Below, piece after piece: positions 1 to 64,000 of a DNA stretch of 64,000 nt (positions are counted from its first letter, which is position 1; the number at the start of each line of letters is the position of its first letter). The DNA is taken from contig NZ_VLLE01000007.1 in assembly GCF_007830055.1 (NCBI RefSeq), positions 124,001-188,000 of the forward strand. The letters run 5' to 3'. Both the position numbers and the translations under genes were made by a program. Origin of the DNA: Lacibacter cauensis. Lineage in GTDB: Bacteria; Bacteroidota; Bacteroidia; Chitinophagales; Chitinophagaceae. The notes beneath the pieces were generated by a model. It had not been told where the DNA came from. It did no database searches and saw only the letters and a list, made by a program, of their open reading frames with translations.

Positions 1-1095
1 ACCAATACACCAACATCGGCAGAGCAGGCATACTTAGCTCGTACGAAAACAGAAAAGGAAACACTGGATTTTATTAAAGCTGATGTAGAGAAATCGGTAA
101 CCAACTTCAATGCAAACTATACAACCAAGTTCAGCAAAGGCATGTGGAGTTTATTGGCTACACAAATGCTGAAAGCGGAAGTATATCTGTGGAGTGCAAA
201 AGTAAAGATTGATGGTGCTGCTCCAACAACTACAACAGCCGATCTTGCAACTGCACGTACAGCAGTAGAAGATGTAATTGCACGTACGGCTAAACTCAAC
301 AGTTTTGCAGATGTATTTAAGTATGCAAACAAAGGAAATAATGAAGTGATTTTTGCCTTACGTTTCCAGGTGGGTGAAGCAACCAATAACTACGGGCAGT
401 TCATTTATGCACAAACCGATCCGATGAGCAGTTTTGTTTCTGTTGGTGGTGCGCCTTTAACTTCTGATCAGGCCGGAGCTTCTGCTGCTGATCCGTTGAA
501 AGTTGCAGGTGGTGGTACCATTATCCGTTACGAATACAAGTACGATCTGTTTGCGAAATATGATACGGCAACAGACCTGCGTGCAAGAGCAACCTTCTTC
601 GATTTTTACCGCACACCCACATCAACAGCAACCAACAAGTTTGTAAACCTGCGTAAGTTCTTAGGCACTATGGATGGTACCAACAGAAGTTTTGCAGATG
701 ATGTACCGGTATATCGTTGGGCAGAAGCGCTGTTGATTTTAGCAGAGATTAAAAACAAACAGGGACAGGATCCTTCTGCTGAGATCAATGCCGTTCGTCA
801 GCGTGCGTATGGTAGCAATCCGTACCCTGTGTATACAAATGGAAGTTTCGAAGCCAACGAAATTGCGATCTTCGAAGAAAGAGGAAAAGAATTTGTAGCT
901 GAAGGAAAGCGTTGGTACGATTTGCGTCGCATGCAGGATGCAACAGGCGATCCGTTGGCATTCAGAACAGACCTTCCATTGGTAGGTGTACTCATCAAAG
1001 CTACACAGGAGTACAAACTGTTATGGCCTATCGATCGTACAACACTGAACCAGGATCCAACCATTGAGCAAAATCCCGGTTACCCAGGAACATAA
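1..1095 (+). CDS. SusD/RagB-family nutrient-binding lipoprotein, 5' partial
   Basis: The frame is open from the first base of the window, so the N-terminus and lipoprotein signal lie upstream; 364 residues are visible. SusD proteins are surface lipoproteins that capture glycans and hand them to a SusC TonB-dependent porin. The C-terminal third has the family signature: FEERGKEFVAEGKRWYDLRR (about residues 290-309), then a LLWPIDRTTLNQDP segment and a terminal QNPGYPGT. The helical TPR-like core with ..SLLATQMLKAEVYLWS.. is also typical. Directly downstream is a sialic acid gene set, so this is probably the sialic-acid SusD (NanU type), with a SusC/NanO partner expected just outside the window. 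The substrate is inferred from context only. Confidence 0.93.
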   Translation, partial: TNTPTSAEQAYLARTKTEKETLDFIKADVEKSVTNFNANYTTKFSKGMWSLLATQMLKAEVYLWSAKVKIDGAAPTTTTADLATARTAVEDVIARTAKLNSFADVFKYANKGNNEVIFALRFQVGEATNNYGQFIYAQTDPMSSFVSVGGAPLTSDQAGASAADPLKVAGGGTIIRYEYKYDLFAKYDTATDLRARATFFDFYRTPTSTATNKFVNLRKFLGTMDGTNRSFADDVPVYRWAEALLILAEIKNKQGQDPSAEINAVRQRAYGSNPYPVYTNGSFEANEIAIFEERGKEFVAEGKRWYDLRRMQDATGDPLAFRTDLPLVGVLIKATQEYKLLWPIDRTTLNQDPTIEQNPGYPGT

Positions 1096-1131
1096 GCATC
1101 GTTTCGATTTCATAATCAGCAGTTAGTTTAG

Positions 1132-1162
1132 CCGGGAGTAGTCCTGCTCCCGGATTTTTTTT
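1132..1162 (+). terminator. Intrinsic terminator after susD
   Basis: A 7-bp perfect GC-rich stem, CCGGGAG (1132-1138) with CTCCCGG (1147-1153), is followed by A and eight T (1155-1162). It lies between susD and the lyase gene. It would end or reduce transcription from the SusC/SusD genes before the catabolic genes, although leak-through is possible. Confidence 0.8.
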
Positions 1163-1192
1163 AATGTTTATTAATTTTTAGAACTTGTGCAT

Positions 1193-2134
1193 ATGAACAG
1201 AAAGAAATTAGAAGGATTGATTGCCGCACCTTTTACACCTATGCAGAGCGATGGTTCGCTCAACCTTGCAATCATTCCGGCTTATTACGAAATGCTCAAA
1301 GCAAATGGCGTAAAAGGCGCATTCATCTGCGGTTCAACAGGTGAGGGTGTTTCGTTATCACTCAACGAAAAGAAAGCAGTAGCAGAAGCATGGGCTGCAG
1401 TAGCAAAAGAGGATGCAGATTTTATTGTGATGCCTTTATTAGGCGGCACCTGCTTAACCGATTGTAAGGAACTGGCTTTACATGCGCAGCAGATTGGTTT
1501 GGATGCAATTTCGTTTACCGCACCGTTTTATTTTAAACCGGCATCGGTAGATATGCTGGCGAAGGCCTGCAGCGAAGTGGCATCGGTAGTACCCGATATG
1601 CCGTTTTACTATTACCATATTCCGGTGCTTACGGGTGTAGGTTTTTCAATGATTGATTTATTAAAAGCAGTGGATGGCCTCATTCCCAATTTTGCCGGCA
1701 TCAAATACACACACGAAGATTTTATGGACTTTCTTTCGTGTATGAATTTTCAAAATGGTAAATACGATATGCTGTGGGGCAGAGATGAAAATATGTTACC
1801 TGCATTGGCATTGGGTACAAAAGCATCGGTAGGAAGTACATTTAATTATGCAGCGCCTTTGTACTATCAATTAATAGATGCATTTAATCATGGCGATTTA
1901 AAAGCGGCCAATGCATTACAGCAACAATCCATCGATATGATTACCTTGTTGGGTAAGTACGGCGGTATTGCAACAGGTAAAGCTTATATGAAATTACTGG
2001 GTATTGATTGTGGTGAGTTTCGTTTACCTGTCAAGAATATGAGTGCCGAACAATTTGAAGCCTTTAAAAAAGATACAGAACAGATTGGTTTTGCAGAATT
2101 TTCATCACGCTTACAACCGGCTGTGAATGTTTAA
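1193..2134 (+). CDS. nanA: N-acetylneuraminate lyase (DapA/NanA family)
   Basis: Cleaves N-acetylneuraminate to ManNAc and pyruvate in the cytoplasm. The 313-residue TIM barrel has the family GSTGEG pyruvate-carboxylate loop near residue 50. The proton-relay Tyr is about residue 141 in YYYHIPVLTG and the Schiff-base Lys about residue 171 in GIKYTHEDF; these match Tyr137 and Lys165 of E. coli NanA. The YHIP and KYTHEDF wording favours sialic acid lyase over dihydrodipicolinate synthase. A GTG two codons upstream (1187) is possible, but ATG at 1193 gives the natural N-terminus. It is followed after 6 bp by the mutarotase gene, so it heads the catabolic operon. Confidence 0.93.
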   Translation: MNRKKLEGLIAAPFTPMQSDGSLNLAIIPAYYEMLKANGVKGAFICGSTGEGVSLSLNEKKAVAEAWAAVAKEDADFIVMPLLGGTCLTDCKELALHAQQIGLDAISFTAPFYFKPASVDMLAKACSEVASVVPDMPFYYYHIPVLTGVGFSMIDLLKAVDGLIPNFAGIKYTHEDFMDFLSCMNFQNGKYDMLWGRDENMLPALALGTKASVGSTFNYAAPLYYQLIDAFNHGDLKAANALQQQSIDMITLLGKYGGIATGKAYMKLLGIDCGEFRLPVKNMSAEQFEAFKKDTEQIGFAEFSSRLQPAVNV

Positions 2135-2140
2135 ATAAGA

Positions 2141-3289
2141 ATGAACCGATTGCACATATCATTATCGTTATTATTCCTCATGTTTTTTACTGCAAACATA
2201 GCTGCACAAAAAAAACAGAAGCTGACTATGCAATGGACTGTTGCTGCTGAGCTTCCTGTTGCCGAAAACAAAACGAAAGCGTTGGGCGTTGCCGGCGCTG
2301 TTACAGGTATACATAAGCATAAACTCATTATTGCAGGAGGCGCCAATTTTCCTGCTGCAATGCCATGGTTGGGCGGTAAAAAAAACTATGAAGATGCCTT
2401 GTATGTGTATGCAAAAAAGGGTGACGGTATTGTATTGCAGCAGCAAGCAAAACTTCCGTTTACCATTGCTTATGCTGCTTCCTGCACAACTGAAAAAGGA
2501 ATTGTTGTAGCCGGTGGCGAAAACGAAAATGGTTTGAGTAATAAAACATTTCTGCTACAGCTTACAAACAATGCATCCGTATTTTCCATTCAACATCTGC
2601 CCGATCTTCCTTTTGCGGTAACCAATGCATCAATAACGGTTAACGGGCAACACATTTACCTGGCAGGTGGTGAAACAACGAATGGCGTAAGCGATCAGCT
2701 GCTTGAACTCGATCTTAATAATCTGGCGGCAGGATGGAAGCAACTGTCAACAATAGCAAAGCAGATATCCCATGCCGTTTTGTTAATCAATGAACATACG
2801 CTGTATGTAATTGGCGGGCGTAAACGAAACAGTAATGGCATCAGCACGTTGTATAATTCTGTTTCTGCATTTGATTTGTTAACCAAACAGTGGACAGAAA
2901 AAAAAACCGTACCCTATGCTTTATCGGCCGGCACCGGAGCAGTGTATAAAAATCAACTGCTTATGTTTGGTGGCGATAAAGGCGAAACCTTTCATCGCAC
3001 AGAAGAATTAATTGCAGCCATTAATACTGCTGCCGATGAAGCAACAAAAAAGAAATTAACCGACGAGAAAACAGCTTTGCAATCAGCTCATCCGGGCTTT
3101 AGCAAAGAAATTTTAGCGTACAATATAATCAATGATAGTTGGGATGTTATCGACAGTATTCCCTATGCTACACCAGTTACGACAACCGCTGTCAAATGGA
3201 ACAACTGTTTTTATATTCCAAGTGGAGAAATAAAAGCAGGAGTTCGTTCGCCTTTTATACTATCTGTTAAACCAGTAACCAGAAAATGA
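2141..3289 (+). CDS. Kelch-repeat sialic acid mutarotase/epimerase (NanM-like)
   Basis: 382 residues with a Sec signal (LFLMFFTANIAAQ), so exported to the periplasm. Kelch blades are visible as repeated GG-x(n)-Y/W units: IIAGGANFP, GIVVAGGENENG, IYLAGGETTNG, LYVIGGRKRN, LLMFGGDKGE. This matches the cyclically permuted mutarotase family. These proteins convert alpha-N-acetylneuraminate released by sialidase into the beta anomer. The gene lies 6 bp after the lyase gene, and its TGA overlaps the ATG of the transporter gene (ATGA), so translational coupling is likely. The exact substrate is inferred from the neighbours. Confidence 0.85.
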   Translation: MNRLHISLSLLFLMFFTANIAAQKKQKLTMQWTVAAELPVAENKTKALGVAGAVTGIHKHKLIIAGGANFPAAMPWLGGKKNYEDALYVYAKKGDGIVLQQQAKLPFTIAYAASCTTEKGIVVAGGENENGLSNKTFLLQLTNNASVFSIQHLPDLPFAVTNASITVNGQHIYLAGGETTNGVSDQLLELDLNNLAAGWKQLSTIAKQISHAVLLINEHTLYVIGGRKRNSNGISTLYNSVSAFDLLTKQWTEKKTVPYALSAGTGAVYKNQLLMFGGDKGETFHRTEELIAAINTAADEATKKKLTDEKTALQSAHPGFSKEILAYNIINDSWDVIDSIPYATPVTTTAVKWNNCFYIPSGEIKAGVRSPFILSVKPVTRK

Positions 3290-4518
3290 ATAACTCAAAA
3301 TCATATCCCTGGATCGTTGTTGGTTTGCTTTGGGTAGTAGCATTACTCAATTACATGGACAGGCAAATGCTCAGCACCATGAAGCCATCAATGATGATTG
3401 ATATTGCTGAGTTGCAAACAGCTGCCAACTTCGGCAGACTGATGGCGATCTTCTTATGGATCTATGGCATCATGAGTCCGTTGGCAGGGATGATTGCCGA
3501 CAGAGTAAACCGTAAATGGCTCATCGTTGGAAGTTTGTTTGTGTGGAGTGCAGTTACCTTAGCGATGGGGTATGCACAAAACTTTACACAATTGTACTGG
3601 CTTCGTGCAATCATGGGTGTTAGTGAAGCGCTGTACATCCCGGCAGGGCTCTCTCTCATTGCCGATTATCACGACGATAAAACAAGATCACTCGCTATTG
3701 GCATTCATATGACGGGCTTGTACATGGGCCAGGCATTGGGTGGCTTTGGTGCAACCATTGCATCAGCCTTCTCGTGGAAAACAGCCTTTCATACATTCGG
3801 TTTAATCGGTATTGGTTATGCCGTTGTATTAATGCTTTTCCTGCGGGAGAAAAAAGTACAAGCAATCGAAACGCCAAATCAATCAACAGCAAAACCATCC
3901 CTTACAAAAGGGTTGGCCTTGCTTTTCAGTAACATATTTTTTTGGATCATCTTATTCTATTTTGCTGTACCCAGTTTGCCCGGTTGGGCAGTAAAGAACT
4001 GGCTGCCGACATTGTTTGCCGATAGTTTGCATATCGATATGTCGAAAGCAGGTCCGTTATCCACCATCACCATCGCCGCATCTTCTTTCATCGGTGTCAT
4101 CTTCGGTGGTATCTTATCCGATCGTTGGGTGCAGAAAAATATCCGTGGAAGGATTTACACCAGCGCTATTGGTTTGGCATTAACCATTCCATCCTTATTG
4201 TTTATTGGTTTGGGCGATACCGTGTTTCATGTAGTGGCAGCAGCGTTTTGTTTTGGTTTCGGCTTTGGTATGTTCGATGCGAACAACATGCCCATCCTCT
4301 GCCAGTTTGTTTCATCGAAGTATCGTGCAACAGCATATGGATTGATGAATATGACAGGTGTGTTTGCCGGTGCATTCATTACCGATTGGTTAGGTAAATC
4401 AACCGATGCAGGAAACCTGGAAAAAGATTTTGCCATGCTTGGCGGTATTGTAGCCGTTGCCTTAATTATACAGTTGTGGTTGTTGAAACCCAAAGCAACG
4501 ACTGTAACAGAAGAATAA
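3286..4518 (+). CDS. MFS transporter, probable sialic acid permease (NanT-like)
   Basis: 410 residues with about 12 hydrophobic helices. It begins with a cytoplasmic tail and TM1 containing LLNYMDRQMLSTMKP, typical of the ACS/hexuronate-type major facilitator group. A charged cytoplasmic loop (REKKVQAIETPNQST) separates the two six-helix halves. The ATGA overlap with the mutarotase and the sialidase gene 27 bp downstream place it in the sialic acid operon. Bacteroidota use an MFS NanT for inner-membrane sialic acid uptake, so that role is likely. Family assignment is firm; substrate is inferred. Confidence 0.88.
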   Translation: MNNSKSYPWIVVGLLWVVALLNYMDRQMLSTMKPSMMIDIAELQTAANFGRLMAIFLWIYGIMSPLAGMIADRVNRKWLIVGSLFVWSAVTLAMGYAQNFTQLYWLRAIMGVSEALYIPAGLSLIADYHDDKTRSLAIGIHMTGLYMGQALGGFGATIASAFSWKTAFHTFGLIGIGYAVVLMLFLREKKVQAIETPNQSTAKPSLTKGLALLFSNIFFWIILFYFAVPSLPGWAVKNWLPTLFADSLHIDMSKAGPLSTITIAASSFIGVIFGGILSDRWVQKNIRGRIYTSAIGLALTIPSLLFIGLGDTVFHVVAAAFCFGFGFGMFDANNMPILCQFVSSKYRATAYGLMNMTGVFAGAFITDWLGKSTDAGNLEKDFAMLGGIVAVALIIQLWLLKPKATTVTEE

Positions 4519-4545
4519 TCATTTATCAGTTTTATATAATCGAAC

Positions 4546-5706
4546 ATGAAAAGATTTTATTTGAGTGCTTTTGTTTTATTGATAACAGCATCAGCGCTGT
4601 TGGCACAAACTACACCGGTTACTGTATTTGAATCGGGGAAAGAAGGACATAAGAGTTACCGTATTCCTGCCATTGTAAATTTAAAAGACGGAACGCTGCT
4701 TGCATTTGCCGAAGGTCGTGTAAACAATGCAGGCGATTTCGGCGATATCAATATTGTACTCAAACGAAGTACGGATCATGGCAAAACTTGGACCGCCATA
4801 CAGACTGTTGTGGATTATGATCAACTGCAGGCAGGCAACCCTGCGCCTGTTGTTGACTTAACAGATCCTATGTACCCGAAAGGAAGAGTGTTTTTGTTTT
4901 ATAATACTGGTAATAATCACGAAGGCGAAGTACGTAAAGGAAAAGGTTTGCGTGAAGTGTGGTACAAAACATCAACCGATGGCGGTGTTACTTGGAGCGA
5001 AGCAGTGAACATCACCACACAAGTGCATCGCCCGAAACAACCTGCAACAAATGCTGCTTATAATTTTAACGAAGACTGGCGAAGTTATGCCAACACGCCC
5101 GGTCATGCGATGCAGTTCAGTACAGGTGTATACAAAGGGCGGATTTTTGTAGCAGCCAATCATTCTGCAGGCGAACCGTTAAAGCAGGCAGAAGATTACA
5201 AAGCACATGGTTTTTATACAGATGATCATGGTAAAACATTTCAGCTGAGTGAAACCGTTGATCGTGTGGGTGGTAACGAAGCAATGGCGACAGAGATTTC
5301 CGGCAATCGTTTAATGATGAATATCCGCAACCAGAAAGGCGATGTGCGTGCAAGATTAATTGCCATCAGCAACGATGGTGGAGCGAAATGGGATAGTGTT
5401 TATTTCGATAACAACTTACCCGATCCTGTTTGCCAGGGAAGTATTTTAACGGTTGGTAAAAAGAAAGGCAAACAGATTGTTGCGTTCTGCAATGCAGCCG
5501 ATACAAAAAGCAGGGATAATCTTACACTCCGCATCAGCTACAATGATGGATTTACCTGGAAGAAAAGTATCGTCATTGATTCAACAGGAAAAAGAGATAA
5601 TGCAGCGTACTCCGATATCGTTCGCATTTCTAAAAAGAAGATCGGCATCCTCTACGAAAAAGATAATTATGCAAAGATCATTTTCACGATTGTAAAGTGG
5701 AACTGA
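4546..5706 (+). CDS. nanH: Exo-alpha-sialidase (GH33)
   Basis: Releases terminal sialic acid from glycoconjugates; exported through a signal peptide ending ALLAQ. The 386-residue protein has the YRIP motif with the first triad Arg about residue 39. It has at least four Asp-box-type repeats of the form SxDxGxTW: STDHGKTW, STDGGVTW, TDDHGKTF and SNDGGAKW, then YNDGFTW. Length and layout match single-domain bacterial sialidases with a six-bladed propeller. No carbohydrate-binding module is present. It ends the nanA-mutarotase-MFS run, and no clear terminator follows. Confidence 0.93.
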   Translation: MKRFYLSAFVLLITASALLAQTTPVTVFESGKEGHKSYRIPAIVNLKDGTLLAFAEGRVNNAGDFGDINIVLKRSTDHGKTWTAIQTVVDYDQLQAGNPAPVVDLTDPMYPKGRVFLFYNTGNNHEGEVRKGKGLREVWYKTSTDGGVTWSEAVNITTQVHRPKQPATNAAYNFNEDWRSYANTPGHAMQFSTGVYKGRIFVAANHSAGEPLKQAEDYKAHGFYTDDHGKTFQLSETVDRVGGNEAMATEISGNRLMMNIRNQKGDVRARLIAISNDGGAKWDSVYFDNNLPDPVCQGSILTVGKKKGKQIVAFCNAADTKSRDNLTLRISYNDGFTWKKSIVIDSTGKRDNAAYSDIVRISKKKIGILYEKDNYAKIIFTIVKWN

Positions 5707-5732
5707 TACTGTTATTGAAATACTAAAGTAAA

Positions 5733-5813
5733 ATGACTTACACAACAAACGATTTAATTGCTCTTATAGCCACGTTAATCTTCGTAATGACAATGATTCC
5801 AAGGCATGACTAA
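5733..5813 (+). CDS. Possible 26-residue membrane microprotein
   Basis: A short ATG ORF with a hydrophobic core (LIALIATLIFVMTMI) and a charged end (PRHD) in the 209-bp gap after the sialidase gene. No family is recognised and no promoter is evident. It could be chance or a gene fragment; the surrounding DNA to about 6655 is more AT-rich than the flanking sialic acid genes. Confidence 0.15.
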   Translation: MTYTTNDLIALIATLIFVMTMIPRHD

Positions 5814-5915
5814 GCAAGTGTATCCAGTAAGTTAATTAAATAGACTATTATTCAGGCTGGCTTTCAAATTCCTTAATAAAGCAATTCTAAATTAAATCTT
5901 TTAAAAACAAACACT

Positions 5916-6506
5916 ATGAAGCATCTAATGCTATTATCATTTCTTACAGTTTTTTCTATTTCTGCAAAGTGCCAGTTAGATAGAAATTATTGGCTTGTTG
6001 GTGGAGCAGGTAGTTTTTACACTTATAACGAACAAAGCGTCAATACTGTAACAAATATGCCTGTCTCAGGAAAGTTAACAGAAATAAACATTACTGGGAA
6101 TGTTGGTTATTTCCTTTTTGACAAATTTGCAGTAGGTATTAGACCAGGTATCAATTCAATAAAAAGTCATGGAGCAAATTCTGCATCGGTACTTACAGAA
6201 GTTACCAAGATTTACGTTGGGCCTTTTGCCCGTTACTATTTTCTTAATAAGGAAAAGCCATTTAATATTCTAGTTGATGGTAGCTATCAGTTTGGTTCAT
6301 TGGCAAACTTTGGAAAGGGCACAACTCAAAATGCTTCTATTATGACAGGCACAGAATTATTCTTTAACAATAGTGTAGGACTTGAGTTTCTACTTGGCTA
6401 TTTATACCAAAAGAATATCAAGGATGAAACTCAGAACGCCTACAAACACATAAAAAAGGGATTCTATGTTTCTATCGGTTTTCAAATTCATTTAATCAAA
6501 GATTAA
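5916..6506 (+). CDS. Outer-membrane beta-barrel protein, unknown role
   Basis: 196 residues with a Sec signal (MLLSFLTVFSISAKCQ). Alternating hydrophobic/polar strands and Gly/Tyr/Phe-rich turns follow, and the C-terminus (GFYVSIGFQIHLIKD) resembles a final barrel strand. This is the general look of the porin-like small beta-barrel families common in Bacteroidota. Nothing links it to sialic acid, and its AT-rich codon use (TTT, AAT, ATA, ACA) differs from the genes on both sides, so it looks like an insertion into the locus. Specific function unknown. Confidence 0.7.
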   Translation: MKHLMLLSFLTVFSISAKCQLDRNYWLVGGAGSFYTYNEQSVNTVTNMPVSGKLTEINITGNVGYFLFDKFAVGIRPGINSIKSHGANSASVLTEVTKIYVGPFARYYFLNKEKPFNILVDGSYQFGSLANFGKGTTQNASIMTGTELFFNNSVGLEFLLGYLYQKNIKDETQNAYKHIKKGFYVSIGFQIHLIKD

Positions 6507-6543
6507 TTTAAACAAACATGAAAAAAATATAAAATCTAAGCCT

Positions 6544-6565
6544 TGGTTCGTGTCTTCACGAACCA
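6544..6565. repeat. Perfect 9-bp inverted repeat hairpin
   Basis: TGGTTCGTG (6544-6552), a TCTT loop, then CACGAACCA (6557-6565). There is no T-run, so it is not a classical terminator. It lies in the 153-bp gap between the AT-rich outer-membrane gene and the epimerase gene, at the right edge of the AT-rich stretch. It resembles short dispersed hairpins of Bacteroidota intergenic DNA. Confidence 0.6.
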
Positions 6566-6659
6566 CTCGGTAATTGTTGAAAGAAATGAATAATAGTTTA
6601 CGAGTGCGCACGGAAAATTAAAAAATGTTACCATTTTAAGAATTTAAAACAACTCTCAA

Positions 6660-7874
6660 ATGAGTTATACAATACAGGAATTAAAAGAACTGCAACAATT
6701 TTACAGCAACCAGTTACTGAACGATACGGTTCCATTCTGGTTTCCCCGTTCCTTCGATACAGAACATGGTGGTTTTTTATTGATGCGTGATGCTGATGGT
6801 GCACTCATTGATGATGATAAAGCGGTGTGGATACAAGGAAGAGCAACCTGGCTCTTATCAACTTTGTATAACACTGTTGAACAAAAACAAGAATGGTTGG
6901 ATGGTGCCAGACTTGGCTATGAGTTTTTAAACAAGCATTGCTTCGATACTGACGGACAGATGTTCTTTCATGTAGCACGCAGCGGCGAGCCCATTCGTAA
7001 ACGCCGATATTATTTCTCCGAAACATTTTATGTAATTGCTGCTGCGGCTTATGCAAAGGCAAGTGGGAGTGAAGAAGCAGCAGCGAACGCCAGAAAAGTG
7101 TTTGGGGAATGTATTGCTTATGCAAGTGGTGAAAAGAAACTGCAGCCAAAATTTACCGGTACAAGACCCACACGTGGTATTGGTGTACCCATGATTATGA
7201 CCAATACGGCGCAGCAGTTACGGGAATTAATTGGAGATGAGCGTTGCGATGAATGGATCAGCAAATGGATTAATGAAATTGAAACCTACTTCGTAAAAGA
7301 CGATATCAAATGTGTGATGGAACAGGTGGCGCCCGATGGCAGCATCATTGATCATATTGATGGACGTACACTCAATCCCGGTCATGCCATTGAAGGTGCA
7401 TGGTTTATTCTGCATGAAGCAAAACATCGCAACAACGATCCGCAGTTGATTACACTCGGTTGCAAAATGCTCGACTATATGTGGGAGCGTGGATGGGATA
7501 AAGAGCACGGCGGTATTTTGTATTTCCGTGATGTGTACAACAAACCGGTGCAGGAATACTGGCAGGATATGAAATTCTGGTGGCCACACAACGAAGTGAT
7601 CATTGCCACACTGCTTGCTTATACGATGACAGGCAATGAGAAATATGCACAATGGCACAAGTTGGTGCATGATTATGCATACAGCCATTTTCACGATAAA
7701 GAACACGGCGAATGGTTTGGTTACCTGCATCGTGATGGCAGCATTGCTCAAACAGCCAAAGGAAATTTATTCAAAGGTCCGTTTCATTTGCCCAGACAGG
7801 AATGGTATTGTATGCAATTATTAAATGAGTATCTGTCATCTTCAACGAATCTTGCGCACACGTTTGAGCAGTAA
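6660..7874 (+). CDS. N-acylglucosamine 2-epimerase (AGE/RenBP family)
   Basis: Interconverts ManNAc and GlcNAc. In Bacteroidota this replaces the kinase-first NanK/NanE route: the lyase product ManNAc becomes GlcNAc, which is then phosphorylated. The 404-residue (alpha/alpha)6 barrel starts with the family-like FDTEHGGFLLMRDADG. It carries the conserved His residues in NPGHAIEGAW (His about 242), WWPHNEVI (about 310) and KEHGEWFGYL (about 349). No signal peptide, hence cytoplasmic. It follows the sialidase gene but is separated from it by the AT-rich insertion; a terminator lies about 95 bp downstream. Confidence 0.93.
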   Translation: MSYTIQELKELQQFYSNQLLNDTVPFWFPRSFDTEHGGFLLMRDADGALIDDDKAVWIQGRATWLLSTLYNTVEQKQEWLDGARLGYEFLNKHCFDTDGQMFFHVARSGEPIRKRRYYFSETFYVIAAAAYAKASGSEEAAANARKVFGECIAYASGEKKLQPKFTGTRPTRGIGVPMIMTNTAQQLRELIGDERCDEWISKWINEIETYFVKDDIKCVMEQVAPDGSIIDHIDGRTLNPGHAIEGAWFILHEAKHRNNDPQLITLGCKMLDYMWERGWDKEHGGILYFRDVYNKPVQEYWQDMKFWWPHNEVIIATLLAYTMTGNEKYAQWHKLVHDYAYSHFHDKEHGEWFGYLHRDGSIAQTAKGNLFKGPFHLPRQEWYCMQLLNEYLSSSTNLAHTFEQ

Positions 7875-7969
7875 CCAACCAGGTGTAATCAATAATTTTA
7901 TCAAAGCAATCTTTAATTGTTCTCACCAATGAAAAGATTGTCATTCAGTTACTTTTTTTATTTCCCATC

Positions 7970-8005
7970 GTTGCCATCGAACAGTTGTCGATGGCAACAT
8001 TTTTT
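7970..8005 (+). terminator. Strong intrinsic terminator after the epimerase gene
   Basis: A perfect 11-bp stem, GTTGCCATCGA (7970-7980) with TCGATGGCAAC (7988-7998), and a 7-nt loop, then A and six T (8000-8005). It would separate the sialic-acid catabolic unit from the fucosidase/hexosaminidase unit. It lies inside an 81-codon open frame (7917-8162), which argues that the 5' part of that frame is not coding. Confidence 0.85.
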
Positions 8006-8162
8006 AGATGAAACGTTCCCGGAAAGTTCAAATAAACAGCTGTTAGTGAAATCGAAGCAAAAGCCTGCTTATATTTATTATGGCTGGCAGCCATTCAACA
8101 AAGAAAATTTAGTGAATGGTGAACAACTGCCTGCATCAACATTTAAATTGAAAATCGAGTGA
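8001..8162 (+). pseudogene. C-terminal remnant of a sialate O-acetylesterase-like gene
   Basis: About 53 codons end in PAYIYYGWQPFNKENLVNGE followed by QLPASTFKL. This is the typical end of Bacteroidota sialate O-acetylesterases, whose C-termini read roughly ..YGW.P...NL.N..GLPAS.F. The rest of the gene (normally several hundred codons) is missing; upstream sequence is a terminator hairpin. The TGA stop overlaps the GTG start of the fucosidase gene, as in a coupled operon. Best read as a deletion relic of an esterase gene that belonged to this locus. Recognition is by motif memory and needs a profile search. Confidence 0.5.
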
Positions 8163-10537
8163 AAAAAAAATTGCTTACCGTTTCCTTATTGTTGTGGGCG
8201 CATATTTTGTTTGCCCAACGCAACGATGTTACTGTCCGTTTTGATGCTCCTGCCACACATTTTACGCAAAGTTTACCATTGGGGAATGGTCGTTTAGGTG
8301 CCATGATGTTTGGTGATACAAAGAAAGAGCGTATCGCACTCAACGAGATTTCGTTGTGGAGTGGTGGACCGCAGGATGCAGATAATGAAAATGCCTACCA
8401 GTTCTTAAAACCCATCCAGGAGTATTTGCTCGCAGGTAATAATAAAGCTGCACAAGAGTTGTTGCAGAAAAATTTTATTGCAAAAGGAAAAGGTTCGGGG
8501 CATGGCAGAGGAGCAAATGATAAGTATGGTGCCTATCAAACCATGGGCGATCTGTTCATCAGCTGGAAAGACAGTAATGCAGCTGTAAGCAATTACAGTC
8601 GTGTGCTTGATCTGGAGAAGGCAACTGCTACGACCACATTCACCCGCAATGCTGCAACGTTTACAGAAGAACTGTTTACCGATTTTGTACATGATATTAC
8701 ATGGGTGCGTTTGTCAACCACAAAGAAGGGCAGCATCAATGTTGTGTTGGCCTTGTACAGAAAAGAGAATGCGCAAATCAAAACCAAGAAGAATACCATT
8801 GCGATGATGGGACAACTTCCATCGGGCGCCGATAAAGGGATGCAGTTTGTGACTATTGCCCAACCAACAGTGAAAGATGGAACCATCCGGCAGGAAGGAA
8901 ATGAACTGGTGATTGAAAATGCAACTGAATGCTGGGTCAAAATTTCATCGGTTACGAATTATGAGTATGCAACCGGTAATCTTTCTGCAAATGATATTAT
9001 TGAAAAGGCATTTCAGTACATCGAAAAAACAAAACAGACTTCCTTTGCTGTAGCACAGCAAAAAAGTACAGTAGCTTATCAGAAACTATTTAACCGTTGC
9101 CGTTGGAACATGCCCGATAGTAAACCCGGCACAGGGTTTACAACTAATCAGCGTCTCATCAATTACAATAACGGCGACGAAGATTTGCAGTTGCCTGTGT
9201 TGTATTTCAACTTTGGCCGATATTTACTTATCTCTTCTTCACGTCCGGGTTTATTGCCGGCTAATCTGCAAGGCTTGTGGGCAGTAGAATACCAAACACC
9301 ATGGAACGGCGATTACCATCTCAACATAAATGTTCAAATGAATTACTGGCCGGCAGAGTTAACCAACTTAGGTGCACTTGCCGAGCCGATGCATCGTTTC
9401 ACTTCTTCCTTAGTGAGCAATGGAAAAAAAACAGCGAAGGCTTATTACAATGCAAATGGTTGGGTAGCTCATGTTATTAGTAATCCCTGGTTCTTTACAT
9501 CACCCGGCGAAGGTGCAAGTTGGGGTTCAACATTAACAGGTGGTGCATGGTTATGCGAACATATTTGGGAGCACTACCGTTTTACAAAAGACACAGCGTT
9601 CTTACGAAAATATTATCCGGTTCTAAAAGGAGCTGCACAATTCTTACAATCCATCTTAATAAAAGAACCAACGCACGGCTGGCTGGTAACAGCACCATCC
9701 AATTCACCCGAGCATGCGTATAAAATGCCGAATGGTTTTATTGGCAATACTGTTATGGGGCCAACAATGGATATGCAGATCAGCAGAGAGTTGTTTAATG
9801 CCTGTATCAACGCATCAACTGTGTTACAAACAGATGTAGAATGGCGGAGCGAATTAATGTCAACAGTAAAACAATTAGCACCGAATCAGATTGGAGCAAA
9901 GGGCGATTTAAATGAGTGGTTAAACGATTGGGACGATGCAGAGCCAACACACAGGCATGTGTCGCACTTGTATGGATTACATCCGTACGATGAAATCTCA
10001 ATACGTAAAACACCTGCGCTTGCAGAAGCAGTAAAGCAAACATTGTTGCAGCGTGGTGATGCCGGTACAGGCTGGAGTATGGCATGGAAAATAAATTTCT
10101 GGGCACGGCTGCACGATGGTGAACATGCATTGCGGTTATTTAAACAATTGGTAAAGCCTGTTGCAGGTGGCGATGAAATAAAGATGAGTGGCGGTGGAGG
10201 TACTTATTCTAATTTGTTCTGTGCACATCCGCCTTTTCAGATTGATGGCAACTTTGGTGCAACAGCAGGTCTTGCCGAAATGTTGTTGCAAAGCAATGAT
10301 GAAGAAATAGAGTTGCTCCCTGCATTGCCTGCTGCCTGGTATACAGGAAATGTAAAGGGGTTGTGTGCAAGAAATGGGTTTGATGTGAACATTGAATGGA
10401 AGGACGGACAACTTGTTTCCTGTTCGTTGTTATCAAAAGCAGGGAATAAAGTTGCACTATTATACAAAGGAAAAACCATTCGATTGAAAACAGTGAAAGG
10501 TAAAACCTACAGGTTTGCCTTGAACGATTTTAAGTAA
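8159..10537 (+). CDS. GH95 alpha-L-fucosidase
   Basis: 792 residues with a Sec signal ending HILFAQ, so periplasmic or surface. GH95 inverting fucosidases remove terminal fucose, often alpha-1,2. The N-terminal beta-sandwich has LPLGNGRLGAMMFG and LNEISLWSGGP. The catalytic (alpha/alpha)6 domain carries TPWNGDYHLNINVQMNYWP (about 380-398, catalytic Asn region), APSNSPEH (about 512-519, catalytic Glu) and QIDGNFGATAGLAEML (about 694, catalytic Asp region). The start is GTG; no usable ATG exists before the signal peptide. It overlaps the remnant esterase stop (GTGA) and is 3 bp from the next gene. Confidence 0.92.
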   Translation: MKKKLLTVSLLLWAHILFAQRNDVTVRFDAPATHFTQSLPLGNGRLGAMMFGDTKKERIALNEISLWSGGPQDADNENAYQFLKPIQEYLLAGNNKAAQELLQKNFIAKGKGSGHGRGANDKYGAYQTMGDLFISWKDSNAAVSNYSRVLDLEKATATTTFTRNAATFTEELFTDFVHDITWVRLSTTKKGSINVVLALYRKENAQIKTKKNTIAMMGQLPSGADKGMQFVTIAQPTVKDGTIRQEGNELVIENATECWVKISSVTNYEYATGNLSANDIIEKAFQYIEKTKQTSFAVAQQKSTVAYQKLFNRCRWNMPDSKPGTGFTTNQRLINYNNGDEDLQLPVLYFNFGRYLLISSSRPGLLPANLQGLWAVEYQTPWNGDYHLNINVQMNYWPAELTNLGALAEPMHRFTSSLVSNGKKTAKAYYNANGWVAHVISNPWFFTSPGEGASWGSTLTGGAWLCEHIWEHYRFTKDTAFLRKYYPVLKGAAQFLQSILIKEPTHGWLVTAPSNSPEHAYKMPNGFIGNTVMGPTMDMQISRELFNACINASTVLQTDVEWRSELMSTVKQLAPNQIGAKGDLNEWLNDWDDAEPTHRHVSHLYGLHPYDEISIRKTPALAEAVKQTLLQRGDAGTGWSMAWKINFWARLHDGEHALRLFKQLVKPVAGGDEIKMSGGGGTYSNLFCAHPPFQIDGNFGATAGLAEMLLQSNDEEIELLPALPAAWYTGNVKGLCARNGFDVNIEWKDGQLVSCSLLSKAGNKVALLYKGKTIRLKTVKGKTYRFALNDFK

Positions 10538-10540
10538 CTT

Positions 10541-13138
10541 ATGAAGAGGAAGCGTTTGCTGATTGCATTTATTCTTTTAGCACAGCTGCAGTTACAGGCA
10601 CAGGTGAAATTGCCGCTGTTGCATGATAGTCTGTTCTCCACTTACTATCATCAGCGGGTGACGTTGTTTGAGTCGATGCCGCAAACAACCCTTCGACAAG
10701 CTCAGGGTGAAATTATTTTTCTGGGCAATAGTATTACCGATGGCTCGGAGTGGGCGCAACTCTTCAATGATGTGCGGATGAAGAACCACGGCATCAGTGG
10801 CGATATTACAGCAGGTATGCTGCACCGTTTGGATGCAGTAATAAACCGAAAACCCGCAAAAATATTTTTGCTGATTGGTACCAATGACCTTGCAAGAAAC
10901 ATCAGTGCGGATAGTGTACTGAAGAATATGTTGCTCATCGCTGATTATGTAAAGCAGCAATCGCCCAAAACAAAATTGTATGTGCAGAGTATTTTACCGG
11001 TGAATGAACTGTATGGAAAGTTTGGCGGCCACACAAAAAATACAATACTCATTCAGCAAGTAAATGAGCAGTTAAAGGCAAATGCTGCAGCTCATCATTA
11101 CCAGTATGTTGATCTGCATACGCCGTTCAGCAATGAAAACGGAAAACTGAAACCGGAATTAAGCAACGATGGGTTGCATTTAATGGGTAATGCCTATCTA
11201 TTGTGGAAGCACATCCTCTATCCGTATGTGTACGATCTGCAACCAAAGGCTTCACTGATTCCGCAGCCACAACAAGTACAATGGAAGGCAGGTGCTTTTG
11301 CTTTGTACAATTGCAAGACGATTATACTGAAAGATAAAAGTCTGCTGAAGGAAGCAACGCAACTGCAGCAATACCTTCAATCGATGGGTTGGGAAATGAA
11401 GTTGACTGATAAAGCAGCAGCCAATGAATTGTTTATTGAGTTAAGTCTTGGAAACGTAAAAGCAACACAACATGAAAGCGAAGCGTATCAGCTGGATGTA
11501 AGTACTTCAAGCGTAAAATTGGTTGCCAACACAGCACACGGTATTTTTAATGGTATGCAAACACTCAAACAATTGCTGCGCAGCGAAACAACGATGGATG
11601 CGGTGAGTATTACCGATTGGCCTGCGTTCAGCTGGCGTGGCTATATGATTGATGTAGGACGGAATTATATGTCGATGCCGTTGCTGAAACAGCAGATCGA
11701 TGTGATGGCGGCGAACAAACTCAACATTTTTCATTTTCATGCAACAGAGGATATTGCGTGGCGCATCGCCAGTAAACATTATCCGCAACTTACAGCACCC
11801 GAACACATGCTGCGGAACAAAGGCATGTATTACAGTGAAGCAGAGATCAAAGAGTTGATCAACTATTGTAAAGAACGGCATATTACGTTCATTCCTGAAA
11901 TTGATATGCCCGGCCATAGTGCAGCGTTTAAACGTGCCATGAAAACCGATATGCAGAGTGACAGCAGGTTGGCGATTGTAAAAAATATTCTCAAAGAATT
12001 TTGTACAACCTACGATGTGCCGTACATCCATATTGGTGCAGACGAAGTAAAGATCACCAACAAAAACTTTGTTCCTGAAGTAACAGCATTCATTGAAAGT
12101 ATGGGCAAGAAAGTGATCGGCTGGCAACCCGGTGGTAATTTCAGCAATAGCACCATTCGTCAACTTTGGATGGATGACAATGCACATCACACATCAAACA
12201 ATCAAATTCAGTTCATCGATTCCCGGCATTTGTACCTGAATCATATGGATCCGCTGGAAGCAGTGACGACGATCTTCAACCGAAAGATTGCTGACAAAGA
12301 AAAAGGTGATGCAACAACACTCGGCGGCACCATCTGTATGTGGCACGACAGAGCTGTTGGCAAAGAAGAAGATGTGCTCAACATGAATCCTGTATATCCT
12401 TCTATACTTGCTTTTGCAGAACGCAGCTGGCAGGGTGGTGGTGTTGATGGTTGGGTAGCAAACATCGGCGAGCCGAATACAGCAAGGGCAAATGCATTTG
12501 CAGCGTTTGAAAAACGTTTGCTCGATCAAAAACAACAATACTACTCTTCGCTTTCATTTCCTTATACGCAGCAATCAAATCTTGTTTGGAAATTATTCGG
12601 TCCATTTGATAACAAAGGCGATCTGTCCAAACAATTTACACCGGAACAAAAGGGTTTTGATGCAGATAAAACAAAGCAAGCAATAGAACAGGTTGGTGCA
12701 ACAGTTGTGTTGCGTCATTGGTGGGCGCCGTTAATTAAAGCTGCAATACCGAATGCAGAAGACAGTACTACCTGGTATGCTGTAACAAAAATCTGGAGCG
12801 ATGAAGATGAAACAAAACAGTTCTGGATCGGCTTTAATAATTTATCCCGCTCACCTGCAACTGATGCACCACCTGCAAATGCATGGGATGCTAAACAAAG
12901 TGCAGTGTGGGTAAATGGACAATTGATTCCTGCGCCGCAATGGAAACATGCAGGACAAAAAGGAAACAGCGAATTGCCATTGGCCGATGAAGGTTATGAA
13001 TACCGTATGCCAACAAATATTCCATTAAAGAAAGGTTGGAACACTGTCTTGATCAAAGCGCCGGTTGGCAGCTTTAAAGGAAAGGATTGGCAAAACCCGG
13101 TGAAGTGGATGTTTACGTTTGCACCTGTTCAATTTTAA
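10541..13138 (+). CDS. SGNH-hydrolase / GH20 beta-N-acetylhexosaminidase fusion
   Basis: 865 residues with an N-terminal signal (LLAQLQLQAQ). Residues about 55-235 are an SGNH/GDSL esterase: IIFLGNSITDG (Ser64), LLIGTNDLA, and NDGLHLMGNAY (Asp210, His213). Residues about 240-700 are GH20: a GH20b-like domain beginning PQPQQVQWKAGAF, then WRGYMIDVGRNYM, FIPEIDMPGHS, and the HIGADEV pair (Asp501-Glu502) for substrate-assisted catalysis. A C-terminal beta-rich region of about 160 residues follows. The product would de-esterify and remove HexNAc. A GH95 gene lies 3 bp upstream and another GH20 gene follows 21 bp downstream. A short repeat lies inside the frame (10689). Confidence 0.9.
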   Translation: MKRKRLLIAFILLAQLQLQAQVKLPLLHDSLFSTYYHQRVTLFESMPQTTLRQAQGEIIFLGNSITDGSEWAQLFNDVRMKNHGISGDITAGMLHRLDAVINRKPAKIFLLIGTNDLARNISADSVLKNMLLIADYVKQQSPKTKLYVQSILPVNELYGKFGGHTKNTILIQQVNEQLKANAAAHHYQYVDLHTPFSNENGKLKPELSNDGLHLMGNAYLLWKHILYPYVYDLQPKASLIPQPQQVQWKAGAFALYNCKTIILKDKSLLKEATQLQQYLQSMGWEMKLTDKAAANELFIELSLGNVKATQHESEAYQLDVSTSSVKLVANTAHGIFNGMQTLKQLLRSETTMDAVSITDWPAFSWRGYMIDVGRNYMSMPLLKQQIDVMAANKLNIFHFHATEDIAWRIASKHYPQLTAPEHMLRNKGMYYSEAEIKELINYCKERHITFIPEIDMPGHSAAFKRAMKTDMQSDSRLAIVKNILKEFCTTYDVPYIHIGADEVKITNKNFVPEVTAFIESMGKKVIGWQPGGNFSNSTIRQLWMDDNAHHTSNNQIQFIDSRHLYLNHMDPLEAVTTIFNRKIADKEKGDATTLGGTICMWHDRAVGKEEDVLNMNPVYPSILAFAERSWQGGGVDGWVANIGEPNTARANAFAAFEKRLLDQKQQYYSSLSFPYTQQSNLVWKLFGPFDNKGDLSKQFTPEQKGFDADKTKQAIEQVGATVVLRHWWAPLIKAAIPNAEDSTTWYAVTKIWSDEDETKQFWIGFNNLSRSPATDAPPANAWDAKQSAVWVNGQLIPAPQWKHAGQKGNSELPLADEGYEYRMPTNIPLKKGWNTVLIKAPVGSFKGKDWQNPVKWMFTFAPVQF
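10689..10707. repeat. Dispersed repeat CCCTTCGACAAGCTCAGGG inside a coding frame
   Basis: This 19-mer is a very common short interspersed repeat in many bacterial genomes. Here it is read in frame as TLRQAQGE, between the signal peptide region and the first SGNH motif of the fusion enzyme. It adds a linker without breaking the frame. Confidence 0.7.
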
Positions 13139-13159
13139 ATAAATAAACACGTATTGATT

Positions 13160-15463
13160 ATGTCCTTAAAATTTGTAAAGTTCCTGTTGTTGCTTGCTTG
13201 TCCGTTAACTCTGTTTGCGCAACAGGTTTCTATTATTCCGCAACCGGTTGAGTTAAAACTGAACGAAGGAAATTTTAGTATCGATAAAAATACAACTGTA
13301 CAGTTTAATGCTTCGCAGGCTGCATTAAAACCGGCCGTTGATTTTTTTCTCAATGCCGTAAAAGATATTTCCGGCATTGCATTGCAGCAGAACAAACCGG
13401 CGGCAAAAAAAGTGGAGTTTATTCTTGCTGCACAAACTGCATTCAAGCCCGAAGCATACAGCTTAACGGTTACGCCTTCACTGATTCAGATCAAAGCCAG
13501 CAGCTATGCCGGTATTTTTTACGGCATTCAATCTGTGCTGCAAACATTACCACAGGTGCGTACCAATGCAGCGTTGCAGGTGCCTTGTATGCAGATCAAT
13601 GATGAACCACGTTTCAAATGGAGAGGTATGCATCTTGATGTGAGCCGTCATTTCTTTTCAGCAGATGTTGTGAAACAATACATCAACCTGATGGCAATGT
13701 ACAAGATGAATACTTTTCACTGGCATTTGGTAGATGACCAGGGCTGGCGTATTGAAATCAAAAAATATCCCAAGCTTACTTCAACAGGTGCTTGGCGTGT
13801 TGATCAGATTGATAAAGTGTGGGGCAGTCGTCCGCAGGCAAAACAAGGTGAAGCTGCTACTTACGGTGGCTATTACACGCAGGAACAGGTAAAGGAAATT
13901 ATTGCGTATGCGAAGACAAGAAATGTAACAGTGGTGCCTGAAATTGAAATGCCCGGGCATGTAGCATCAGCTATTGCAGCGTATCCGCAGTTGAGTTGTA
14001 CGCAACTGCCGCAGCTGCCGTTAACGGGTGGTAATTACAATAACATGTCCTCAAACTATTGCGCAGGTAACGAAGAAGTGTTTTCTTTTTTGCAGGATGT
14101 GTTAACAGAAGTGATTGCACTCTTTCCTTCAACCTATATTCATATTGGTGGCGATGAAGTGGATAAAGGTCCATGGAAAAAATGTGAGCGTTGCCAGGCT
14201 CGTATGAAAAAAGAAGGATTGAAGAACGAAGAAGAACTGCAGAGTTATTTTATCAAACGCATGGAGAAATTCATCGTCAGCAAAAAACGGAAAATGATTG
14301 GCTGGGATGAAATACTCGAAGGCGGATTGGCGCCTGAAGCAACTGTGATGAGCTGGCGTGGTGAAGCTGGTGGTATTGAAGCGGCAAAGATGCATCATGA
14401 TGTGGTGATGACACCGGGTTCGCCTTGTTACTTCGATCATTACCAGGCAGGGCCCGAAGGTGAGCCGTTGGCCATTGGTGGATTTAATACCGTAAAGAAA
14501 GTGTACGATTATGAACCGATACCAAAAGAGTTGAGTGCAGAACAACAAAAGTATGTATTGGGTGCACAAGGCAATGTGTGGACAGAATATATTTCCACTG
14601 CAGAACATCTCGAATACATGGTGTTGCCACGTATGCTGGCGTTGGCGGAAACGGTTTGGTCGCCTGCAGCAACAAAAAACTGGAATGATTTCAGCAGACG
14701 TTTACAGTTTCATTTTAAAGCCTTTGATGCAAAAGGGTTGCATTATTCACCGGGCAATTTTACAGTTGACATAAAACCTGCTTCCAAAAATGGCAAACTG
14801 GAAGTGGCGTTGTTTTCTGAGGTACCCACGGCCTCTATTCTTTATACAACTGATGGATCGGTGCCAACTGTATCAAGTGCGGTGTACAAACAACCCATTG
14901 CTGTTGAAAGTACACAAACGATTCGTGCTGTCACTGTGCAGAACGGAAAGATCATGAACCTGCAACCTGTTGAACAACGTTTTGTGATGCACAAAGCAGT
15001 TGGTGCCAATGTGCAGTATGCGTTTGCTCCATCACGTTCGTACATGGCCGATGGTATGAATTCGTTAACAGATGGTGTGCGTGGAAAATCAGCAGTCAAT
15101 AAATTCTGGCATGGCTTCAATAAAAATAATCTTGTTGCAACGGTTGATCTGGGTACAGAAAAAAATATCAGCCGTATTTCACTTGGATGCTTGCAACATT
15201 ACCGTGACTGGATCTTTTTACCAACAGAGGTGAAGTTTGAAGTATCACTTGATGGAAAAATATTTACCGAAGTGGCAACCGTGCAGAACGATGTGCCGGT
15301 GAATACACTTGCGCTCACCATCAAAGATTTTAAAACAACGTTTGCAGCTATCAATGCCCGTTATGTGCGTGTTACTGCGTTTACGTTAGAAGCTTGTCCG
15401 AAAGGTCATCCCGGAGAAGGAAAACCTGCATGGACGTTTGCAGATGAGTTGGAAGTAGAATAA
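13160..15463 (+). CDS. GH20 beta-N-acetylhexosaminidase with C-terminal discoidin-like domain
   Basis: 767 residues counted from ATG 13160; a TTG two codons earlier is possible. Signal peptide ends PLTLFAQ. A GH20b domain starts IIPQPVELKLNEG. The GH20 barrel has WRGMHLDVSRHFF, FHWHLVDDQGWRIEI, VPEIEMPGHV and HIGGDEV (Asp332-Glu333). After the barrel come a chitobiase-like beta domain (ILYTTDGSVPT) and an F5/8 type C-like domain (ISRISLGCLQHYRDWIFLP ... ARYVRVTAF), probably glycan-binding. Likely periplasmic or surface exo-hexosaminidase acting on GlcNAc/GalNAc after sialic acid and fucose removal. Last gene of the glycan unit. Confidence 0.94.
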   Translation: MSLKFVKFLLLLACPLTLFAQQVSIIPQPVELKLNEGNFSIDKNTTVQFNASQAALKPAVDFFLNAVKDISGIALQQNKPAAKKVEFILAAQTAFKPEAYSLTVTPSLIQIKASSYAGIFYGIQSVLQTLPQVRTNAALQVPCMQINDEPRFKWRGMHLDVSRHFFSADVVKQYINLMAMYKMNTFHWHLVDDQGWRIEIKKYPKLTSTGAWRVDQIDKVWGSRPQAKQGEAATYGGYYTQEQVKEIIAYAKTRNVTVVPEIEMPGHVASAIAAYPQLSCTQLPQLPLTGGNYNNMSSNYCAGNEEVFSFLQDVLTEVIALFPSTYIHIGGDEVDKGPWKKCERCQARMKKEGLKNEEELQSYFIKRMEKFIVSKKRKMIGWDEILEGGLAPEATVMSWRGEAGGIEAAKMHHDVVMTPGSPCYFDHYQAGPEGEPLAIGGFNTVKKVYDYEPIPKELSAEQQKYVLGAQGNVWTEYISTAEHLEYMVLPRMLALAETVWSPAATKNWNDFSRRLQFHFKAFDAKGLHYSPGNFTVDIKPASKNGKLEVALFSEVPTASILYTTDGSVPTVSSAVYKQPIAVESTQTIRAVTVQNGKIMNLQPVEQRFVMHKAVGANVQYAFAPSRSYMADGMNSLTDGVRGKSAVNKFWHGFNKNNLVATVDLGTEKNISRISLGCLQHYRDWIFLPTEVKFEVSLDGKIFTEVATVQNDVPVNTLALTIKDFKTTFAAINARYVRVTAFTLEACPKGHPGEGKPAWTFADELEVE

Positions 15464-15495
15464 AGTGATTTTTTATTGAACCACAAAGACACGAA

Positions 15496-15550
15496 GCCAC
15501 GAAGAAACAGGAAGCCAATGATTCAGTGTTTCTTCGTGGCATTTTTTATT
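15496..15550 (+). terminator. Terminator-like inverted repeat between convergent genes
   Basis: A 14-bp perfect stem, GCCACGAAGAAACA (15496-15509) with its complement at 15527-15540, then ATTTTTTATT. It would stop the hexosaminidase transcript. The flanks are of the CCACAAAGACACGAAG type, a dispersed Bacteroidota repeat; a further copy (GTCTTCGTGGC) at 15572-15582 abuts the end of the opposing gene. Confidence 0.75.
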
Positions 15551-15592
15551 CTTTGTGCTGCTTCGAGTCTTTGCGTCTTCGTGGCTAAAAAA

Positions 15593-18514
15593 TTATTTCA
15601 ACGCTTCCCACAACACTTCCACCGGATGCAAAGCTTTTTTGCCTGTACCATCTTTTACCTGGTGGCGGCAGCTTGTACCGGGTGCTGCAATAATTACATC
15701 ATCCGCTGCATTACGCACAGCAGGGAACAACACCATTTCGCCGATCTTCATCGAGAGTTCATAGTGTTCTTCTTCATAACCGAATGAACCGGCCATGCCG
15801 CAACAACCCGAAGGAATGGTTTCTACTTTATAATTTTCTGGGAACGATAATACTTTCACAGTGGCTGCAGTGCCTACCAATGCTTTTTGCTGGCAATGGC
15901 CATGCAGTTTTATTTTCCTTTCAGCAGAAGTGAATTGCTCTTTGCTGATGTTGCCTTTGTCGATTTCACGTGCAATAAACTCATCGATCATGAATGTATT
16001 GGCAGCAAGTTGTTTGGCTTTGTCAAAGTTCTCATCGGTTGCCAGGTCAACATACTCATCACGGAAGGAGAGGATAGCTGAAGGCTCAATACCGATCAAT
16101 GGTGTATCGGCAGTAACAACAGGATGCAGCAATTCAATATTCTTATTCGCAATTTCTTTGCCTTTCCGTATCAATCCTTTCGATAACCAGGAACGGCCAC
16201 TTTCAATATGTTCTGGGATGATCACTTCGTAACCCAGCTTGTTGAGTAACTCAACAGCTTTGATACCGATCTGTGTATCGTTGTAATTGGTGAACTCATC
16301 GCAGAAGAGATAAACTCTTTTGGAATTTGGAATTTGGTTTTTGGAATTTGGATTTTCCTTCCTAAACCATTTTTCCAACGTAGTACTATACATCGTCGGC
16401 ATGGAGCGCTTTGTTGCAAAGCCCGATGCTTTTTTCACCAACGAACTGATGGCACTATTCGTCATTACAAAATTGTACAACGATGGTGCAATAGCACCCA
16501 GCTTCGATGAGTTGGTAAAGTTGGCAATCAGCTTTGAACGGAAGGGTACACCATTCGCATCGTAGTAATGCTGCATAAACTCAGCTTTGAGTTTGGCCAT
16601 ATCCACATTACTCGGACATTCGGATTTACAACCCTTGCAACTCAAACACAAATCCATCACTTCATAAATTTCTTTATGATCGAAACGGTTGGCTTTGGTG
16701 GAGTTGGTTAAAAACTCACGGAGAATATTGGCTCTTGCCCTCGTGGTTTCTTTTTCGTTACGTGTCGCCATGAACGACGGACACATTGTTCCACCGGATA
16801 AATGTGTCTTACGACAATCGCCACTGCCGTTGCATTGCTCTGCATGTTGCAGGATATCCTGGTTGTAAAAACGAAACACCGTTTTAAACGCCGGTGTTTG
16901 CTGGCCGGGCACATACCGCAGCATGGTATCCATCGGCGGTGTGTCCACAATTTTGTTGGGGTTGAAAATATTTGCAGGATCCCATGTTTTCTTTACTTCT
17001 TTCAGCAATTGGTAATTCTTTTCACCTACCATTTGCTTAATGAACTCACCACGCAAACGACCATCGCCATGTTCTCCACTCAACGAACCTTTGTATTTTT
17101 TCACCAACGTTGCAATCTCTTCTGCAATGACACGGAAGAGACGGTTCCCTTCTTCTGTTTTTAAATTGATGATGGGACGTAAATGAATTTCACCCGAACC
17201 AGCATGCGCATAATGCACCGAATACAGATTGTGTTGCTTCAGGATCACATTAAAATCACGAATGAAATCCGGCAAGTCATTTACATCAACTGCTGTGTCT
17301 TCAATCACCGGCACCGCTTTTTCATCGCCGGGTAAATTACTCAGCAAACCGAGTCCGGCTTTGCGAAGCGTCCAGATCTTTTTTGTGTCTTCACCAAACA
17401 GGAGCGGGAAGTGATAACCCAAACCTGCTGCACGCATGTCGGCTTCCACTTCTTTACAGATCGCCACAATTTCTTCTCTTGTCTCCCTCGCAAATTCAAT
17501 TACCAGGATAGCACCGGGGTCACCCTGCACAAAGAAACGGTTCTTGATCTGCTCTTTGTTTTCTTTGGTGCATTCCAATATATAATGATCGATCAATTCA
17601 CTTGCACCGGGATTGTATTTTAAACCAATCAGGTTTGCTTTTAATGATTCATCAATACTGTTGAAGTGAACGCAAAGCAAACCCACTTCTTTGGGTGGCA
17701 GAGGAATCACGTTCAGTTTTATTTCAGTAATCAAGGCCAGCGTACCTTCTGAACCGGCAATGAGTTTACAAAAATTAAAATCTGTTTCACCGGCGGTGAA
17801 TGGCGCAGTTTCCAACAACAGATCAATGGCATAACCGGTGTTGCGGCGCTCCACTGTTTTCTTCGGAAACTCTTTGCGTATCTCTACCTGGTTGTCGTAA
17901 TTGCTCAGCATGCTTCTAACCGAACGGTAGATATTTGCTTCCAGTCCTTCGCCTTCGCACTTACTATGAAACTCATCAATGTTCAATGCTTTGAATGTTG
18001 TCTCTGTTCCATCGCTCAGCAAACAATCTACTTCCAGCAAATGCTCACGTGTGCTGCGGTACAAAACAGAATTACTGCCGCAGGAATTATTGCCCACCAT
18101 ACCACCGATCATGGCACGGTTGGCCGTTGATGTTTCCGGACCAAAGAACAATCCATGTGGTTTCAGAAACATGTTCAATTCATCACGGATCACACCCGGT
18201 TGTACACGCACCCATTTTTCTTCTTTGTTCAGTTCAAGAATGTTGGTGAAGTATTTCGATACATCCACGATAATGCCGTTGCCCACCACCTGTCCGGCAA
18301 GCGAGGTGCCGGCGGTACGGGGAATCAACGAAGTCTTGTTGTTATGGGCAAAAGCGATAAGCTTTTTGAGATCGTCTTTGGTTTTGGGAATAGCCACCGC
18401 CAATGGTAACTCACGGTATGCCGACGCATCGGTGGCATAGAGGGTACGCATGGTGGTATCAAAATAAAATTCTCCTTCGAGTTGCTGTGCCAGTTGTTGT
18501 AATCGTTCGTTCAT
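15593..18514 (-). CDS. FAD-linked oxidoreductase fused to Fe-S (GlcD/GlcF-like) domains
   Basis: 973 residues from the ATG at 18514; a TTG nine codons earlier is less likely. The N-terminal half is a VAO/PCMH-type FAD domain: IPRTAGTSLAGQVVGNGIIV, MIGGMVGNNSCGSNS, then a FAD-oxidase C domain with HYAHAGSGEIHLRP. The C-terminal half is a ferredoxin/heterodisulfide-reductase type module with CNGSGDCRK..MCPS and CLSCKGCKSECPS clusters. A CCG-type HGHCQQKAL ... SGCCGMAGSFGYE region closes it. This layout is used by 2-hydroxyacid (D-lactate, glycolate or 2-hydroxyglutarate) dehydrogenases that pass electrons to the quinone pool. The exact substrate is not readable. An AT-rich repeat adds residues in the middle (16318). 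Confidence 0.9.
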   Translation of the reverse strand: MNERLQQLAQQLEGEFYFDTTMRTLYATDASAYRELPLAVAIPKTKDDLKKLIAFAHNNKTSLIPRTAGTSLAGQVVGNGIIVDVSKYFTNILELNKEEKWVRVQPGVIRDELNMFLKPHGLFFGPETSTANRAMIGGMVGNNSCGSNSVLYRSTREHLLEVDCLLSDGTETTFKALNIDEFHSKCEGEGLEANIYRSVRSMLSNYDNQVEIRKEFPKKTVERRNTGYAIDLLLETAPFTAGETDFNFCKLIAGSEGTLALITEIKLNVIPLPPKEVGLLCVHFNSIDESLKANLIGLKYNPGASELIDHYILECTKENKEQIKNRFFVQGDPGAILVIEFARETREEIVAICKEVEADMRAAGLGYHFPLLFGEDTKKIWTLRKAGLGLLSNLPGDEKAVPVIEDTAVDVNDLPDFIRDFNVILKQHNLYSVHYAHAGSGEIHLRPIINLKTEEGNRLFRVIAEEIATLVKKYKGSLSGEHGDGRLRGEFIKQMVGEKNYQLLKEVKKTWDPANIFNPNKIVDTPPMDTMLRYVPGQQTPAFKTVFRFYNQDILQHAEQCNGSGDCRKTHLSGGTMCPSFMATRNEKETTRARANILREFLTNSTKANRFDHKEIYEVMDLCLSCKGCKSECPSNVDMAKLKAEFMQHYYDANGVPFRSKLIANFTNSSKLGAIAPSLYNFVMTNSAISSLVKKASGFATKRSMPTMYSTTLEKWFRKENPNSKNQIPNSKRVYLFCDEFTNYNDTQIGIKAVELLNKLGYEVIIPEHIESGRSWLSKGLIRKGKEIANKNIELLHPVVTADTPLIGIEPSAILSFRDEYVDLATDENFDKAKQLAANTFMIDEFIAREIDKGNISKEQFTSAERKIKLHGHCQQKALVGTAATVKVLSFPENYKVETIPSGCCGMAGSFGYEEEHYELSMKIGEMVLFPAVRNAADDVIIAAPGTSCRHQVKDGTGKKALHPVEVLWEALK
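16318..16357. repeat. TTTGGAATTTGG-type repeat embedded in the oxidoreductase gene
   Basis: Tandem TTTGGAATT units on the + strand. On the coding strand they read as ENPNSKNQIPNSK, between the Fe-S module (..LEKWFRK) and RVYLFCDEF. The same kind of repeat is common between genes in Bacteroidota; a further GGAATT-rich stretch lies at about 49415-49438. It looks like an in-frame insertion at a domain boundary. Confidence 0.6.
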
Positions 18515-18640
18515 GTTTGCTGCTGCAGTTGGGCGGCTCAAATTTACACTGTTTGAAACTTGCAGCTGTTAGTTGTGGAAGGGGAAGTATGGGAACGATT
18601 GCGGTGACAATAAGCTGATAGTAAATCATTTATTGGCAGG

Positions 18641-18765
18641 CAGATTCTTTCTGGCAAAGCGGGACAAACTGTTCCTCAGAATGACAACAAAGTTGAACAG
18701 CGTGCAATTGCTGAACACTTGTACTAAACTCAGCAAAGCTGTCTTTCCGACGAAGGAGGAATCTG
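18641..18765. repeat. MITE-like 125-bp repeat, copy 1
   Basis: Bounded by CAGATTCTTT and GAGGAATCTG, which form near-inverted ends. It contains CAAAGCGGGACAAACTGTTC and CTGTCTTTCCGACGAAGGAG. Copy 2 at 22637-22761 has the same length and order. It occupies the 408-bp gap between the oxidoreductase start and the lipoprotein gene. The rest of that gap (18515-18640 and 18766-18922) shows only a short GC-rich inverted repeat near 18883 and no gene. Confidence 0.75.
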
Positions 18766-18922
18766 TTGGGCTTTTTAATAGCAACGTAACAATCCGACTT
18801 TGCCTCATTTGTTAAACTTCCGTTAACACCTCATTTTCTACCCAACCCTTTTGAGTCCGTGAGGGGTATCTCTATCATACCGCCACAAGCAGCGGCTTTT
18901 TTAAACCTTATAATCAAAGAAT

Positions 18923-20473
18923 ATGAAACAGACATTCCGCAGCGTATACACGCTCTTCATCGCAAGCCTTATCATCCTGGTTTCCTGCAAGAAACCCGTT
19001 GAGCCACAACAACCCGGTGGTGGTCCGGGTCCAATGCCCGGTCTTTCGCACAAGTACCGCATCTCGGCCGAAGCATTGCCCGGTTTACCAAACCAACCCA
19101 TTGCCAACTTGTTCGCCAAGTTCGATGTGGTAAACGCACAAGACGAACTGGTGGTAAACAATAAACTGGCAGCCATCAGCTTCAACGGAAAGTTTACAAC
19201 CGAAGAAATGGAACTGCCTGCAGGTACTTATCGCATCAGCAAACTCCTGATTGTATCGGGCACGGGCAATGTATTGTATGCGGTACCGGTAACCAACTCG
19301 GCAAAAGCAACACAGGTGAGCAAGCCCCTGGCTTATCCCATGGTATTGCCTGCAGCTACTTCGGTGGATATTGCTGCGGAATTTCTGAAAATTGAAGCAA
19401 CCGACAAAGCCATCGATTTTGGTTACAGTGCCGGTGAGTTTGGCAACAGCAATACACCTCCTGTAGAAACAGATATTACCATTCAAATGCGTACCCGTAT
19501 TAAAGTGGGAGACATTCTGTACGACAGTATTCAGTCTTCGTTGGTGTATCGCACGTTCGATGCAACCAACGAGTTGAAGAGTGTACAATTCATCAGCCTC
19601 ATGCCCGGCATCAATACGGTAACGTTAAAAAAGGAAGCAGCTTACCACGAGTTTATTGTACAAAAATGGGGTGGTACTTACACCAAACGTTATGCGAAAG
19701 AAGAATTGAAAAAAGATATTGTGTATGAATTTGGTGAAGAAAAAGAAGCGAAAAAACTGAAGTCGGAGATCACGGCACGTTGGGATGGCAACATGTACAA
19801 AGCCGAATCGAAGAACAACTATATCTACGATGGAAAAGGTCGTTTGACCAAAGTTGAGTTTATGCAGAAGCGCCCTTCCGATGGTACACCGTTTGTTGCC
19901 AGAACAGAAAACCTGGAGTACACAGATGGACGTGTAGAAAAAATCAGCATCTACAACGAAGGCGATGTGTTTGCCGGTACAAGAAGCATCCGTTACAATA
20001 CAGCCGGAAAAATCAATCATATTACAGAAGATATCCTTAATGTAAGCAAAACCGAAGTAGACATTGCACATCATGGCGCAAATGGCGATGGATTAGATGA
20101 AGTGAATTTCGACTTCCGGTATGCACACACTTCCAGTACCATGACGTATTATCAACGCCGCAGACATGGTAACCTGTTTTCCGATAACAGCTTTACCAGC
20201 AACCGGGATACAGAAACCGGCAGCTACCAGTACGATAACAACATCAACCCGTACATACACATGAACTGGCCCGATCTGTTTTTAAGCCGCAGCTCAAAAA
20301 ATAATCTCAACTGGCAGTCACGTACGTATTTTGGCAGCTATCCTGTAAATGTTGCCTACAGTTTCGAATACAAATACGATAGCGAAGGTTATCCCATCGA
20401 GTTGATCCGCCGTTACAAATCGTATATCACCGGAGAGCATTTGTTTACAACAAAGACTATTTTCAACTATTGA
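18923..20473 (+). CDS. Lipoprotein of unknown function with YD-type repeats
   Basis: 516 residues with a lipoprotein signal ending LIILVSC (Cys about residue 22) and a Pro/Gly-rich linker (PQQPGGGPGPMPG). The middle resembles a beta-sandwich of unknown type. The C-terminal half has tyrosine-aspartate repeats such as YIYDGKGRLTKVEF, LEYTDGRVEKI and FEYKYDSEGYPIELIRR, as in RHS/YD-repeat lipoproteins. The terminal YDSEGYP block is echoed in the lipoprotein at 62870. It lies 44 bp upstream of another lipoprotein gene and near a sigma/membrane-partner pair. No function can be assigned. Confidence 0.75.
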   Translation: MKQTFRSVYTLFIASLIILVSCKKPVEPQQPGGGPGPMPGLSHKYRISAEALPGLPNQPIANLFAKFDVVNAQDELVVNNKLAAISFNGKFTTEEMELPAGTYRISKLLIVSGTGNVLYAVPVTNSAKATQVSKPLAYPMVLPAATSVDIAAEFLKIEATDKAIDFGYSAGEFGNSNTPPVETDITIQMRTRIKVGDILYDSIQSSLVYRTFDATNELKSVQFISLMPGINTVTLKKEAAYHEFIVQKWGGTYTKRYAKEELKKDIVYEFGEEKEAKKLKSEITARWDGNMYKAESKNNYIYDGKGRLTKVEFMQKRPSDGTPFVARTENLEYTDGRVEKISIYNEGDVFAGTRSIRYNTAGKINHITEDILNVSKTEVDIAHHGANGDGLDEVNFDFRYAHTSSTMTYYQRRRHGNLFSDNSFTSNRDTETGSYQYDNNINPYIHMNWPDLFLSRSSKNNLNWQSRTYFGSYPVNVAYSFEYKYDSEGYPIELIRRYKSYITGEHLFTTKTIFNY

Positions 20474-20516
20474 AAAAACTATCATTTCTTACTACATTCA
20501 TAAACGAATTACACTT

Positions 20517-21365
20517 ATGTTACATAAATTATCATTCATAGCGCTGCTGTTTTTGGTTTCTTGCACAGCAGCCAAAGTATCGGTTCCTGCGAGTTTCAGC
20601 TCGCAGGCAACCCGCATGAAAGTGAAAGGATTGAATGGCTGGATGATCAATCAGCGGTTGAGCTTTGGCGAATTTTCTACTTCGGCTGTTAAGCGTGGAT
20701 GGGATTTCGGCAGCTCCTTTCAGTACACCAAATTCAGTCTCGATCCGCAAACCATGTTGCTGCGTGTGTTCAATATTGATACGGATGTACGCAACCTCAA
20801 ACAACGCAATAAATTTCAATACACAATCCAGGATGGCAATTTAATGGCGGAAGTTTTTGCAACTGAAAAGTTCAGCGAAAATCAACTCGTGTACAAAAGC
20901 AACAATCCTTTTCTGGGACAAGTAAATGCAACGCAGCGTTATGAATATGCATTTACTGCTGCGATACTTCCGTTGATGGCGAAAGAAAACGATCCATGGT
21001 CGGTAGTGCTGATAAATAAATACGATGTAAAGAAAGATACAGCCCGCCGTTTGTTCGATCGTCCGTATGTAGAAGAAGAAGGTTATGCTACCAATGGAAA
21101 AGAAAATATTACCATCAGGCCGTTGCGACTGGAGAAACTCACCACAAAAAGCGGAAAAGAAACAAAAGTAATGGGCGGAGCCATCCTCACCGGATACGAA
21201 TTACGTTGGGATGATGGCGTAGTAGCCATCATTGATATATTGGATAACAGCATCTGGTTTGCAAATAATTTAGATGCAAGAGATAAAATCATTTTATCAT
21301 CTATTTCATCGGCTATCCTGTTAAAACGGATGCAGGATGTAGAGAAGGAAAAAGACGTACTATGA
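20517..21365 (+). CDS. Hypothetical lipoprotein
   Basis: 282 residues with a lipobox in FIALLFLVSC (Cys about 16). No domain is recognised. It is rich in aromatic and basic residues and contains a WDDGVVAIIDILDNSIWF stretch that suggests a beta-rich fold. The gene lies 44 bp after the YD-repeat lipoprotein and 71 bp before the ECF sigma gene, so the four genes may form one unit and the lipoproteins could be sigma targets or envelope sensors. That link is inference from position only. Confidence 0.65.
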   Translation: MLHKLSFIALLFLVSCTAAKVSVPASFSSQATRMKVKGLNGWMINQRLSFGEFSTSAVKRGWDFGSSFQYTKFSLDPQTMLLRVFNIDTDVRNLKQRNKFQYTIQDGNLMAEVFATEKFSENQLVYKSNNPFLGQVNATQRYEYAFTAAILPLMAKENDPWSVVLINKYDVKKDTARRLFDRPYVEEEGYATNGKENITIRPLRLEKLTTKSGKETKVMGGAILTGYELRWDDGVVAIIDILDNSIWFANNLDARDKIILSSISSAILLKRMQDVEKEKDVL

Positions 21366-21436
21366 TTGAAGGAAGGAGATAGCCGATAGTAGTTAGTGGA
21401 TCGTAAAAAAAAGATAAACAGTATTGCAGGAAGTAA

Positions 21437-21979
21437 GTGATTGCAGAAGCACTCGATATTGATCAGTTGGTGGAAGATTGCAAACGCAATAACCGCAGGG
21501 CACAGGAACAGTTGTACCGGCAGTTCTATAACTATGCCATGACCATTGCCCTGCGTTACTCCCGTGATGAAGCCGATGCTGCTGATATTATGAGTCATGC
21601 GTTTGTGAAAATTTTTAAAAGCATGCACACGTTTGATAAAACAAAAGGTGCTTTGCAAACATGGATCAAACGGATTGTGATGAACGAAGGGCTCGATCAT
21701 TTGAAAGCAAGAGAACGTTTCAGCAAAGACATGGAACTGGAAACTGTGGAAGAACCGCAGATCAGTAATACGGTGTTGGAACGGATGGGTGCAGATGAAA
21801 TAATGAAACTCATTCACCAGTTACCACCCGCCACACATGCTGTGTTTGTGTTGTATGCAGTGGAAGGCTATAATCACAGGGAGATAGCAGAGAAACTCAA
21901 CATCAGCGAGGGTACATCGAAATGGCACCTGAGCGAAGCCCGGAAAACATTACAACAACAACTCAGTCGCACAACATAG
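21437..21979 (+). CDS. ECF-type RNA polymerase sigma factor
   Basis: 180 residues. Region 2 is seen in YNYAMTIALRYSRDEADAAD and IMSHAFVKIFKSMHTFD. Region 4 is seen in LPPATHAVFVLYAVEGYNHREIAEKLNISEGTSKWHLSEARKTL. GTG (21437) is the best start. It directs RNA polymerase to its own set of promoters, which cannot be read here. The gene after it (3 bp gap) encodes a single-pass membrane protein in the position usually held by an anti-sigma factor. Confidence 0.92.
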   Translation: MIAEALDIDQLVEDCKRNNRRAQEQLYRQFYNYAMTIALRYSRDEADAADIMSHAFVKIFKSMHTFDKTKGALQTWIKRIVMNEGLDHLKARERFSKDMELETVEEPQISNTVLERMGADEIMKLIHQLPPATHAVFVLYAVEGYNHREIAEKLNISEGTSKWHLSEARKTLQQQLSRTT

Positions 21980-21982
21980 CGG

Positions 21983-22600
21983 ATGAATCAAAAAGCAACA
22001 TACGAATTAACCATTACCGAAAAGCTGGAACAGCTTACGGCACCCGATATGGTGGATGCTATCTGGGCACGTATCGAGGCACAGCTCGATATGGATCTGC
22101 CGACAGATGAGGGTCCAGCCAATCCGCCTGCTGCACCAACGAGTGGCCCCGGTAAATGGCTCAACCGTGGATTCATGCTTGCAGCAGTTGCTATTGTACT
22201 CATTTATTTTTTCAATAACCGTAAACAAACAATTACTTCTAACGATCAACCAACCATTACTGCACCTGTACCAACACCCAACAACAACGATAATCCGGTA
22301 CGCAATAATTCGCCGGGTACAAGCAATACACAAGCGCCGCAGAATAATACATCTGATCCAACAAATGCAATCACTGTATTGCCTGTTGACAGTAATGTTA
22401 TTGCTCCTGTAACGGGGCCTGTGTTATTACAACCCGATACGGCTGCTGTTAAAACAAATTCAGCACCGGTATTTACACCGCCGGTTGTTACGCCGCAAAA
22501 AAATAATGCACCTGATAGTACCAGGAAGGGCAGAGGTGTAAAAGGTATTACCGATGCCGATTATAAAATTGTACCGAAGAAGGATAGTAGTAAGAATTGA
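21983..22600 (+). CDS. Single-pass membrane protein, probable sigma-factor partner
   Basis: 205 residues: a cytoplasmic N-terminal region of about 55 residues (ELTITEKLEQLTAPDMVDAIWARIEAQ is its core), one transmembrane helix (FMLAAVAIVLIYFF), then a long Asn/Pro/Thr-rich low-complexity tail outside the membrane and a short Lys-rich end. No zinc anti-sigma motif (HxxxCxxC) is visible. The 3-bp gap after the sigma gene and the topology support an anti-sigma-like role, but no family is firmly recognised. Confidence 0.65.
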   Translation: MNQKATYELTITEKLEQLTAPDMVDAIWARIEAQLDMDLPTDEGPANPPAAPTSGPGKWLNRGFMLAAVAIVLIYFFNNRKQTITSNDQPTITAPVPTPNNNDNPVRNNSPGTSNTQAPQNNTSDPTNAITVLPVDSNVIAPVTGPVLLQPDTAAVKTNSAPVFTPPVVTPQKNNAPDSTRKGRGVKGITDADYKIVPKKDSSKN

Positions 22601-22636
22601 TTTGCAGAGTAGCTACTGCCGAAAATTTTTGTTGAG

Positions 22637-22761
22637 CAGATCCTTTCCCGCAAAGCGGGACAAGCTGTTCCTCAGGATGACAGGAAGGTTGGGCTTAGTA
22701 ACTAAGATGAACTGTGGTACACTGCTCAACAAGGCTGTCTTTCCGACGAAGGAGGAATCTG
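22637..22761. repeat. MITE-like 125-bp repeat, copy 2
   Basis: Same order and length as the copy at 18641: CAGATCCTTT end, CAAAGCGGGACAAGCTGTTC, CTGTCTTTCCGACGAAGGAG, GGAATCTG end. The middle (about 22685-22733) has diverged more than the ends. It sits between the membrane partner gene and a convergent small gene. Confidence 0.75.
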
Positions 22762-22774
22762 TTTGGTGCAAACA

Positions 22775-23071
22775 TCAGCTAATATTTAATGATTTTCTTA
22801 ACTCCGTAAGAAGCGGATGTATTGCATTCGCTAAATTTTCTCCTTCTTGATGAATGAAATCATCCCAATCGTATGTTGGAGCAAACCAAAGCCAAAGATT
22901 ATTTAATTGTTCGATGTCGCCTGCTTTAAGTTTGTTTATACTTTCTTTAAGTGCCGAGTGAAATTCTTCAGCTGAAAAAAAGTGATCTGAATAGCCGCCT
23001 GTAAACTGGCCAGCCAACTGCTCCGCTTCATCAAGAAGTGTAATCAGTCGTTCTAGTTTTGAGTCGTGCAA
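22775..23071 (-). CDS. Small acidic protein, unknown
   Basis: 98 residues, mostly helical and acidic, with LERLITLLDEAEQLAGQFTG, FHSALKESINKLKAGD and LWLWFAPTYDWDDFIHQEG. The composition looks like a real cytoplasmic protein; no family is named with confidence. The only plausible start is a TTG at 23071, 20 bp after the stop of the acylase gene on the same strand, so it is probably co-transcribed. No partner function is evident. Confidence 0.6.
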   Translation of the reverse strand: MHDSKLERLITLLDEAEQLAGQFTGGYSDHFFSAEEFHSALKESINKLKAGDIEQLNNLWLWFAPTYDWDDFIHQEGENLANAIHPLLTELRKSLNIS

Positions 23072-23091
23072 TGTTGTGTTTATGTTTAATG

Positions 23092-25146
23092 TTATTCTCC
23101 CGGATGATACACCCTTTCCGCCTTCCCATAAACTTCTTCCTTCTTCAACGTCATCCGTTTTGTTTTTTGCTGGATATACATTTCCACCTGGTCATCAAAA
23201 TGTTTGTTGCCTTTTTTAGCAGAAGCACCATACATGTTCACCGTTTCAATTTGCGGCAGTGCATCTTTTGTAAAGCGGATGAACATGATGAGCCCATCAC
23301 CACCAACCGATTTTAATTTGCCGTCTTTATAGTTAGCTGTCCATTGTGGAGAGAGCAGATCAGGAAAACCCCAGAGCGGCCATTCCTTATCGCCACGCAC
23401 CAGTTTCTGAATATCGCCCAATGCAAGATCGGTACGGTTAAAATGTTTCATCATGTAATCATACACGTAGGCATAGGTTTCAACTGCTTCGGCAGTGGTG
23501 AGCGTGCGTGCAGCACCTGCGCCTAATTTTTTGGCCAGGTGCAGATAGCTTAACAGAAACACCGCAGCACCTTTACTATCTGCTGTACCTTGTTTATCCC
23601 AGCTTTTTAATGTTTGTATGAGCGATGCATACAAGGGGTATGCTGTTTCACTTAACAGGAACAGCGTATCAATATTATGCGGATACTGCAATACAGCAGG
23701 CAGCTGTTTATCGAATTTAATTTTACGGAAACTTGCGTAATCGAGTTTGTCTGCAGGCAGTTGTTGCAGTACCCGAATACTGCGGTTGTTTTGCCAGGTT
23801 TCCCATCCATCAGTTGCAGGAAATTGTTCGGCCTTTAAATTATTGGCTGCATCGGTTGCAAAAAACGAAGAGTGATTGGTATTAAACACATACCCGTTTT
23901 TCGGATTCACATATTGCGGCAGTTCATTAAACTTTCGAAAGGCTGTCCATAATGTTTGTGAGGTATTACCCGGCAAGGTCGACTTCCAGTTGTATTGCGG
24001 CGCCGGATTACGCACCGGCACCAAACCATTGTTTACATAAAAGATGGTATCGTATTTATCAGCATAGGTAATGTTAAACATTGAGAGGCGCTGGTCTTTA
24101 ATGGCCGCATAAAACTCAGTAAAGTTTTTTGCCTTGTCCATGTAATACCATTGCTCCAGTGCACGGATGTCCATATTAGCACCCAAACGAATACTGAAGA
24201 ATCCTTGTTTGTTCTTCATGGTGGCGCCATACTTACTCCAGTATATTTTTCGCTTTACAGCAACCGGTATTCCTTTAATGCGCAGGGTAATGGTTTTCTC
24301 TTCCAGGTCAATCCATTCACCATCAAATTTGTATTGCGTTGCATTGGCCGGATTCATTTCTAACTGAAACACATCCACACGATCCACATAATTTACCGTA
24401 TGTGCCCAACCAAGATTTTCATTCACGCCATGTAAAATACAGGGACCACCTGCCAGCAATCCGCCATGTACATTCAATCCTTCTTCGCTGTTAATATGTG
24501 CTTCGTAAAAAGCCTGCGAACCGGTGTTGGGCTGGTGTGCATTGATGAGCAGAAATGCTTCGCCTGTTGTAGTTTTATTCGGATGCACAGCCATGGCATT
24601 GCTGCCTTTCTTGTTCAGCTCCGGATCGGTTTCAATCACATTGTTAAAGATCCCCATCAATACTTTATCTGCTCCGTTAAAAGCCGTTAAGGCCAGCACC
24701 GATGAAGCAATGTATTCTTTCGCCGTAATAGGAAATATTTTTTTATGCAGCACTTCGTTGGGATGTGCTTTTGCATACGCATTAATGCCTTGTACATAGC
24801 CATCAATCAATTTCAGAAAAGCAGGCGTGAGGGTGTTCCATTTTGCTTCGGTAATTTCCATGCAGCGGAACAAGGCAAATGCATAATCGGCTGCAGCACC
24901 GGCCTTGCCTTGCACTTTGCCAGTTAAACCTTTGGCAGGCAATACCACATCCTGCAAGCTTTTAAAATCGTCTTCGGCATGTGCCCATGCTAAACCATAA
25001 GCTACTTCCGCATCGGTTTTGGCAAAGATGTGCGGCACGCCAAAACTGTCACGTACAATTTCAATATTTTTCGGGTTGATGGTTTGAGCGGAACTGCTGC
25101 AAAAGAACAGGACAAGAATCGTTACGAGGTTGAGTGATTTTTTCAT
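23092..25146 (-). CDS. Penicillin/AHL-acylase family Ntn hydrolase
   Basis: 684 residues from the ATG at 25146 (signal peptide LVLFFCSSSAQ; the longer frame upstream is not needed). Family proteins are cut into alpha and beta chains, and the beta chain starts with the catalytic Ser. Here that is about Ser182 in NKKGSNAMAV, followed by the usual LLINAHQP. The alpha chain has VRDSFGVPHIFAKTDAEVAYG and GLAWAHAEDDF. Exported, probably periplasmic. The GSNAMAV form is nearer to PvdQ/quorum-quenching or cephalosporin acylases than to penicillin G acylase, but the substrate cannot be read. It follows the helical-repeat gene by 25 bp. Confidence 0.9.
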   Translation of the reverse strand: MKKSLNLVTILVLFFCSSSAQTINPKNIEIVRDSFGVPHIFAKTDAEVAYGLAWAHAEDDFKSLQDVVLPAKGLTGKVQGKAGAAADYAFALFRCMEITEAKWNTLTPAFLKLIDGYVQGINAYAKAHPNEVLHKKIFPITAKEYIASSVLALTAFNGADKVLMGIFNNVIETDPELNKKGSNAMAVHPNKTTTGEAFLLINAHQPNTGSQAFYEAHINSEEGLNVHGGLLAGGPCILHGVNENLGWAHTVNYVDRVDVFQLEMNPANATQYKFDGEWIDLEEKTITLRIKGIPVAVKRKIYWSKYGATMKNKQGFFSIRLGANMDIRALEQWYYMDKAKNFTEFYAAIKDQRLSMFNITYADKYDTIFYVNNGLVPVRNPAPQYNWKSTLPGNTSQTLWTAFRKFNELPQYVNPKNGYVFNTNHSSFFATDAANNLKAEQFPATDGWETWQNNRSIRVLQQLPADKLDYASFRKIKFDKQLPAVLQYPHNIDTLFLLSETAYPLYASLIQTLKSWDKQGTADSKGAAVFLLSYLHLAKKLGAGAARTLTTAEAVETYAYVYDYMMKHFNRTDLALGDIQKLVRGDKEWPLWGFPDLLSPQWTANYKDGKLKSVGGDGLIMFIRFTKDALPQIETVNMYGASAKKGNKHFDDQVEMYIQQKTKRMTLKKEEVYGKAERVYHPGE

Positions 25147-25171
25147 ATTAAAAGCCAAATAACAACAATCA

Positions 25172-26725
25172 TCAGGCAATTGTTTTTTTCTGTCGTTTAT
25201 ATTTATTGTGAATAATATCCTGTACCGGCACATTTTCAATTTTACTTTCGAGCCAGCTTACCACATCGAGGTAAACAAATGCCCGGGTTTCAAAGCGGTT
25301 ACCTTCGTATTGGCGGATGCTGTCGAGCAGGGTAATAAATGCCGGTTTAATTTTTGCCGGCGACAGCTGCAATGCATCACGCAAAAAGCGGAACATTTCT
25401 TCTTCCACGCCACTCAGGTTTTCCATTTTGCCCATAAAACGGTATACCGATTTAATGAGGTATTCCAGTAAATCGTAATTGCCTAATTCAAAGTGTGCAA
25501 TTAAATGCAGCAGTCGTGCATAGCATTGCAAATCGGTACGCAGATCAACTTTCCAGTTAATGATTTTATTGAGGTACTCAATGGCTTTTTCGTTGTTGCC
25601 GCTGCCGAAATACAAACAGGCTATTTTATAATAAAAGGTGAGAACACGATGCCGGTCGAGGTACAAGCCATACTCATCCAGTTTTTCTTCAATACCGGGT
25701 ACCAACCGTAAGCCTTGTGTAAAGGTTCCTTCTAAAAAGTGTTTATTGATCTTAGCAATGGAGAGATACACAAAACAAAGAATGCGGTAGTTCTCGTTTT
25801 GCTGCGCCACTTTACGGTGTGCAAATTTTTCTAACTGCTCAATGGTTTCATTTAGCTTGGCTTCATTGCTTAAATCGAAATGCGCACTCATTAAATTGTG
25901 CATGCCTTTAATGTAGTGGGCCGTTTCGGCTTCAATCATGGCGGGATATTTTTCAAACAGGTCTACCCATTTTTGCGTGTAACGGTAGTACAGCAAATAA
26001 TCCTGTCGAATAAAAGCCACCCAACAATGCGATTGAAACAGGTACAACTGCTCATAAAAGCCGGTGAGTTTATCAGCATGTTTCGGCAAATGTTTTTCAA
26101 AATATTCTTTCGCATCGTCGCCTTCTTTTTCGTTACGGGCAACGCCGTTTTTAATATACCAGCTGTATAACTGCAACGATAGATTAGAAAGTTGCGATAC
26201 AGTGGTGAGTTGTTCTTCCACTGCAACCGATTCTTTCGTCAGCTTATCGGCACGGTCCTGCATACTGCGGGTGATGTACAGTGCTTCAATCTTTTTTTCA
26301 AAAAACAGGATCTGTTGCAGGTAGGTAATCTGTTCGTACTGGCGTGCTAGTTCCTTCATTTTATCCAGTACTTTCAGGCTTTGCAGGTACAGGCCTTTGT
26401 TGTACAGGATGCGGGCAAAATCCATCTGCTCGTTCAGCTGGATGGTGATATTGTCTTCCTGCTTAATCAGCCGTAAACTGCTCAGGATCGATTTGTATAA
26501 ATGGGCTTTTAAATTGCTCAGCTGCTGCTTGGCAATGCTGGGAGTTTTGCGCAAAAGATTGGCCTCATCGTACTCATCCATCTTGTCCATGGCGTCGAAC
26601 AACTGAATGATTTTCAGGTTCGGGTCGGCCGAATTCCGCTTCACATAAAGCTTAAAATTCCGCTTTTCGCTCTTTTCCAGCGATTTTATGAGTTGAAAGG
26701 TCGTATCCGTCGATCTGTTGGGCAT
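25172..26725 (-). CDS. Helical-repeat (TPR-like) protein, unknown
   Basis: 517 residues without a signal or membrane helix. It is almost wholly alpha-helical with amphipathic Leu/Tyr-rich helices such as YLQSLKVLDKMKELARQYEQ and YFGSGNNEKAIEYLNKIINW, the latter TPR-like. The N-terminus MPNRSTDTTFQLIKSLEKSE is basic. The family is seen in Bacteroidota as uncharacterised protein. First gene of a minus-strand unit with the acylase. An 8-bp inverted repeat (AAACCCTT at 26744-26751, AAGGGTTT at 26759-26766) lies just upstream of its ATG and may be an operator or 5'-UTR hairpin. Confidence 0.75.
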   Translation of the reverse strand: MPNRSTDTTFQLIKSLEKSEKRNFKLYVKRNSADPNLKIIQLFDAMDKMDEYDEANLLRKTPSIAKQQLSNLKAHLYKSILSSLRLIKQEDNITIQLNEQMDFARILYNKGLYLQSLKVLDKMKELARQYEQITYLQQILFFEKKIEALYITRSMQDRADKLTKESVAVEEQLTTVSQLSNLSLQLYSWYIKNGVARNEKEGDDAKEYFEKHLPKHADKLTGFYEQLYLFQSHCWVAFIRQDYLLYYRYTQKWVDLFEKYPAMIEAETAHYIKGMHNLMSAHFDLSNEAKLNETIEQLEKFAHRKVAQQNENYRILCFVYLSIAKINKHFLEGTFTQGLRLVPGIEEKLDEYGLYLDRHRVLTFYYKIACLYFGSGNNEKAIEYLNKIINWKVDLRTDLQCYARLLHLIAHFELGNYDLLEYLIKSVYRFMGKMENLSGVEEEMFRFLRDALQLSPAKIKPAFITLLDSIRQYEGNRFETRAFVYLDVVSWLESKIENVPVQDIIHNKYKRQKKTIA

Positions 26726-26813
26726 CGTAATTCGTTTCTGCTGAAACCCTTACCTGTCAAGGGTTTTCAATAAAAGGGTCGTACTTATCTGTCGTAAAAT
26801 ACAGTAAATAAGG

Positions 26814-26845
26814 TTTGCCAACCGCTTCTGTTAGAAATAATTTTA
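26814..26845 (+). promoter_or_regulatory. Candidate Bacteroidota promoter for leuA
   Basis: TTTG (26814-26817), a 20-bp spacer, then TAATTTTA (26838-26845), which matches TAnnTTTG at five of six fixed positions. The transcript would start near 26850, at the foot of the leuA leader hairpin. Confidence 0.45.
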
Positions 26846-26848
26846 TGG

Positions 26849-26907
26849 AGCAGGTTGGTTACTTCAACCCTTCAGACAAAGAAAGAAGTACATCAACCTG
26901 CTTTTTT
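26849..26907 (+). promoter_or_regulatory. Terminator-like leader hairpin upstream of leuA
   Basis: AGCAGGTTG (26849-26857) pairs with CAACCTGCT (26894-26902), and TACTTC (26860-26865) with GAAGTA (26885-26890); six T follow (26902-26907). The gene upstream is divergent, so there is no + strand gene to terminate; the hairpin lies entirely in the leuA 5' UTR, 20 bp before its ATG. This suggests attenuation or mRNA stabilisation. No Leu-rich leader peptide was found here. Confidence 0.6.
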
Positions 26908-26926
26908 ACAACTATTAAAGATTATT

Positions 26927-28087
26927 ATGGCCGACAAACAAGTGTTCATTTTTGATACCACTCTCAGAGACGGAGAGCAGGTACCGGGTTGCAAGTTAAA
27001 CACGAAAGAGAAGATTGAACTTGCGCTGAAATTAGAAACCTTAGGTGTTGATATTATCGAAGCCGGTTTCCCCATTTCAAGTCCCGGCGATTTTGAAAGC
27101 GTGAACCAGATTTCGAAAGTAATTAAACAGGCAACGGTGTGCGGTTTAACCCGTGCCGTTCAAAAGGATATTGAAGTGGCAGCAGAAGCGCTGAAGCCTG
27201 CTGTTCGTCCACGTATCCACACCGGTATCGGCTCATCCGATAACCACATCAAATACAAATTCAATTCCACCAGGGAAGAAATATTAGAACGTGCCGTTAA
27301 AGCGGTTAAGCTTGCCCGTAATTATGTGCCCGATGTAGAATTTTATGCCGAAGATGCAGGTCGTGCAGACCTGCAGTTTTTGGCACAGTTAACCGAAGCA
27401 GTCATTGCTGCGGGTGCAACGGTGGTAAACGTTCCGGATACAACCGGTTTTTGTTTGCCGCATCAGTATGCCGAAAAGATGGCTTACTTAATGAACAACG
27501 TAAGCAATATCGATAAAGCGATTCTTTCCTGCCATTGCCATAACGATCTTGGTTTGGCTACCGCCAATTCTATTGCAGGTGCTATTGCCGGTGCACGCCA
27601 GATTGAGTGTACCATTAATGGTATTGGCGAACGTGCAGGTAATACCTCATTGGAAGAAGTGGTGATGGCCATTCGCAAACATCCGGAGCTGGGTCTTTAT
27701 ACCAATGTTGATCCCAAGCAGTTATTGCCGATGAGCCGTTTGGTAAGCGAAACCATGCGTATGGTGGTGCAGCCCAATAAAGCGGTGGTGGGTGATAATG
27801 CCTTCTCTCATTCATCGGGTATTCACCAGGATGGATTTTTGAAAGAAGCCACAACGTATGAAATTATTGCGCCGGAAGAAGTAGGTGCTGATACATCGAA
27901 GATTGTACTAACGGCAAGGAGTGGCCGCAGTGCACTGGCCTACCGTTTCAAAAACCTCGGTTACAGTTTCGATCGTAACCAGGTGGATGAATTGTACGAA
28001 CGCTTTTTGGTACTCGCCGATTCGAAGAAAGAAGTAGAAGATGCGGATTTGAAAGTATTAGCCGAACAGATTGCGATTACTGCATAA
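26927..28087 (+). CDS. leuA: 2-isopropylmalate synthase, short form
   Basis: Condenses 2-ketoisovalerate with acetyl-CoA, the first step of leucine synthesis. Start ATG 26927 ([20 protein letters not shown]); the frame extends upstream only through the leader hairpin. The HMGL-like barrel has the [10 protein letters not shown] metal/substrate motif and the [13 protein letters not shown] motif. At 386 residues the C-terminal LeuA dimer/regulatory domain (about 120 residues) that binds leucine is absent; only a short accessory domain with [19 protein letters not shown] and [13 protein letters not shown] remains. Homocitrate synthase is the main alternative, but leuB 14 bp downstream supports LeuA. 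Confidence 0.93.
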
Positions 28088-28101
28088 ACAACACCTGAAT
28101 T

Positions 28102-29217
28102 ATGGAAAAAAAGATAGCTGTATTAAATGGAGATGGAATAGGACCCGAGGTAACAGCTCAGTCTATTAAAGTATTGAATGCGGTTGCACAACAGTACGGG
28201 CATATTTTTCATTACAAAGAAGCATTGGTTGGTGCCGATGCAATTGATAAAACAGGTACAGCATTACCGTCGGAAACAATTGATATTTGTTTAGACAGTG
28301 ATGCTGTTTTGTTTGGTGCAGTTGGTCATCCCAAATACGATAGCGATCCTTCTGCAAAGGTGCGCCCGGAGCAGGCTTTGTTTGGCCTCCGTCAGGCATT
28401 GGGATTGTTTGCCAATATCCGTCCTGTAATTACGTACAGCGGTTTACAGCATTTGTCTCCATTTAAAGCATCACATCTTGAGGGAGTGGATATTGTAATC
28501 TTTCGTGAACTGACAGGTGGTATTTATTTTGGTGAAAAACATACCAGCGATGATGGAAATAAAGCAAGTGACGAATGTGTGTACACTCGCCCCGAAATTG
28601 AACGCATTGCACACCTCGCCTTTAAACTTGCACAGGGAAGAAAGAAAAAAGTAACACTGCTCGATAAATCGAATGTACTCGAAACATCACGCCTGTGGCG
28701 TAAAGTGGTGCAGGACATTGCAGCGCAATATCCTGATGTAACTGCTGAATATATGTATGTTGATAATGCAGCCGTGCAGGTGATCTTAAATCCCAAACAG
28801 TTTGATGTGATCTTGACAGAGAATATGTTTGGCGACATCATCAGCGATGAAGCAAGTGTACTCAACGGATCAATGGGTATGTTGCCTTCTGCATCGGTTG
28901 GTAATGGCACAGCTTTGTTTGAACCCATTCATGGCACATTTCCGAAAGCAGCAGGAAAAGATATTGCCAACCCGATCGGTTCTATTTTATCAGCAGCATT
29001 AATGCTTGAATATTTTGGATTGAAGGAAGAAGCGCAAGCTATTCGTGATGCCATCGACTGGACACTGCAGCACAACTTCGTTACAAAAGATATTGATCCG
29101 ATGAATTTTTATTTCACCAGCACCATTGGTGATCTGGTGAGTGAATATGTGTTGGGTAAAATTCCCGGTGCAGTAAAGAGAGAGAATATTGAGTTGCGTA
29201 AGTCAACAATCATATAA
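28102..29217 (+). CDS. leuB: 3-isopropylmalate dehydrogenase
   Basis: Oxidative decarboxylation of 3-isopropylmalate with NAD+. 371 residues: IAVLNGDGIGPEV at the N-terminus, FRELTGGIYFG, KSNVLETSRLWR, YVDNAAVQVILNPKQFDV with NMFGDIISDEASVLNGSMGM, and EPIHGTFPKAAGKDIANPIG for NAD binding. This is the normal length for LeuB. It follows leuA directly; leuC and leuD, which supply its substrate, are not between them or elsewhere in the window. Confidence 0.96.
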   Translation: MEKKIAVLNGDGIGPEVTAQSIKVLNAVAQQYGHIFHYKEALVGADAIDKTGTALPSETIDICLDSDAVLFGAVGHPKYDSDPSAKVRPEQALFGLRQALGLFANIRPVITYSGLQHLSPFKASHLEGVDIVIFRELTGGIYFGEKHTSDDGNKASDECVYTRPEIERIAHLAFKLAQGRKKKVTLLDKSNVLETSRLWRKVVQDIAAQYPDVTAEYMYVDNAAVQVILNPKQFDVILTENMFGDIISDEASVLNGSMGMLPSASVGNGTALFEPIHGTFPKAAGKDIANPIGSILSAALMLEYFGLKEEAQAIRDAIDWTLQHNFVTKDIDPMNFYFTSTIGDLVSEYVLGKIPGAVKRENIELRKSTII

Positions 29218-29241
29218 AAAGGGGAAAGGGGTAGGGTGTAA

Positions 29242-29302
29242 GGTATAAGGAAGAATTTAGAAGTTGAATGCCTTAAGCCTTATACCATAAACCTTCCAAC
29301 TT
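29242..29302. repeat. Interleaved inverted repeats downstream of leuB
   Basis: GGTATAAGG (29242-29250) pairs with CCTTATACC (29278-29286). AAGTTG (29261-29266), within that loop, can pair with CAACTT (29297-29302) outside it, a pseudoknot-like arrangement. There is no T-run. It may be a degenerate leuB terminator or a dispersed repeat; it lies just before the ilv promoter. Confidence 0.5.
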
Positions 29303-29312
29303 GAAATAGTTC

Positions 29313-29343
29313 TTTGTTTATTTTCAATAAGGCGGTATATTCG
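29313..29343 (+). promoter_or_regulatory. Candidate ilv operon promoter
   Basis: TTTG (29313-29316), exactly 19 bp, then TATATTCG (29336-29343). The consensus -7 is TAnnTTTG, so five of six fixed positions match at the canonical spacing. The predicted RNA would start near 29349, about 14 nt before the leader peptide ATG. Confidence 0.65.
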
Positions 29344-29362
29344 TTTTTCGAACAACGCACTT

Positions 29363-29464
29363 ATGTTGAATAACAGAATCAATAATGCACTACTAAACAT
29401 CACAATTGTCATTGTGGTTGTCATTATTATTCCTGCACTCAACGGAGGTGTAAGTTGTATGTAA
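29363..29464 (+). CDS. ilv leader peptide (attenuator)
   Basis: A 33-codon ORF: 7 Ile, 5 Val and 4 Leu, with a run ITIVIVVVIII at codons 13-23 that is all branched-chain except one Thr. It ends NGGVSCM and stops 27 bp before an intrinsic terminator ahead of ilvE. Such composition has little use as a protein but is the hallmark of ribosome-mediated attenuation as in enterobacterial ilv leaders. Codons 28-30 contain the antiterminator arm. Too short for standard gene callers. Translation has not been shown. Confidence 0.85.
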   Translation: MLNNRINNALLNITIVIVVVIIIPALNGGVSCM

Positions 29465-29517
29465 AACGAATTAAAAACTAAACATAACGACCCGCCTCCA
29501 AAAGAGGCGGGTTTTTT
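29444..29517 (+). terminator. ilv attenuator: antiterminator and terminator
   Basis: Terminator: CCCGCCTC (29491-29498), loop CAAAA, GAGGCGGG (29504-29511), then six T (29512-29517). Antiterminator: GGAGGTG (29444-29450, in leader codons 28-30) can pair with CGCCTCC (29493-29499), using one G-U pair, which destroys the terminator stem. A ribosome stalled in the Ile/Val run (ends 29431) leaves this arm free, so read-through occurs. A ribosome at the stop codon covers it, so termination occurs. Controls the genes from ilvE onward. Confidence 0.85.
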
Positions 29518-29542
29518 ATTACCGCAAAAAACGAAACAACGT

Positions 29543-30472
29543 ATGGCATCCTATTACAACAGTGAAACAATTCTGTATCTCAACGGAGAGTATGTAAAAG
29601 CGGCTGAAGCAAAAATGGATTTCTACAGTCAGAGTTTTCATTATGGCTACAGCGTGTTTGAAGGCATCCGTTCGTACAGAACAGTGAGTGGCGAAACGAA
29701 GATTTTTAAAGCCAAAGAACATTACGATCGCTTACAACGTTCGGCTGAGTTGGTGAACCTTCCTTACCATTGGACAACAGAAGAATTAACCGCTGTTACC
29801 TACGAAGTATTGAAGTTGAATAACCTGCAGGATGCATATATCCGTCCTGTTGTTTACGCACCGGCCAATATGAGTTTTGTGCAGAACGAGCAATCGTTTT
29901 TGGTAATTGAAGTGTGGGCCATGCAACCGTTTCTGGGCGATAAGTTGTTACGCATCATGACCAGTTCGTTTGAACGTCCCAATCCAAAAGCGTTTAAGAT
30001 TGAAGCAAAAGCAGCGGGTCATTATGTAAACTCAATCCTTGCCAGCCAGGAGGCAAAAGCAAAAGGTTTTGATGAAGCATTGTTGCTCGATATGAATGGC
30101 AATGCAGCAGAAGCACCGGGAGCGAATTTGTTTTATGAGAAAGACGGTAAACTCTTTACACCTGCAAAAGGAAATATTCTTCCGGGCATTACGAGAGCAA
30201 CTGTTTTTGAAATATGTGCAGCGTCAGGTATTGAAGTAGAAGAAAAGTTCTTTACAACAGATGAATTGAAACAAGCCGATGCTGCTTTTTACTGCGGCAC
30301 AGCAGCAGAAGTAATTGGCTTTGATAGTTTGGATGATTACAAGTTTCCATTGAAATGGGAAGAGAGTGTGAGCAGACAAATACAACTGGCATATAAAAAC
30401 CTGGTTGTTGAAAAGGCAAGAGAATCACAAAGACCACAAAAACAAGAAACACAAAGTGCACTAAGCTTATAA
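29543..30472 (+). CDS. ilvE: Branched-chain amino acid aminotransferase (class IV)
   Basis: PLP enzyme for the last step to Ile, Val and Leu. 309 residues: FHYGYSVFEGIRSYRT, then KIEAKAAGHYVNSILASQEAKAKGFDEALLLD with the catalytic Lys in the first part, and NLFYEKDGKLFTP, NILPGITRATVFEI, FYCGTAAEVIGFDSLD. This matches bacterial IlvE. The first gene after the attenuator. Its last ~15 residues (ESQRPQKQETQSALSL) are encoded by a CACAAAG-type dispersed repeat and are unlikely to be conserved. Confidence 0.95.
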   Translation: MASYYNSETILYLNGEYVKAAEAKMDFYSQSFHYGYSVFEGIRSYRTVSGETKIFKAKEHYDRLQRSAELVNLPYHWTTEELTAVTYEVLKLNNLQDAYIRPVVYAPANMSFVQNEQSFLVIEVWAMQPFLGDKLLRIMTSSFERPNPKAFKIEAKAAGHYVNSILASQEAKAKGFDEALLLDMNGNAAEAPGANLFYEKDGKLFTPAKGNILPGITRATVFEICAASGIEVEEKFFTTDELKQADAAFYCGTAAEVIGFDSLDDYKFPLKWEESVSRQIQLAYKNLVVEKARESQRPQKQETQSALSL

Positions 30473-30522
30473 ACTTGTATTCTTTGTGTCCTTAGTGAAA
30501 ACCTTAGTGGACTTTGTGATAT
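30428..30522. repeat. CACAAAG-type inverted repeat at the ilvE 3' end
   Basis: CACAAAGTGCACTAAG (30452-30467) and CTTAGTGGACTTTGTG (about 30504-30519) are inverted complements with one mismatch. Units like CACAAAGACCACAAA occur within the last ilvE codons. A dispersed repeat rather than a terminator; no T-run follows. Confidence 0.55.
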
Positions 30523-30556
30523 AAAAATGAAATAACAGAAGATAACAAAAAATAAA

Positions 30557-32239
30557 ATGGCTGAATTAAACAAGTATTCGAAAGTATTAACGCAAGACGA
30601 AACACAACCGGCTGCACAAGCCATGTTGTATGGTATTGGTTTAACAGAAGATGATCTCAAGAAAGCACAGGTAGGTATTGCAAGTATGGGTTACGATGGT
30701 AACACTTGTAACATGCACCTGAATGATCTGGCGAAAGTGGTAAAAGAAGGAGTGTGGCAAAACGATTTGGTTGGTTTAATCTTTAATACAATCGGCATCA
30801 GCGACGGTATCAGTAACGGTACAGATGGCATGCGTTATTCGCTGGTGAGTCGTGATTTAATAGCAGACAGTATTGAAAGTGTGTGCGGTGGTTTTTATTA
30901 TGATGGATTGATCGCCTTGCCGGGATGTGATAAAAATATGCCGGGTGCTGTAATGGCGATGGGTCGTTTAAATCGTCCATCGATTATGGTGTATGGCGGT
31001 ACAATTGCTCCCGGTCATTATAAAGGTGAAGAACTCAATATCATTTCTGCATTTGAAGCATTGGGTAAAAAATTAGCAGGCACTATTACACCTGAAGATT
31101 TTAAAGAAGTGGTGAAGCACAGCTGTCCCGGTGCTGGCGCATGCGGCGGTATGTACACGGCAAACACTATGGCATCTGCTATTGAAGCATTGGGTATGAG
31201 TTTGCCCTACTCCTCATCGAATCCTGCAACAAGTGGTGAAAAGCAAAATGAATGTTTGGCTGCAGGTAAAGCAATCAAAGTTCTTTTAGAAAAAGATATC
31301 AAGCCAAGAGATATCATGACGAAGAAAGCATTTGAAAATGCGATCGTCACTATTATGATCTTCGGCGGAAGTACCAACGCTGTGTTGCACCTGATTGCCA
31401 TGGCGAAGAGTGTGGATGTAGATCTCACACAAGAAGATTTTCAGCGCATCAGCGATAAAACGCCGGTGCTGGCAGATTTTAAACCGAGCGGAAAATTCTT
31501 AATGCAGGAATTACATGCACATGGTGGTGTACCTGCTGTAATGAAATATTTATTGAACAAAGGTTTGCTGCATGGCGATTGTTTAACTGTAACAGGAAAA
31601 ACGGTTGCAGAAAACTTAGCCGACATCGAACCCATCAATTTCGAAACACAAAAAATTGTCTTCCCGTTAGAACAGCCATTGAAAGCAACCGGTCACTTAC
31701 AGATTTTGTATGGTAACCTGGCAGAGAAGGGAAGCGTAGCAAAGATCAGCGGTAAAGAAGGTGAACGTTTTGAAGGTCCTGCACGTGTGTTTGATGGCGA
31801 GAAAGATCTGGTAGCAGGTATTGCAAGCGGAAGAGTAAAGAAAGGTGATGTGGTAGTGATACGTTACGAAGGACCAAAAGGTGCACCGGGTATGCCGGAG
31901 ATGTTGAAACCAACTTCAGCAATTACAGGTGCCGGTTTAGGTAAAGATGTTGCATTGATCACTGACGGACGATTCAGTGGCGGTTCACATGGTTTCGTCG
32001 TCGGTCACATCACTCCGGAAGCATTTGAAGGTGGTGTAATTGCATTGGTACAGGATGATGACATTATTGAACTCGATGCAGTGAATAATAAGATCACACT
32101 TAAAGTTGCTGACGAAGTGATAGCAGAACGACGCAAGAACTGGAAGCAGCCTGCTTTGAAAGTAACGAAAGGTGTGTTGTACAAATATGCCATGTGCGTA
32201 AAGGATGCAAGCCAGGGTTGTGTAACTGATGAGGCCTAA
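30557..32239 (+). CDS. ilvD: Dihydroxy-acid dehydratase
   Basis: Fe-S enzyme that dehydrates 2,3-dihydroxy-isovalerate and -methylvalerate. 560 residues, the usual length. Cluster cysteines are in [26 protein letters not shown] and [17 protein letters not shown]. The C-terminal half has the [21 protein letters not shown] substrate region. It sits between ilvE and ilvB. No signs of damage. Confidence 0.97.
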
Positions 32240-32316
32240 GCCTCCTAACCCCATGATGTGGAATGTCAAAATAAAATTCAGCTGTGTACAAAACAGCAAC
32301 AATAAATAAAAGTGAA

Positions 32317-34071
32317 ATGGAAACACTCACAATAAAAGAAGAGCAAAAGCAAACAGAAGCAAAAGCAACGAAATCAATTTCGGGTAGTGTTGCTGTATTG
32401 GATGCTTTGCTCAATGAAAATGTAAAGACCATCTTTGGTTATCCGGGTGGTGCAATTATGCCCATCTACGATGCATTGTACGATTACAATGATCGTTTAG
32501 AGCATATTCTTGTCCGTCACGAGCAAGGTGCTATTCATGCAGCACAGGGTTTTGCAAGAGCAAGTGGTAAAACAGGTGTTGTATTTGCAACAAGTGGCCC
32601 CGGTGCAACAAATCTTGTAACTGGTTTGGCCGATGCAATGATTGATTCAACTCCGATCGTTTGTATCACGGGACAGGTGTTTGCCCACTTGTTGGGTACT
32701 GATGCATTCCAGGAAACAGACGTGATCAATATTACAACGCCTGTTACCAAATGGAATCACCAGGTAACAGATGCAAGTGAAATTCCTGCTGCGTTGGCAA
32801 AAGCATTTTACATCGCAAGTAGTGGCCGTCCCGGTCCGGTGTTGATTGATATTACAAAAAATGCACAGCTGCAGTTGTTCGAATATGAAGGTTATAAGAA
32901 GTGTGAACATATCCGAAGCTATCGTCCGAAACCAATTGTACGGAAAGAATATATTGAAGAAGCTGCAAAGCTCATCAACGCAGCTGAACGTCCTTTTGTG
33001 ATTTTTGGTCAGGGTGTTATTCTTGGTAAAGCAGAAAAAGAATTCAAAGCCTTTATTGAAAAAGCAGGTATCCCATCAGCATGGACCATCATGGGTATGA
33101 GTGCCATTCCAACTGATCATCCGCTCGGTGTTGGTATGTTGGGCATGCATGGCAACTATGGTCCAAACTTATTAACGAATGAGTGTGATGTGTTGATTGC
33201 AGTGGGTATGCGTTTCGATGATCGTGTAACCGGCCGTTTGGATAAATATGCCAAGCAAGCGAAGATCATTCATTTCGATATTGATCCTGCAGAGATTGAT
33301 AAGAATGTGAAAACGACTGTTCCGGTTTGGGGCGATTGTAAAGAAACATTGCCCATGCTTACGGCATTGGTTGAAAGCAAAGTGTATCCGCAATGGTTAC
33401 AGAAATTCCACGATTGCATGGAAAAAGAAAAAGCATTGTGTATTCAACCTGAGATGAATCCTGAAGGTGATATTTTAACCATGGGTGAAGTAATTAAAAC
33501 ACTCAATGAGTTAACGCAAGGCAACGCCATTATTGTAACGGATGTTGGTCAGCATCAGATGGTGGCGTGCCGTTATGCACAAATGAATCAAACAAAAAGT
33601 AATATCACCAGCGGTGGATTAGGTACGATGGGGTATGCATTGCCTGCAGCAATTGGTGCGGCATATGGCGATCCATCAAGAACAACTGTTGCCATTATTG
33701 GTGATGGTGGTTTTCAAATGACCTTGCAGGAGTTGGGAACCATTATGCAGTTCAAACCAAACGTAAAGATTTTAATTCTTAATAACCAGTTCTTAGGCAT
33801 GGTGCGTCAGTGGCAGCAACTGTTCCATGAGAAACGTTATTCGTTTGTTGATATTACCAGTCCGGATTTTGTACAGGTGGCGAAAGGATATTACATCGAT
33901 GGACAACGCATCAGCGAACGTTCTGAATTGAAAGGTGCATTGAAGACCATGCTTGATCATGAAGGCAGTTACCTGCTGGAAGTAATGGTGGGCAAAGAAA
34001 ACAATGTATTCCCTATGGTACCACAGGGCAGGGGCGTTGCAGAAATCGTATTAAGCAAAGAAGAAATCTAA
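32317..34071 (+). CDS. ilvB: Acetolactate synthase large subunit
   Basis: ThDP-dependent condensation of pyruvate with pyruvate or 2-ketobutyrate. 584 residues from ATG 32317; a GTG 11 codons upstream is unlikely. The Pyr domain has FGYPGGAIMPIYD and HEQGAIHAAQGFARASGKTG with the conserved Glu. The FAD-like middle domain follows, then the PP domain with GDGGFQMTLQELGTI and ILNNQFLGMVRQWQQ. Needs the IlvN subunit encoded 9 bp downstream for full activity and Val feedback. Confidence 0.97.
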   Translation: METLTIKEEQKQTEAKATKSISGSVAVLDALLNENVKTIFGYPGGAIMPIYDALYDYNDRLEHILVRHEQGAIHAAQGFARASGKTGVVFATSGPGATNLVTGLADAMIDSTPIVCITGQVFAHLLGTDAFQETDVINITTPVTKWNHQVTDASEIPAALAKAFYIASSGRPGPVLIDITKNAQLQLFEYEGYKKCEHIRSYRPKPIVRKEYIEEAAKLINAAERPFVIFGQGVILGKAEKEFKAFIEKAGIPSAWTIMGMSAIPTDHPLGVGMLGMHGNYGPNLLTNECDVLIAVGMRFDDRVTGRLDKYAKQAKIIHFDIDPAEIDKNVKTTVPVWGDCKETLPMLTALVESKVYPQWLQKFHDCMEKEKALCIQPEMNPEGDILTMGEVIKTLNELTQGNAIIVTDVGQHQMVACRYAQMNQTKSNITSGGLGTMGYALPAAIGAAYGDPSRTTVAIIGDGGFQMTLQELGTIMQFKPNVKILILNNQFLGMVRQWQQLFHEKRYSFVDITSPDFVQVAKGYYIDGQRISERSELKGALKTMLDHEGSYLLEVMVGKENNVFPMVPQGRGVAEIVLSKEEI

Positions 34072-34080
34072 AACAAGGTT

Positions 34081-34671
34081 ATGCAAAAACAGGAATTCAC
34101 CATAACGGTATATACAGAGAACCAGATCGGTTTATTGAACCGTATTGCTATTCTCTTTTCAAAACGTAAGATTAATATCGACAGTTTAAATACGTCTCCT
34201 AGTGAAGTGGACAGTGTGCATCGTTTCACCATCGTCATTAATGAAACTGAAGAAGTGGTACGTAAACTCTGCCGCCAGATTGAAAAGCAAGTGGAAGTGT
34301 TGAAGGCATATTACAATACCAACGAAGAAATCATTTGGCAGGAATTGGCTTTGTATAAAGTGCCAACAGAAATTATCGCTGAAGAAGTAAAAGTAGAACG
34401 CTTGTTAAGTCAGTACGGTGCAAAAGCAGTTGTGATTCGTAAGGATTATACAGTGTTTGAAGTAAGCGGACAGCGTGATGAAACAGATGCATTCATTAAA
34501 GTATTGGAGCCGTACGGGTTAATTGAATTTGTACGCAGTGCCAGAGTCGCCATCATCAAAGCAAGTGATGGCTTCCACAAAAAACTCAAAGAGTTCGAAT
34601 ACCGTGAGCCAAGTGAAGAAGTGATCGAGAACGAATATTTAGATAAGAACGAAGAGGTGTTTACCATGTAA
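34081..34671 (+). CDS. ilvN: Acetolactate synthase small (regulatory) subunit
   Basis: 196 residues. An N-terminal ACT domain begins FTITVYTENQIGLLNRIAIL and continues ..KINIDSLNTSPSEVDSVHR. The C-terminal ALS_ss domain (LYKVPT ... VVIRKDYTVFEVSGQRDETD) activates the large subunit. Full-length for the family, slightly longer than E. coli IlvH. Downstream are 187 bp before ilvC containing a CTGAACCAAGATTTGTGAG-type dispersed repeat and a CTTTGCTT/AAGCAAAG hairpin (34812-34832) just before the ilvC start. Confidence 0.95.
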   Translation: MQKQEFTITVYTENQIGLLNRIAILFSKRKINIDSLNTSPSEVDSVHRFTIVINETEEVVRKLCRQIEKQVEVLKAYYNTNEEIIWQELALYKVPTEIIAEEVKVERLLSQYGAKAVVIRKDYTVFEVSGQRDETDAFIKVLEPYGLIEFVRSARVAIIKASDGFHKKLKEFEYREPSEEVIENEYLDKNEEVFTM

Positions 34672-34858
34672 TACCCTTGTCTGAACCAAGATTTGTGAGA
34701 TTGATGGGATAAAGAATAGAATTACGAACGTTGAAGAGTGCGACGCAACAGGAGATGATGAGCGTTGATGTCGCCGGTAACATAAAATTTAAATTTTTAA
34801 ATCTAAACTTTCTTTGCTTGTTGTAAGCAAAGACAAACAAACAAAAAGAGAAACGAAA

Positions 34859-36343
34859 ATGGCAAATTACTTTAACACACTTCCGCTCAGAGAACAGTTG
34901 GCACAGCTTGGTGTATGTGAATTTATGGACCGTAGTGAGTTTGCGGATGGTGTGAATGCGTTATTGGGAAAAAAGATCGTCATCGTTGGTTGCGGTGCAC
35001 AAGGTTTGAACCAAGGGTTAAACATGCGTGATTCTGGATTGGATATTGCGTATGCATTGCGTAAAGAAGCTATTGAAGAAAAACGTGCTTCCTGGAAAAA
35101 TGCAACTGAGAATGGTTTTACTGTTGGTACATACGAAGAGCTGATTCCATCTGCTGATCTCGTGTTGAATCTGACTCCTGATAAACAACATACTTCGGTA
35201 ATTAAAGCCATTATGCCGTTGATGAAACAAGGTTCTACTTTGTCGTACTCACACGGTTTTAATATAGTTGAAGAAGGTACACAGATCCGTAAAGATATTA
35301 CGGTGATCATGGTGGCACCAAAATGCCCCGGTACAGAAGTACGTGAAGAATACAAGCGTGGCTTTGGTGTACCTACGTTGATTGCTGTGCATCCGGAAAA
35401 TGATCCTGAAGGAAAAGGTTTGATCCAGGCAAAAGCATATGCAGCTGCAACCGGTGGTCATCGTGCAGGTGTGTTGCGTTCTTCGTTTGTTGCCGAAGTA
35501 AAATCGGATCTCATGGGTGAGCAAACCATTTTGTGTGGTGTGTTGCAAACAGGTTCTATTCTTGCATTCGATAAAATGGTAGAAAAAGGAATTGAACCAT
35601 CTTATGCAGCTAAACTGATTCAGTATGGTTGGGAAGTGGTAACAGAAGCGTTGAAACACGGTGGTGTTACAGCGATGATGGATCGTTTATCAAATCCTGC
35701 AAAGATCAAAGCATTCGAATTATCAAACGAAATCAAGGATATCTGGCGTCCGTTGTTCCAGAAGCACCAGGACGATATCATGAGCGGTGAGTTCTCATCA
35801 ACCATGATGAAAGACTGGGCGAACGATGATAAGAACCTGTTGACATGGCGCAAAGCAACCGGCGAAACAGCATTTGAAAAAACAGCACCGACAACAGCAA
35901 AAATTTCTGAGCAGGAATATTTTGACAATGGATTATTACTTGTTGCCTTTGTTCGTGCAGGTGTGGAACTTGCATTTGAAACAATGGTTGCTTCCGGTAT
36001 CAAAGCAGAAAGTGCTTACTACGAGTCGTTACACGAAACACCGTTGATCGCAAACACGATTGCACGTAAGAAGTTGTTTGAAATGAACCGTGTAATTTCT
36101 GATACTGCAGAATACGGTTGCTACCTGTTCGATCACGCAGCAAAACCAATGTTGACTGAGTTCATGAAGACCATCGATATAGATGTGATCGGCAAAAATT
36201 TCAACGATGGTAAAGATGGCGGCGTAGATAACAAAGAACTGATCGCTGTAAATGATATTCTTCGTTCGCACCCTGTAGAAAAAGTAGGAGCTGTATTGCG
36301 TAAAGCAATGACGGATATGAAGAAGATCAGCACTGAGGCTTAA
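34859..36343 (+). CDS. ilvC: Ketol-acid reductoisomerase, class II (long form)
   Basis: Isomerises and reduces acetolactate and acetohydroxybutyrate. 494 residues from ATG 34859 ([18 protein letters not shown]); the TTG-extended frame upstream is UTR. The NADPH site is [17 protein letters not shown], followed by ALRKEA. The duplicated C-terminal knotted domain makes it the E. coli-like class II form, not the ~330-residue class [26 protein letters not shown] and [12 protein letters not shown] are conserved metal/substrate regions. Confidence 0.97.
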
Positions 36344-36349
36344 TCAACA

Positions 36350-37606
36350 ATGAATATCGCAACACAACATACTCAACTCGACTTCACTGGCGCTGCACTG
36401 CGCATTAAAAAAGTAGTGCATAAAACGCCGTTGCAGTTGAACCGAAATCTTTCGAAGAAGTACAATTGCAATGTGTACCTCAAGCGTGAAGATCTGCAGG
36501 TGGTACGCAGTTACAAGCTGCGTGGTGCTTATAATATGATGAGCAGTCTGCCTGCAGAAACATTGCAGAGAGGTGTTGTATGTGCCAGTGCAGGTAACCA
36601 TGCACAGGGTTTTGCCTTCAGCTGTAAAAAGCTCAATGCAAAAGGTGTGGTGTTTATGCCGGTGATAACGCCTAATCAAAAAATCAACCAGACGAAAATG
36701 TTTGGTGAAGATTTTATTGAAGTGCGTTTGGTGGGCGATACATTCGATGATTGTGCTGCTGCAGCAAAAAAATATACAGAAGAAAACGGACTGACTTTTA
36801 TTCCTCCCTTCGATGATCTGCGTATCATCGAAGGGCAGGGTACTGTTGGCGTAGAGATACTGGAAGAGTTGAGTGATATCGATTACATCTTCGTTCCGGT
36901 TGGCGGTGGTGGATTGAGTGCAGGCATTGGTGCGTATTTCAAAACCTATTCACCCAAAACAAAAATGATTGGTGTAGAACCGGAAGGTGCTCCATCCATG
37001 AAAGAAGCATTGGCAGCTGGTCATCCGGTAACGGTTGAAAATATCGATCGTTTTGTAGATGGTGCTGCGGTGAAACGTGTAGGCGATATTCCATTCAGCA
37101 TTTGTAAAGATGTACTGGATGGGATGCAGCTTGTTGCAGAAGGAAAGATTTGCTCAACTATTTTGAAGTTGTACAACGAAGATGCCATTGTAGTTGAACC
37201 TGCAGGCGCCTTAAGTATAACTGCATTAGACAATTTTACTGCAGAAGAACTTGCCGGTAAAACAGTTGTTTGTGTGGTAAGCGGCAGTAACAATGATATT
37301 GATCGTATGCAGGAGATCAAAGAACGCAGCCTGCAATACGAAGGGTTAAAACATTATTTCCTCATTCGGTTTGCACAACGACCCGGTGCATTAAAAGAAT
37401 TCGTCAATCATGTACTTGGTGAAAACGACGACATTACACGTTTTGAGTACATGCAGAAACACAACAAAGAAACAGGTCCGGCATTGGTGGGCGTGGAGCT
37501 GCGGAGCAGGACAGACTATGATGCCCTTTTAACCAATATGAAAAAGTACCAGATTAACTTTACCGAACTGAATAAGAACGATAACCTGTTTGGATACCTC
37601 GTGTGA
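36350..37606 (+). CDS. ilvA: Threonine dehydratase (biosynthetic)
   Basis: PLP enzyme that makes 2-ketobutyrate for isoleucine. 418 residues: PLQLNRNLSKKYNCNVYLKREDLQVVRSYKLRGAYN with the PLP Lys in SYKLRGA, CASAGNHAQGFAFSC, and the PLP phosphate loop VPVGGGGLSAGIG. The C-terminal ~90 residues (FLIRFAQRPGALKEFVNHVL..) form one ACT-like regulatory domain; E. coli IlvA has two, so feedback control is probably simpler. Last gene of the cluster; 136 bp separate it from gltB with no obvious terminator. Confidence 0.95.
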   Translation: MNIATQHTQLDFTGAALRIKKVVHKTPLQLNRNLSKKYNCNVYLKREDLQVVRSYKLRGAYNMMSSLPAETLQRGVVCASAGNHAQGFAFSCKKLNAKGVVFMPVITPNQKINQTKMFGEDFIEVRLVGDTFDDCAAAAKKYTEENGLTFIPPFDDLRIIEGQGTVGVEILEELSDIDYIFVPVGGGGLSAGIGAYFKTYSPKTKMIGVEPEGAPSMKEALAAGHPVTVENIDRFVDGAAVKRVGDIPFSICKDVLDGMQLVAEGKICSTILKLYNEDAIVVEPAGALSITALDNFTAEELAGKTVVCVVSGSNNDIDRMQEIKERSLQYEGLKHYFLIRFAQRPGALKEFVNHVLGENDDITRFEYMQKHNKETGPALVGVELRSRTDYDALLTNMKKYQINFTELNKNDNLFGYLV

Positions 37607-37742
37607 TTTATCTGTTAAAAATATGACAGAGTATACAACAGGTGTTAGTTGATTAATTTGGTAATTTTAGACGATTGCTTGCTATTTCAGGAACCTAAAT
37701 CCTGATCCAAATAATATTTTTAATTCAAAACTTGCATGTAGA

Positions 37743-40700
37743 ATGGCAGGCAACCAAGGTTTATACAACCCGGCATTTGAACACGATGCCTGTGGTATCG
37801 GCTTCGTAGCGAGTATCAAAGGCTACAAATCTCATCAGCACATCAGTGATGCATTGACTGTTCTTGAACGTATGGAACATCGTGGTGCATGTGGTTGCGA
37901 AGATAATACCGGCGATGGTGCAGGTATTATGATCCAGGTGCCACATGAATTCTTCTTTGAAGAATGTTTAAAACTCGGTGTACATCTTCCTTCGTTTGGA
38001 AAGTATGGTGTAGGTGTATTGTTCTTCCCGAAAGAAGTAAAGCTTCGTGAAGAGTGTCGTGATATTTTCAACCGCACAGCCGAAAAGCTGGGTCTTGAAA
38101 TTTTAACGTACAGGAAAGTACCGGTAAATCCTGATGGTATCGGTCCTTCTGCATTAAGTGTAGAGCCTGAGATGGAGCACGTGTTTATTGCATGTCCTGA
38201 TCACACTACGAATCCCGATGAGTTCGAACGCAAGTTGTTTGTATTGCGCAATCATGCAACGCATTTAATTAACAGTACTGTGAAGAAAGATGCTATTGGT
38301 TTTTACATTGCATCGCTTTCGTATAAAACAGTTGTTTATAAAGGACAGTTAACCAGTGGACAGGTTCGTGGTTACTTCCCCGATTTAAACAACAAACGTG
38401 TGGTGAGTGCATTCGGTTTGGTACACAGCCGTTTTGCCACCAACACATTTCCTTCATGGAAACTTGCACAGCCATTCCGTTACATTGCACACAATGGTGA
38501 AATCAATACATTACAGGGTAACCTCAACTGGTTAAAGTCTTGTGAGCATGGGTTCTCTTCTCCCAACTTCACAAAAGAAGAAATGGAGATGTTGTTGCCG
38601 ATTGTTTCCGGCGGACAATCCGATTCTGCATGTTTGGATAACATGATTGAACTGTTAACAATGACAGGTCGTTCGTTACCACATGTAATGATGATGTTGA
38701 TTCCTGAAGCATGGGATGGTAACGATCAGATGGATCCGGTGAAGAAAGCGTTTTATGAATATCACGCAACCATCATGGAACCATGGGATGGTCCTGCATC
38801 TATTTCTTTCACCGATGGTAAAATCATTGGTGCTACACTCGATCGTAATGGTCTGCGTCCTTCACGTTACTGTATTACTACCGACGATCGTGTAATTATG
38901 GCGAGTGAAAGTGGTGTGTTGTGGGTCGATCCGAAAACCATTGTGAAGAATGGTCGTTTACACCCCGGTAAAATGTTTGTGGTGGATATGGAGCAGGGTC
39001 GTATCATCAGCGATGATGAATTGAAATCAACCATCTGTTCGCAGAAGCCATACGCCGATTGGTTAAATCAAAATAAAATACGTTTGGAAGAATTGCCTGA
39101 GCCACGTGTAGCGTTTACACACCTCAGCGATGAAAGCGTACATAAATATCAAAAAGCATTCGGTTACTCAACGGAAGATATTGAAACCATTATTACGCCA
39201 ATGGCGCTCGATGGTAAAGAGCCGATCGGTTCAATGGGTACCGATACACCGCTGGCTGTATTGAGCGATCAGCCGCAACATCTTTCATCTTACTTCAAAC
39301 AATTGTTTGCACAGGTAACCAATCCGCCCATCGATCCTATTCGTGAGCGTATGGTCATGAGCCTTGCAACCTTTGTTGGTAACAACGGTAACCTGTTGGA
39401 AGAAGATCCGATGCATTGCCACACCGTGGCATTGAAACAACCGATCCTTACCAGCAGCGATCTGGAAAAGATCAGAAGTATTGATACCGGTAAGTTCCAG
39501 GCAAAAACAATTCAGATCTATTTCCGTGCAGATGGTAAGCCCGGTTCATTAAAAGCGGGTCTCGATCGTATCTGTCGCTATGCAGAAGATGCAGTACGTG
39601 ATGGATTTGAAGTGTTGATCCTTTGCGATCGTGCTGTGGACAGTGATCATGCGGCTATTCCTTCGTTGCTCGCAACTGCGGCAGTACATCATCATCTTAT
39701 CCGTAAAGGATTACGTGGCGAAGTAGGTATTGTGGTAGAAGCAGGCGATGTGTGGGAAGTACATCACTTTGCATGTTTGGTTGCGTTTGGTGCAACAGCC
39801 ATCAATCCATATTTAGCATTAGCTTCTATCCGTAACATGAAAGTGAACGGTAAACTCGAAACAGAACTCGAGTGGGAAGCATTGCGTAAGAATTATGTAA
39901 AAGCTGTGTGCGATGGTTTGTTGAAGGTATTCTCGAAGATGGGTATCTCAACACTGCAGTCTTATCAGGGTGCACAGATTTTTGAAATACTTGGTTTGAA
40001 CCAGGAAGTGGTTGATAAATATTTCACGGGTGCAACAAGCCGCATTCAAGGTATAGGTCTGGAAGAAATTGCACGTGAAGCATTGGTGAAACATTACTTT
40101 GCTTTCAGCAAAAAAGATATTCCTGTAGATCGTTTACCTGTTGGTGGTGTATACCAGTGGAAACGTAAAGGTGAGTTCCACTTGTTTAATCCAACAAGTA
40201 TTCACCTGTTGCAGTACGCAACAAAAATGAACGATTACAATACGTTCAAAAAATATACAAAGTATGTAAACGATCAGAGTGAAAAAGCGGCAACGCTTCG
40301 CAGCCTGTTCGAATTTAAACGTACTCGTCCTGCAATTAGTCTTGATGAAGTGGAGCCTGCAGAAAACATTTACAAACGTTTTGCAACAGGTGCCATGAGC
40401 TTCGGTTCTATTTCGTGGGAAGCACACACTACATTGGCCATTGCCATGAACCGCTTGGGTGGTAAGAGCAATACCGGTGAAGGTGGTGAAGATGAAGTAC
40501 GTTACGAACGTTTACCGAATGGCGACAGCATGCGTTCTGCTATTAAGCAGGTGGCATCTGCACGTTTTGGTGTAACAAGTTTGTATCTCACAGAAGCAGA
40601 TGAATTACAAATTAAAATGGCACAAGGTGCGAAGCCGGGTGAAGGTGGACAGTTACCGGGTCATAAAGTAGATGACTGGATTGGCCGTACACGTCACTCA

Positions 40701-42260
40701 ACACCGGGTGTAGGTTTGATTTCTCCCCCTCCGCATCACGATATTTATTCAATTGAAGATTTGGCACAGCTCATCTTCGATTTAAAAAATGCAAACCGTG
40801 CTGCACGTATTAACGTGAAGCTGGTAAGTAAAGCAGGTGTGGGTACCATTGCTGCAGGTGTTACAAAAGCAAAAGCCGATGTTGTATTGATCAGTGGTTT
40901 TGATGGTGGTACAGGTGCATCACCTATCTCATCTATCAAACATGCCGGTTTACCTTGGGAACTTGGTTTGGCAGAAGCACATCAAACATTGGTAAAAAAT
41001 AAATTGCGCAGCCGTGTGGTAGTGCAGGCCGATGGTCAGATGAAGACAGCACGTGATATCGCTATTGCAACTTTGTTGGGTGCAGAAGAGTGGGGTGTTG
41101 CAACTGCTGCATTGGTGGTAGAAGGTTGTATCATGATGCGTAAGTGTCATCTCAATACCTGTCCTGTTGGTGTGGCTACGCAAGATCCTGAATTGCGTAA
41201 GCGTTTCAGCGGCGACCCCGATCATGTGGTGAACTTCTTCCGCTTTATTGTACAGGAGTTACGTGAAATTATGGCTGAACTTGGTTTCCGTACCATCAAT
41301 GAAATGGTAGGCCAGGTAGATAATTTGCAGATGCGTGAAAACATTACGCATTGGAAATTCAGCAAGCTTGATCTGTCGCCTGTACTGTACAAAGAACCAG
41401 CAGCTCCATCAACCGGTTTGTATTGCGCAGAGGACCAGGATCACGGTTTGGCAGAAGTGCTCGACTGGAAACTGTTAGCTGCGGCGAAACCAGCTATTGA
41501 AAAGAAAGAAAAGGTTACAGCTTCATTTGAAATAAAGAATACCGATCGTACAGCAGGTACTATTCTTTCTAACGAGATCACGAAAGTGTATCGTGCAGAA
41601 GGATTGCCACAGGATACCATTCATTTTAAATTCACCGGTACGGCCGGTCAAAGCTTTGGTGCATTTAACACCAATGGTATTACACTCGAACTGGAAGGTG
41701 ATGCCAACGATTATTTCGGTAAAGGCTTAAGTGGTGCACGTTTAATTGTGTATCCGCCAAAAGCTGCCACTTTCACACCGGAAGAAAATATCATCATTGG
41801 TAACGTTGCCTTCTATGGTGCAACAAGTGGTGAAGCATTCATCCGTGGTAAAGCAGGCGAACGTTTTGCAGTACGTAACTCCGGTGCTAATGTGGTGGTT
41901 GAAAGTGTGGGCGATCATGGTTGCGAATATATGACCGGCGGACGTGTTGTAATTCTTGGCGATACGGGCCGCAACTTTGCCGCAGGTATGAGTGGTGGTA
42001 TTGCATATGTGTACGATGTAAAAGGAAAGTTTGCAACAAACTGCAATAAGGAAATGGTAGATCTTGATCCTGTAAATGATGAAGATGCAAAAGAGCTGAA
42101 ACAAATGATCAGCCGTCATTTCGAATACACCGGCAGCACTGTAGCACGTTTTGTACTGGACGATTTTGAAAACCAGTTACAGCATTTTGTAAAAGTATTC
42201 CCAAGCGATTACAAGAAAGTGTTACAGAAAGCAGCGCAAACTGTTGCAGCAGGTAAATAA
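37743..42260 (+). CDS. gltB: Glutamate synthase large subunit
   Basis: 1505 residues. The glutaminase domain starts at Cys17 (FEHDACGIGF) after a short propeptide that would be removed. It is followed by the central domain, the FMN-binding synthase domain (RHSTPGVGLISPPPHHDIYS, ISGFDGGTGASPISSIKHAG, the 3Fe-4S region CHLNTCPVGVATQDPELR) and the C-terminal GXGXG domain (FGKGLSGARLIVYPP ... GMSGGIAYVYD). Makes two glutamates from glutamine and 2-oxoglutarate. It is followed by gltD 41 bp downstream. Confidence 0.98.
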   Translation: MAGNQGLYNPAFEHDACGIGFVASIKGYKSHQHISDALTVLERMEHRGACGCEDNTGDGAGIMIQVPHEFFFEECLKLGVHLPSFGKYGVGVLFFPKEVKLREECRDIFNRTAEKLGLEILTYRKVPVNPDGIGPSALSVEPEMEHVFIACPDHTTNPDEFERKLFVLRNHATHLINSTVKKDAIGFYIASLSYKTVVYKGQLTSGQVRGYFPDLNNKRVVSAFGLVHSRFATNTFPSWKLAQPFRYIAHNGEINTLQGNLNWLKSCEHGFSSPNFTKEEMEMLLPIVSGGQSDSACLDNMIELLTMTGRSLPHVMMMLIPEAWDGNDQMDPVKKAFYEYHATIMEPWDGPASISFTDGKIIGATLDRNGLRPSRYCITTDDRVIMASESGVLWVDPKTIVKNGRLHPGKMFVVDMEQGRIISDDELKSTICSQKPYADWLNQNKIRLEELPEPRVAFTHLSDESVHKYQKAFGYSTEDIETIITPMALDGKEPIGSMGTDTPLAVLSDQPQHLSSYFKQLFAQVTNPPIDPIRERMVMSLATFVGNNGNLLEEDPMHCHTVALKQPILTSSDLEKIRSIDTGKFQAKTIQIYFRADGKPGSLKAGLDRICRYAEDAVRDGFEVLILCDRAVDSDHAAIPSLLATAAVHHHLIRKGLRGEVGIVVEAGDVWEVHHFACLVAFGATAINPYLALASIRNMKVNGKLETELEWEALRKNYVKAVCDGLLKVFSKMGISTLQSYQGAQIFEILGLNQEVVDKYFTGATSRIQGIGLEEIAREALVKHYFAFSKKDIPVDRLPVGGVYQWKRKGEFHLFNPTSIHLLQYATKMNDYNTFKKYTKYVNDQSEKAATLRSLFEFKRTRPAISLDEVEPAENIYKRFATGAMSFGSISWEAHTTLAIAMNRLGGKSNTGEGGEDEVRYERLPNGDSMRSAIKQVASARFGVTSLYLTEADELQIKMAQGAKPGEGGQLPGHKVDDWIGRTRHSTPGVGLISPPPHHDIYSIEDLAQLIFDLKNANRAARINVKLVSKAGVGTIAAGVTKAKADVVLISGFDGGTGASPISSIKHAGLPWELGLAEAHQTLVKNKLRSRVVVQADGQMKTARDIAIATLLGAEEWGVATAALVVEGCIMMRKCHLNTCPVGVATQDPELRKRFSGDPDHVVNFFRFIVQELREIMAELGFRTINEMVGQVDNLQMRENITHWKFSKLDLSPVLYKEPAAPSTGLYCAEDQDHGLAEVLDWKLLAAAKPAIEKKEKVTASFEIKNTDRTAGTILSNEITKVYRAEGLPQDTIHFKFTGTAGQSFGAFNTNGITLELEGDANDYFGKGLSGARLIVYPPKAATFTPEENIIIGNVAFYGATSGEAFIRGKAGERFAVRNSGANVVVESVGDHGCEYMTGGRVVILGDTGRNFAAGMSGGIAYVYDVKGKFATNCNKEMVDLDPVNDEDAKELKQMISRHFEYTGSTVARFVLDDFENQLQHFVKVFPSDYKKVLQKAAQTVAAGK

Positions 42261-42301
42261 ATTATTCTCATTAAACGTAAAGTGTATAAATCGTTTTAGA
42301 A

Positions 42302-43810
42302 ATGGGTAAACCAACCGGATTTTTAGAATTTACGAGAGAGCTTCCAAGCAAACGCAGCGTGGAAGAGCGTGTAAATGATTACAAAGAATTTGTAAACCGT
42401 TACAGCGATGAAAAGCTGAACCAGCAAAGTGCACGTTGCATGAACTGTGGTGTTCCGTTTTGTCACAATGGTTGTCCTTTAGGAAATGTTATTCCCGAGT
42501 TCAATGATGCGGTGTACAATAAAGAGTGGAAGGATGCATACGATATCCTTACTTCAACCAATAACTTTCCCGAGTTTACAGGTCGTATCTGTCCTGCCCC
42601 TTGCGAATCGGCATGTGTGTTAGGCATCAATCAACCGGCTATTGCAATTGAAGAAATCGAAAAGCACATTATTGAAATTGCTTTCGAGAAAAACTTTGTA
42701 CAGCCAAAGAAGATCAACAAACGTACCGGTAAAAAAGTAGCAGTAGTGGGTAGTGGTCCTGCAGGTTTAGCTGCAGCTGCACAACTCAACTACGCAGGTC
42801 ATTCTGTTACAGTATTTGAACGTGATGATCAGCCAGGCGGTTTGTTACGTTACGGAATTCCCGATTTCAAATTGGAGAAATGGGTCATCGACCGTCGTGT
42901 AAAACTGATGGAAGAAGAAGGCGTAACCTTTAAATGCAATGCCAATGTAGGTGTAAATGTGAATGTGAATGATCTGTTGCGTGAGTATCATGCAATCGTT
43001 CTGGCAGGTGGTTCAACAGTACCACGTGATCTTAATGTTCCAGGTCGTGAATTGAAGGGCGTATACTTTGCGATGCAGTTCTTAAAGCAACAGAATAAAC
43101 GCAATGCCAATATTGATCCTTTAGCAAATGCTGCTGTTGAGAGTAATATTCTTGCAGAAGAAGTGTTGGCAACAGGTAAGAATGTTGTAGTAATTGGTGG
43201 AGGCGATACCGGCAGCGATTGTGTTGGCACCAGCAACCGTCATAAAGCAAAATCGGTAACACAATTTGAACTGATGCCGATGCCGCCAACAAGCCGCACG
43301 CAATTCATGCCTTGGCCAACATATCCCATGACGTTGAAAACATCTTCCTCACACGAAGAAGGTGCTGATCGTAAATGGGCTATTGCAACCAAAGAATTCA
43401 TCGGCGATGAAAATGGAAATCTCAAAGCCATTAAAGTGGTTGACCTGGAGTGGAAGAGTGCAGAAGATGGTCGTCCGGCATCGTTTGTTGAAAGAGCTGG
43501 CAGCGAACGGATCATGCCTTGCGAATTGGCATTGCTGGCAATGGGTTTTGTGAATCCGCAATACGCCGGTTTGCTGGAACAATTGGGTGTGGAACTTGAT
43601 GAGCGCAAGAATGTAAAGGCAACAGAAAAAGAATACAAGACAAACATTAATAAAGTGTTTACTGCCGGCGATATGCGTCGTGGTCAATCACTGGTCGTTT
43701 GGGCAATCAGCGAAGGCCGTGAGTGCGCACGCAAAGTAGATGAGTTTTTAAGCGGCGGATTATCCGTTTTAGAAACAAAAGATCAAACTGCGGCAGCTTT
43801 AATGTTTTAA
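42302..43810 (+). CDS. gltD: Glutamate synthase small subunit
   Basis: 502 residues supplying electrons from NADPH to GltB. The N-terminal Fe-S domain has CMNCGVPFCHNGCPLGN and CPAPCESACVLGI. FAD site: VAVVGSGPAGLAAAAQL with FERDDQPGGLLRYGIPDFKL. NADPH site: VVVIGGGDTGSDCVGT. C-terminal FAD contact: KVFTAGDMRRGQSLVVWAI. Normal length. A terminator follows 43 bp downstream. Confidence 0.97.
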   Translation: MGKPTGFLEFTRELPSKRSVEERVNDYKEFVNRYSDEKLNQQSARCMNCGVPFCHNGCPLGNVIPEFNDAVYNKEWKDAYDILTSTNNFPEFTGRICPAPCESACVLGINQPAIAIEEIEKHIIEIAFEKNFVQPKKINKRTGKKVAVVGSGPAGLAAAAQLNYAGHSVTVFERDDQPGGLLRYGIPDFKLEKWVIDRRVKLMEEEGVTFKCNANVGVNVNVNDLLREYHAIVLAGGSTVPRDLNVPGRELKGVYFAMQFLKQQNKRNANIDPLANAAVESNILAEEVLATGKNVVVIGGGDTGSDCVGTSNRHKAKSVTQFELMPMPPTSRTQFMPWPTYPMTLKTSSSHEEGADRKWAIATKEFIGDENGNLKAIKVVDLEWKSAEDGRPASFVERAGSERIMPCELALLAMGFVNPQYAGLLEQLGVELDERKNVKATEKEYKTNINKVFTAGDMRRGQSLVVWAISEGRECARKVDEFLSGGLSVLETKDQTAAALMF

Positions 43811-43852
43811 TTAGCGAGTTTGTTTCTTGGGTAATATGATGCCCAACTCTGT

Positions 43853-43900
43853 AAAACAGGTGTAAATAATTGATTTTAAGATTATTGCACCTGTTTTTTT
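43853..43900 (+). terminator. Intrinsic terminator after gltBD
   Basis: AAAACAGGTG (43853-43862) pairs with CACCTGTTTT (43888-43897); an inner AATAAT/ATTATT extends the stem, and T continues to 43900. The rest of the gap to amtB (to 44035) is very AT-rich with no gene. Confidence 0.85.
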
Positions 43901-44035
43901 ATTGCCATTCAGTATATATTAAAAAATATAAAATGTAAATTAAACTAACAAGTTGTTTGATTTTTTATCGGTATTTTAGTTAAATAATAATTAATTATAA
44001 AATTAATTAATATCTAAACCAAAAATCGATAGACC

Positions 44036-45439
44036 ATGATTAAAAAAGTAACCCCACGGCAAATTGCCCCCTTTCTCATTCTGGCAGCCGTAGCCATTGC
44101 CTCTTTGTTCATTCCCGTTGTTCCGGGTTTTGAAGACAAAGCAGGAGTTTACAATCCTGCAGACATTGCATGGATTATTGTAGCAACAGCATTAGTATTT
44201 CTTATGACGCCGGGCCTTGCCTTTTTCTATGGCGGTATGGTGCACCGTAAGAATGTTATTTCAACCATGATCAAAAGTGTAGTTGCTGCCGGCGTGGTAG
44301 GTGTACTTTGGATTGTAGTTGGCTTCAGTCTTGCCTTTGGTTCTTCCATTGGTGGTTTCATTGGCGACCCAACTACATTTTTGTTCTTTAAAGATGTTTC
44401 TTCAGGCGCTCCCTGGAGTTTAGCACCAAGCATTCCATTGGCATTGTTTGCATTGTTCCAGATGATGTTTGCCATCATTACTCCCGGCCTGGTAGTAGGA
44501 GCCGTAGCAGAACGTATCCGTTTTACATCTTATATCCTATTTACTGTTTTGTTCTCTTTATTAGTATATGCACCACTTGCACATTGGAGCTGGCATCCTG
44601 ATGGATTCCTGTTTAAAATGGGTGTTCTTGATTTTGCTGGTGGTACAGTAGTACATATTTCTGCCGGTTGTGCTGCCCTTGCAGGTGCGTTGGTATTAAA
44701 GCGCAGAAAAGTACACATGGAAAACAAAGAAATTCCTCCTGCCAACGTACCATATGTATTGATCGGTACCGGTTTACTCTGGTTCGGTTGGTTTGGTTTC
44801 AACGCAGGTTCTGCATTGGGTTCAAATGCATTGGCGGTATCTGCTTTTGCAACAACAAACACAGCAGCTGCAGCCGCAGGTTTAAGCTGGATGTTCTTTG
44901 ATGTTGTACGTGGTAAAAAGCCATCTGTACTTGGTTTCTGTATTGGTGCAGTAGTTGGTCTCGTAGCTATTACACCGGCAGCAGGCTTCGTTGGTATCCC
45001 ACAAAGTATTTTCATTGGTGCGGTAGCAGCCATCATTTCTAATATCGCCGTATACTACAAGCAAAAATCAAGACTGGACGATACATTGGATGTATTCCCT
45101 TGTCATGGTATTGGTGGTATGGTTGGTATGCTTATGACAGGTTTATTCGCTTCTAAAGCAGTAAACAGCGCTGGTAACGATGGCTGGTTCTACGGCAACT
45201 TTGATTTCTTCTTTACACAAGTGAAAGCCCTTGTAATTGTTGTGGCATTCAGCTTCACAGCTTCATTCATCATCTTTAAATTCATCAACTTCATTCTGCC
45301 TTTACGTGTAACAGAAGAAGAAGAAGAATTAGGTCTCGATGCTACTCAGCACAACGAAAAGTATCTGCAGGGTACATTGCTGGTTGCTAAAAATGGCCAG
45401 ATGAAAGAAGAAGAAGTGTCAGAACACATTTCAGAATAA
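44036..45439 (+). CDS. amtB: Ammonium transporter (Amt/MEP/Rh)
   Basis: 467 residues with an N-terminal signal-like helix followed by about 11 TM helices. Family signatures: FLMTPGLAFFYGGMVHRKNV, HWSWHPDGFLFKMGVLDFAGGTVVHISAG with the first pore His, and DVFPCHGIGGMVGMLMTG with the second pore His. The C-terminal cytoplasmic tail is acidic (EEEEELGLD..). It follows gltBD, giving uptake plus assimilation of ammonium. No glnB/glnK PII gene is adjacent, unlike many amtB loci. Confidence 0.96.
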   Translation: MIKKVTPRQIAPFLILAAVAIASLFIPVVPGFEDKAGVYNPADIAWIIVATALVFLMTPGLAFFYGGMVHRKNVISTMIKSVVAAGVVGVLWIVVGFSLAFGSSIGGFIGDPTTFLFFKDVSSGAPWSLAPSIPLALFALFQMMFAIITPGLVVGAVAERIRFTSYILFTVLFSLLVYAPLAHWSWHPDGFLFKMGVLDFAGGTVVHISAGCAALAGALVLKRRKVHMENKEIPPANVPYVLIGTGLLWFGWFGFNAGSALGSNALAVSAFATTNTAAAAAGLSWMFFDVVRGKKPSVLGFCIGAVVGLVAITPAAGFVGIPQSIFIGAVAAIISNIAVYYKQKSRLDDTLDVFPCHGIGGMVGMLMTGLFASKAVNSAGNDGWFYGNFDFFFTQVKALVIVVAFSFTASFIIFKFINFILPLRVTEEEEELGLDATQHNEKYLQGTLLVAKNGQMKEEEVSEHISE

Positions 45440-45479
45440 TCACCATCCTCCTTCATTATCGATTTACTTTAGAAAAAAA

Positions 45480-45524
45480 GGTACAGCATATGATCTGCTG
45501 TTGACGCAACAGATCTGCTGTACC
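45480..45524. repeat. Long hairpin between amtB and the porin gene
   Basis: GGTACAGCA (45480-45488) pairs with TGCTGTACC (45516-45524), and the inner CTGTTG/CAACAG arms pair around ACG. A run of seven A precedes and no T-run follows, so it would terminate only minus-strand RNA. It may reduce or process the amtB-porin transcript. Confidence 0.6.
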
Positions 45525-45550
45525 CTTATTAACACTTAAAATCTATCACA

Positions 45551-46657
45551 ATGTTACGAAAATTCTTCGCAACAGGATCGCTCCTGTGTGTTACCCTATT
45601 GTCTTTTGCTCAACAGAATTCATCTATTGAAAAGGTTACTCCTCCAACAGACTCAACAGCAACTGTTGCTGATGAGCCGGAAAAGAAACCTGCCTTAACC
45701 ATCAGCGGTTCTGCTGATACGTATTTCAAATACGATTTTGCAAAACAAGGTTCAAACAACCGTACAAGTTTTACCAATGCCAACAACACATTTGCATTGG
45801 GTATGGCATCGGTTAAATTTGAACATGCTGGCGATAAAGTTAGTGCCGTTGCTGATCTTGGTTTTGGTCCACGTGCTATGGAATTTGCTTATAACGATGC
45901 AGGTATTTTTGCTGCAGTAAAACAGTTGTATGTTTCATATGCTCCCATCGAAAATTTAAAGTTCACTGCAGGTACATGGGCTACGCATGTAGGTTATGAG
46001 TTGGTTGATCCGCAACTGAACCGTAACTACAGTATGAGTTACATGTTCACTAATGGTCCTTTCACACATGCAGGTATTAAAGCAGATTTAACTGTTGGTA
46101 AAAGTGGATTCATGGTAGGTATTGCAAATCCTACTGATTACCGTTTATTACCTGCCGGACAAATTGAGAAGAAATTTTTTATTGCACAGTACAGCCTTGC
46201 TGCAACAGACGGTATTAAACTCTACGCAAACTTTGTAGGAGGTAAAAATCCTGATACATCTGTTGTAAACCAGTTCGATTTTGTTGGCACATTTGCTGTG
46301 AGCAAGAAATTTAATATTGGTGTTAACGCAACACTCAACCGCAGCCAGGCTTGGGATGGTTCTAAAAATGAAGATGCAAAAAGCTGGTGGGGTGCTGCTG
46401 CCTATCTGAACCTCGATCCTTCAGATGTATTTGGTTTAACACTGCGTAGCGAATTATTCGATGATAAAGACGGCGTAAAAGGCTTTGGCACATCCATCTT
46501 TGCAAACACTCTTTCAGCGAACTTCAGAGTAGGTGGTTTCACCTTTATTCCTGAACTGCGTATTGAAAGTGCAGGTGGCAGCATCTACAGTAACAAAGAT
46601 GGTGCAGGAACGAAATCAGCTGCTAGCTTTTTGTTGGCTGCCGTGTATAAATTCTAA
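45551..46657 (+). CDS. Putative outer-membrane porin (beta-barrel porin-2 type)
   Basis: 368 residues with signal LLSFAQQ, a Thr/Pro/Glu-rich N-terminal segment, then a barrel: ISGSADTYFKYDF, FALGMASVKFEHAGDKVSAVADLGFGPRA, DPQLNRNYSMSYMFTNGPFTHAGIK, and terminal strand ASFLLAAVYKF ending in Phe as in outer-membrane proteins. This matches the OmpL-like beta-barrel porin-2 group often beside amtB in Bacteroidota, where it may pass ammonium or small nitrogen compounds across the outer membrane. The role is inferred from position. Confidence 0.82.
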   Translation: MLRKFFATGSLLCVTLLSFAQQNSSIEKVTPPTDSTATVADEPEKKPALTISGSADTYFKYDFAKQGSNNRTSFTNANNTFALGMASVKFEHAGDKVSAVADLGFGPRAMEFAYNDAGIFAAVKQLYVSYAPIENLKFTAGTWATHVGYELVDPQLNRNYSMSYMFTNGPFTHAGIKADLTVGKSGFMVGIANPTDYRLLPAGQIEKKFFIAQYSLAATDGIKLYANFVGGKNPDTSVVNQFDFVGTFAVSKKFNIGVNATLNRSQAWDGSKNEDAKSWWGAAAYLNLDPSDVFGLTLRSELFDDKDGVKGFGTSIFANTLSANFRVGGFTFIPELRIESAGGSIYSNKDGAGTKSAASFLLAAVYKF

Positions 46658-46730
46658 CTTGAACTACGGCCATTCAGTTTCCTTTTTTATATATGGCAGG
46701 CCCGCTCTTTCTATAGCAGGCAATCGATTA

Positions 46731-46755
46731 CCCCTTTGTTTTTACAAAGGGGTTC
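46731..46755 (+). terminator. Terminator-like hairpin after the porin gene
   Basis: CCCCTTTG (46731-46738), loop TTTTTA, CAAAGGGG (46745-46752), followed by TTCGATTTT; the flanking AATCGAT..TCGATT adds pairing. First of two hairpins between convergent genes. Confidence 0.55.
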
Positions 46756-46803
46756 GATTTTAAAATTTTAATGATGGTAATCGTAACTAAGCATGAGAAA
46801 AAG

Positions 46804-46829
46804 AAAGTCTCTCCATTTGGAGAGACTTT
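46804..46829. terminator. Bidirectional terminator between porin and aguA
   Basis: AAAGTCTCTCC (46804-46814), loop ATTT, GGAGAGACTTT (46819-46829): an 11-bp perfect stem with T-rich exits on both strands (TTTTCTGTTT on +, CTTTCTTTTTC on -). It serves both converging transcripts. Confidence 0.8.
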
Positions 46830-46858
46830 TCTGTTTATGCGTTGATCGTACTAGTTGA

Positions 46859-47980
46859 TTATACCAGCGGCTCCTGCTGACTTAAACAATGAAAGCTGCC
46901 TAAGCCCCATATGATTTCAGTAGAATCAATACCCACTACTTCACGATCGGGGAAACACTGCTGAATGATCTGCAGCGCTTTTTCATCTTTTGCACAACGG
47001 AAGGTTGGAACAATCACCGATTTGTTGGCAATGTAAAAGTTGGCATACGATGCAGGTAAACGTTGCTCATCGTGCACAACTTCATCAGGCATTGGTAATT
47101 CAACAATGTTCAATTGTTTACCGTTGAGTAAACGCATGCTTTGCAGTTGCTTTAAATTGTGTTGCAGTAAATCGTAGTTCTTATCTGCTTTATTTTCTTC
47201 AATAACCGTTAATACGGTGTCTTCATTTACAAAACGTACAGTATCATCAATATGTCCATCGGTGTCATCACCAATAATGCCTTCATCAACCCACAGTATT
47301 TGTTCAACACCATAATAGTTGATGAGGTATTCTTCGATCTGTTGTTGGTTGAGATGCGGATTGCGATTCGGATTGAGCAAACAGGCAGTAGATGTCATTA
47401 ATGTACCGTTGCCATTAAACTCAACAGAGCCACCTTCCATAACTATACCCGGATTGTACACCGGTAAATGATAATGTTTGCCAATGAGTGTTGGTATTAC
47501 ATCATCCAGATCGTACGGAGGATATTTATCGCCCCATGCATTGTATCCCCAGTCAACAATTACTTTCTTGTGTTCTGCATTGGGGTTAATGAGAAATGCC
47601 GGACCATGATCCCTGCACCACGCATCGTTTGTAGGGTGGAAGAAGAATTCAACTTTGCTAAGATCTACGTCTGCTGTTTGCAAATGACCCAACGCAAAAT
47701 TTTTCATGGCTTCGTCCGCCACATTAATGCGCACCAGTTCACTTTTGGTTAGTTCTTTAATAAACTGTGCGTAGTAAGGAAAGATGGTATGAATTTTTCC
47801 CGGCCAGCTTGCTTCTTTATGCGGCCAGCTTAACCAGGTGGCAACATGCGGTGCAAATTCGGCCGGAAAATAATATCCGAGTTCTTTGGGGGTAGGAGAG
47901 TCGGGAAGTCCGAAAGACGGAAGACCGGAAGAAGCCTCCGCACTATTTAAGTTTCTTGATGAATGAAAAAAGTTTTTCAA
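46859..47980 (-). CDS. aguA: Agmatine deiminase
   Basis: Converts agmatine to N-carbamoylputrescine and ammonia. 373 residues of the peptidylarginine deiminase fold. Landmarks: FAPHVATWLSWPHKEASWPG, DAWCRDHGPAFLINP, MEGGSVEFNGNGTLM, GDDTDGHIDDTVRFV with the catalytic His, and GLGSFHCLSQQEP with the catalytic Cys near the C-terminus. The only start in frame is a TTG at 47980, 6 bp after the four-helix gene. The first ~33 residues are encoded partly by a CCGGAAG-type repeat and are not family-like. aguB is encoded just upstream, making a putrescine route. Confidence 0.93.
   Translation of the reverse strand: MKNFFHSSRNLNSAEASSGLPSFGLPDSPTPKELGYYFPAEFAPHVATWLSWPHKEASWPGKIHTIFPYYAQFIKELTKSELVRINVADEAMKNFALGHLQTADVDLSKVEFFFHPTNDAWCRDHGPAFLINPNAEHKKVIVDWGYNAWGDKYPPYDLDDVIPTLIGKHYHLPVYNPGIVMEGGSVEFNGNGTLMTSTACLLNPNRNPHLNQQQIEEYLINYYGVEQILWVDEGIIGDDTDGHIDDTVRFVNEDTVLTVIEENKADKNYDLLQHNLKQLQSMRLLNGKQLNIVELPMPDEVVHDEQRLPASYANFYIANKSVIVPTFRCAKDEKALQIIQQCFPDREVVGIDSTEIIWGLGSFHCLSQQEPLV
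47897..47935. repeat. CGGAAG-type dispersed repeat in the aguA 5' end
   Basis: GAGTCGGGAAGTCCGAAAG and AAGACCGGAAG units lie inside the first codons of aguA (read as SGLPSFGLPDS). The same units recur as an inverted pair at 48387-48412 and 48444-48470. Confidence 0.6.
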
Positions 47981-47986
47981 CGCTTT

Positions 47987-48340
47987 TTAATTTAAAGTAT
48001 TTCTGAGTGCATTTGTCATAACCAATATCTCTTCACACAGGCGGTATATTTTTTCAAATTCCTGCTGTTGTATATAACCTCTGCGCTGTGCAATAAAAAT
48101 ACATCCTACCACTTCAATATTTGATCGGAGTGCATACGAAAGAAAACGACTGAACTCCGGGTTGGTTTGACCAGTTGACCCTTCTGCAATATTCAGCGAA
48201 ACAGAGTCGGCTGCACGTTTTATTTGCGAAGTCAACACATACACTTCGTCTTTCGGAAATGTTTTCGTTAGTTGATTTACAACATCGGAAAGATCGAGTG
48301 CTTTTTGCCAAACAATCAGCTTTTCAAACTTGAAGGCCAT
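47987..48340 (-). CDS. Four-helix bundle protein (23S rRNA IVS protein family)
   Basis: 117 residues starting FKFEKLIVWQKALDLSDVVN with YVLTSQIKRAADSVSLNIAEG and FSRFLSYALRSNIEVVGCI, the signature of the small S23/IVS four-helix bundle family that forms pentamers. Function unknown; members occur in 23S rRNA intervening sequences and widely in Bacteroidota intergenic slots. It lies between aguB and aguA on the same strand, 6 bp before aguA, but no link to putrescine synthesis is known. Confidence 0.9.
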   Translation of the reverse strand: MAFKFEKLIVWQKALDLSDVVNQLTKTFPKDEVYVLTSQIKRAADSVSLNIAEGSTGQTNPEFSRFLSYALRSNIEVVGCIFIAQRRGYIQQQEFEKIYRLCEEILVMTNALRNTLN

Positions 48341-48386
48341 AGGTGTAGTTTTAGGTGTATGAAATGATTAAGTCAGGAATTCTAAA

Positions 48387-48470
48387 AGACCGGAAGTCGG
48401 AAAGACAGAAAGAAAAGCAATGGCTTCGAATTTCGGCACAACTCTTCCGGACTTTCCGACTCCCGACTTC
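48387..48470. repeat. Inverted pair of CCGGAAGTCGGAAAG repeats
   Basis: Left arm GACCGGAAGTCGGAAAGAC (from 48387); right arm CTTCCGGACTTTCCGACTCC (48444 on) is the same unit inverted. Fills the 140-bp gap between aguB and the four-helix gene. A third copy lies in the aguA 5' end. Confidence 0.65.
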
Positions 48471-48480
48471 TAACTATTCT

Positions 48481-49356
48481 TTAGTCTTCATCAATATATC
48501 GCTTGGTAATCGGCTGATACGAATCAATTCTTCTGTCTCGTAAGAAAGGCCAATGTGTGCGGTAACGATCTGTTTTTGTGAGATCGAGTTCTTGTACATG
48601 CACCTCTTCAGCATCATGTGATGCTTTGTACAGCAATGAACCAAACGGATTGCTGATGAACGAACCGCCCCAGAATTTCATGGCGCCGTTCTGTTCCAAT
48701 CCAACACGGTTTACACTTACAACGTGGATGCCGTTGGCAACTGCATGACTGCGTTGAATGGTTTGCCATGCATTGTATTGCTCGGTATTGGTAGCTTCGT
48801 CTTGTGATGTTGCCCAGCCGATAGCTGTAGGATAGAACAAAATTTCTGCGCCCATCAATGCGGTGATTCGTGCCGCTTCAGGATACCACTGATCCCAGCA
48901 GATGAGTACACCAATGCTGGCGAATTTTGTTTTGAATATTTTGTAACCGAGATCGCCGGGTGTAAAGTAAAACTTTTCATAATAAGCAGGATCATCGGGG
49001 ATATGCATTTTGCGGTATTTGCCCAGGTAAGTACCATCGGCATCCAGCACTGCTGTTGTATTGTGATACAAACCTTGTGTACGTTTTTCAAACAACGAAG
49101 CAATGATTACCACGCCTAACTCTTTTGCCACGGCACTCAATGCATCGGTAGAGGGACCAGGAATGGCTTCTGCCAGCAGGAAATTATCATAGTTCTCTTC
49201 ATCGCAGAAGTAGAGCGATGTAAACAGCTCCTGCAAACAAACGATCTGTGCGCCTTTGGCAGCAGCCTCTCTTGTTTTAGCAATGGCCTTTTGCAGATTT
49301 TCTTCTTTATTGGCGGTACAGCTCATTTGCACCAACCCAACCTGTACTTTACTCAT
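48481..49356 (-). CDS. aguB: N-carbamoylputrescine amidase
   Basis: Nitrilase-superfamily enzyme that hydrolyses N-carbamoylputrescine to putrescine, CO2 and ammonia. 291 residues. The triad is seen as Glu43 (CLQELFTSLYF), Lys in GKYRKMHIPDDPAYYEKFYF, and Cys in GVLICWDQWYPEAARI. The AguB-type NEQYNAWQ-like block appears as EATNTEQYNAWQTIQRSHA. Normal length (about 290-300). Works after AguA, whose gene lies downstream in the same unit. Confidence 0.95.
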   Translation of the reverse strand: MSKVQVGLVQMSCTANKEENLQKAIAKTREAAAKGAQIVCLQELFTSLYFCDEENYDNFLLAEAIPGPSTDALSAVAKELGVVIIASLFEKRTQGLYHNTTAVLDADGTYLGKYRKMHIPDDPAYYEKFYFTPGDLGYKIFKTKFASIGVLICWDQWYPEAARITALMGAEILFYPTAIGWATSQDEATNTEQYNAWQTIQRSHAVANGIHVVSVNRVGLEQNGAMKFWGGSFISNPFGSLLYKASHDAEEVHVQELDLTKTDRYRTHWPFLRDRRIDSYQPITKRYIDED

Positions 49357-49522
49357 TGTGCTTTTTGATTAAGGGAGCAAAAATACAGAAATTGTGGGAG
49401 GGGGGAGCAGAGGTTTGGAATTAGGAATGGGGAATTGGTTTGATCATGTTTACATGGCTGATTTCATGCACTTGTGGTGGGCATGTACGTAAAACCTGTC
49501 TGCCGAAAATATACATGAAGCT

Positions 49523-49915
49523 TTATTTTAACCGCTCCAGCACACCTTTTCGTTTCACGATATTCTTATAATCCCACTGAATGTCTCTTGCTTTTTGCAA
49601 CCATCGTTTCAGATCTTTGGTATTGATCTCTGATGTATTGTTGTAGAAAACTGATGCGTCTTTAAATTTTTCTCCCTTTATATCTAAAGCTTCTTCATCA
49701 AAATCAGCACCGCTCCAGAACATCAGGCGGATTCCTTTTTTCTGTTTACTGTAACCTACAATAGGGTTGCCATCAAGAAACCAGACAGGATGTGCATGCC
49801 AGATTTTGTTCTCTGCTTCATCAAGTGTTTTGTTGATTTCCGTTGCCAGCAAATCGCAAATTGCTTTCTCTAACGGAGACTGTTTGTTGTTGTAGGCTTG
49901 AATATCGAGATGCAT
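49523..49915 (-). CDS. DUF1801 domain protein
   Basis: 130 residues, cytoplasmic. KIWHAHPVWFLDGNPIVGYSKQKKGIRLMFWSGADF is the core of the YdhG/DUF1801 fold, a small beta-sheet domain of unknown role that looks ligand-binding. The C-terminal helical tail (KDLKRWLQKARDIQWDYKNI) is common in the family. Spaced 5 bp from the lipoprotein gene upstream on the same strand. Confidence 0.85.
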   Translation of the reverse strand: MHLDIQAYNNKQSPLEKAICDLLATEINKTLDEAENKIWHAHPVWFLDGNPIVGYSKQKKGIRLMFWSGADFDEEALDIKGEKFKDASVFYNNTSEINTKDLKRWLQKARDIQWDYKNIVKRKGVLERLK

Positions 49916-49920
49916 AATAT

Positions 49921-50340
49921 TTATTTTATGTCTGTTGGCCTGTATGCAAAACCATATTGTTGTGTGGAGTCAGATACCGGTAATCCATCATCTCTTATAT
50001 ACAAAACAGATATCCAATCGAAGCTGTTTATATTAGTAATATGGCTTTTTAAAATACGGGCAATACGTCTGGATAAACTGTCTAAATCAACAGTAGTATA
50101 GGCGGATACAGCCGCATTTGTTAATTCAATCTTCAAATCACAGGTAGGATTTACATCTGAAGAATATTTGTTCATCGAAGAGATTGAAAAGTTGGTGATT
50201 GAAGTTTGTTTCGATAGATCTGCAATGACGGCCTGTAACGAATTTTTGTATTCAGGTTGTATCGGTTTGTTTACAGGCATACAAGCCTGCATAAATAAAG
50301 CAAGGAAAGTGACCGATAATAGTTTGTAGTTTATATTCAT
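49921..50340 (-). CDS. Small lipoprotein, unknown
   Basis: 139 residues with a lipobox in FLALFMQAC (Cys about 20). The mature part has no recognised domain; it contains ISVLYIRDDGLPVSDSTQQY near the end. First gene of a short minus-strand pair with the DUF1801 gene. Confidence 0.65.
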   Translation of the reverse strand: MNINYKLLSVTFLALFMQACMPVNKPIQPEYKNSLQAVIADLSKQTSITNFSISSMNKYSSDVNPTCDLKIELTNAAVSAYTTVDLDSLSRRIARILKSHITNINSFDWISVLYIRDDGLPVSDSTQQYGFAYRPTDIK

Positions 50341-50557
50341 GTGCTACAGGTGTAATTTTCTGTGAAATTCTTTACCTAAAGTAAACAAAATTGTGTGCAA
50401 CAAAAAATAACGGATTGGCAACAACTCAACATCCTGCAAAATTAAATAGCTCTTATCAACCTATTTCGGTTGATACGGTTACCAACCAAAAAGCTAAAGC
50501 AAAAAATCTGCTCTATCGGTCACTTTCGATAGTATAAATACAGCATGCAAATAAAAA

Positions 50558-50585
50558 AATCCGTGCAGCGTACACCACACGGATT
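50558..50585 (-). terminator. Intrinsic terminator of ppc
   Basis: On the minus strand AATCCGTG, a 12-nt loop, CACGGATT, then a T-run (the A-run at 50553-50559 on +). It lies 26 bp past the ppc stop. Other small inverted repeats in the gap (TATCAACC/GGTTGATA at 50454-50475; CTATCG/CGATAG at 50513-50532) have no clear role. Confidence 0.85.
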
Positions 50586-50610
50586 TCCATTATCAAGATA
50601 AACTTAGTTC

Positions 50611-53148
50611 TTACGCTGAATTTCTTGCTGCATTGATAATACCAAATGAACAACGGATGATGAGCTTTTCGTACGCTGCTTTGCTGGTTGCATTTTGCTG
50701 TCCGTTCAACTCTCTGCACTTTGCAATGGCATATTGTTGAATAGTGAGCAACGGCAACACAATGCGTTCACGCATTTGTATCGACAACTGATCGACCGGA
50801 TAATTTTCCATCAGCTCTGTATTGCCGCTCAACAGCAACACATACTTCTTGGTCAATTCGTATTCGTTGTAAATCATCTGCCATATTTCGCCATACACCG
50901 GATCGTTGGCTAAATATTCTGTAAGCGGAAAGAAACATTTTTTCATTGCCATCTCACAATTATCCATCAGTGTTTTAATAAACAGCGAATTATTGTACAG
51001 TTGCTTAAATTCTCCAAAACGACCTTGATCGTCTAATGCTTTCAACGCAGTACCCACACCATAATAACCGGTAACATTTTGTTTCAACTGGCTCCATGCA
51101 CCCACATAAGGAATGGCACGCAGGTCTTTCAATTCCAATCGTGCAGAACCGCCACGTTTAGCAGGGCGGCTGGCAATATTTGTATCGCTGTAATACTTCA
51201 GCGGACTTGTATCTACCAGGTACTGCATAAAGTACGGATGCTTTTTCAAATCCGAATAAGCATCATAACTTGTACCGGCAACTTCCATAATCAACGCTTC
51301 TTCTTCTTTACTCAACGTTACTTTATTGGTAGCAAACAAATCGTTGCTGATACCCGCATTCAGCAGTTGTTCAATATTAAACTGTGCAGCATCTGTTGTA
51401 CCAAAGTTGGAGCTTACGGTTTGTCCCTGTATGGTTAACTGTATTTCTTTGTTGGAAATATGTTTACCCATCGATGCATAAAACTTATGTGTTTTACCGC
51501 CGCCACGTGCAGGAGGACCACCACGTCCATCGAAAAACATCACGTCAAAATCATACTCTTTTGATATGCGGCTCAGTTCTTCTTTCGCCTTATAAATTCC
51601 CCAGTTGGCCATAAGGTAACCACCATCTTTTGTGCCATCACTAAAGCCAAGCATAATGGTTTGGCGGCGTCCACGGCGAACAAGGTGTTCTTTATAAACA
51701 GGATGTGTATACAATTCTTTCATTACAGCAGGTGCGTGCTGCAAATCTTCAATGGTTTCAAACAAAGGAACAATATCAATGTTGAGATGATCTTTATCCC
51801 AGCCACTTAACAACAGCAGCTGAAATACTTCCATTACATTTTCTGCGCTTGTACATTGGCTGATGATATAACGGCTGCAACCATCGGTTCCATTTTGTTG
51901 CTGAATGGTGCGGATGTTTTTCATTACATCCAGCGTTTCTTTTACCATGTCGGTTGTAGCTGTGTTTTCTTCATCAACAGTATAGCCCGGTAAAAACGGA
52001 AAGTTGTTTCCATCTTTTGCTGCAATTGCCGATAACACCTTGCGGTGTATTGAACTATCCTGACGAATGTCGAGCGATGCAAAATGCAAACCGAACAGCT
52101 GCACTTTGTTAATGAGTGCATCAACCTGGTTCTGGAACAAGCCATTGTGTTGATGAATAAGAATGCTTCTTATTTCGAACAACGTTGCAAGTATTTCTTC
52201 TTTGCTTAAGCTGGTAGTGTGCCCCGGGATAAAAATATTATCGTAGAGTTTCTTTTCCAGTCCGGCTAATAAAATATCTACTCCCTGGAAAGTGAGACGA
52301 CGCTTCATGCGACGTACATCGAGGTAATAACATTTGATAATAGAACCACGTAACAATTCTGCAACCTTTAAGGTAATATCTGTTGTTACAAACGGGTTGC
52401 CGTCTCTGTCGCCACCAGGCCAAAAGCCCATGCGAATGAGTGGTTGATTAAACTCAATACCCAGTTGCAGTTGATTTTTAATGTTGCTGTAAATTCTTCC
52501 TGCAGCAGCATAAAAAACATTTTCAAGATACCAGATTAAACTTACTGCTTCATCGTAAGGTGTAGGACGTTGCTTTTTCAGAAACGGTGTTTTACCTAAC
52601 TGCTGCAAGTAAGTATTAATCTGCGTAGCATTGTTTTCTGCCAATGCTTTTGATAAGTCGTGAATGATTCCTAAAACAGAACCGGGATAAAATTGTGTAG
52701 GGTGAGCAGTTAATACCAAACGGATACAATAGTCGTTTAGCTTTTGAATCAACTCTTCTTCTTTTTCTTTTGTTTGTACTTCGTTAAACAATTGCTTTAA
52801 CGAACCAGCTCCCTGCATATCATGCACATCTCGGTAAGCAGCATCTTCCAACGCATCAAACAACACAATCTGGCGTTCGGTGTATTGCACAAAGCGAAAC
52901 AGTAAATCGATCTGTTCCTGTTCTTTGCTGTACGTTGTGTGGCGTGAAAAGAAATCTTCAATAATTTCTACAGGGCTCAACTTCTTTTTATAACCATCTT
53001 CTGTATTGGTTAATAAAAGCGAAAGCATAATACCTGTGCGCTCAATACGATGAAATGGCAACGAGGTAAATAAACTGTTGTAAAGCTGAAATTTAATACC
53101 TACCTGGCTTTTAAATTGCTGAAGCCCGGTTGTGTTTGAAAATGACAT
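50611..53148 (-). CDS. ppc: Phosphoenolpyruvate carboxylase
   Basis: Anaplerotic carboxylation of PEP to oxaloacetate. 845 residues, somewhat shorter than E. coli (883). Catalytic elements: LVLTAHPTQFYPGS with the first catalytic His, MGFWPGGDRDGNPFVT, IMLGFSDGTKDGGYLMANW, and the mobile loop FFDGRGGPPARGGGKTHKF. The C-terminal end (SFGIINAARNSA) differs from the E. coli QNTG terminus, as in other Bacteroidota, so aspartate inhibition may differ. Monocistronic, with its own terminator. Confidence 0.96.
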   Translation of the reverse strand: MSFSNTTGLQQFKSQVGIKFQLYNSLFTSLPFHRIERTGIMLSLLLTNTEDGYKKKLSPVEIIEDFFSRHTTYSKEQEQIDLLFRFVQYTERQIVLFDALEDAAYRDVHDMQGAGSLKQLFNEVQTKEKEEELIQKLNDYCIRLVLTAHPTQFYPGSVLGIIHDLSKALAENNATQINTYLQQLGKTPFLKKQRPTPYDEAVSLIWYLENVFYAAAGRIYSNIKNQLQLGIEFNQPLIRMGFWPGGDRDGNPFVTTDITLKVAELLRGSIIKCYYLDVRRMKRRLTFQGVDILLAGLEKKLYDNIFIPGHTTSLSKEEILATLFEIRSILIHQHNGLFQNQVDALINKVQLFGLHFASLDIRQDSSIHRKVLSAIAAKDGNNFPFLPGYTVDEENTATTDMVKETLDVMKNIRTIQQQNGTDGCSRYIISQCTSAENVMEVFQLLLLSGWDKDHLNIDIVPLFETIEDLQHAPAVMKELYTHPVYKEHLVRRGRRQTIMLGFSDGTKDGGYLMANWGIYKAKEELSRISKEYDFDVMFFDGRGGPPARGGGKTHKFYASMGKHISNKEIQLTIQGQTVSSNFGTTDAAQFNIEQLLNAGISNDLFATNKVTLSKEEEALIMEVAGTSYDAYSDLKKHPYFMQYLVDTSPLKYYSDTNIASRPAKRGGSARLELKDLRAIPYVGAWSQLKQNVTGYYGVGTALKALDDQGRFGEFKQLYNNSLFIKTLMDNCEMAMKKCFFPLTEYLANDPVYGEIWQMIYNEYELTKKYVLLLSGNTELMENYPVDQLSIQMRERIVLPLLTIQQYAIAKCRELNGQQNATSKAAYEKLIIRCSFGIINAARNSA

Positions 53149-53238
53149 AATAGTAATCCTGTTTTAAAAAGCAGGCAATCGTTGAGCGGAAAGATAAAAA
53201 GAATTACAGGGCTGGAAAAATTTGTTTACGCAAACGTT

Positions 53239-53262
53239 AAAGCCGCCTTACAGGGCGGCTTT
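53239..53262. terminator. Hairpin between a small gene and ppc
   Basis: AAAGCCGCC (53239-53247) and GGCGGCTTT (53254-53262), a 9-bp perfect GC-rich stem. T-runs are weak on both sides. It lies downstream of the small membrane-protein gene (minus) and upstream of ppc. Confidence 0.6.
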
Positions 53263-53318
53263 GATTTTAAAACGGATAAGAGTTGCGGACAGGACGGTTT
53301 AAAATAAAGTAAGTGTTT

Positions 53319-53606
53319 TTAAAGGCTGTTAATTGTTAATAAGGTTTCATGGTTAATACGCTGTGCTTCTCTGCAGGCCTGCAACGGCAATGTTTTTATC
53401 GTTTGCTTGCAACTGTTTGTTTTTATTTTAATGTTCGACAAATGAACGGTAGTAAAGGAGAAAAATTCTTGCTGAATATGCTTTGCAAACAGCATTGCTT
53501 TTTGATCAATGCTGTTATTGCTGTGTGCAAAAGCAGTTGCGTTTTGACGGGTCTTCAGCACGAACCATGCTGCCAGTACCAGTATGACTAAAATTCCTTT
53601 TTTCAT
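53319..53606 (-). CDS. Small membrane-anchored protein, unknown
   Basis: 95 residues: one N-terminal transmembrane or signal helix (GILVILVLAAWFVL) and a polar tail with two Cys (NSCKQTIKTLPLQACREA). No family is recognised. Starts at ATG 53606 with no alternative. An isolated gene between a DUF2807 gene and ppc. Small but likely real because of its start and hairpin-terminated end. Confidence 0.45.
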   Translation of the reverse strand: MKKGILVILVLAAWFVLKTRQNATAFAHSNNSIDQKAMLFAKHIQQEFFSFTTVHLSNIKIKTNSCKQTIKTLPLQACREAQRINHETLLTINSL

Positions 53607-53745
53607 GTTGATGATGTTTACTGTTCAATTACAACTCAAAGATAATTTGCTGTTAAGCCTGCACAATAGCATAAATATGTGAAAAGCAAGAATGGTTGAA
53701 TGAAGTGTTGTATTTGCACAACGAATCGTTTTGCAGTAAATAAAA

Positions 53746-53770
53746 AAAGCTGCCCTTTACGGACAGCTTT
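53746..53770 (-). terminator. Intrinsic terminator of the DUF2807 gene
   Basis: On the minus strand AAAGCTG(T)CC, loop GTAAA, GG(G)CAGCTTT, then four further T (A-run at 53742-53745 on +). 20 bp past the stop. Confidence 0.85.
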
Positions 53771-53790
53771 CGTTACCTGAAAATGTTGAG

Positions 53791-54267
53791 TTAACGGGGA
53801 GCATTTGTTTTGTTCCATTTTTGCACCATGATGTCAATGCCCTCATCGGCTTCAAATACAATACTGCCGATGTTGTTAATTTCAACTTTCGATGCGCCAC
53901 TGAGTTTCACCTGCAATTCTTTTGAATTTAAGTTGCCGTTACTGCGGATGTAAGATGAGCCTTTAACAATAAGGTTGTGCAGGTTTTGTACAGGTACAAA
54001 CACTGTAATTTTTTTGTGCATCGAACCTTTTTTGCTGAGGATACGCACTTTGCCGTTTTTTTCATCGAGTAAAACAGCGTTTGCAAGTTTTTCTTCACCT
54101 TCAATACGGATGCTGTTGTCGGTGCTTTCCGTTAACACCACATCAATATCGTGGCTTACTTCCAGAATGGTGAAGCTGCTTTTCAGCTTCACTTCCCGTG
54201 TTACTATTTCTGCCTGTGCTGCAGCGGCTGTAAACATGCCGATGAATAGAATGAATAAATACTTCAT
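53791..54267 (-). CDS. DUF2807 (GIN-domain) protein
   Basis: 158 residues from ATG 54267; the longer open frame to 54402 overlaps the divergent promoter region and is rejected. Signal ends GMFTAAAAQA. The mature part has the right-handed beta repeat pattern of the putative auto-transporter adhesin head domain: FTILEVSHDIDVVLTE, NLIVKGSSYIRSNG, LQVKLSGASKVEINNIG. Exported; role unknown. Divergent from the sensor kinase gene, sharing a 210-bp intergenic region with two palindromes. Confidence 0.85.
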   Translation of the reverse strand: MKYLFILFIGMFTAAAAQAEIVTREVKLKSSFTILEVSHDIDVVLTESTDNSIRIEGEEKLANAVLLDEKNGKVRILSKKGSMHKKITVFVPVQNLHNLIVKGSSYIRSNGNLNSKELQVKLSGASKVEINNIGSIVFEADEGIDIMVQKWNKTNAPR

Positions 54268-54397
54268 GATGATAAGGTTTGCGGCTTTCGCCTTTTGTTT
54301 GATCGGTTTAACGGTACAAAGATGCTTCGCCAGCAGGGGTTTTACAACCGCATAAACATGTTCAATAAACCAGTCAACGGCATGGAAGCAGTTATAC

Positions 54398-54457
54398 ACC
54401 ACATAAGTATGTGGTTTTACCGCAGGTATTCTTTTATGTAAAACACGTTGTTTACAT
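54398..54457 (+). promoter_or_regulatory. Regulatory box 1 upstream of the sensor kinase gene
   Basis: ACCACATAAGTATGTGGT (54398-54415) is a perfect 8-2-8 palindrome and the strictest match to the box shared with 58664, 59456, 60962 and 63701. A second dyad follows: ATGTAAA (54436-54442) with TTTACAT (54451-54457). A perfect -7 element TACATTTG lies at 54453-54460, 37 bp after the box. It could act on the kinase or on the divergent DUF2807 gene. Confidence 0.65.
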
Positions 54458-54477
54458 TTGATGCAGTAAGCATTTGC

Positions 54478-57400
54478 ATGAGAATACTTTTTACGCTTCT
54501 TTTTTTATGTACCACAGCTGTGCAACTTTCAGCGCAACGTTTTTCGTATGCCTTTAACCGCATCAGTACCGAAGATGGTTTGGGATTACAGTCGAATGTA
54601 ATTTTTAGTATTTACCAGGATAAGAAAGGTTTTATATGGATTGGTGGCAGTAACGGCATACAACGTTTCGATGGCGGTAAGTTTGTAACCTTTAATCCCA
54701 CAGGTACAAAAGGCGATCCGTTACCTACTGTTGCCGTTAACCAGATTTTACCGTACGACAGCAGCAGCATGTGGCTGGCCGTTTTTACAATGCGGCAGGT
54801 AGGTATTTTCAATCCTTCCACTTACACATATAAAAACGTTCCGATTAAAACTTCAAAGCCGCTTCCCGCACGGTCGGAGTTTCGTATGTGGCAGGATGGT
54901 TATGGTAATACGTACATTAACATAAAGCAATATGGTAAGATTGTTAAGTACGATAAGGCACTAAATGCTTTTACCGAAAATACAGTGCTGAACAACTTAC
55001 CTCCAAACTGGAAGCTTGGTTTTAATACGTTTCACGATACAATCAAAAAACGATACTGGACTGTTTGCGATAGCGGATTGCTGGTGTACGATGAATCTAC
55101 GAAACAAACATGGTACAGCGGTAACAACCCCGCCAATCTTCCATTGCTCAACAATAAGCAGGTCAACCATTATGTATCTGAAATTTATATTGATAAGCAA
55201 CGCAGGCATTGGGTGTTTAACTGGCCGGGCAGCCAGGCATACCATTGTTTTGACGAAAGCGGTAAGCCATTAAAAGATACTGCCGGTTTAAATGGTGTGA
55301 GCACATCGTACACAGAAGTGCGTAATTTTTTTGAAACAAAGCAAGGTGTTTTATGGGTATATGGGCTGGCGAATTTATATAGCCTCTCCAATGTAAATGA
55401 TCCCATTAACAAAGGCTTTCAGTTATACCGCACCCAGTACCTCGATAATTATGGCATACGTTACGAAGCCATCAATCAGTTATACGAAGACAGGGATGGT
55501 GTGTTGTGGATTGCCAGCGATCAAGGCTTGTATTACACCTCTAATTTTTCTACGGATATCGTAAACATGTATTTGTCTGCAATTCCCGGACAATACAGTG
55601 TTACCGATTTAACCGAACTGCAAAACGGCGATTACTGGATTAGTACATGGGGGAAAGGAGTAATTACATTGGGCCGCAATTTTATGCCCTATCCATCGCC
55701 GTTGTATAAACAAATGCAGCATGTTTCTGAAAACGACAAGTATAATTATAAACTTACATGGAGCATGTGCCAGCAAAAAGCCACCGGCAAAATATATATC
55801 GGTTGCCAGTTTGGTTTTCTGATGGTGCATGATGTAAAAACGCAGAAAACAGAGTACCTGCATCCACCGGAGTTTGATAACCGAACTATCCGTTATATTG
55901 TTGAAGATAAAAATAACATGCTGTGGTTTGGTACACAGGCTGGTCGTGTACTGAAGTACGATGGTAAAACATACCGTACTGTACTTGATCTTGGGGTTGG
56001 TGCTATCATCTATAAACTGTTAGTGGATAACGATGGCTGGATTTGGGTGGCAACACAGGACAAAGGTATTTATGCCATTAACGGTGTAACAGGAAAAATT
56101 GAACAGCATTACACATCTTCCTCAGCAACCAATAATCTCTTCACAAATTCCTGCGATGATCTTGAACAGTTGAACGACAGTATTATTTATGCAGCTACAT
56201 CTGCCTTAAACATCATCAACAAAAATGCAAAAACAGTTCAACAGGTAACTGTACAAAACGGGTTGCCCTCTAACTCAATTAAGCGCTTACGTTTAGACAG
56301 AAACGGGTACCTCTGGATTATTACACACAAAGGTCTTTCCCGTTACGATCATAAACGCAAAAGTTTTACCAGCTATGGCAGCAAGGATGGGATATTGATG
56401 GGCGAGCTGACCGACAAAGCAGATTTCATTTGCAGCGATGGTTACCTGATGTTTTCGGGTGTAAACAGTTTGTTGTTTTTTAAGCCCGAAACTTTCCGCA
56501 GAAGCGCTCCGCCTCCCGATGTAACCTTAACGGATTTTCTGTTGGGAAGCGAATACCAGTTGCTCGACTCGTTACAGCGTTTGCGTGAAGTACGGTTAAA
56601 TCCCGATCAGAATAATTTCACCATTAGCTTTGCTTCGCTCGATTTTAAGAACAGGGAAAAGTTTATTTACTATTACAAAATGGAAGGATTGAACGACGAT
56701 TGGATCCGTGCCGATCGGTTGTCTGTTCCGTTTACTGCGCTTGCCCCGGGCCGTTATGTATTTAAAGTAAAAGCCGAAAGTCTTGATGGATTAGTGTCAA
56801 AAAACATCAGCAGCTTACAGATATTTGTAAAGCCACCTTTCTGGCGCACCAAATGGTTTATTACGATGCTGCTGGTGATCATTGCTTTGATTGCGTACAG
56901 CATGCATCGCTTGCGCCTCAACCGCTATTTTGCTGTCGAGAAAATCCGTAACCGTGTAGCACGAGATCTGCACGATGATATGGGCAGCACCCTCAGCACC
57001 ATCAATATCCTTAGCTCAATGGCTAAGGCCAAGCTAAATACCGATACCCATAAAACGGCAGAATACATCAGCAAGATCAGTGACAACAGCCAGCGTATGA
57101 TGGAAGCAATGGATGATATAGTGTGGGCCATTAAACCGGCTAATGACAGTATGCAGAAAGTGGTGGCCCGTATGCGTGAGTTTGCTACAAGCGTGTTTGA
57201 AGCAAAAGATATAGAGCTCGATTTTAAAGCCGATGAAGACGTAAACGAAGCAAAGATTGATATGGAGGGCCGAAGGGATTTCTTTCTTATTTTTAAAGAG
57301 GCCGTAAACAATGCAGCAAAGTATGCACGTTGCTCTAAAGCAGAAGTGCATGTGTTTGTTGACAACAGGAAGCTTTTATTACGTGTTAAGGATAATGGTA

Positions 57401-57543
57401 TTGGTTTTGATATTAAGGATGCAGATGGCGGAAACGGGTTGGGTAATATGCAAAAGCGTACCGATGCATTAAAAGGAAAATTACAATTAACATCAATAGC
57501 AGGGGAGGGAACAGAAGTTGTGTTAACAGTACCGCTTAATTAA
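54478..57543 (+). CDS. Propeller-type sensor histidine kinase
   Basis: 1021 residues from ATG 54478. Signal peptide (LLFLCTTAVQLSAQ), then two beta-propellers of two-component-regulator-propeller repeats (GFIWIGGSNGIQRFDGG, VLWIASDQGLYYT, WIWVATQDKGIYAI, LWIITHKGLSRYD) and a Y_Y_Y domain (KFIYYYKMEGLNDDWI). One TM helix (FITMLLVIIALIAYSM) leads to a HisKA_3 domain with His832 in VARDLHDDMGSTLS and HATPase_c (EAVNNAAKYARCSK, DNGIGFD, GNGLGNMQKR). A periplasmic sensor pairing with NarL-type regulators. Unlike hybrid forms it has no receiver; the partner gene lies 1.2 kb downstream. Ligand unknown. Confidence 0.93.
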   Translation: MRILFTLLFLCTTAVQLSAQRFSYAFNRISTEDGLGLQSNVIFSIYQDKKGFIWIGGSNGIQRFDGGKFVTFNPTGTKGDPLPTVAVNQILPYDSSSMWLAVFTMRQVGIFNPSTYTYKNVPIKTSKPLPARSEFRMWQDGYGNTYINIKQYGKIVKYDKALNAFTENTVLNNLPPNWKLGFNTFHDTIKKRYWTVCDSGLLVYDESTKQTWYSGNNPANLPLLNNKQVNHYVSEIYIDKQRRHWVFNWPGSQAYHCFDESGKPLKDTAGLNGVSTSYTEVRNFFETKQGVLWVYGLANLYSLSNVNDPINKGFQLYRTQYLDNYGIRYEAINQLYEDRDGVLWIASDQGLYYTSNFSTDIVNMYLSAIPGQYSVTDLTELQNGDYWISTWGKGVITLGRNFMPYPSPLYKQMQHVSENDKYNYKLTWSMCQQKATGKIYIGCQFGFLMVHDVKTQKTEYLHPPEFDNRTIRYIVEDKNNMLWFGTQAGRVLKYDGKTYRTVLDLGVGAIIYKLLVDNDGWIWVATQDKGIYAINGVTGKIEQHYTSSSATNNLFTNSCDDLEQLNDSIIYAATSALNIINKNAKTVQQVTVQNGLPSNSIKRLRLDRNGYLWIITHKGLSRYDHKRKSFTSYGSKDGILMGELTDKADFICSDGYLMFSGVNSLLFFKPETFRRSAPPPDVTLTDFLLGSEYQLLDSLQRLREVRLNPDQNNFTISFASLDFKNREKFIYYYKMEGLNDDWIRADRLSVPFTALAPGRYVFKVKAESLDGLVSKNISSLQIFVKPPFWRTKWFITMLLVIIALIAYSMHRLRLNRYFAVEKIRNRVARDLHDDMGSTLSTINILSSMAKAKLNTDTHKTAEYISKISDNSQRMMEAMDDIVWAIKPANDSMQKVVARMREFATSVFEAKDIELDFKADEDVNEAKIDMEGRRDFFLIFKEAVNNAAKYARCSKAEVHVFVDNRKLLLRVKDNGIGFDIKDADGGNGLGNMQKRTDALKGKLQLTSIAGEGTEVVLTVPLN

Positions 57544-57548
57544 ACATC

Positions 57549-58658
57549 ATGACTCGTTCACTTAGTCAGAAGTTCCGCTTTTTTACATTCATCTGCATTG
57601 CATTGCTGGCGTATGTACATGGCTACAACCTGGAGAACGGATATCTTGCTCCCTTCAGCTCGGTTGAAGAACCTTTAACCATCACTACCTTTTTTGAATA
57701 TTTTGTTGCTAACGGATTGTTGCGTTTTCGTATTCCGATGTTATTTATTATTTCGGGTTACCTGTATGCAACTTACGATCATCGTCCGTACCTGCAACAG
57801 GTGAAGAACCGTTTCCGCACATTGCTTATTCCTTACGTAGTATGGAGTGGGTTAGGCTTGTTGTTTACATTCTTATTGCAGCAGTTTCCATACACTGCTA
57901 AAGTAGTTTACGAAGCAGGTATTGATCAGCTGGGCGATAACCGCCCCTATGCCGAAATAGGCTGGCGGGGTATTGTTGAACGCTGGTTACTGGCTCCTAT
58001 TTCGTACCAGCTATGGTTTATTCTTTCGCTGTTTATTTTTAACCTGCTGTACCCGGTTATCCGTTGGCTGGTAGTAAAGCTGCCGTATATCTGGCTGCCA
58101 TTTACCTTCATCCTGTTTTTTGTTTCCATCATCAATGTACCGTTTATTGATTTCAGGGGACTGTTTTTCTTTTCGCTCGGTGTGTGGGTGCAGAAGAGAA
58201 ATTTTTCGCTGGAAAAAGAACCGCAATGGTTTAGTCTTGGGTTGGCGATGATTGTATTCATAGGGTTTTCATTAATTAAAACATTTATGGCGTTTGAGCT
58301 GGAACCCGATACAAAGCAAACATGGACAATTTTAATCATCATGCACCAGGTTGCAGTAGTAGCCGGTATTATGAGTATGTGGTTTGGTGCCGACCGTGTA
58401 ATTAAATGGTTCCTCAGTAAACGCTGGTACCATGTAACAAGCAGTTATTCCTTTTTTATTTTCGGCATACATGTTCCGCTACTGCCGTATATGATGCAAT
58501 GGGCGGTAATGAACACTTCCATGTTTCCGAATTACCGTTTATTGTGTTACCTGTTGGTGCCGTTGGTTACCTTGAGTATTTGTACAGTTGTGGGTATGCT
58601 GTTGCATCGCTTTGTGCCAAAGCTTTATGGATTTTTGACAGGTGGCCGTGGCTTCTGA
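57549..58658 (+). CDS. Acyltransferase 3 family membrane protein
   Basis: 369 residues with about 10 TM helices. Start: FFTFICIALLAYVHGYN, with the conserved early His; then RIPMLFIISGYLYATYDH and RFRTLLIPYVVWSGLG, typical of the OafA/NRD-like acyltransferase 3 family that moves acetyl or succinyl groups onto envelope glycans. C-terminal FFIFGIHVPLLPYMMQW also fits. It begins 5 bp after the sensor kinase stop, so the two genes are coupled, and it separates kinase from regulator gene. Substrate unknown. Confidence 0.88.
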   Translation: MTRSLSQKFRFFTFICIALLAYVHGYNLENGYLAPFSSVEEPLTITTFFEYFVANGLLRFRIPMLFIISGYLYATYDHRPYLQQVKNRFRTLLIPYVVWSGLGLLFTFLLQQFPYTAKVVYEAGIDQLGDNRPYAEIGWRGIVERWLLAPISYQLWFILSLFIFNLLYPVIRWLVVKLPYIWLPFTFILFFVSIINVPFIDFRGLFFFSLGVWVQKRNFSLEKEPQWFSLGLAMIVFIGFSLIKTFMAFELEPDTKQTWTILIIMHQVAVVAGIMSMWFGADRVIKWFLSKRWYHVTSSYSFFIFGIHVPLLPYMMQWAVMNTSMFPNYRLLCYLLVPLVTLSICTVVGMLLHRFVPKLYGFLTGGRGF

Positions 58659-58663
58659 TAACT

Positions 58664-58710
58664 TACACATGTTTATGTGATGGATGGCAAAAGGCAGTGC
58701 TGTACTTTTG
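58664..58710 (+). promoter_or_regulatory. Regulatory box 2 and -7 element upstream of the response regulator
   Basis: TACACATGTTTATGTGAT (58664-58681), a 21-bp gap, then TACTTTTG (58703-58710), a perfect TAnnTTTG. The -33 position has no TTTG. The predicted start is about 11 nt before the ATG at 58728, putting the box centre near -43, the place expected for an activator. Confidence 0.7.
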
Positions 58711-58727
58711 TAAAAACACAAATCAAT

Positions 58728-59360
58728 ATGATTAAAGTAATGCTGTACGAAGATAATCCGCAGTTGCGTGAAGGATTAACGATGCTGATTGATGGCAGTG
58801 ACGGATTTAACGTATTGGCTTCTTACAAGAACTGTGATAATGTAACTGATGAAGTGGCCGCCTGGAATCCGGATGTGATATTGATGGATATTGATATGCC
58901 CGGAACCAACGGTATTGAAGGCTTGAAAAAAATACGTGCAGTCAACAGCAACGTAAAAATATTAATGCTCACTGTTTTTGATGATAATAAAAACGTATTT
59001 GATGCCATCCGTAACGGGGCTAATGGATATGTGTTGAAGAAAACACCGCCTGCGAAACTGCTGGAGTACATACAGGAAGCGGCCAGTGGAGGCGCACCCA
59101 TGACAGCATCGATTGCTACACAGGTATTGAAAATGTTTTCGCAGATAACACCTTCGCAAAACGAAGACTATAATTTAAGCGATCGTGAAAAGCAGGTGCT
59201 GCAATTACTGGTAGATGGCTACAGTTATAAAATGATTGCTTCCGAAATGTTTATCTCCATCGATACCGTACGCAGCCATATTAAAAAGATTTACGAGAAA
59301 CTGCATGTAAACTCCAAGAGTGAGGCAGTAGCAAAAGCATTTAAAGATAAATTGTTGTAA
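58728..59360 (+). CDS. NarL/FixJ-family response regulator
   Basis: 210 residues from ATG 58728, which follows the promoter; the longer frame from 58677 would cross the -7 element. The receiver domain has YEDN near the N-terminus, phospho-acceptor Asp54 in DVILMDIDMPG, and KKTPP with the conserved Lys. The C-terminal LuxR HTH is LSDREKQVLQLLVDGYSYKMIASEMFISIDTVRSHIKKIYEKLHV. Probable partner of the HisKA_3 kinase two genes upstream and the best candidate to bind the boxes in this region. A strong terminator follows. Confidence 0.94.
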   Translation: MIKVMLYEDNPQLREGLTMLIDGSDGFNVLASYKNCDNVTDEVAAWNPDVILMDIDMPGTNGIEGLKKIRAVNSNVKILMLTVFDDNKNVFDAIRNGANGYVLKKTPPAKLLEYIQEAASGGAPMTASIATQVLKMFSQITPSQNEDYNLSDREKQVLQLLVDGYSYKMIASEMFISIDTVRSHIKKIYEKLHVNSKSEAVAKAFKDKLL

Positions 59361-59380
59361 CAAACTTTGTTTGTTGAGGA

Positions 59381-59413
59381 ACAGCCCCGGCAATGCCGGG
59401 GCTGTTTTGTTTG
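59381..59413 (+). terminator. Intrinsic terminator after the response regulator
   Basis: AACAGCCCCGGC (59381-59392), loop AAT, GCCGGGGCTGTT (59396-59407): 12 perfect pairs, then TTGTTT. It isolates the two-component unit from downstream genes, so those need their own promoters. Confidence 0.85.
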
Positions 59414-59455
59414 GTACCCATGCGGTTCATCATTTCAGGCAATACAATCCGCAAT

Positions 59456-59503
59456 TCACACAGTTATGCGATTGATTTTTGTGTTGCTGCAATCTATCTT
59501 CAC
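59456..59503 (+). promoter_or_regulatory. Regulatory box 3 and -7-like element upstream of a small ORF and the Crp gene
   Basis: TTCACACAGTTATGCGAT (59456-59473) matches the shared box at 10 of the 12 core positions of CACATA-N2-TATGTG. After 22 bp comes TATCTTCA (59496-59503), which matches TAnnTTTG at four of six fixed positions. The start of RNA would be near 59509. Confidence 0.55.
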
Positions 59504-59535
59504 ATCAGTTACGTTAATACATTAAACCTTATTTT

Positions 59536-59634
59536 ATGAACGATCTGATGTGGGCACATATTTATGTTGTAGCAACAGGCAACAGCGTTCGTTACCTGCT
59601 CATCAACTGTACGGGTAATCCCGAAAATAACTGA
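59536..59634 (+). CDS. Possible 32-residue small protein
   Basis: An ATG ORF (MNDLMWAHIYVVATGNSVRY then LLINCTGNPENN) about 27 nt after the predicted start of the box 3 promoter. It is followed at once by a CTGAAGC/GCTTCAG hairpin (59632-59653), then by the Crp-like gene. Hydrophobic middle, no known family. It may be a microprotein or a leader of the regulator gene; coding status is uncertain. Confidence 0.3.
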   Translation: MNDLMWAHIYVVATGNSVRYLLINCTGNPENN

Positions 59635-59677
59635 AGCTTCTTTTCTGCTTCAGCTTCATTGCACTATCTTTAGTGTA

Positions 59678-60256
59678 ATGGAAATTACTTTGCTGCAACA
59701 GTTTGTACAACAGATTTCTCCTCTGCCACAGGAAGAACTGGAGCGCTTTACTGCCAACTGGCAACCGCTTACAGTAAAACGTAAAACCATTCTTACTGCA
59801 GCCGGCGAAACCGAACGTTACCTGTACTTTGTACTGGAAGGGGTGCAACGTGCTTTTTATATTGGCGATGAAAACAAAGAAGCCACGATTGTATTTACGT
59901 ACCCGCCTTCGTTTAGTGGTGTAGCCGATAGCTTTCTTACACAATCACCCTCACTTTATTTTTTAGAAACCATTACAGCCAGTCGTTTTTTGCGTTTGCC
60001 TTACGATGAAGTGGAAGCGATGCGCAAATCATCACCACTCATTCAACAGTTATTGTTTAAAGCAACTGCTTTTGCACTAAAAGGAGCTTTGCAACGCCAC
60101 ATCGAGTTGCAGTGTTTCAGCAACGAAGAAAAGTTTAAAACCTTACTCAAGCGGAGTCCGCATATCCTCAATCTTGTTCCGCATAAATACATTGCCTCTT
60201 ACCTGGGCATGGATGCCACTAATTTCAGTAAGTTGCTCGGCTCTGTAAAAATCTGA
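59678..60256 (+). CDS. Crp/Fnr-family transcriptional regulator
   Basis: 192 residues. The cyclic-nucleotide-binding type beta-roll is seen in LTVKRKTILTAAGETERYLYFVLEGVQRAFYI and ATIVFTYPPSFSGVADSF. The C-terminal HTH (HILNLVPHKYIASYLGMDATNFSKLLGSVKI) is compact, as in Bacteroidota Crp-like proteins. No Fe-S Cys cluster, so not a true FNR. Effector unknown. It lies behind box 3, so it may be a target of, or itself bind, those palindromes. A TCTTGGT/ACCAAGA hairpin follows its stop (60267-60284). Confidence 0.88.
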   Translation: MEITLLQQFVQQISPLPQEELERFTANWQPLTVKRKTILTAAGETERYLYFVLEGVQRAFYIGDENKEATIVFTYPPSFSGVADSFLTQSPSLYFLETITASRFLRLPYDEVEAMRKSSPLIQQLLFKATAFALKGALQRHIELQCFSNEEKFKTLLKRSPHILNLVPHKYIASYLGMDATNFSKLLGSVKI

Positions 60257-60328
60257 TGACCGTAAATCTTGGTTTTTACCAAGAATGCTTTCTGCTGTTC
60301 TGTTGAATTTTGTTGAAAATAAGAAACA

Positions 60329-60919
60329 ATGAAACAGATTAACAGCAACACCTTACTTGAACTTTTGCAAAACGATGTGCGGGAGCTGTTACTGCAATGC
60401 ACGCTGTTGCAAAACACCGATCCGGCTTTGCTTGTAAAGCAACCGGCCGAGGGAAGGTGGAGTGTAGCGCAGGTGCTGGAACACCTCAACATTTATGCAC
60501 GTCATTACATTCTTGCCATAGAGCAGAAATTACATTTAAATCAAACGGGTGCTAACGATGTATTTACACCGGGCTGGCTGGGGAATTATTTTACACAGTT
60601 GATGAAGCCCTTGGATAATAACAGTTTAAAGTCGAAGATGAAATCGCCTTCGAATGCGGTGCCATCTGCACAACCCGATGCACAGGCGATGCTGCAGGAG
60701 TTCATCAATCATCAACATCATTTGCTCAACCTGTTGCAGATTGCCCGTACCGCTAACCTCGATTACATCCGTGTTGCTACCACCCTCAGCAAATTAATTA
60801 CGTTAAAACTGGGCGACACCTTCCGGTTTTTTATTGCACATGAGCAGCGTCATTTTTTGCAGATAGAAAATACACTGAAGGCGTTGCAACCCTTCGTTGC
60901 TCACCTGCAGGTAAAATGA
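60329..60919 (+). CDS. DinB-family protein
   Basis: 196 residues forming the DinB/YfiT four-helix bundle: WSVAQVLEHLNIYARHYI with the first metal His, and FRFFIAHEQRHFLQIENTL with two further His. These three His normally bind a divalent metal. Family members act as thiol-dependent or unknown metal enzymes; the exact role is not readable. Its end overlaps an 11-bp inverted repeat (AAAATGATGTG at 60913, CACATCATTTT at 60934) that may end transcription. Confidence 0.88.
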   Translation: MKQINSNTLLELLQNDVRELLLQCTLLQNTDPALLVKQPAEGRWSVAQVLEHLNIYARHYILAIEQKLHLNQTGANDVFTPGWLGNYFTQLMKPLDNNSLKSKMKSPSNAVPSAQPDAQAMLQEFINHQHHLLNLLQIARTANLDYIRVATTLSKLITLKLGDTFRFFIAHEQRHFLQIENTLKALQPFVAHLQVK

Positions 60920-60961
60920 TGTGGTTGTTTTATCACATCATTTTATACCTGCGGCTGCATT

Positions 60962-61009
60962 TTCACATGATTGTGTGGTTGGGGCAGAACCGGAATTTCG
61001 GAAGCTTTG
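60962..61009 (+). promoter_or_regulatory. Regulatory box 4 and -7-like element upstream of a beta-barrel gene
   Basis: TTCACATGATTGTGTGGT (60962-60979), 22 bp, then AAGCTTTG (61002-61009), which matches TAnnTTTG at five of six fixed positions. The start of RNA would be about 14 nt before the ATG at 61029. Confidence 0.55.
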
Positions 61010-61028
61010 CAAATCAATAAATGTTACC

Positions 61029-61619
61029 ATGAAATTAAACCTTATCATCTTTATCATCAGCTTCTCTTTCGGTTGTACCCTTACCGGTGCAGCACAGCAA
61101 TCAAAGCCCCTGGGTTTCGATGTGGCAGCGGGTGTACAAACCTATTACGCACCTTTTTTAAAAGCCGATGTAGTTGGATTGCAGCCGGTAGTTATTGCAA
61201 GTGTACATCAACCGTTAAATATCAAAAACACAATTGCACTTTCTTTTCGTTTAGGCTATAATAAACATCCCAAACAAGGCGATGCGTTGTTTACACAAGT
61301 ACTTTTTCAATACAATCCTGTTATTGCCAAACGTATTGAGTTGGGTATTGGTACAGGTATCGGTTACCAGTTTTCATTCTATCCTTCTGCGCCTTTAAAG
61401 TGGAATGGAGCAGAATGGGTAGAGGGAAAAGCTGCTAAAGGTGTTTTACAATTACCGGTACTTGCAAGTGCAGGTTACCGATCGATTCATACCAAAGCAG
61501 GAAACTTTACACCTTACCTGGCTTATCAGTTAAATGTGTTGATGGGGTATACGCCCGATCTTTCGCCTTTGCCATCATCGTATTTTTTACTTGGTGTAAA
61601 GTACTCTTCAAAAAAATAA
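61029..61619 (+). CDS. Outer-membrane beta-barrel-like protein, unknown
   Basis: 196 residues from ATG 61029; the longer frame from 60921 would cross box 4. Signal: FIISFSFGCTLTGAAQQ. Strands with Gly/Tyr/Phe patterns: GFDVAAGVQTYYAPF, IALSFRLGYNKHPKQGD, IELGIGTGIGYQFSFYP, SSYFLLGVKYSSKK. It looks like a small outer-membrane or periplasmic barrel without a named family. First gene behind box 4, 30 bp before the serine hydrolase gene, so the two are probably one unit. Confidence 0.7.
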   Translation: MKLNLIIFIISFSFGCTLTGAAQQSKPLGFDVAAGVQTYYAPFLKADVVGLQPVVIASVHQPLNIKNTIALSFRLGYNKHPKQGDALFTQVLFQYNPVIAKRIELGIGTGIGYQFSFYPSAPLKWNGAEWVEGKAAKGVLQLPVLASAGYRSIHTKAGNFTPYLAYQLNVLMGYTPDLSPLPSSYFLLGVKYSSKK

Positions 61620-61649
61620 TTACTGCTAACCTTTATTATCATCCATTGT

Positions 61650-62852
61650 ATGAAACAGTTTCGTTTTATTTTACCCGTTTTGTTTTTAGTGATTGCACAA
61701 TCCTGCCGGAAAGATATTTACAGCACATCTACAGCAGTTATAAACGGACCTGCTTTGCCGGTTAACTTCGATCACCCCATGAAAGACAGTCTTGTTTTCC
61801 TGGTAAAAAAACATATCGACAAAGGTGTTACCGGTGCGCAGGTAATGGTAAAAAATGCCGATGGCTTATTTGTAGTAAATGGAGGTTATGCAAAGGTGGA
61901 AAGCAAAGTTCCTTTCACCGATCATATTACCGCATGGATCTACAGCATCTCTAAAACTTACCTGGTAGTAACCGCATTGCGCTTGAAGGAAAAAGGATTG
62001 TTGAACCTTGATGCAAAGATCAGCCAATACCTTTCTGCAGATGTCATCAGTCCGATAGCAAACGCAGATAAGATTACAGTTCGCCAGTTAATGAATCACA
62101 GCAGCGGTATGTTGAACCATACCGTTGAACCATCTTTTCAACTGTACCAGTTAAATAATCCGCTTACTGTACTGAGCCTCGAAAAAAAGATCAGCTTTAT
62201 TTATAACAAACCGGCTTTGTTTGAACCGGGTACCGATTTCTTTTACAGCAATAGTGGGTATACATTGCTGCAATGGGTAGTAGAAAAGGCAGCAGGTAAG
62301 CCGTATGCACAGGTTTTGCAGGAAGAAATTTTACAACCGCTTCAACTTACAAAAACATACTACGGTGTTAACGATGCGCAGATTGCAGCATTGGGTTTTC
62401 CCAACTATTACTTTGAACGTTACAATAACGGACAAATTGAAAATGTAACGCAGTGGCACAACACCATTGCAAAAGGATTGCAAGGCTATGGCGGTATTGC
62501 TGCCAATGGTTTGGATGTGATTCGTTTTATGGAAGCATTGATTAAAGGACAAATCGTCAGTTCTGCTTCATTGCAGGAAATGCGTACATGGGTACAAGGC
62601 AAAAACAGTACAGAGCCCGATTATGGTTTGGGTTTTGAATACTACGGCCGCTACAATAAAACGGAGCCTACCGTTACCTATGGCCACGAAGGCGATGGAC
62701 TTGGCGGAACCACGCAGGTAATTTATGTGCCGGCAAACGATACGTACCTGTTTATTACCATTAATGCAGGCCGGCAGTTATTTGGCGAGTATCTTTTTAA
62801 AACAAGCGATATGAAAATTGATTTATGTCGTTACGTAGCAACCTATCGTTAA
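61650..62852 (+). CDS. Beta-lactamase-family serine hydrolase (lipoprotein)
   Basis: 400 residues with lipobox FLVIAQSC (Cys about 19). Class C beta-lactamase/DD-peptidase fold: catalytic SxxK in WIYSISKTYLVVTALRL, YxN in FFYSNSGYTLLQW, and HEGDGLGG in place of the KTG box. Such proteins act as esterases or D-aminopeptidases, or in peptidoglycan trimming; true beta-lactamase activity is unlikely. Second gene behind box 4, followed after 17 bp by a lipoprotein gene. Confidence 0.9.
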   Translation: MKQFRFILPVLFLVIAQSCRKDIYSTSTAVINGPALPVNFDHPMKDSLVFLVKKHIDKGVTGAQVMVKNADGLFVVNGGYAKVESKVPFTDHITAWIYSISKTYLVVTALRLKEKGLLNLDAKISQYLSADVISPIANADKITVRQLMNHSSGMLNHTVEPSFQLYQLNNPLTVLSLEKKISFIYNKPALFEPGTDFFYSNSGYTLLQWVVEKAAGKPYAQVLQEEILQPLQLTKTYYGVNDAQIAALGFPNYYFERYNNGQIENVTQWHNTIAKGLQGYGGIAANGLDVIRFMEALIKGQIVSSASLQEMRTWVQGKNSTEPDYGLGFEYYGRYNKTEPTVTYGHEGDGLGGTTQVIYVPANDTYLFITINAGRQLFGEYLFKTSDMKIDLCRYVATYR

Positions 62853-62869
62853 TCAACTAAAATAAGTGT

Positions 62870-63646
62870 ATGCGAAACATCTATACCTTCCTGTTTATTG
62901 CTGCAGTAATCTTTACTTCCTGCAAGCCCGAAAAAAATCCGGTGCCGGTTGTTGAGCCGCCGGTAAAATATGTAACTAAAATTGCTACTGCCGAAAGCGA
63001 TTACCGGGAGTATTTCTATAACAGCGAAAAGCAATTGATCAAATACGATCTGCAGTTTGTTAATGGTGGAGGCGTAAGCAAAACCACAACAACGTATAGC
63101 TATGTTGATGGTACAATCAATACGGCAGGTTCTGAGGCTGCTTCTGTATTTTACGAAACAGAAGGAAAACGTGTGGTAAAAGTGCGCAGCTTTCGTCCTA
63201 TGGGCGGCGAAATTTCGGTAATCACTTTCAGCTACAATGCAAAGGGGCAGCTCAGTGAAGCTATTGAAAGAATTAATCAAAACGATCCCGGACTTCCTGT
63301 TGAAACAAAGCAGACGTATGAATACTACTCAGATGGTAATCTGAAAAGGATACTGTATCATTTGCGATACAATCTTGCAGACCTATTCACCTTATCAGGT
63401 TATGTTGTATTTGATCAGTACGATGCGGCTAAGAATCCGGATAAATTTTTCTCTTCACTTGTTTACTTGCCTGATGTGATTTTTCAAAAGAATAATCCTC
63501 GCCGTATTGTGCATTATTCACCAACAGGTGATGTTAACCAGCAAATCACATTTGAATATACGTACGATGCCGATGGTTACCCGGTAACCAAACGCATGTT
63601 CGACAGCCGAAGTACTGTAAGTATTCTTTTTAAATACAGTTATTGA
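62870..63646 (+). CDS. Lipoprotein with YD-type repeats, unknown
   Basis: 258 residues with lipobox AAVIFTSC (Cys about 18) and a short Pro-rich linker. Repeats of the SYNAKGQLSEAI, YEYYSDGNLKRI and FEYTYDADGYPVTKR type end the protein. The last motif resembles the YDSEGYPIELIRR end of the lipoprotein at 18923, so both share a fold family. Function unknown. It is 17 bp after the serine hydrolase gene and is closed by a terminator. Confidence 0.75.
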   Translation: MRNIYTFLFIAAVIFTSCKPEKNPVPVVEPPVKYVTKIATAESDYREYFYNSEKQLIKYDLQFVNGGGVSKTTTTYSYVDGTINTAGSEAASVFYETEGKRVVKVRSFRPMGGEISVITFSYNAKGQLSEAIERINQNDPGLPVETKQTYEYYSDGNLKRILYHLRYNLADLFTLSGYVVFDQYDAAKNPDKFFSSLVYLPDVIFQKNNPRRIVHYSPTGDVNQQITFEYTYDADGYPVTKRMFDSRSTVSILFKYSY

Positions 63647-63679
63647 TTGTATTGGTTTAAGTTGGGTCTTGGTTTCAGT

Positions 63680-63702
63680 GGGCGTCGAAGGACGCCCTTT
63701 TT
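63680..63702 (+). terminator. Intrinsic terminator after the lipoprotein gene
   Basis: GGGCGTC (63680-63686), loop GAAG, GACGCCC (63691-63697), then five T to 63702. It abuts box 5. Confidence 0.85.
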
Positions 63703-63748
63703 CACATACTTATGTGATAGGTGTAAACATTATCCGGACTTACTTTTA
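63701..63748 (+). promoter_or_regulatory. Regulatory box 5 and -7-like element upstream of a serine hydrolase gene
   Basis: TTCACATACTTATGTGAT (63701-63718), 22 bp, then TACTTTTA (63741-63748), which matches TAnnTTTG at five of six fixed positions. The RNA would start at or very close to the ATG at 63753, so the message may be leaderless or the real -7 lies elsewhere. Confidence 0.6.
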
Positions 63749-63752
63749 AACC

Positions 63753-64000
63753 ATGAAACCTGTCATCTTTTTACTCGCATTCAGCGTACAGCAATTGTAT
63801 GCCCAAATTACTACGCAGCAGCAATTACAAATCGATAGCCTGTTGCAGCAGTTCACAACTACCAAACAGTTTTCGGGCACAGTGCTCGTTGCAAAAAACA
63901 ACAATATTCTTTACAGCAAAGCGATTGGTCTTGCCAGCAAAGAATCGGCCGTACCGAATAAGCTTGAAACCAATTTCAACATTGCATCGATGGGTAAAAC
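63753..64000 (+). CDS. Beta-lactamase-family serine hydrolase, 3' partial
   Basis: 82 residues visible before the window ends. Signal peptide VIFLLAFSVQQLYAQ, then FSGTVLVAKNNNILYSKAIG and FNIASMGK, the start of the SxxK catalytic motif region seen in class C-type serine hydrolases. A paralogue of the gene at 61650 and preceded by regulatory box 5. Confidence 0.85.
   Translation, partial: MKPVIFLLAFSVQQLYAQITTQQQLQIDSLLQQFTTTKQFSGTVLVAKNNNILYSKAIGLASKESAVPNKLETNFNIASMGK

Follow-up and report, generated by a model that had tools for sequence, protein, structure and literature searches.

A candidate NarL-type two-component regulon with a palindromic operator in Lacibacter cauensis and other Bacteroidota

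Which protein reads the palindromic boxes found at this locus of Lacibacter cauensis, and what do they control? The window, meaning the whole 64,000-nt stretch of DNA that was analysed, corresponds to C6:124001-188000 of the 4.95-Mb genome. The initial annotation listed five boxes fitting CACATA-N2-TATGTG with 0 to 2 core mismatches, and all five are real, with cores relocated at 54400 (0 mismatches), 58666 (1), 59457 (2), 60964 (2) and 63703 (0). The 7-2-7 inverted repeat of NarL type that it described was recovered from base frequencies and from 39 aligned sites, which give the operator shape TCACATA-N2-TATGTGA. The boxes go beyond chance because of their position (clustering) and not because of their counts: the window has 31 matches with up to 3 mismatches compared with 39.6 expected, which is not above chance, and the 21 places in the genome with up to 1 mismatch are hardly above the 18 for the reversed pattern. 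At up to 2 mismatches, two matches occur in the first 53.6 kb of the window. There are four perfect CACATA-N2-TATGTG sites in the genome and three of them lie within 13 kb (C6:178400, 187703 and 191301), the chance of which, with any place allowed, is about 3e-5. It is highly probable, in our view, that the NarL-type regulator encoded at 58728 uses the boxes as its operators and has the propeller-type HisKA_3 kinase encoded at 54481 as its partner.

The two partner genes each stand behind a box. Box 1 (54400-54413, no strand assigned) is a perfect palindrome and the predicted kinase operator, belonging to the 42-44-nt spacing class; the kinase -7 element TACATTTG (54453-54460, plus strand) has its TTTG 43 nt after the box 1 core. 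The gene that follows (54481-57543, plus strand) was annotated as the likely kinase, which was confirmed by Pfam matches to HisKA_3 (E 1.1e-10) and HATPase_c (E 4.7e-11), and it also encodes Reg_prop and Y_Y_Y. Between kinase and regulator is the gene for an acyltransferase (57549-58658, plus strand; Acyl_transf_3, Pfam 2.4e-21). Box 2 (58666-58679, plus strand), the predicted regulator operator, is followed by the -7 element TACTTTTG (58703-58710, plus strand) and the gene of the NarL/FixJ-type response regulator (58728-59360, plus strand), the proposed box binder. The assignment of this gene as NarL-type agrees with its receiver (Response_reg, 7.4e-24) and GerE helix-turn-helix (1.2e-18) domains in Pfam, and among solved structures NarL (1a04, 4.5e-30) was the best match and VraR the second.

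This arrangement was compared in the best 80 of 100 loci from a search for kinase homologues, loci which were therefore chosen for holding the kinase; later loci were chosen for profile or regulator matches. The closest named locus, from Lacibacter luteus TTM-7, is 90% identical in the kinase and 98% in the regulator, and the 80 loci include Chitinophagia, Flavobacteriia (Arenibacter), Cytophagia (Algoriphagus), Bacteroidia (Maribellus) and Sphingobacteriia (Pedobacter). The HisKA_3 kinase is encoded together with a regulator homologue (56-98% identity) in 70 of the 80, which is the arrangement of a HisKA_3-type two-component system; an acyltransferase homologue is present in 27/80 and a Crp homologue in 9/80. 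With up to 2 mismatches allowed, a box was found no more than 120 nt from the regulator start in 60/70 loci; of the 76 loci that are long enough, 55 have one no more than 220 nt from the kinase start. None was found in the searched stretch of 10/70 regulator and 21/76 kinase loci. The unboxed kinase loci include most Arenibacter kinases, and boxes are present further upstream in most of those. The box and the two-component gene arrangement thus recur in distant relatives, across five classes of Bacteroidota.

From 39 sites in other organisms a sequence profile of 56 positions, R1, was made and used to scan the L. cauensis genome, 119 genomes of the order and 195 of the family, all samples of the phylum; its E-values are rough. 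The training rows (alignment A1) were picked by hand from 70 candidates, thinning near-identical sites, and no row comes from a locus named Lacibacter, with the genus of loci named only Chitinophagaceae unchecked. Re-finding the five boxes with R1 is partly circular, because the training sites were chosen with the box seen here; this is less so for new sites and for the genome-wide ranking. A genome scan had been called for in the initial annotation, and with R1 the best matches cluster at this locus and are not randomly scattered: 8 of the 10 best lie inside C6:177636-191347 (13.7 kb; binomial 2e-19), and the other two are at C1:984764 and C2:1027423. The kinase box scores low (E 0.13, partial match) because its spacing differs. 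Two sites that had not been listed before, at 54363 and 53685 on the minus strand, were found in the window. The first combines the operator GAACATGTTTATGCGGTTG with the -7 CATCTTTG (54315-54363, minus strand; R1 E 0.0023 genome-wide) and precedes the gene of a DUF2807 (head GIN domain) protein (53791-54267, minus strand; Pfam PF10988, 2.9e-15). The second, an operator and -7 of the 28-nt class (53636-53685, minus strand; R1 E 0.025 genome-wide and 1e-4 in locus L016), precedes a small exported-protein gene, whose 95-aa product (53319-53606, minus strand) has a hydrophobic N-terminus, and similar box-driven ORFs were seen in loci L019, L222 and L233. Just beyond the window end are sites at C6:191180 and 191297, with a weaker one at C6:189753, and two sites past the end precede a lipoprotein-like gene without a Pfam match. 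The same genome also has remote sites. One, at C4:101143, lies ahead of another DUF2807 gene (Pfam 2.9e-31). At C1:984764 the gene behind the box is lipoprotein-like, and its homologue in a second genome of the genus (L228) is boxed as well. At C3:556031 and C2:574951 the -7 is matched weakly.

The distance from core end to -7 octamer start is 23, 24, 24 and 24 nt for boxes 2 to 5, which bears out the fixed offset of 21, 22, 22 and 22 reported earlier, the constant difference of 2 presumably arising from where the box end was taken. The fixed distance to the -7, which the initial annotation gave for four of the boxes, holds for boxes 2 to 5 but not for the kinase promoter, which represents a second spacing class; the spacing of box 1 is that of relatives' kinase promoters. 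The statement that none of the four has a -33 TTTG is correct for the literal motif, but two of the four carry TTG at the -33 position directly abutting the box, at 59457 (ATTG) and 60964 (GTTG). In the relatives, regulator promoters have a -7 TTTR 27-28 nt after the core in 55/60 cases, 54 of them with TA four bases ahead, and of the 48 kinase promoters of sufficient length 41 have TTTR 42-44 nt beyond the core, with TA in all 41. TTG at +1 to +3 after the box was found in 38/60 regulator promoters compared with 0/55 kinase promoters, and the latter have a TTT flank after the box in 46/55. In the numbering of the mapped Flavobacterium johnsoniae -7 element (T-12, A-11, T-8 to G-5; PMC6847099), the core of the common layout occupies -50 to -37 with its centre at -43.5, the TTG falls at -35 to -33, and the kinase layout is centred at about -58. 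The place of the TTG is that of the -33 TTTG motif, which is described as not seen in F. johnsoniae (PMC7366714), and the E. coli NarL 7-2-7 sites are placed at -40 to -49 (napF) and -38 to -47 (yeaR) (PMC4549865).

At regulator and target promoters a bound site near -43.5, abutting the -33 TTG where present, would hold the regulator beside -33, from where it would recruit the housekeeping polymerase of Bacteroidota. Activation by the regulator we infer from this position only, which fits an activator. That the regulator binds but represses, or has a dual role with targets activated and the kinase repressed, is unlikely; the kinase operators do differ in spacing and flank, but the box is clear of the -7 in both classes, -43.5 is the position of activating NarL sites (PMC4549865), and the -7 octamers at 59495 and 61002 are imperfect, as if help were needed.

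These two octamers belong to targets on the regulator side of the window, where all features are on the plus strand. Box 3 (59457-59470), with its TTG at the -33 position, is also present in Lacibacter luteus (L019) and is followed at 28-nt spacing by the -7-like TATCTTCA (59495-59502) and by a 32-aa ORF (59536-59634) starting MNDLMWAHIYVV, a similar ORF standing behind a box in L222 and L233. The gene of a Crp-type protein (59678-60256; cNMP_binding, 5e-8) is possibly on the box-3 transcript. Box 4 (60964-60977) and the -7-like AAGCTTTG (61002-61009, 28-nt spacing) precede the gene of an exported-looking protein (61029-61619) without a Pfam match, for which the word 'barrel' is a label of the initial annotation alone, then a serine hydrolase of the Beta-lactamase family (61650-62852; Pfam 5.2e-51) and a lipoprotein-like protein (62870-63646) with a weak DUF4595 match (6.8e-5; 23.3 bits, under the Pfam cut-off of 34.2). 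Box 5 (63703-63716), a perfect palindrome, is followed by the -7 element TACTTTTA (63741-63748, 28-nt spacing) and a second Beta-lactamase-family hydrolase (63753-64000) with a C-terminal TPR, which extends 1.2 kb beyond the window end.

To look at targets more widely, a two-block matrix was run on the retrieved loci, which total 2.12 Mb, overlap one another and had been selected for their matches, and it found 444 sites compared with 2 in reversed letters, a ratio inflated by the locus choice, the overlap of loci and the 39 training sites; 276 of the 444 are within the 80 kinase loci. First genes were grouped into clusters by single-linkage BLAST, with Pfam run on one or a few members of most larger clusters only. 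Counted by kinase loci, the clusters are the regulator (67), the DUF2807 family (29), which is the second largest target cluster, the kinase (28), RHS/DUF4595-like lipoproteins (12), an ECF sigma factor (12), cytochrome-c-like proteins (10), S41 peptidases (7 and 10) and the Beta-lactamase family (1, and 7 over all loci). A group of 695-aa first genes with 11 members lay outside the Pfam run. A signal-like N-terminus, by a crude rule, was seen in 137/237 first ORFs at strong sites compared with 208/1907 at random places, where the ORFs are mostly not genes. The predicted targets appear to be largely exported, comprising DUF2807 proteins, lipoproteins, S41 peptidases, serine hydrolases and small secreted proteins.

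Boxes also stand ahead of many small exported-looking ORFs. The small exported proteins near the regulator, of about 50-95 residues, vary by genus; the regulator is about 80% identical. It is conceivable, though in our judgement unlikely, that the circuit serves peptide signalling or peptide competition, in which case one or more of the small proteins would be the signal or weapon read by the propeller kinase. Also bearing on this reading are the membrane acyltransferase gene that often separates those of kinase and regulator, the very large sensor that the kinase turns to the outside, and its predicted feedback on itself.

As to which protein binds, the box was followed across genomes. The 195 family genomes were scored for the regulator (E 1e-85 or better) and for an R1 match (1e-3 or better); 20 have the regulator, 26 have a match and 19 have both. 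Matches are thus present in 19/20 genomes with the regulator compared with 7/175 without it (Fisher p = 1.2e-19), and the single genome with the regulator and no R1 match at 1e-3 is G163. Among the seven match-only genomes, regulator identity is 61% in one (G304) and at most 51% in four, and two have no regulator at 1e-45; since some R1-matching genomes have no close regulator, similar boxes may serve other regulators. In the sample of 119 order genomes, the three with a regulator of at least 77% identity are the three with the best R1 matches (E 4.2e-6 or better), and in seven other genomes the best R1 matches range from 1.4e-3 to 8e-3.

The operator base also follows the recognition helix, as was seen in a comparison of 90 distinct regulators in which this helix is readable. 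The helix TVR-HI-KK occurs in 80/90; 70 of these 80 have a clear box, with A at core position 2 in 70/70. Nine regulators have R then N or S in the helix, and the seven with a clear box all have G at core position 2 (7/7), while the box of the one regulator with an RG helix has A. A clear box was missing for 10/80 KK and 2/4 RN regulators. The regulator tree separates KK and R types into sister clades (support 0.94 and 1.00), and the match of helix and operator therefore reflects mainly one old split; the R clade, in which the RG regulator is placed, holds one further helix/operator change (L249). The RN-type regulator L098 had no match in 395 phylum genomes at E 1e-80, a result of little weight, since the window's own regulator was also missed at this cut-off.

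Since the box follows the regulator over genomes and its base follows the helix, the regulator is the likely binder and a Crp-type protein is disfavoured. A reading of the box by the Crp-type protein at 59678, or by another Crp/FNR protein, is very unlikely: the sequence does allow a reading as TCACA-N6-TGTGA, and box 3 precedes the Crp gene, but the half-sites are opposite in order to the Crp/FNR consensus, a palindrome of TGTGA-like half-sites, the operator base tracks the regulator's helix, and the Crp homologue is found in only 9/80 loci whereas the box goes with the regulator in 60/70. A reading of the palindromes as non-regulatory terminators, repeats or mobile hairpins, which their shortness and the place of boxes 2 to 5 between genes could suggest, was rejected as extremely improbable, given the fixed distance to the -7, the conserved position before the same two genes across the phylum and the rarity of reversed-letter controls (8 compared with 312 strand-counts over the 80 loci when one mismatch is allowed).

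With regulator 58728 as the probable binder, the kinase would sense an extracytoplasmic signal and, as gene linkage and the operators they have in common suggest, phosphorylate the regulator, a dimer of which would bind TCACATA-N2-TATGTGA, at a site centred near -58 in the case of the kinase promoter. The circuit would feed back on its own two genes and control mainly exported proteins, many of them encoded beside the system; the signal is most likely an envelope or surface cue, judging from the sensor type and the targets. The predicted operators, their spacing, their conservation with the regulator and the match of helix to operator base can be read from the DNA itself, and together they look like a NarL-type two-component regulon that regulates itself and serves mostly exported proteins.

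To our knowledge, few response-regulator sites have been mapped in Bacteroidota. Full-text literature searches gave, in the titles and abstract starts of the papers listed, no description of this regulon or motif, subscription papers being mostly outside that scope. The system would provide an uncharacterised Bacteroidota regulon for which an operator, two promoter layouts and a rule linking helix to base are defined. With the operator model the regulon could be traced in other genomes, and exported proteins that are so far uncharacterised, DUF2807 proteins included, become candidates for co-regulation.

Several known systems share parts of this design. The layout of the hybrid two-component systems (HTCS) of Bacteroides includes Reg_prop and Y_Y_Y sensor modules, as does the kinase here. 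However, HTCS have sensor, kinase and regulator in one protein (PMC11253607), whereas here kinase 54481 and regulator 58728 are separate genes and the kinase Pfam matches list no receiver domain. Crp/FNR regulons also use a palindrome of TGTGA-like half-sites, but the half-sites here are in opposite order and the Crp gene is not conserved with the box. LiaSR and VraSR, which act in Firmicutes envelope stress, have HisKA_3-type kinases and a NarL-family regulator, VraR being the second-best solved structure for the regulator described here, but the present kinase differs in its large Reg_prop/Y_Y_Y sensor. DUF2807 has been grouped with the lia Toastrack domain (PMC11237479). Escherichia coli NarL/NarP (napF, yeaR) are alike in the REC-GerE regulator, the 7-2-7 inverted repeat and a site centred at about -42 to -45 in activated promoters. 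The half-site sequence and the kinase sensor differ, and the role of NarL is in nitrate respiration (PMC4549865). Unlike NarL/NarP, the system described here has a Bacteroidota-type -7, boxes before both partner genes, and predicted targets that are largely exported proteins.

The box, a CACATA-N2-TATGTG palindrome proposed as the operator of the NarL-type response regulator, precedes an ECF-type sigma factor gene in 12 of the loci fetched from related genomes (L073, L075, L078, L080, L082, L089-L092, L094, L095 and L097), which are of the Pedobacter and Cyclobacteriaceae types, and this placement suggests a regulatory cascade there. A tandem pair of boxes (at 1095 and 1128, 33 bp apart) was seen in L022, upstream of a DUF2807-cluster gene.

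Sites of R1, the 56-position profile built from 39 box sites of other organisms, adjoin NarL-type regulators of only 39-49% identity in L184/L238 (genome G245) and L192 (genome G247), and therefore similar boxes may be read by a wider group of regulators. The regulator of L249 carries RG in its recognition helix and is placed within the RN/RS clade, and its box has A in core position 2, hinting that the second helix residue determines the operator base at this position. Five loci (L033, L035, L041, L052 and L077) have a kinase homologue but no regulator homologue was found on them; their kinase promoter box ends in ATGCT and lies at a 28-nt spacing from the -7 TTTR, in contrast to most other kinases.

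Small ORFs were also observed behind boxes. In the window, a 32-aa ORF (59536-59634) with no obvious signal peptide lies downstream of box 3, and a similar ORF is present in two other genomes of the same genus (L222 and L233). Elsewhere a strong box leads to a secreted-looking ORF of about 55-85 aa (L050, L051, L088, L175; L037, L043; L030, L034, L036, L039, L045, L090, L094, L095), mostly within about 2 kb downstream of the regulator, and these sequences are unlike from genus to genus. Near the kinase of L037, L040, L043, L045, L048 and L049, box-driven minus-strand ORFs of 57-63 aa have in common an N-terminus like MKGKYITTSLLLAVLAGGK and are variable in the remainder, a pattern that resembles a leader followed by a core that varies.
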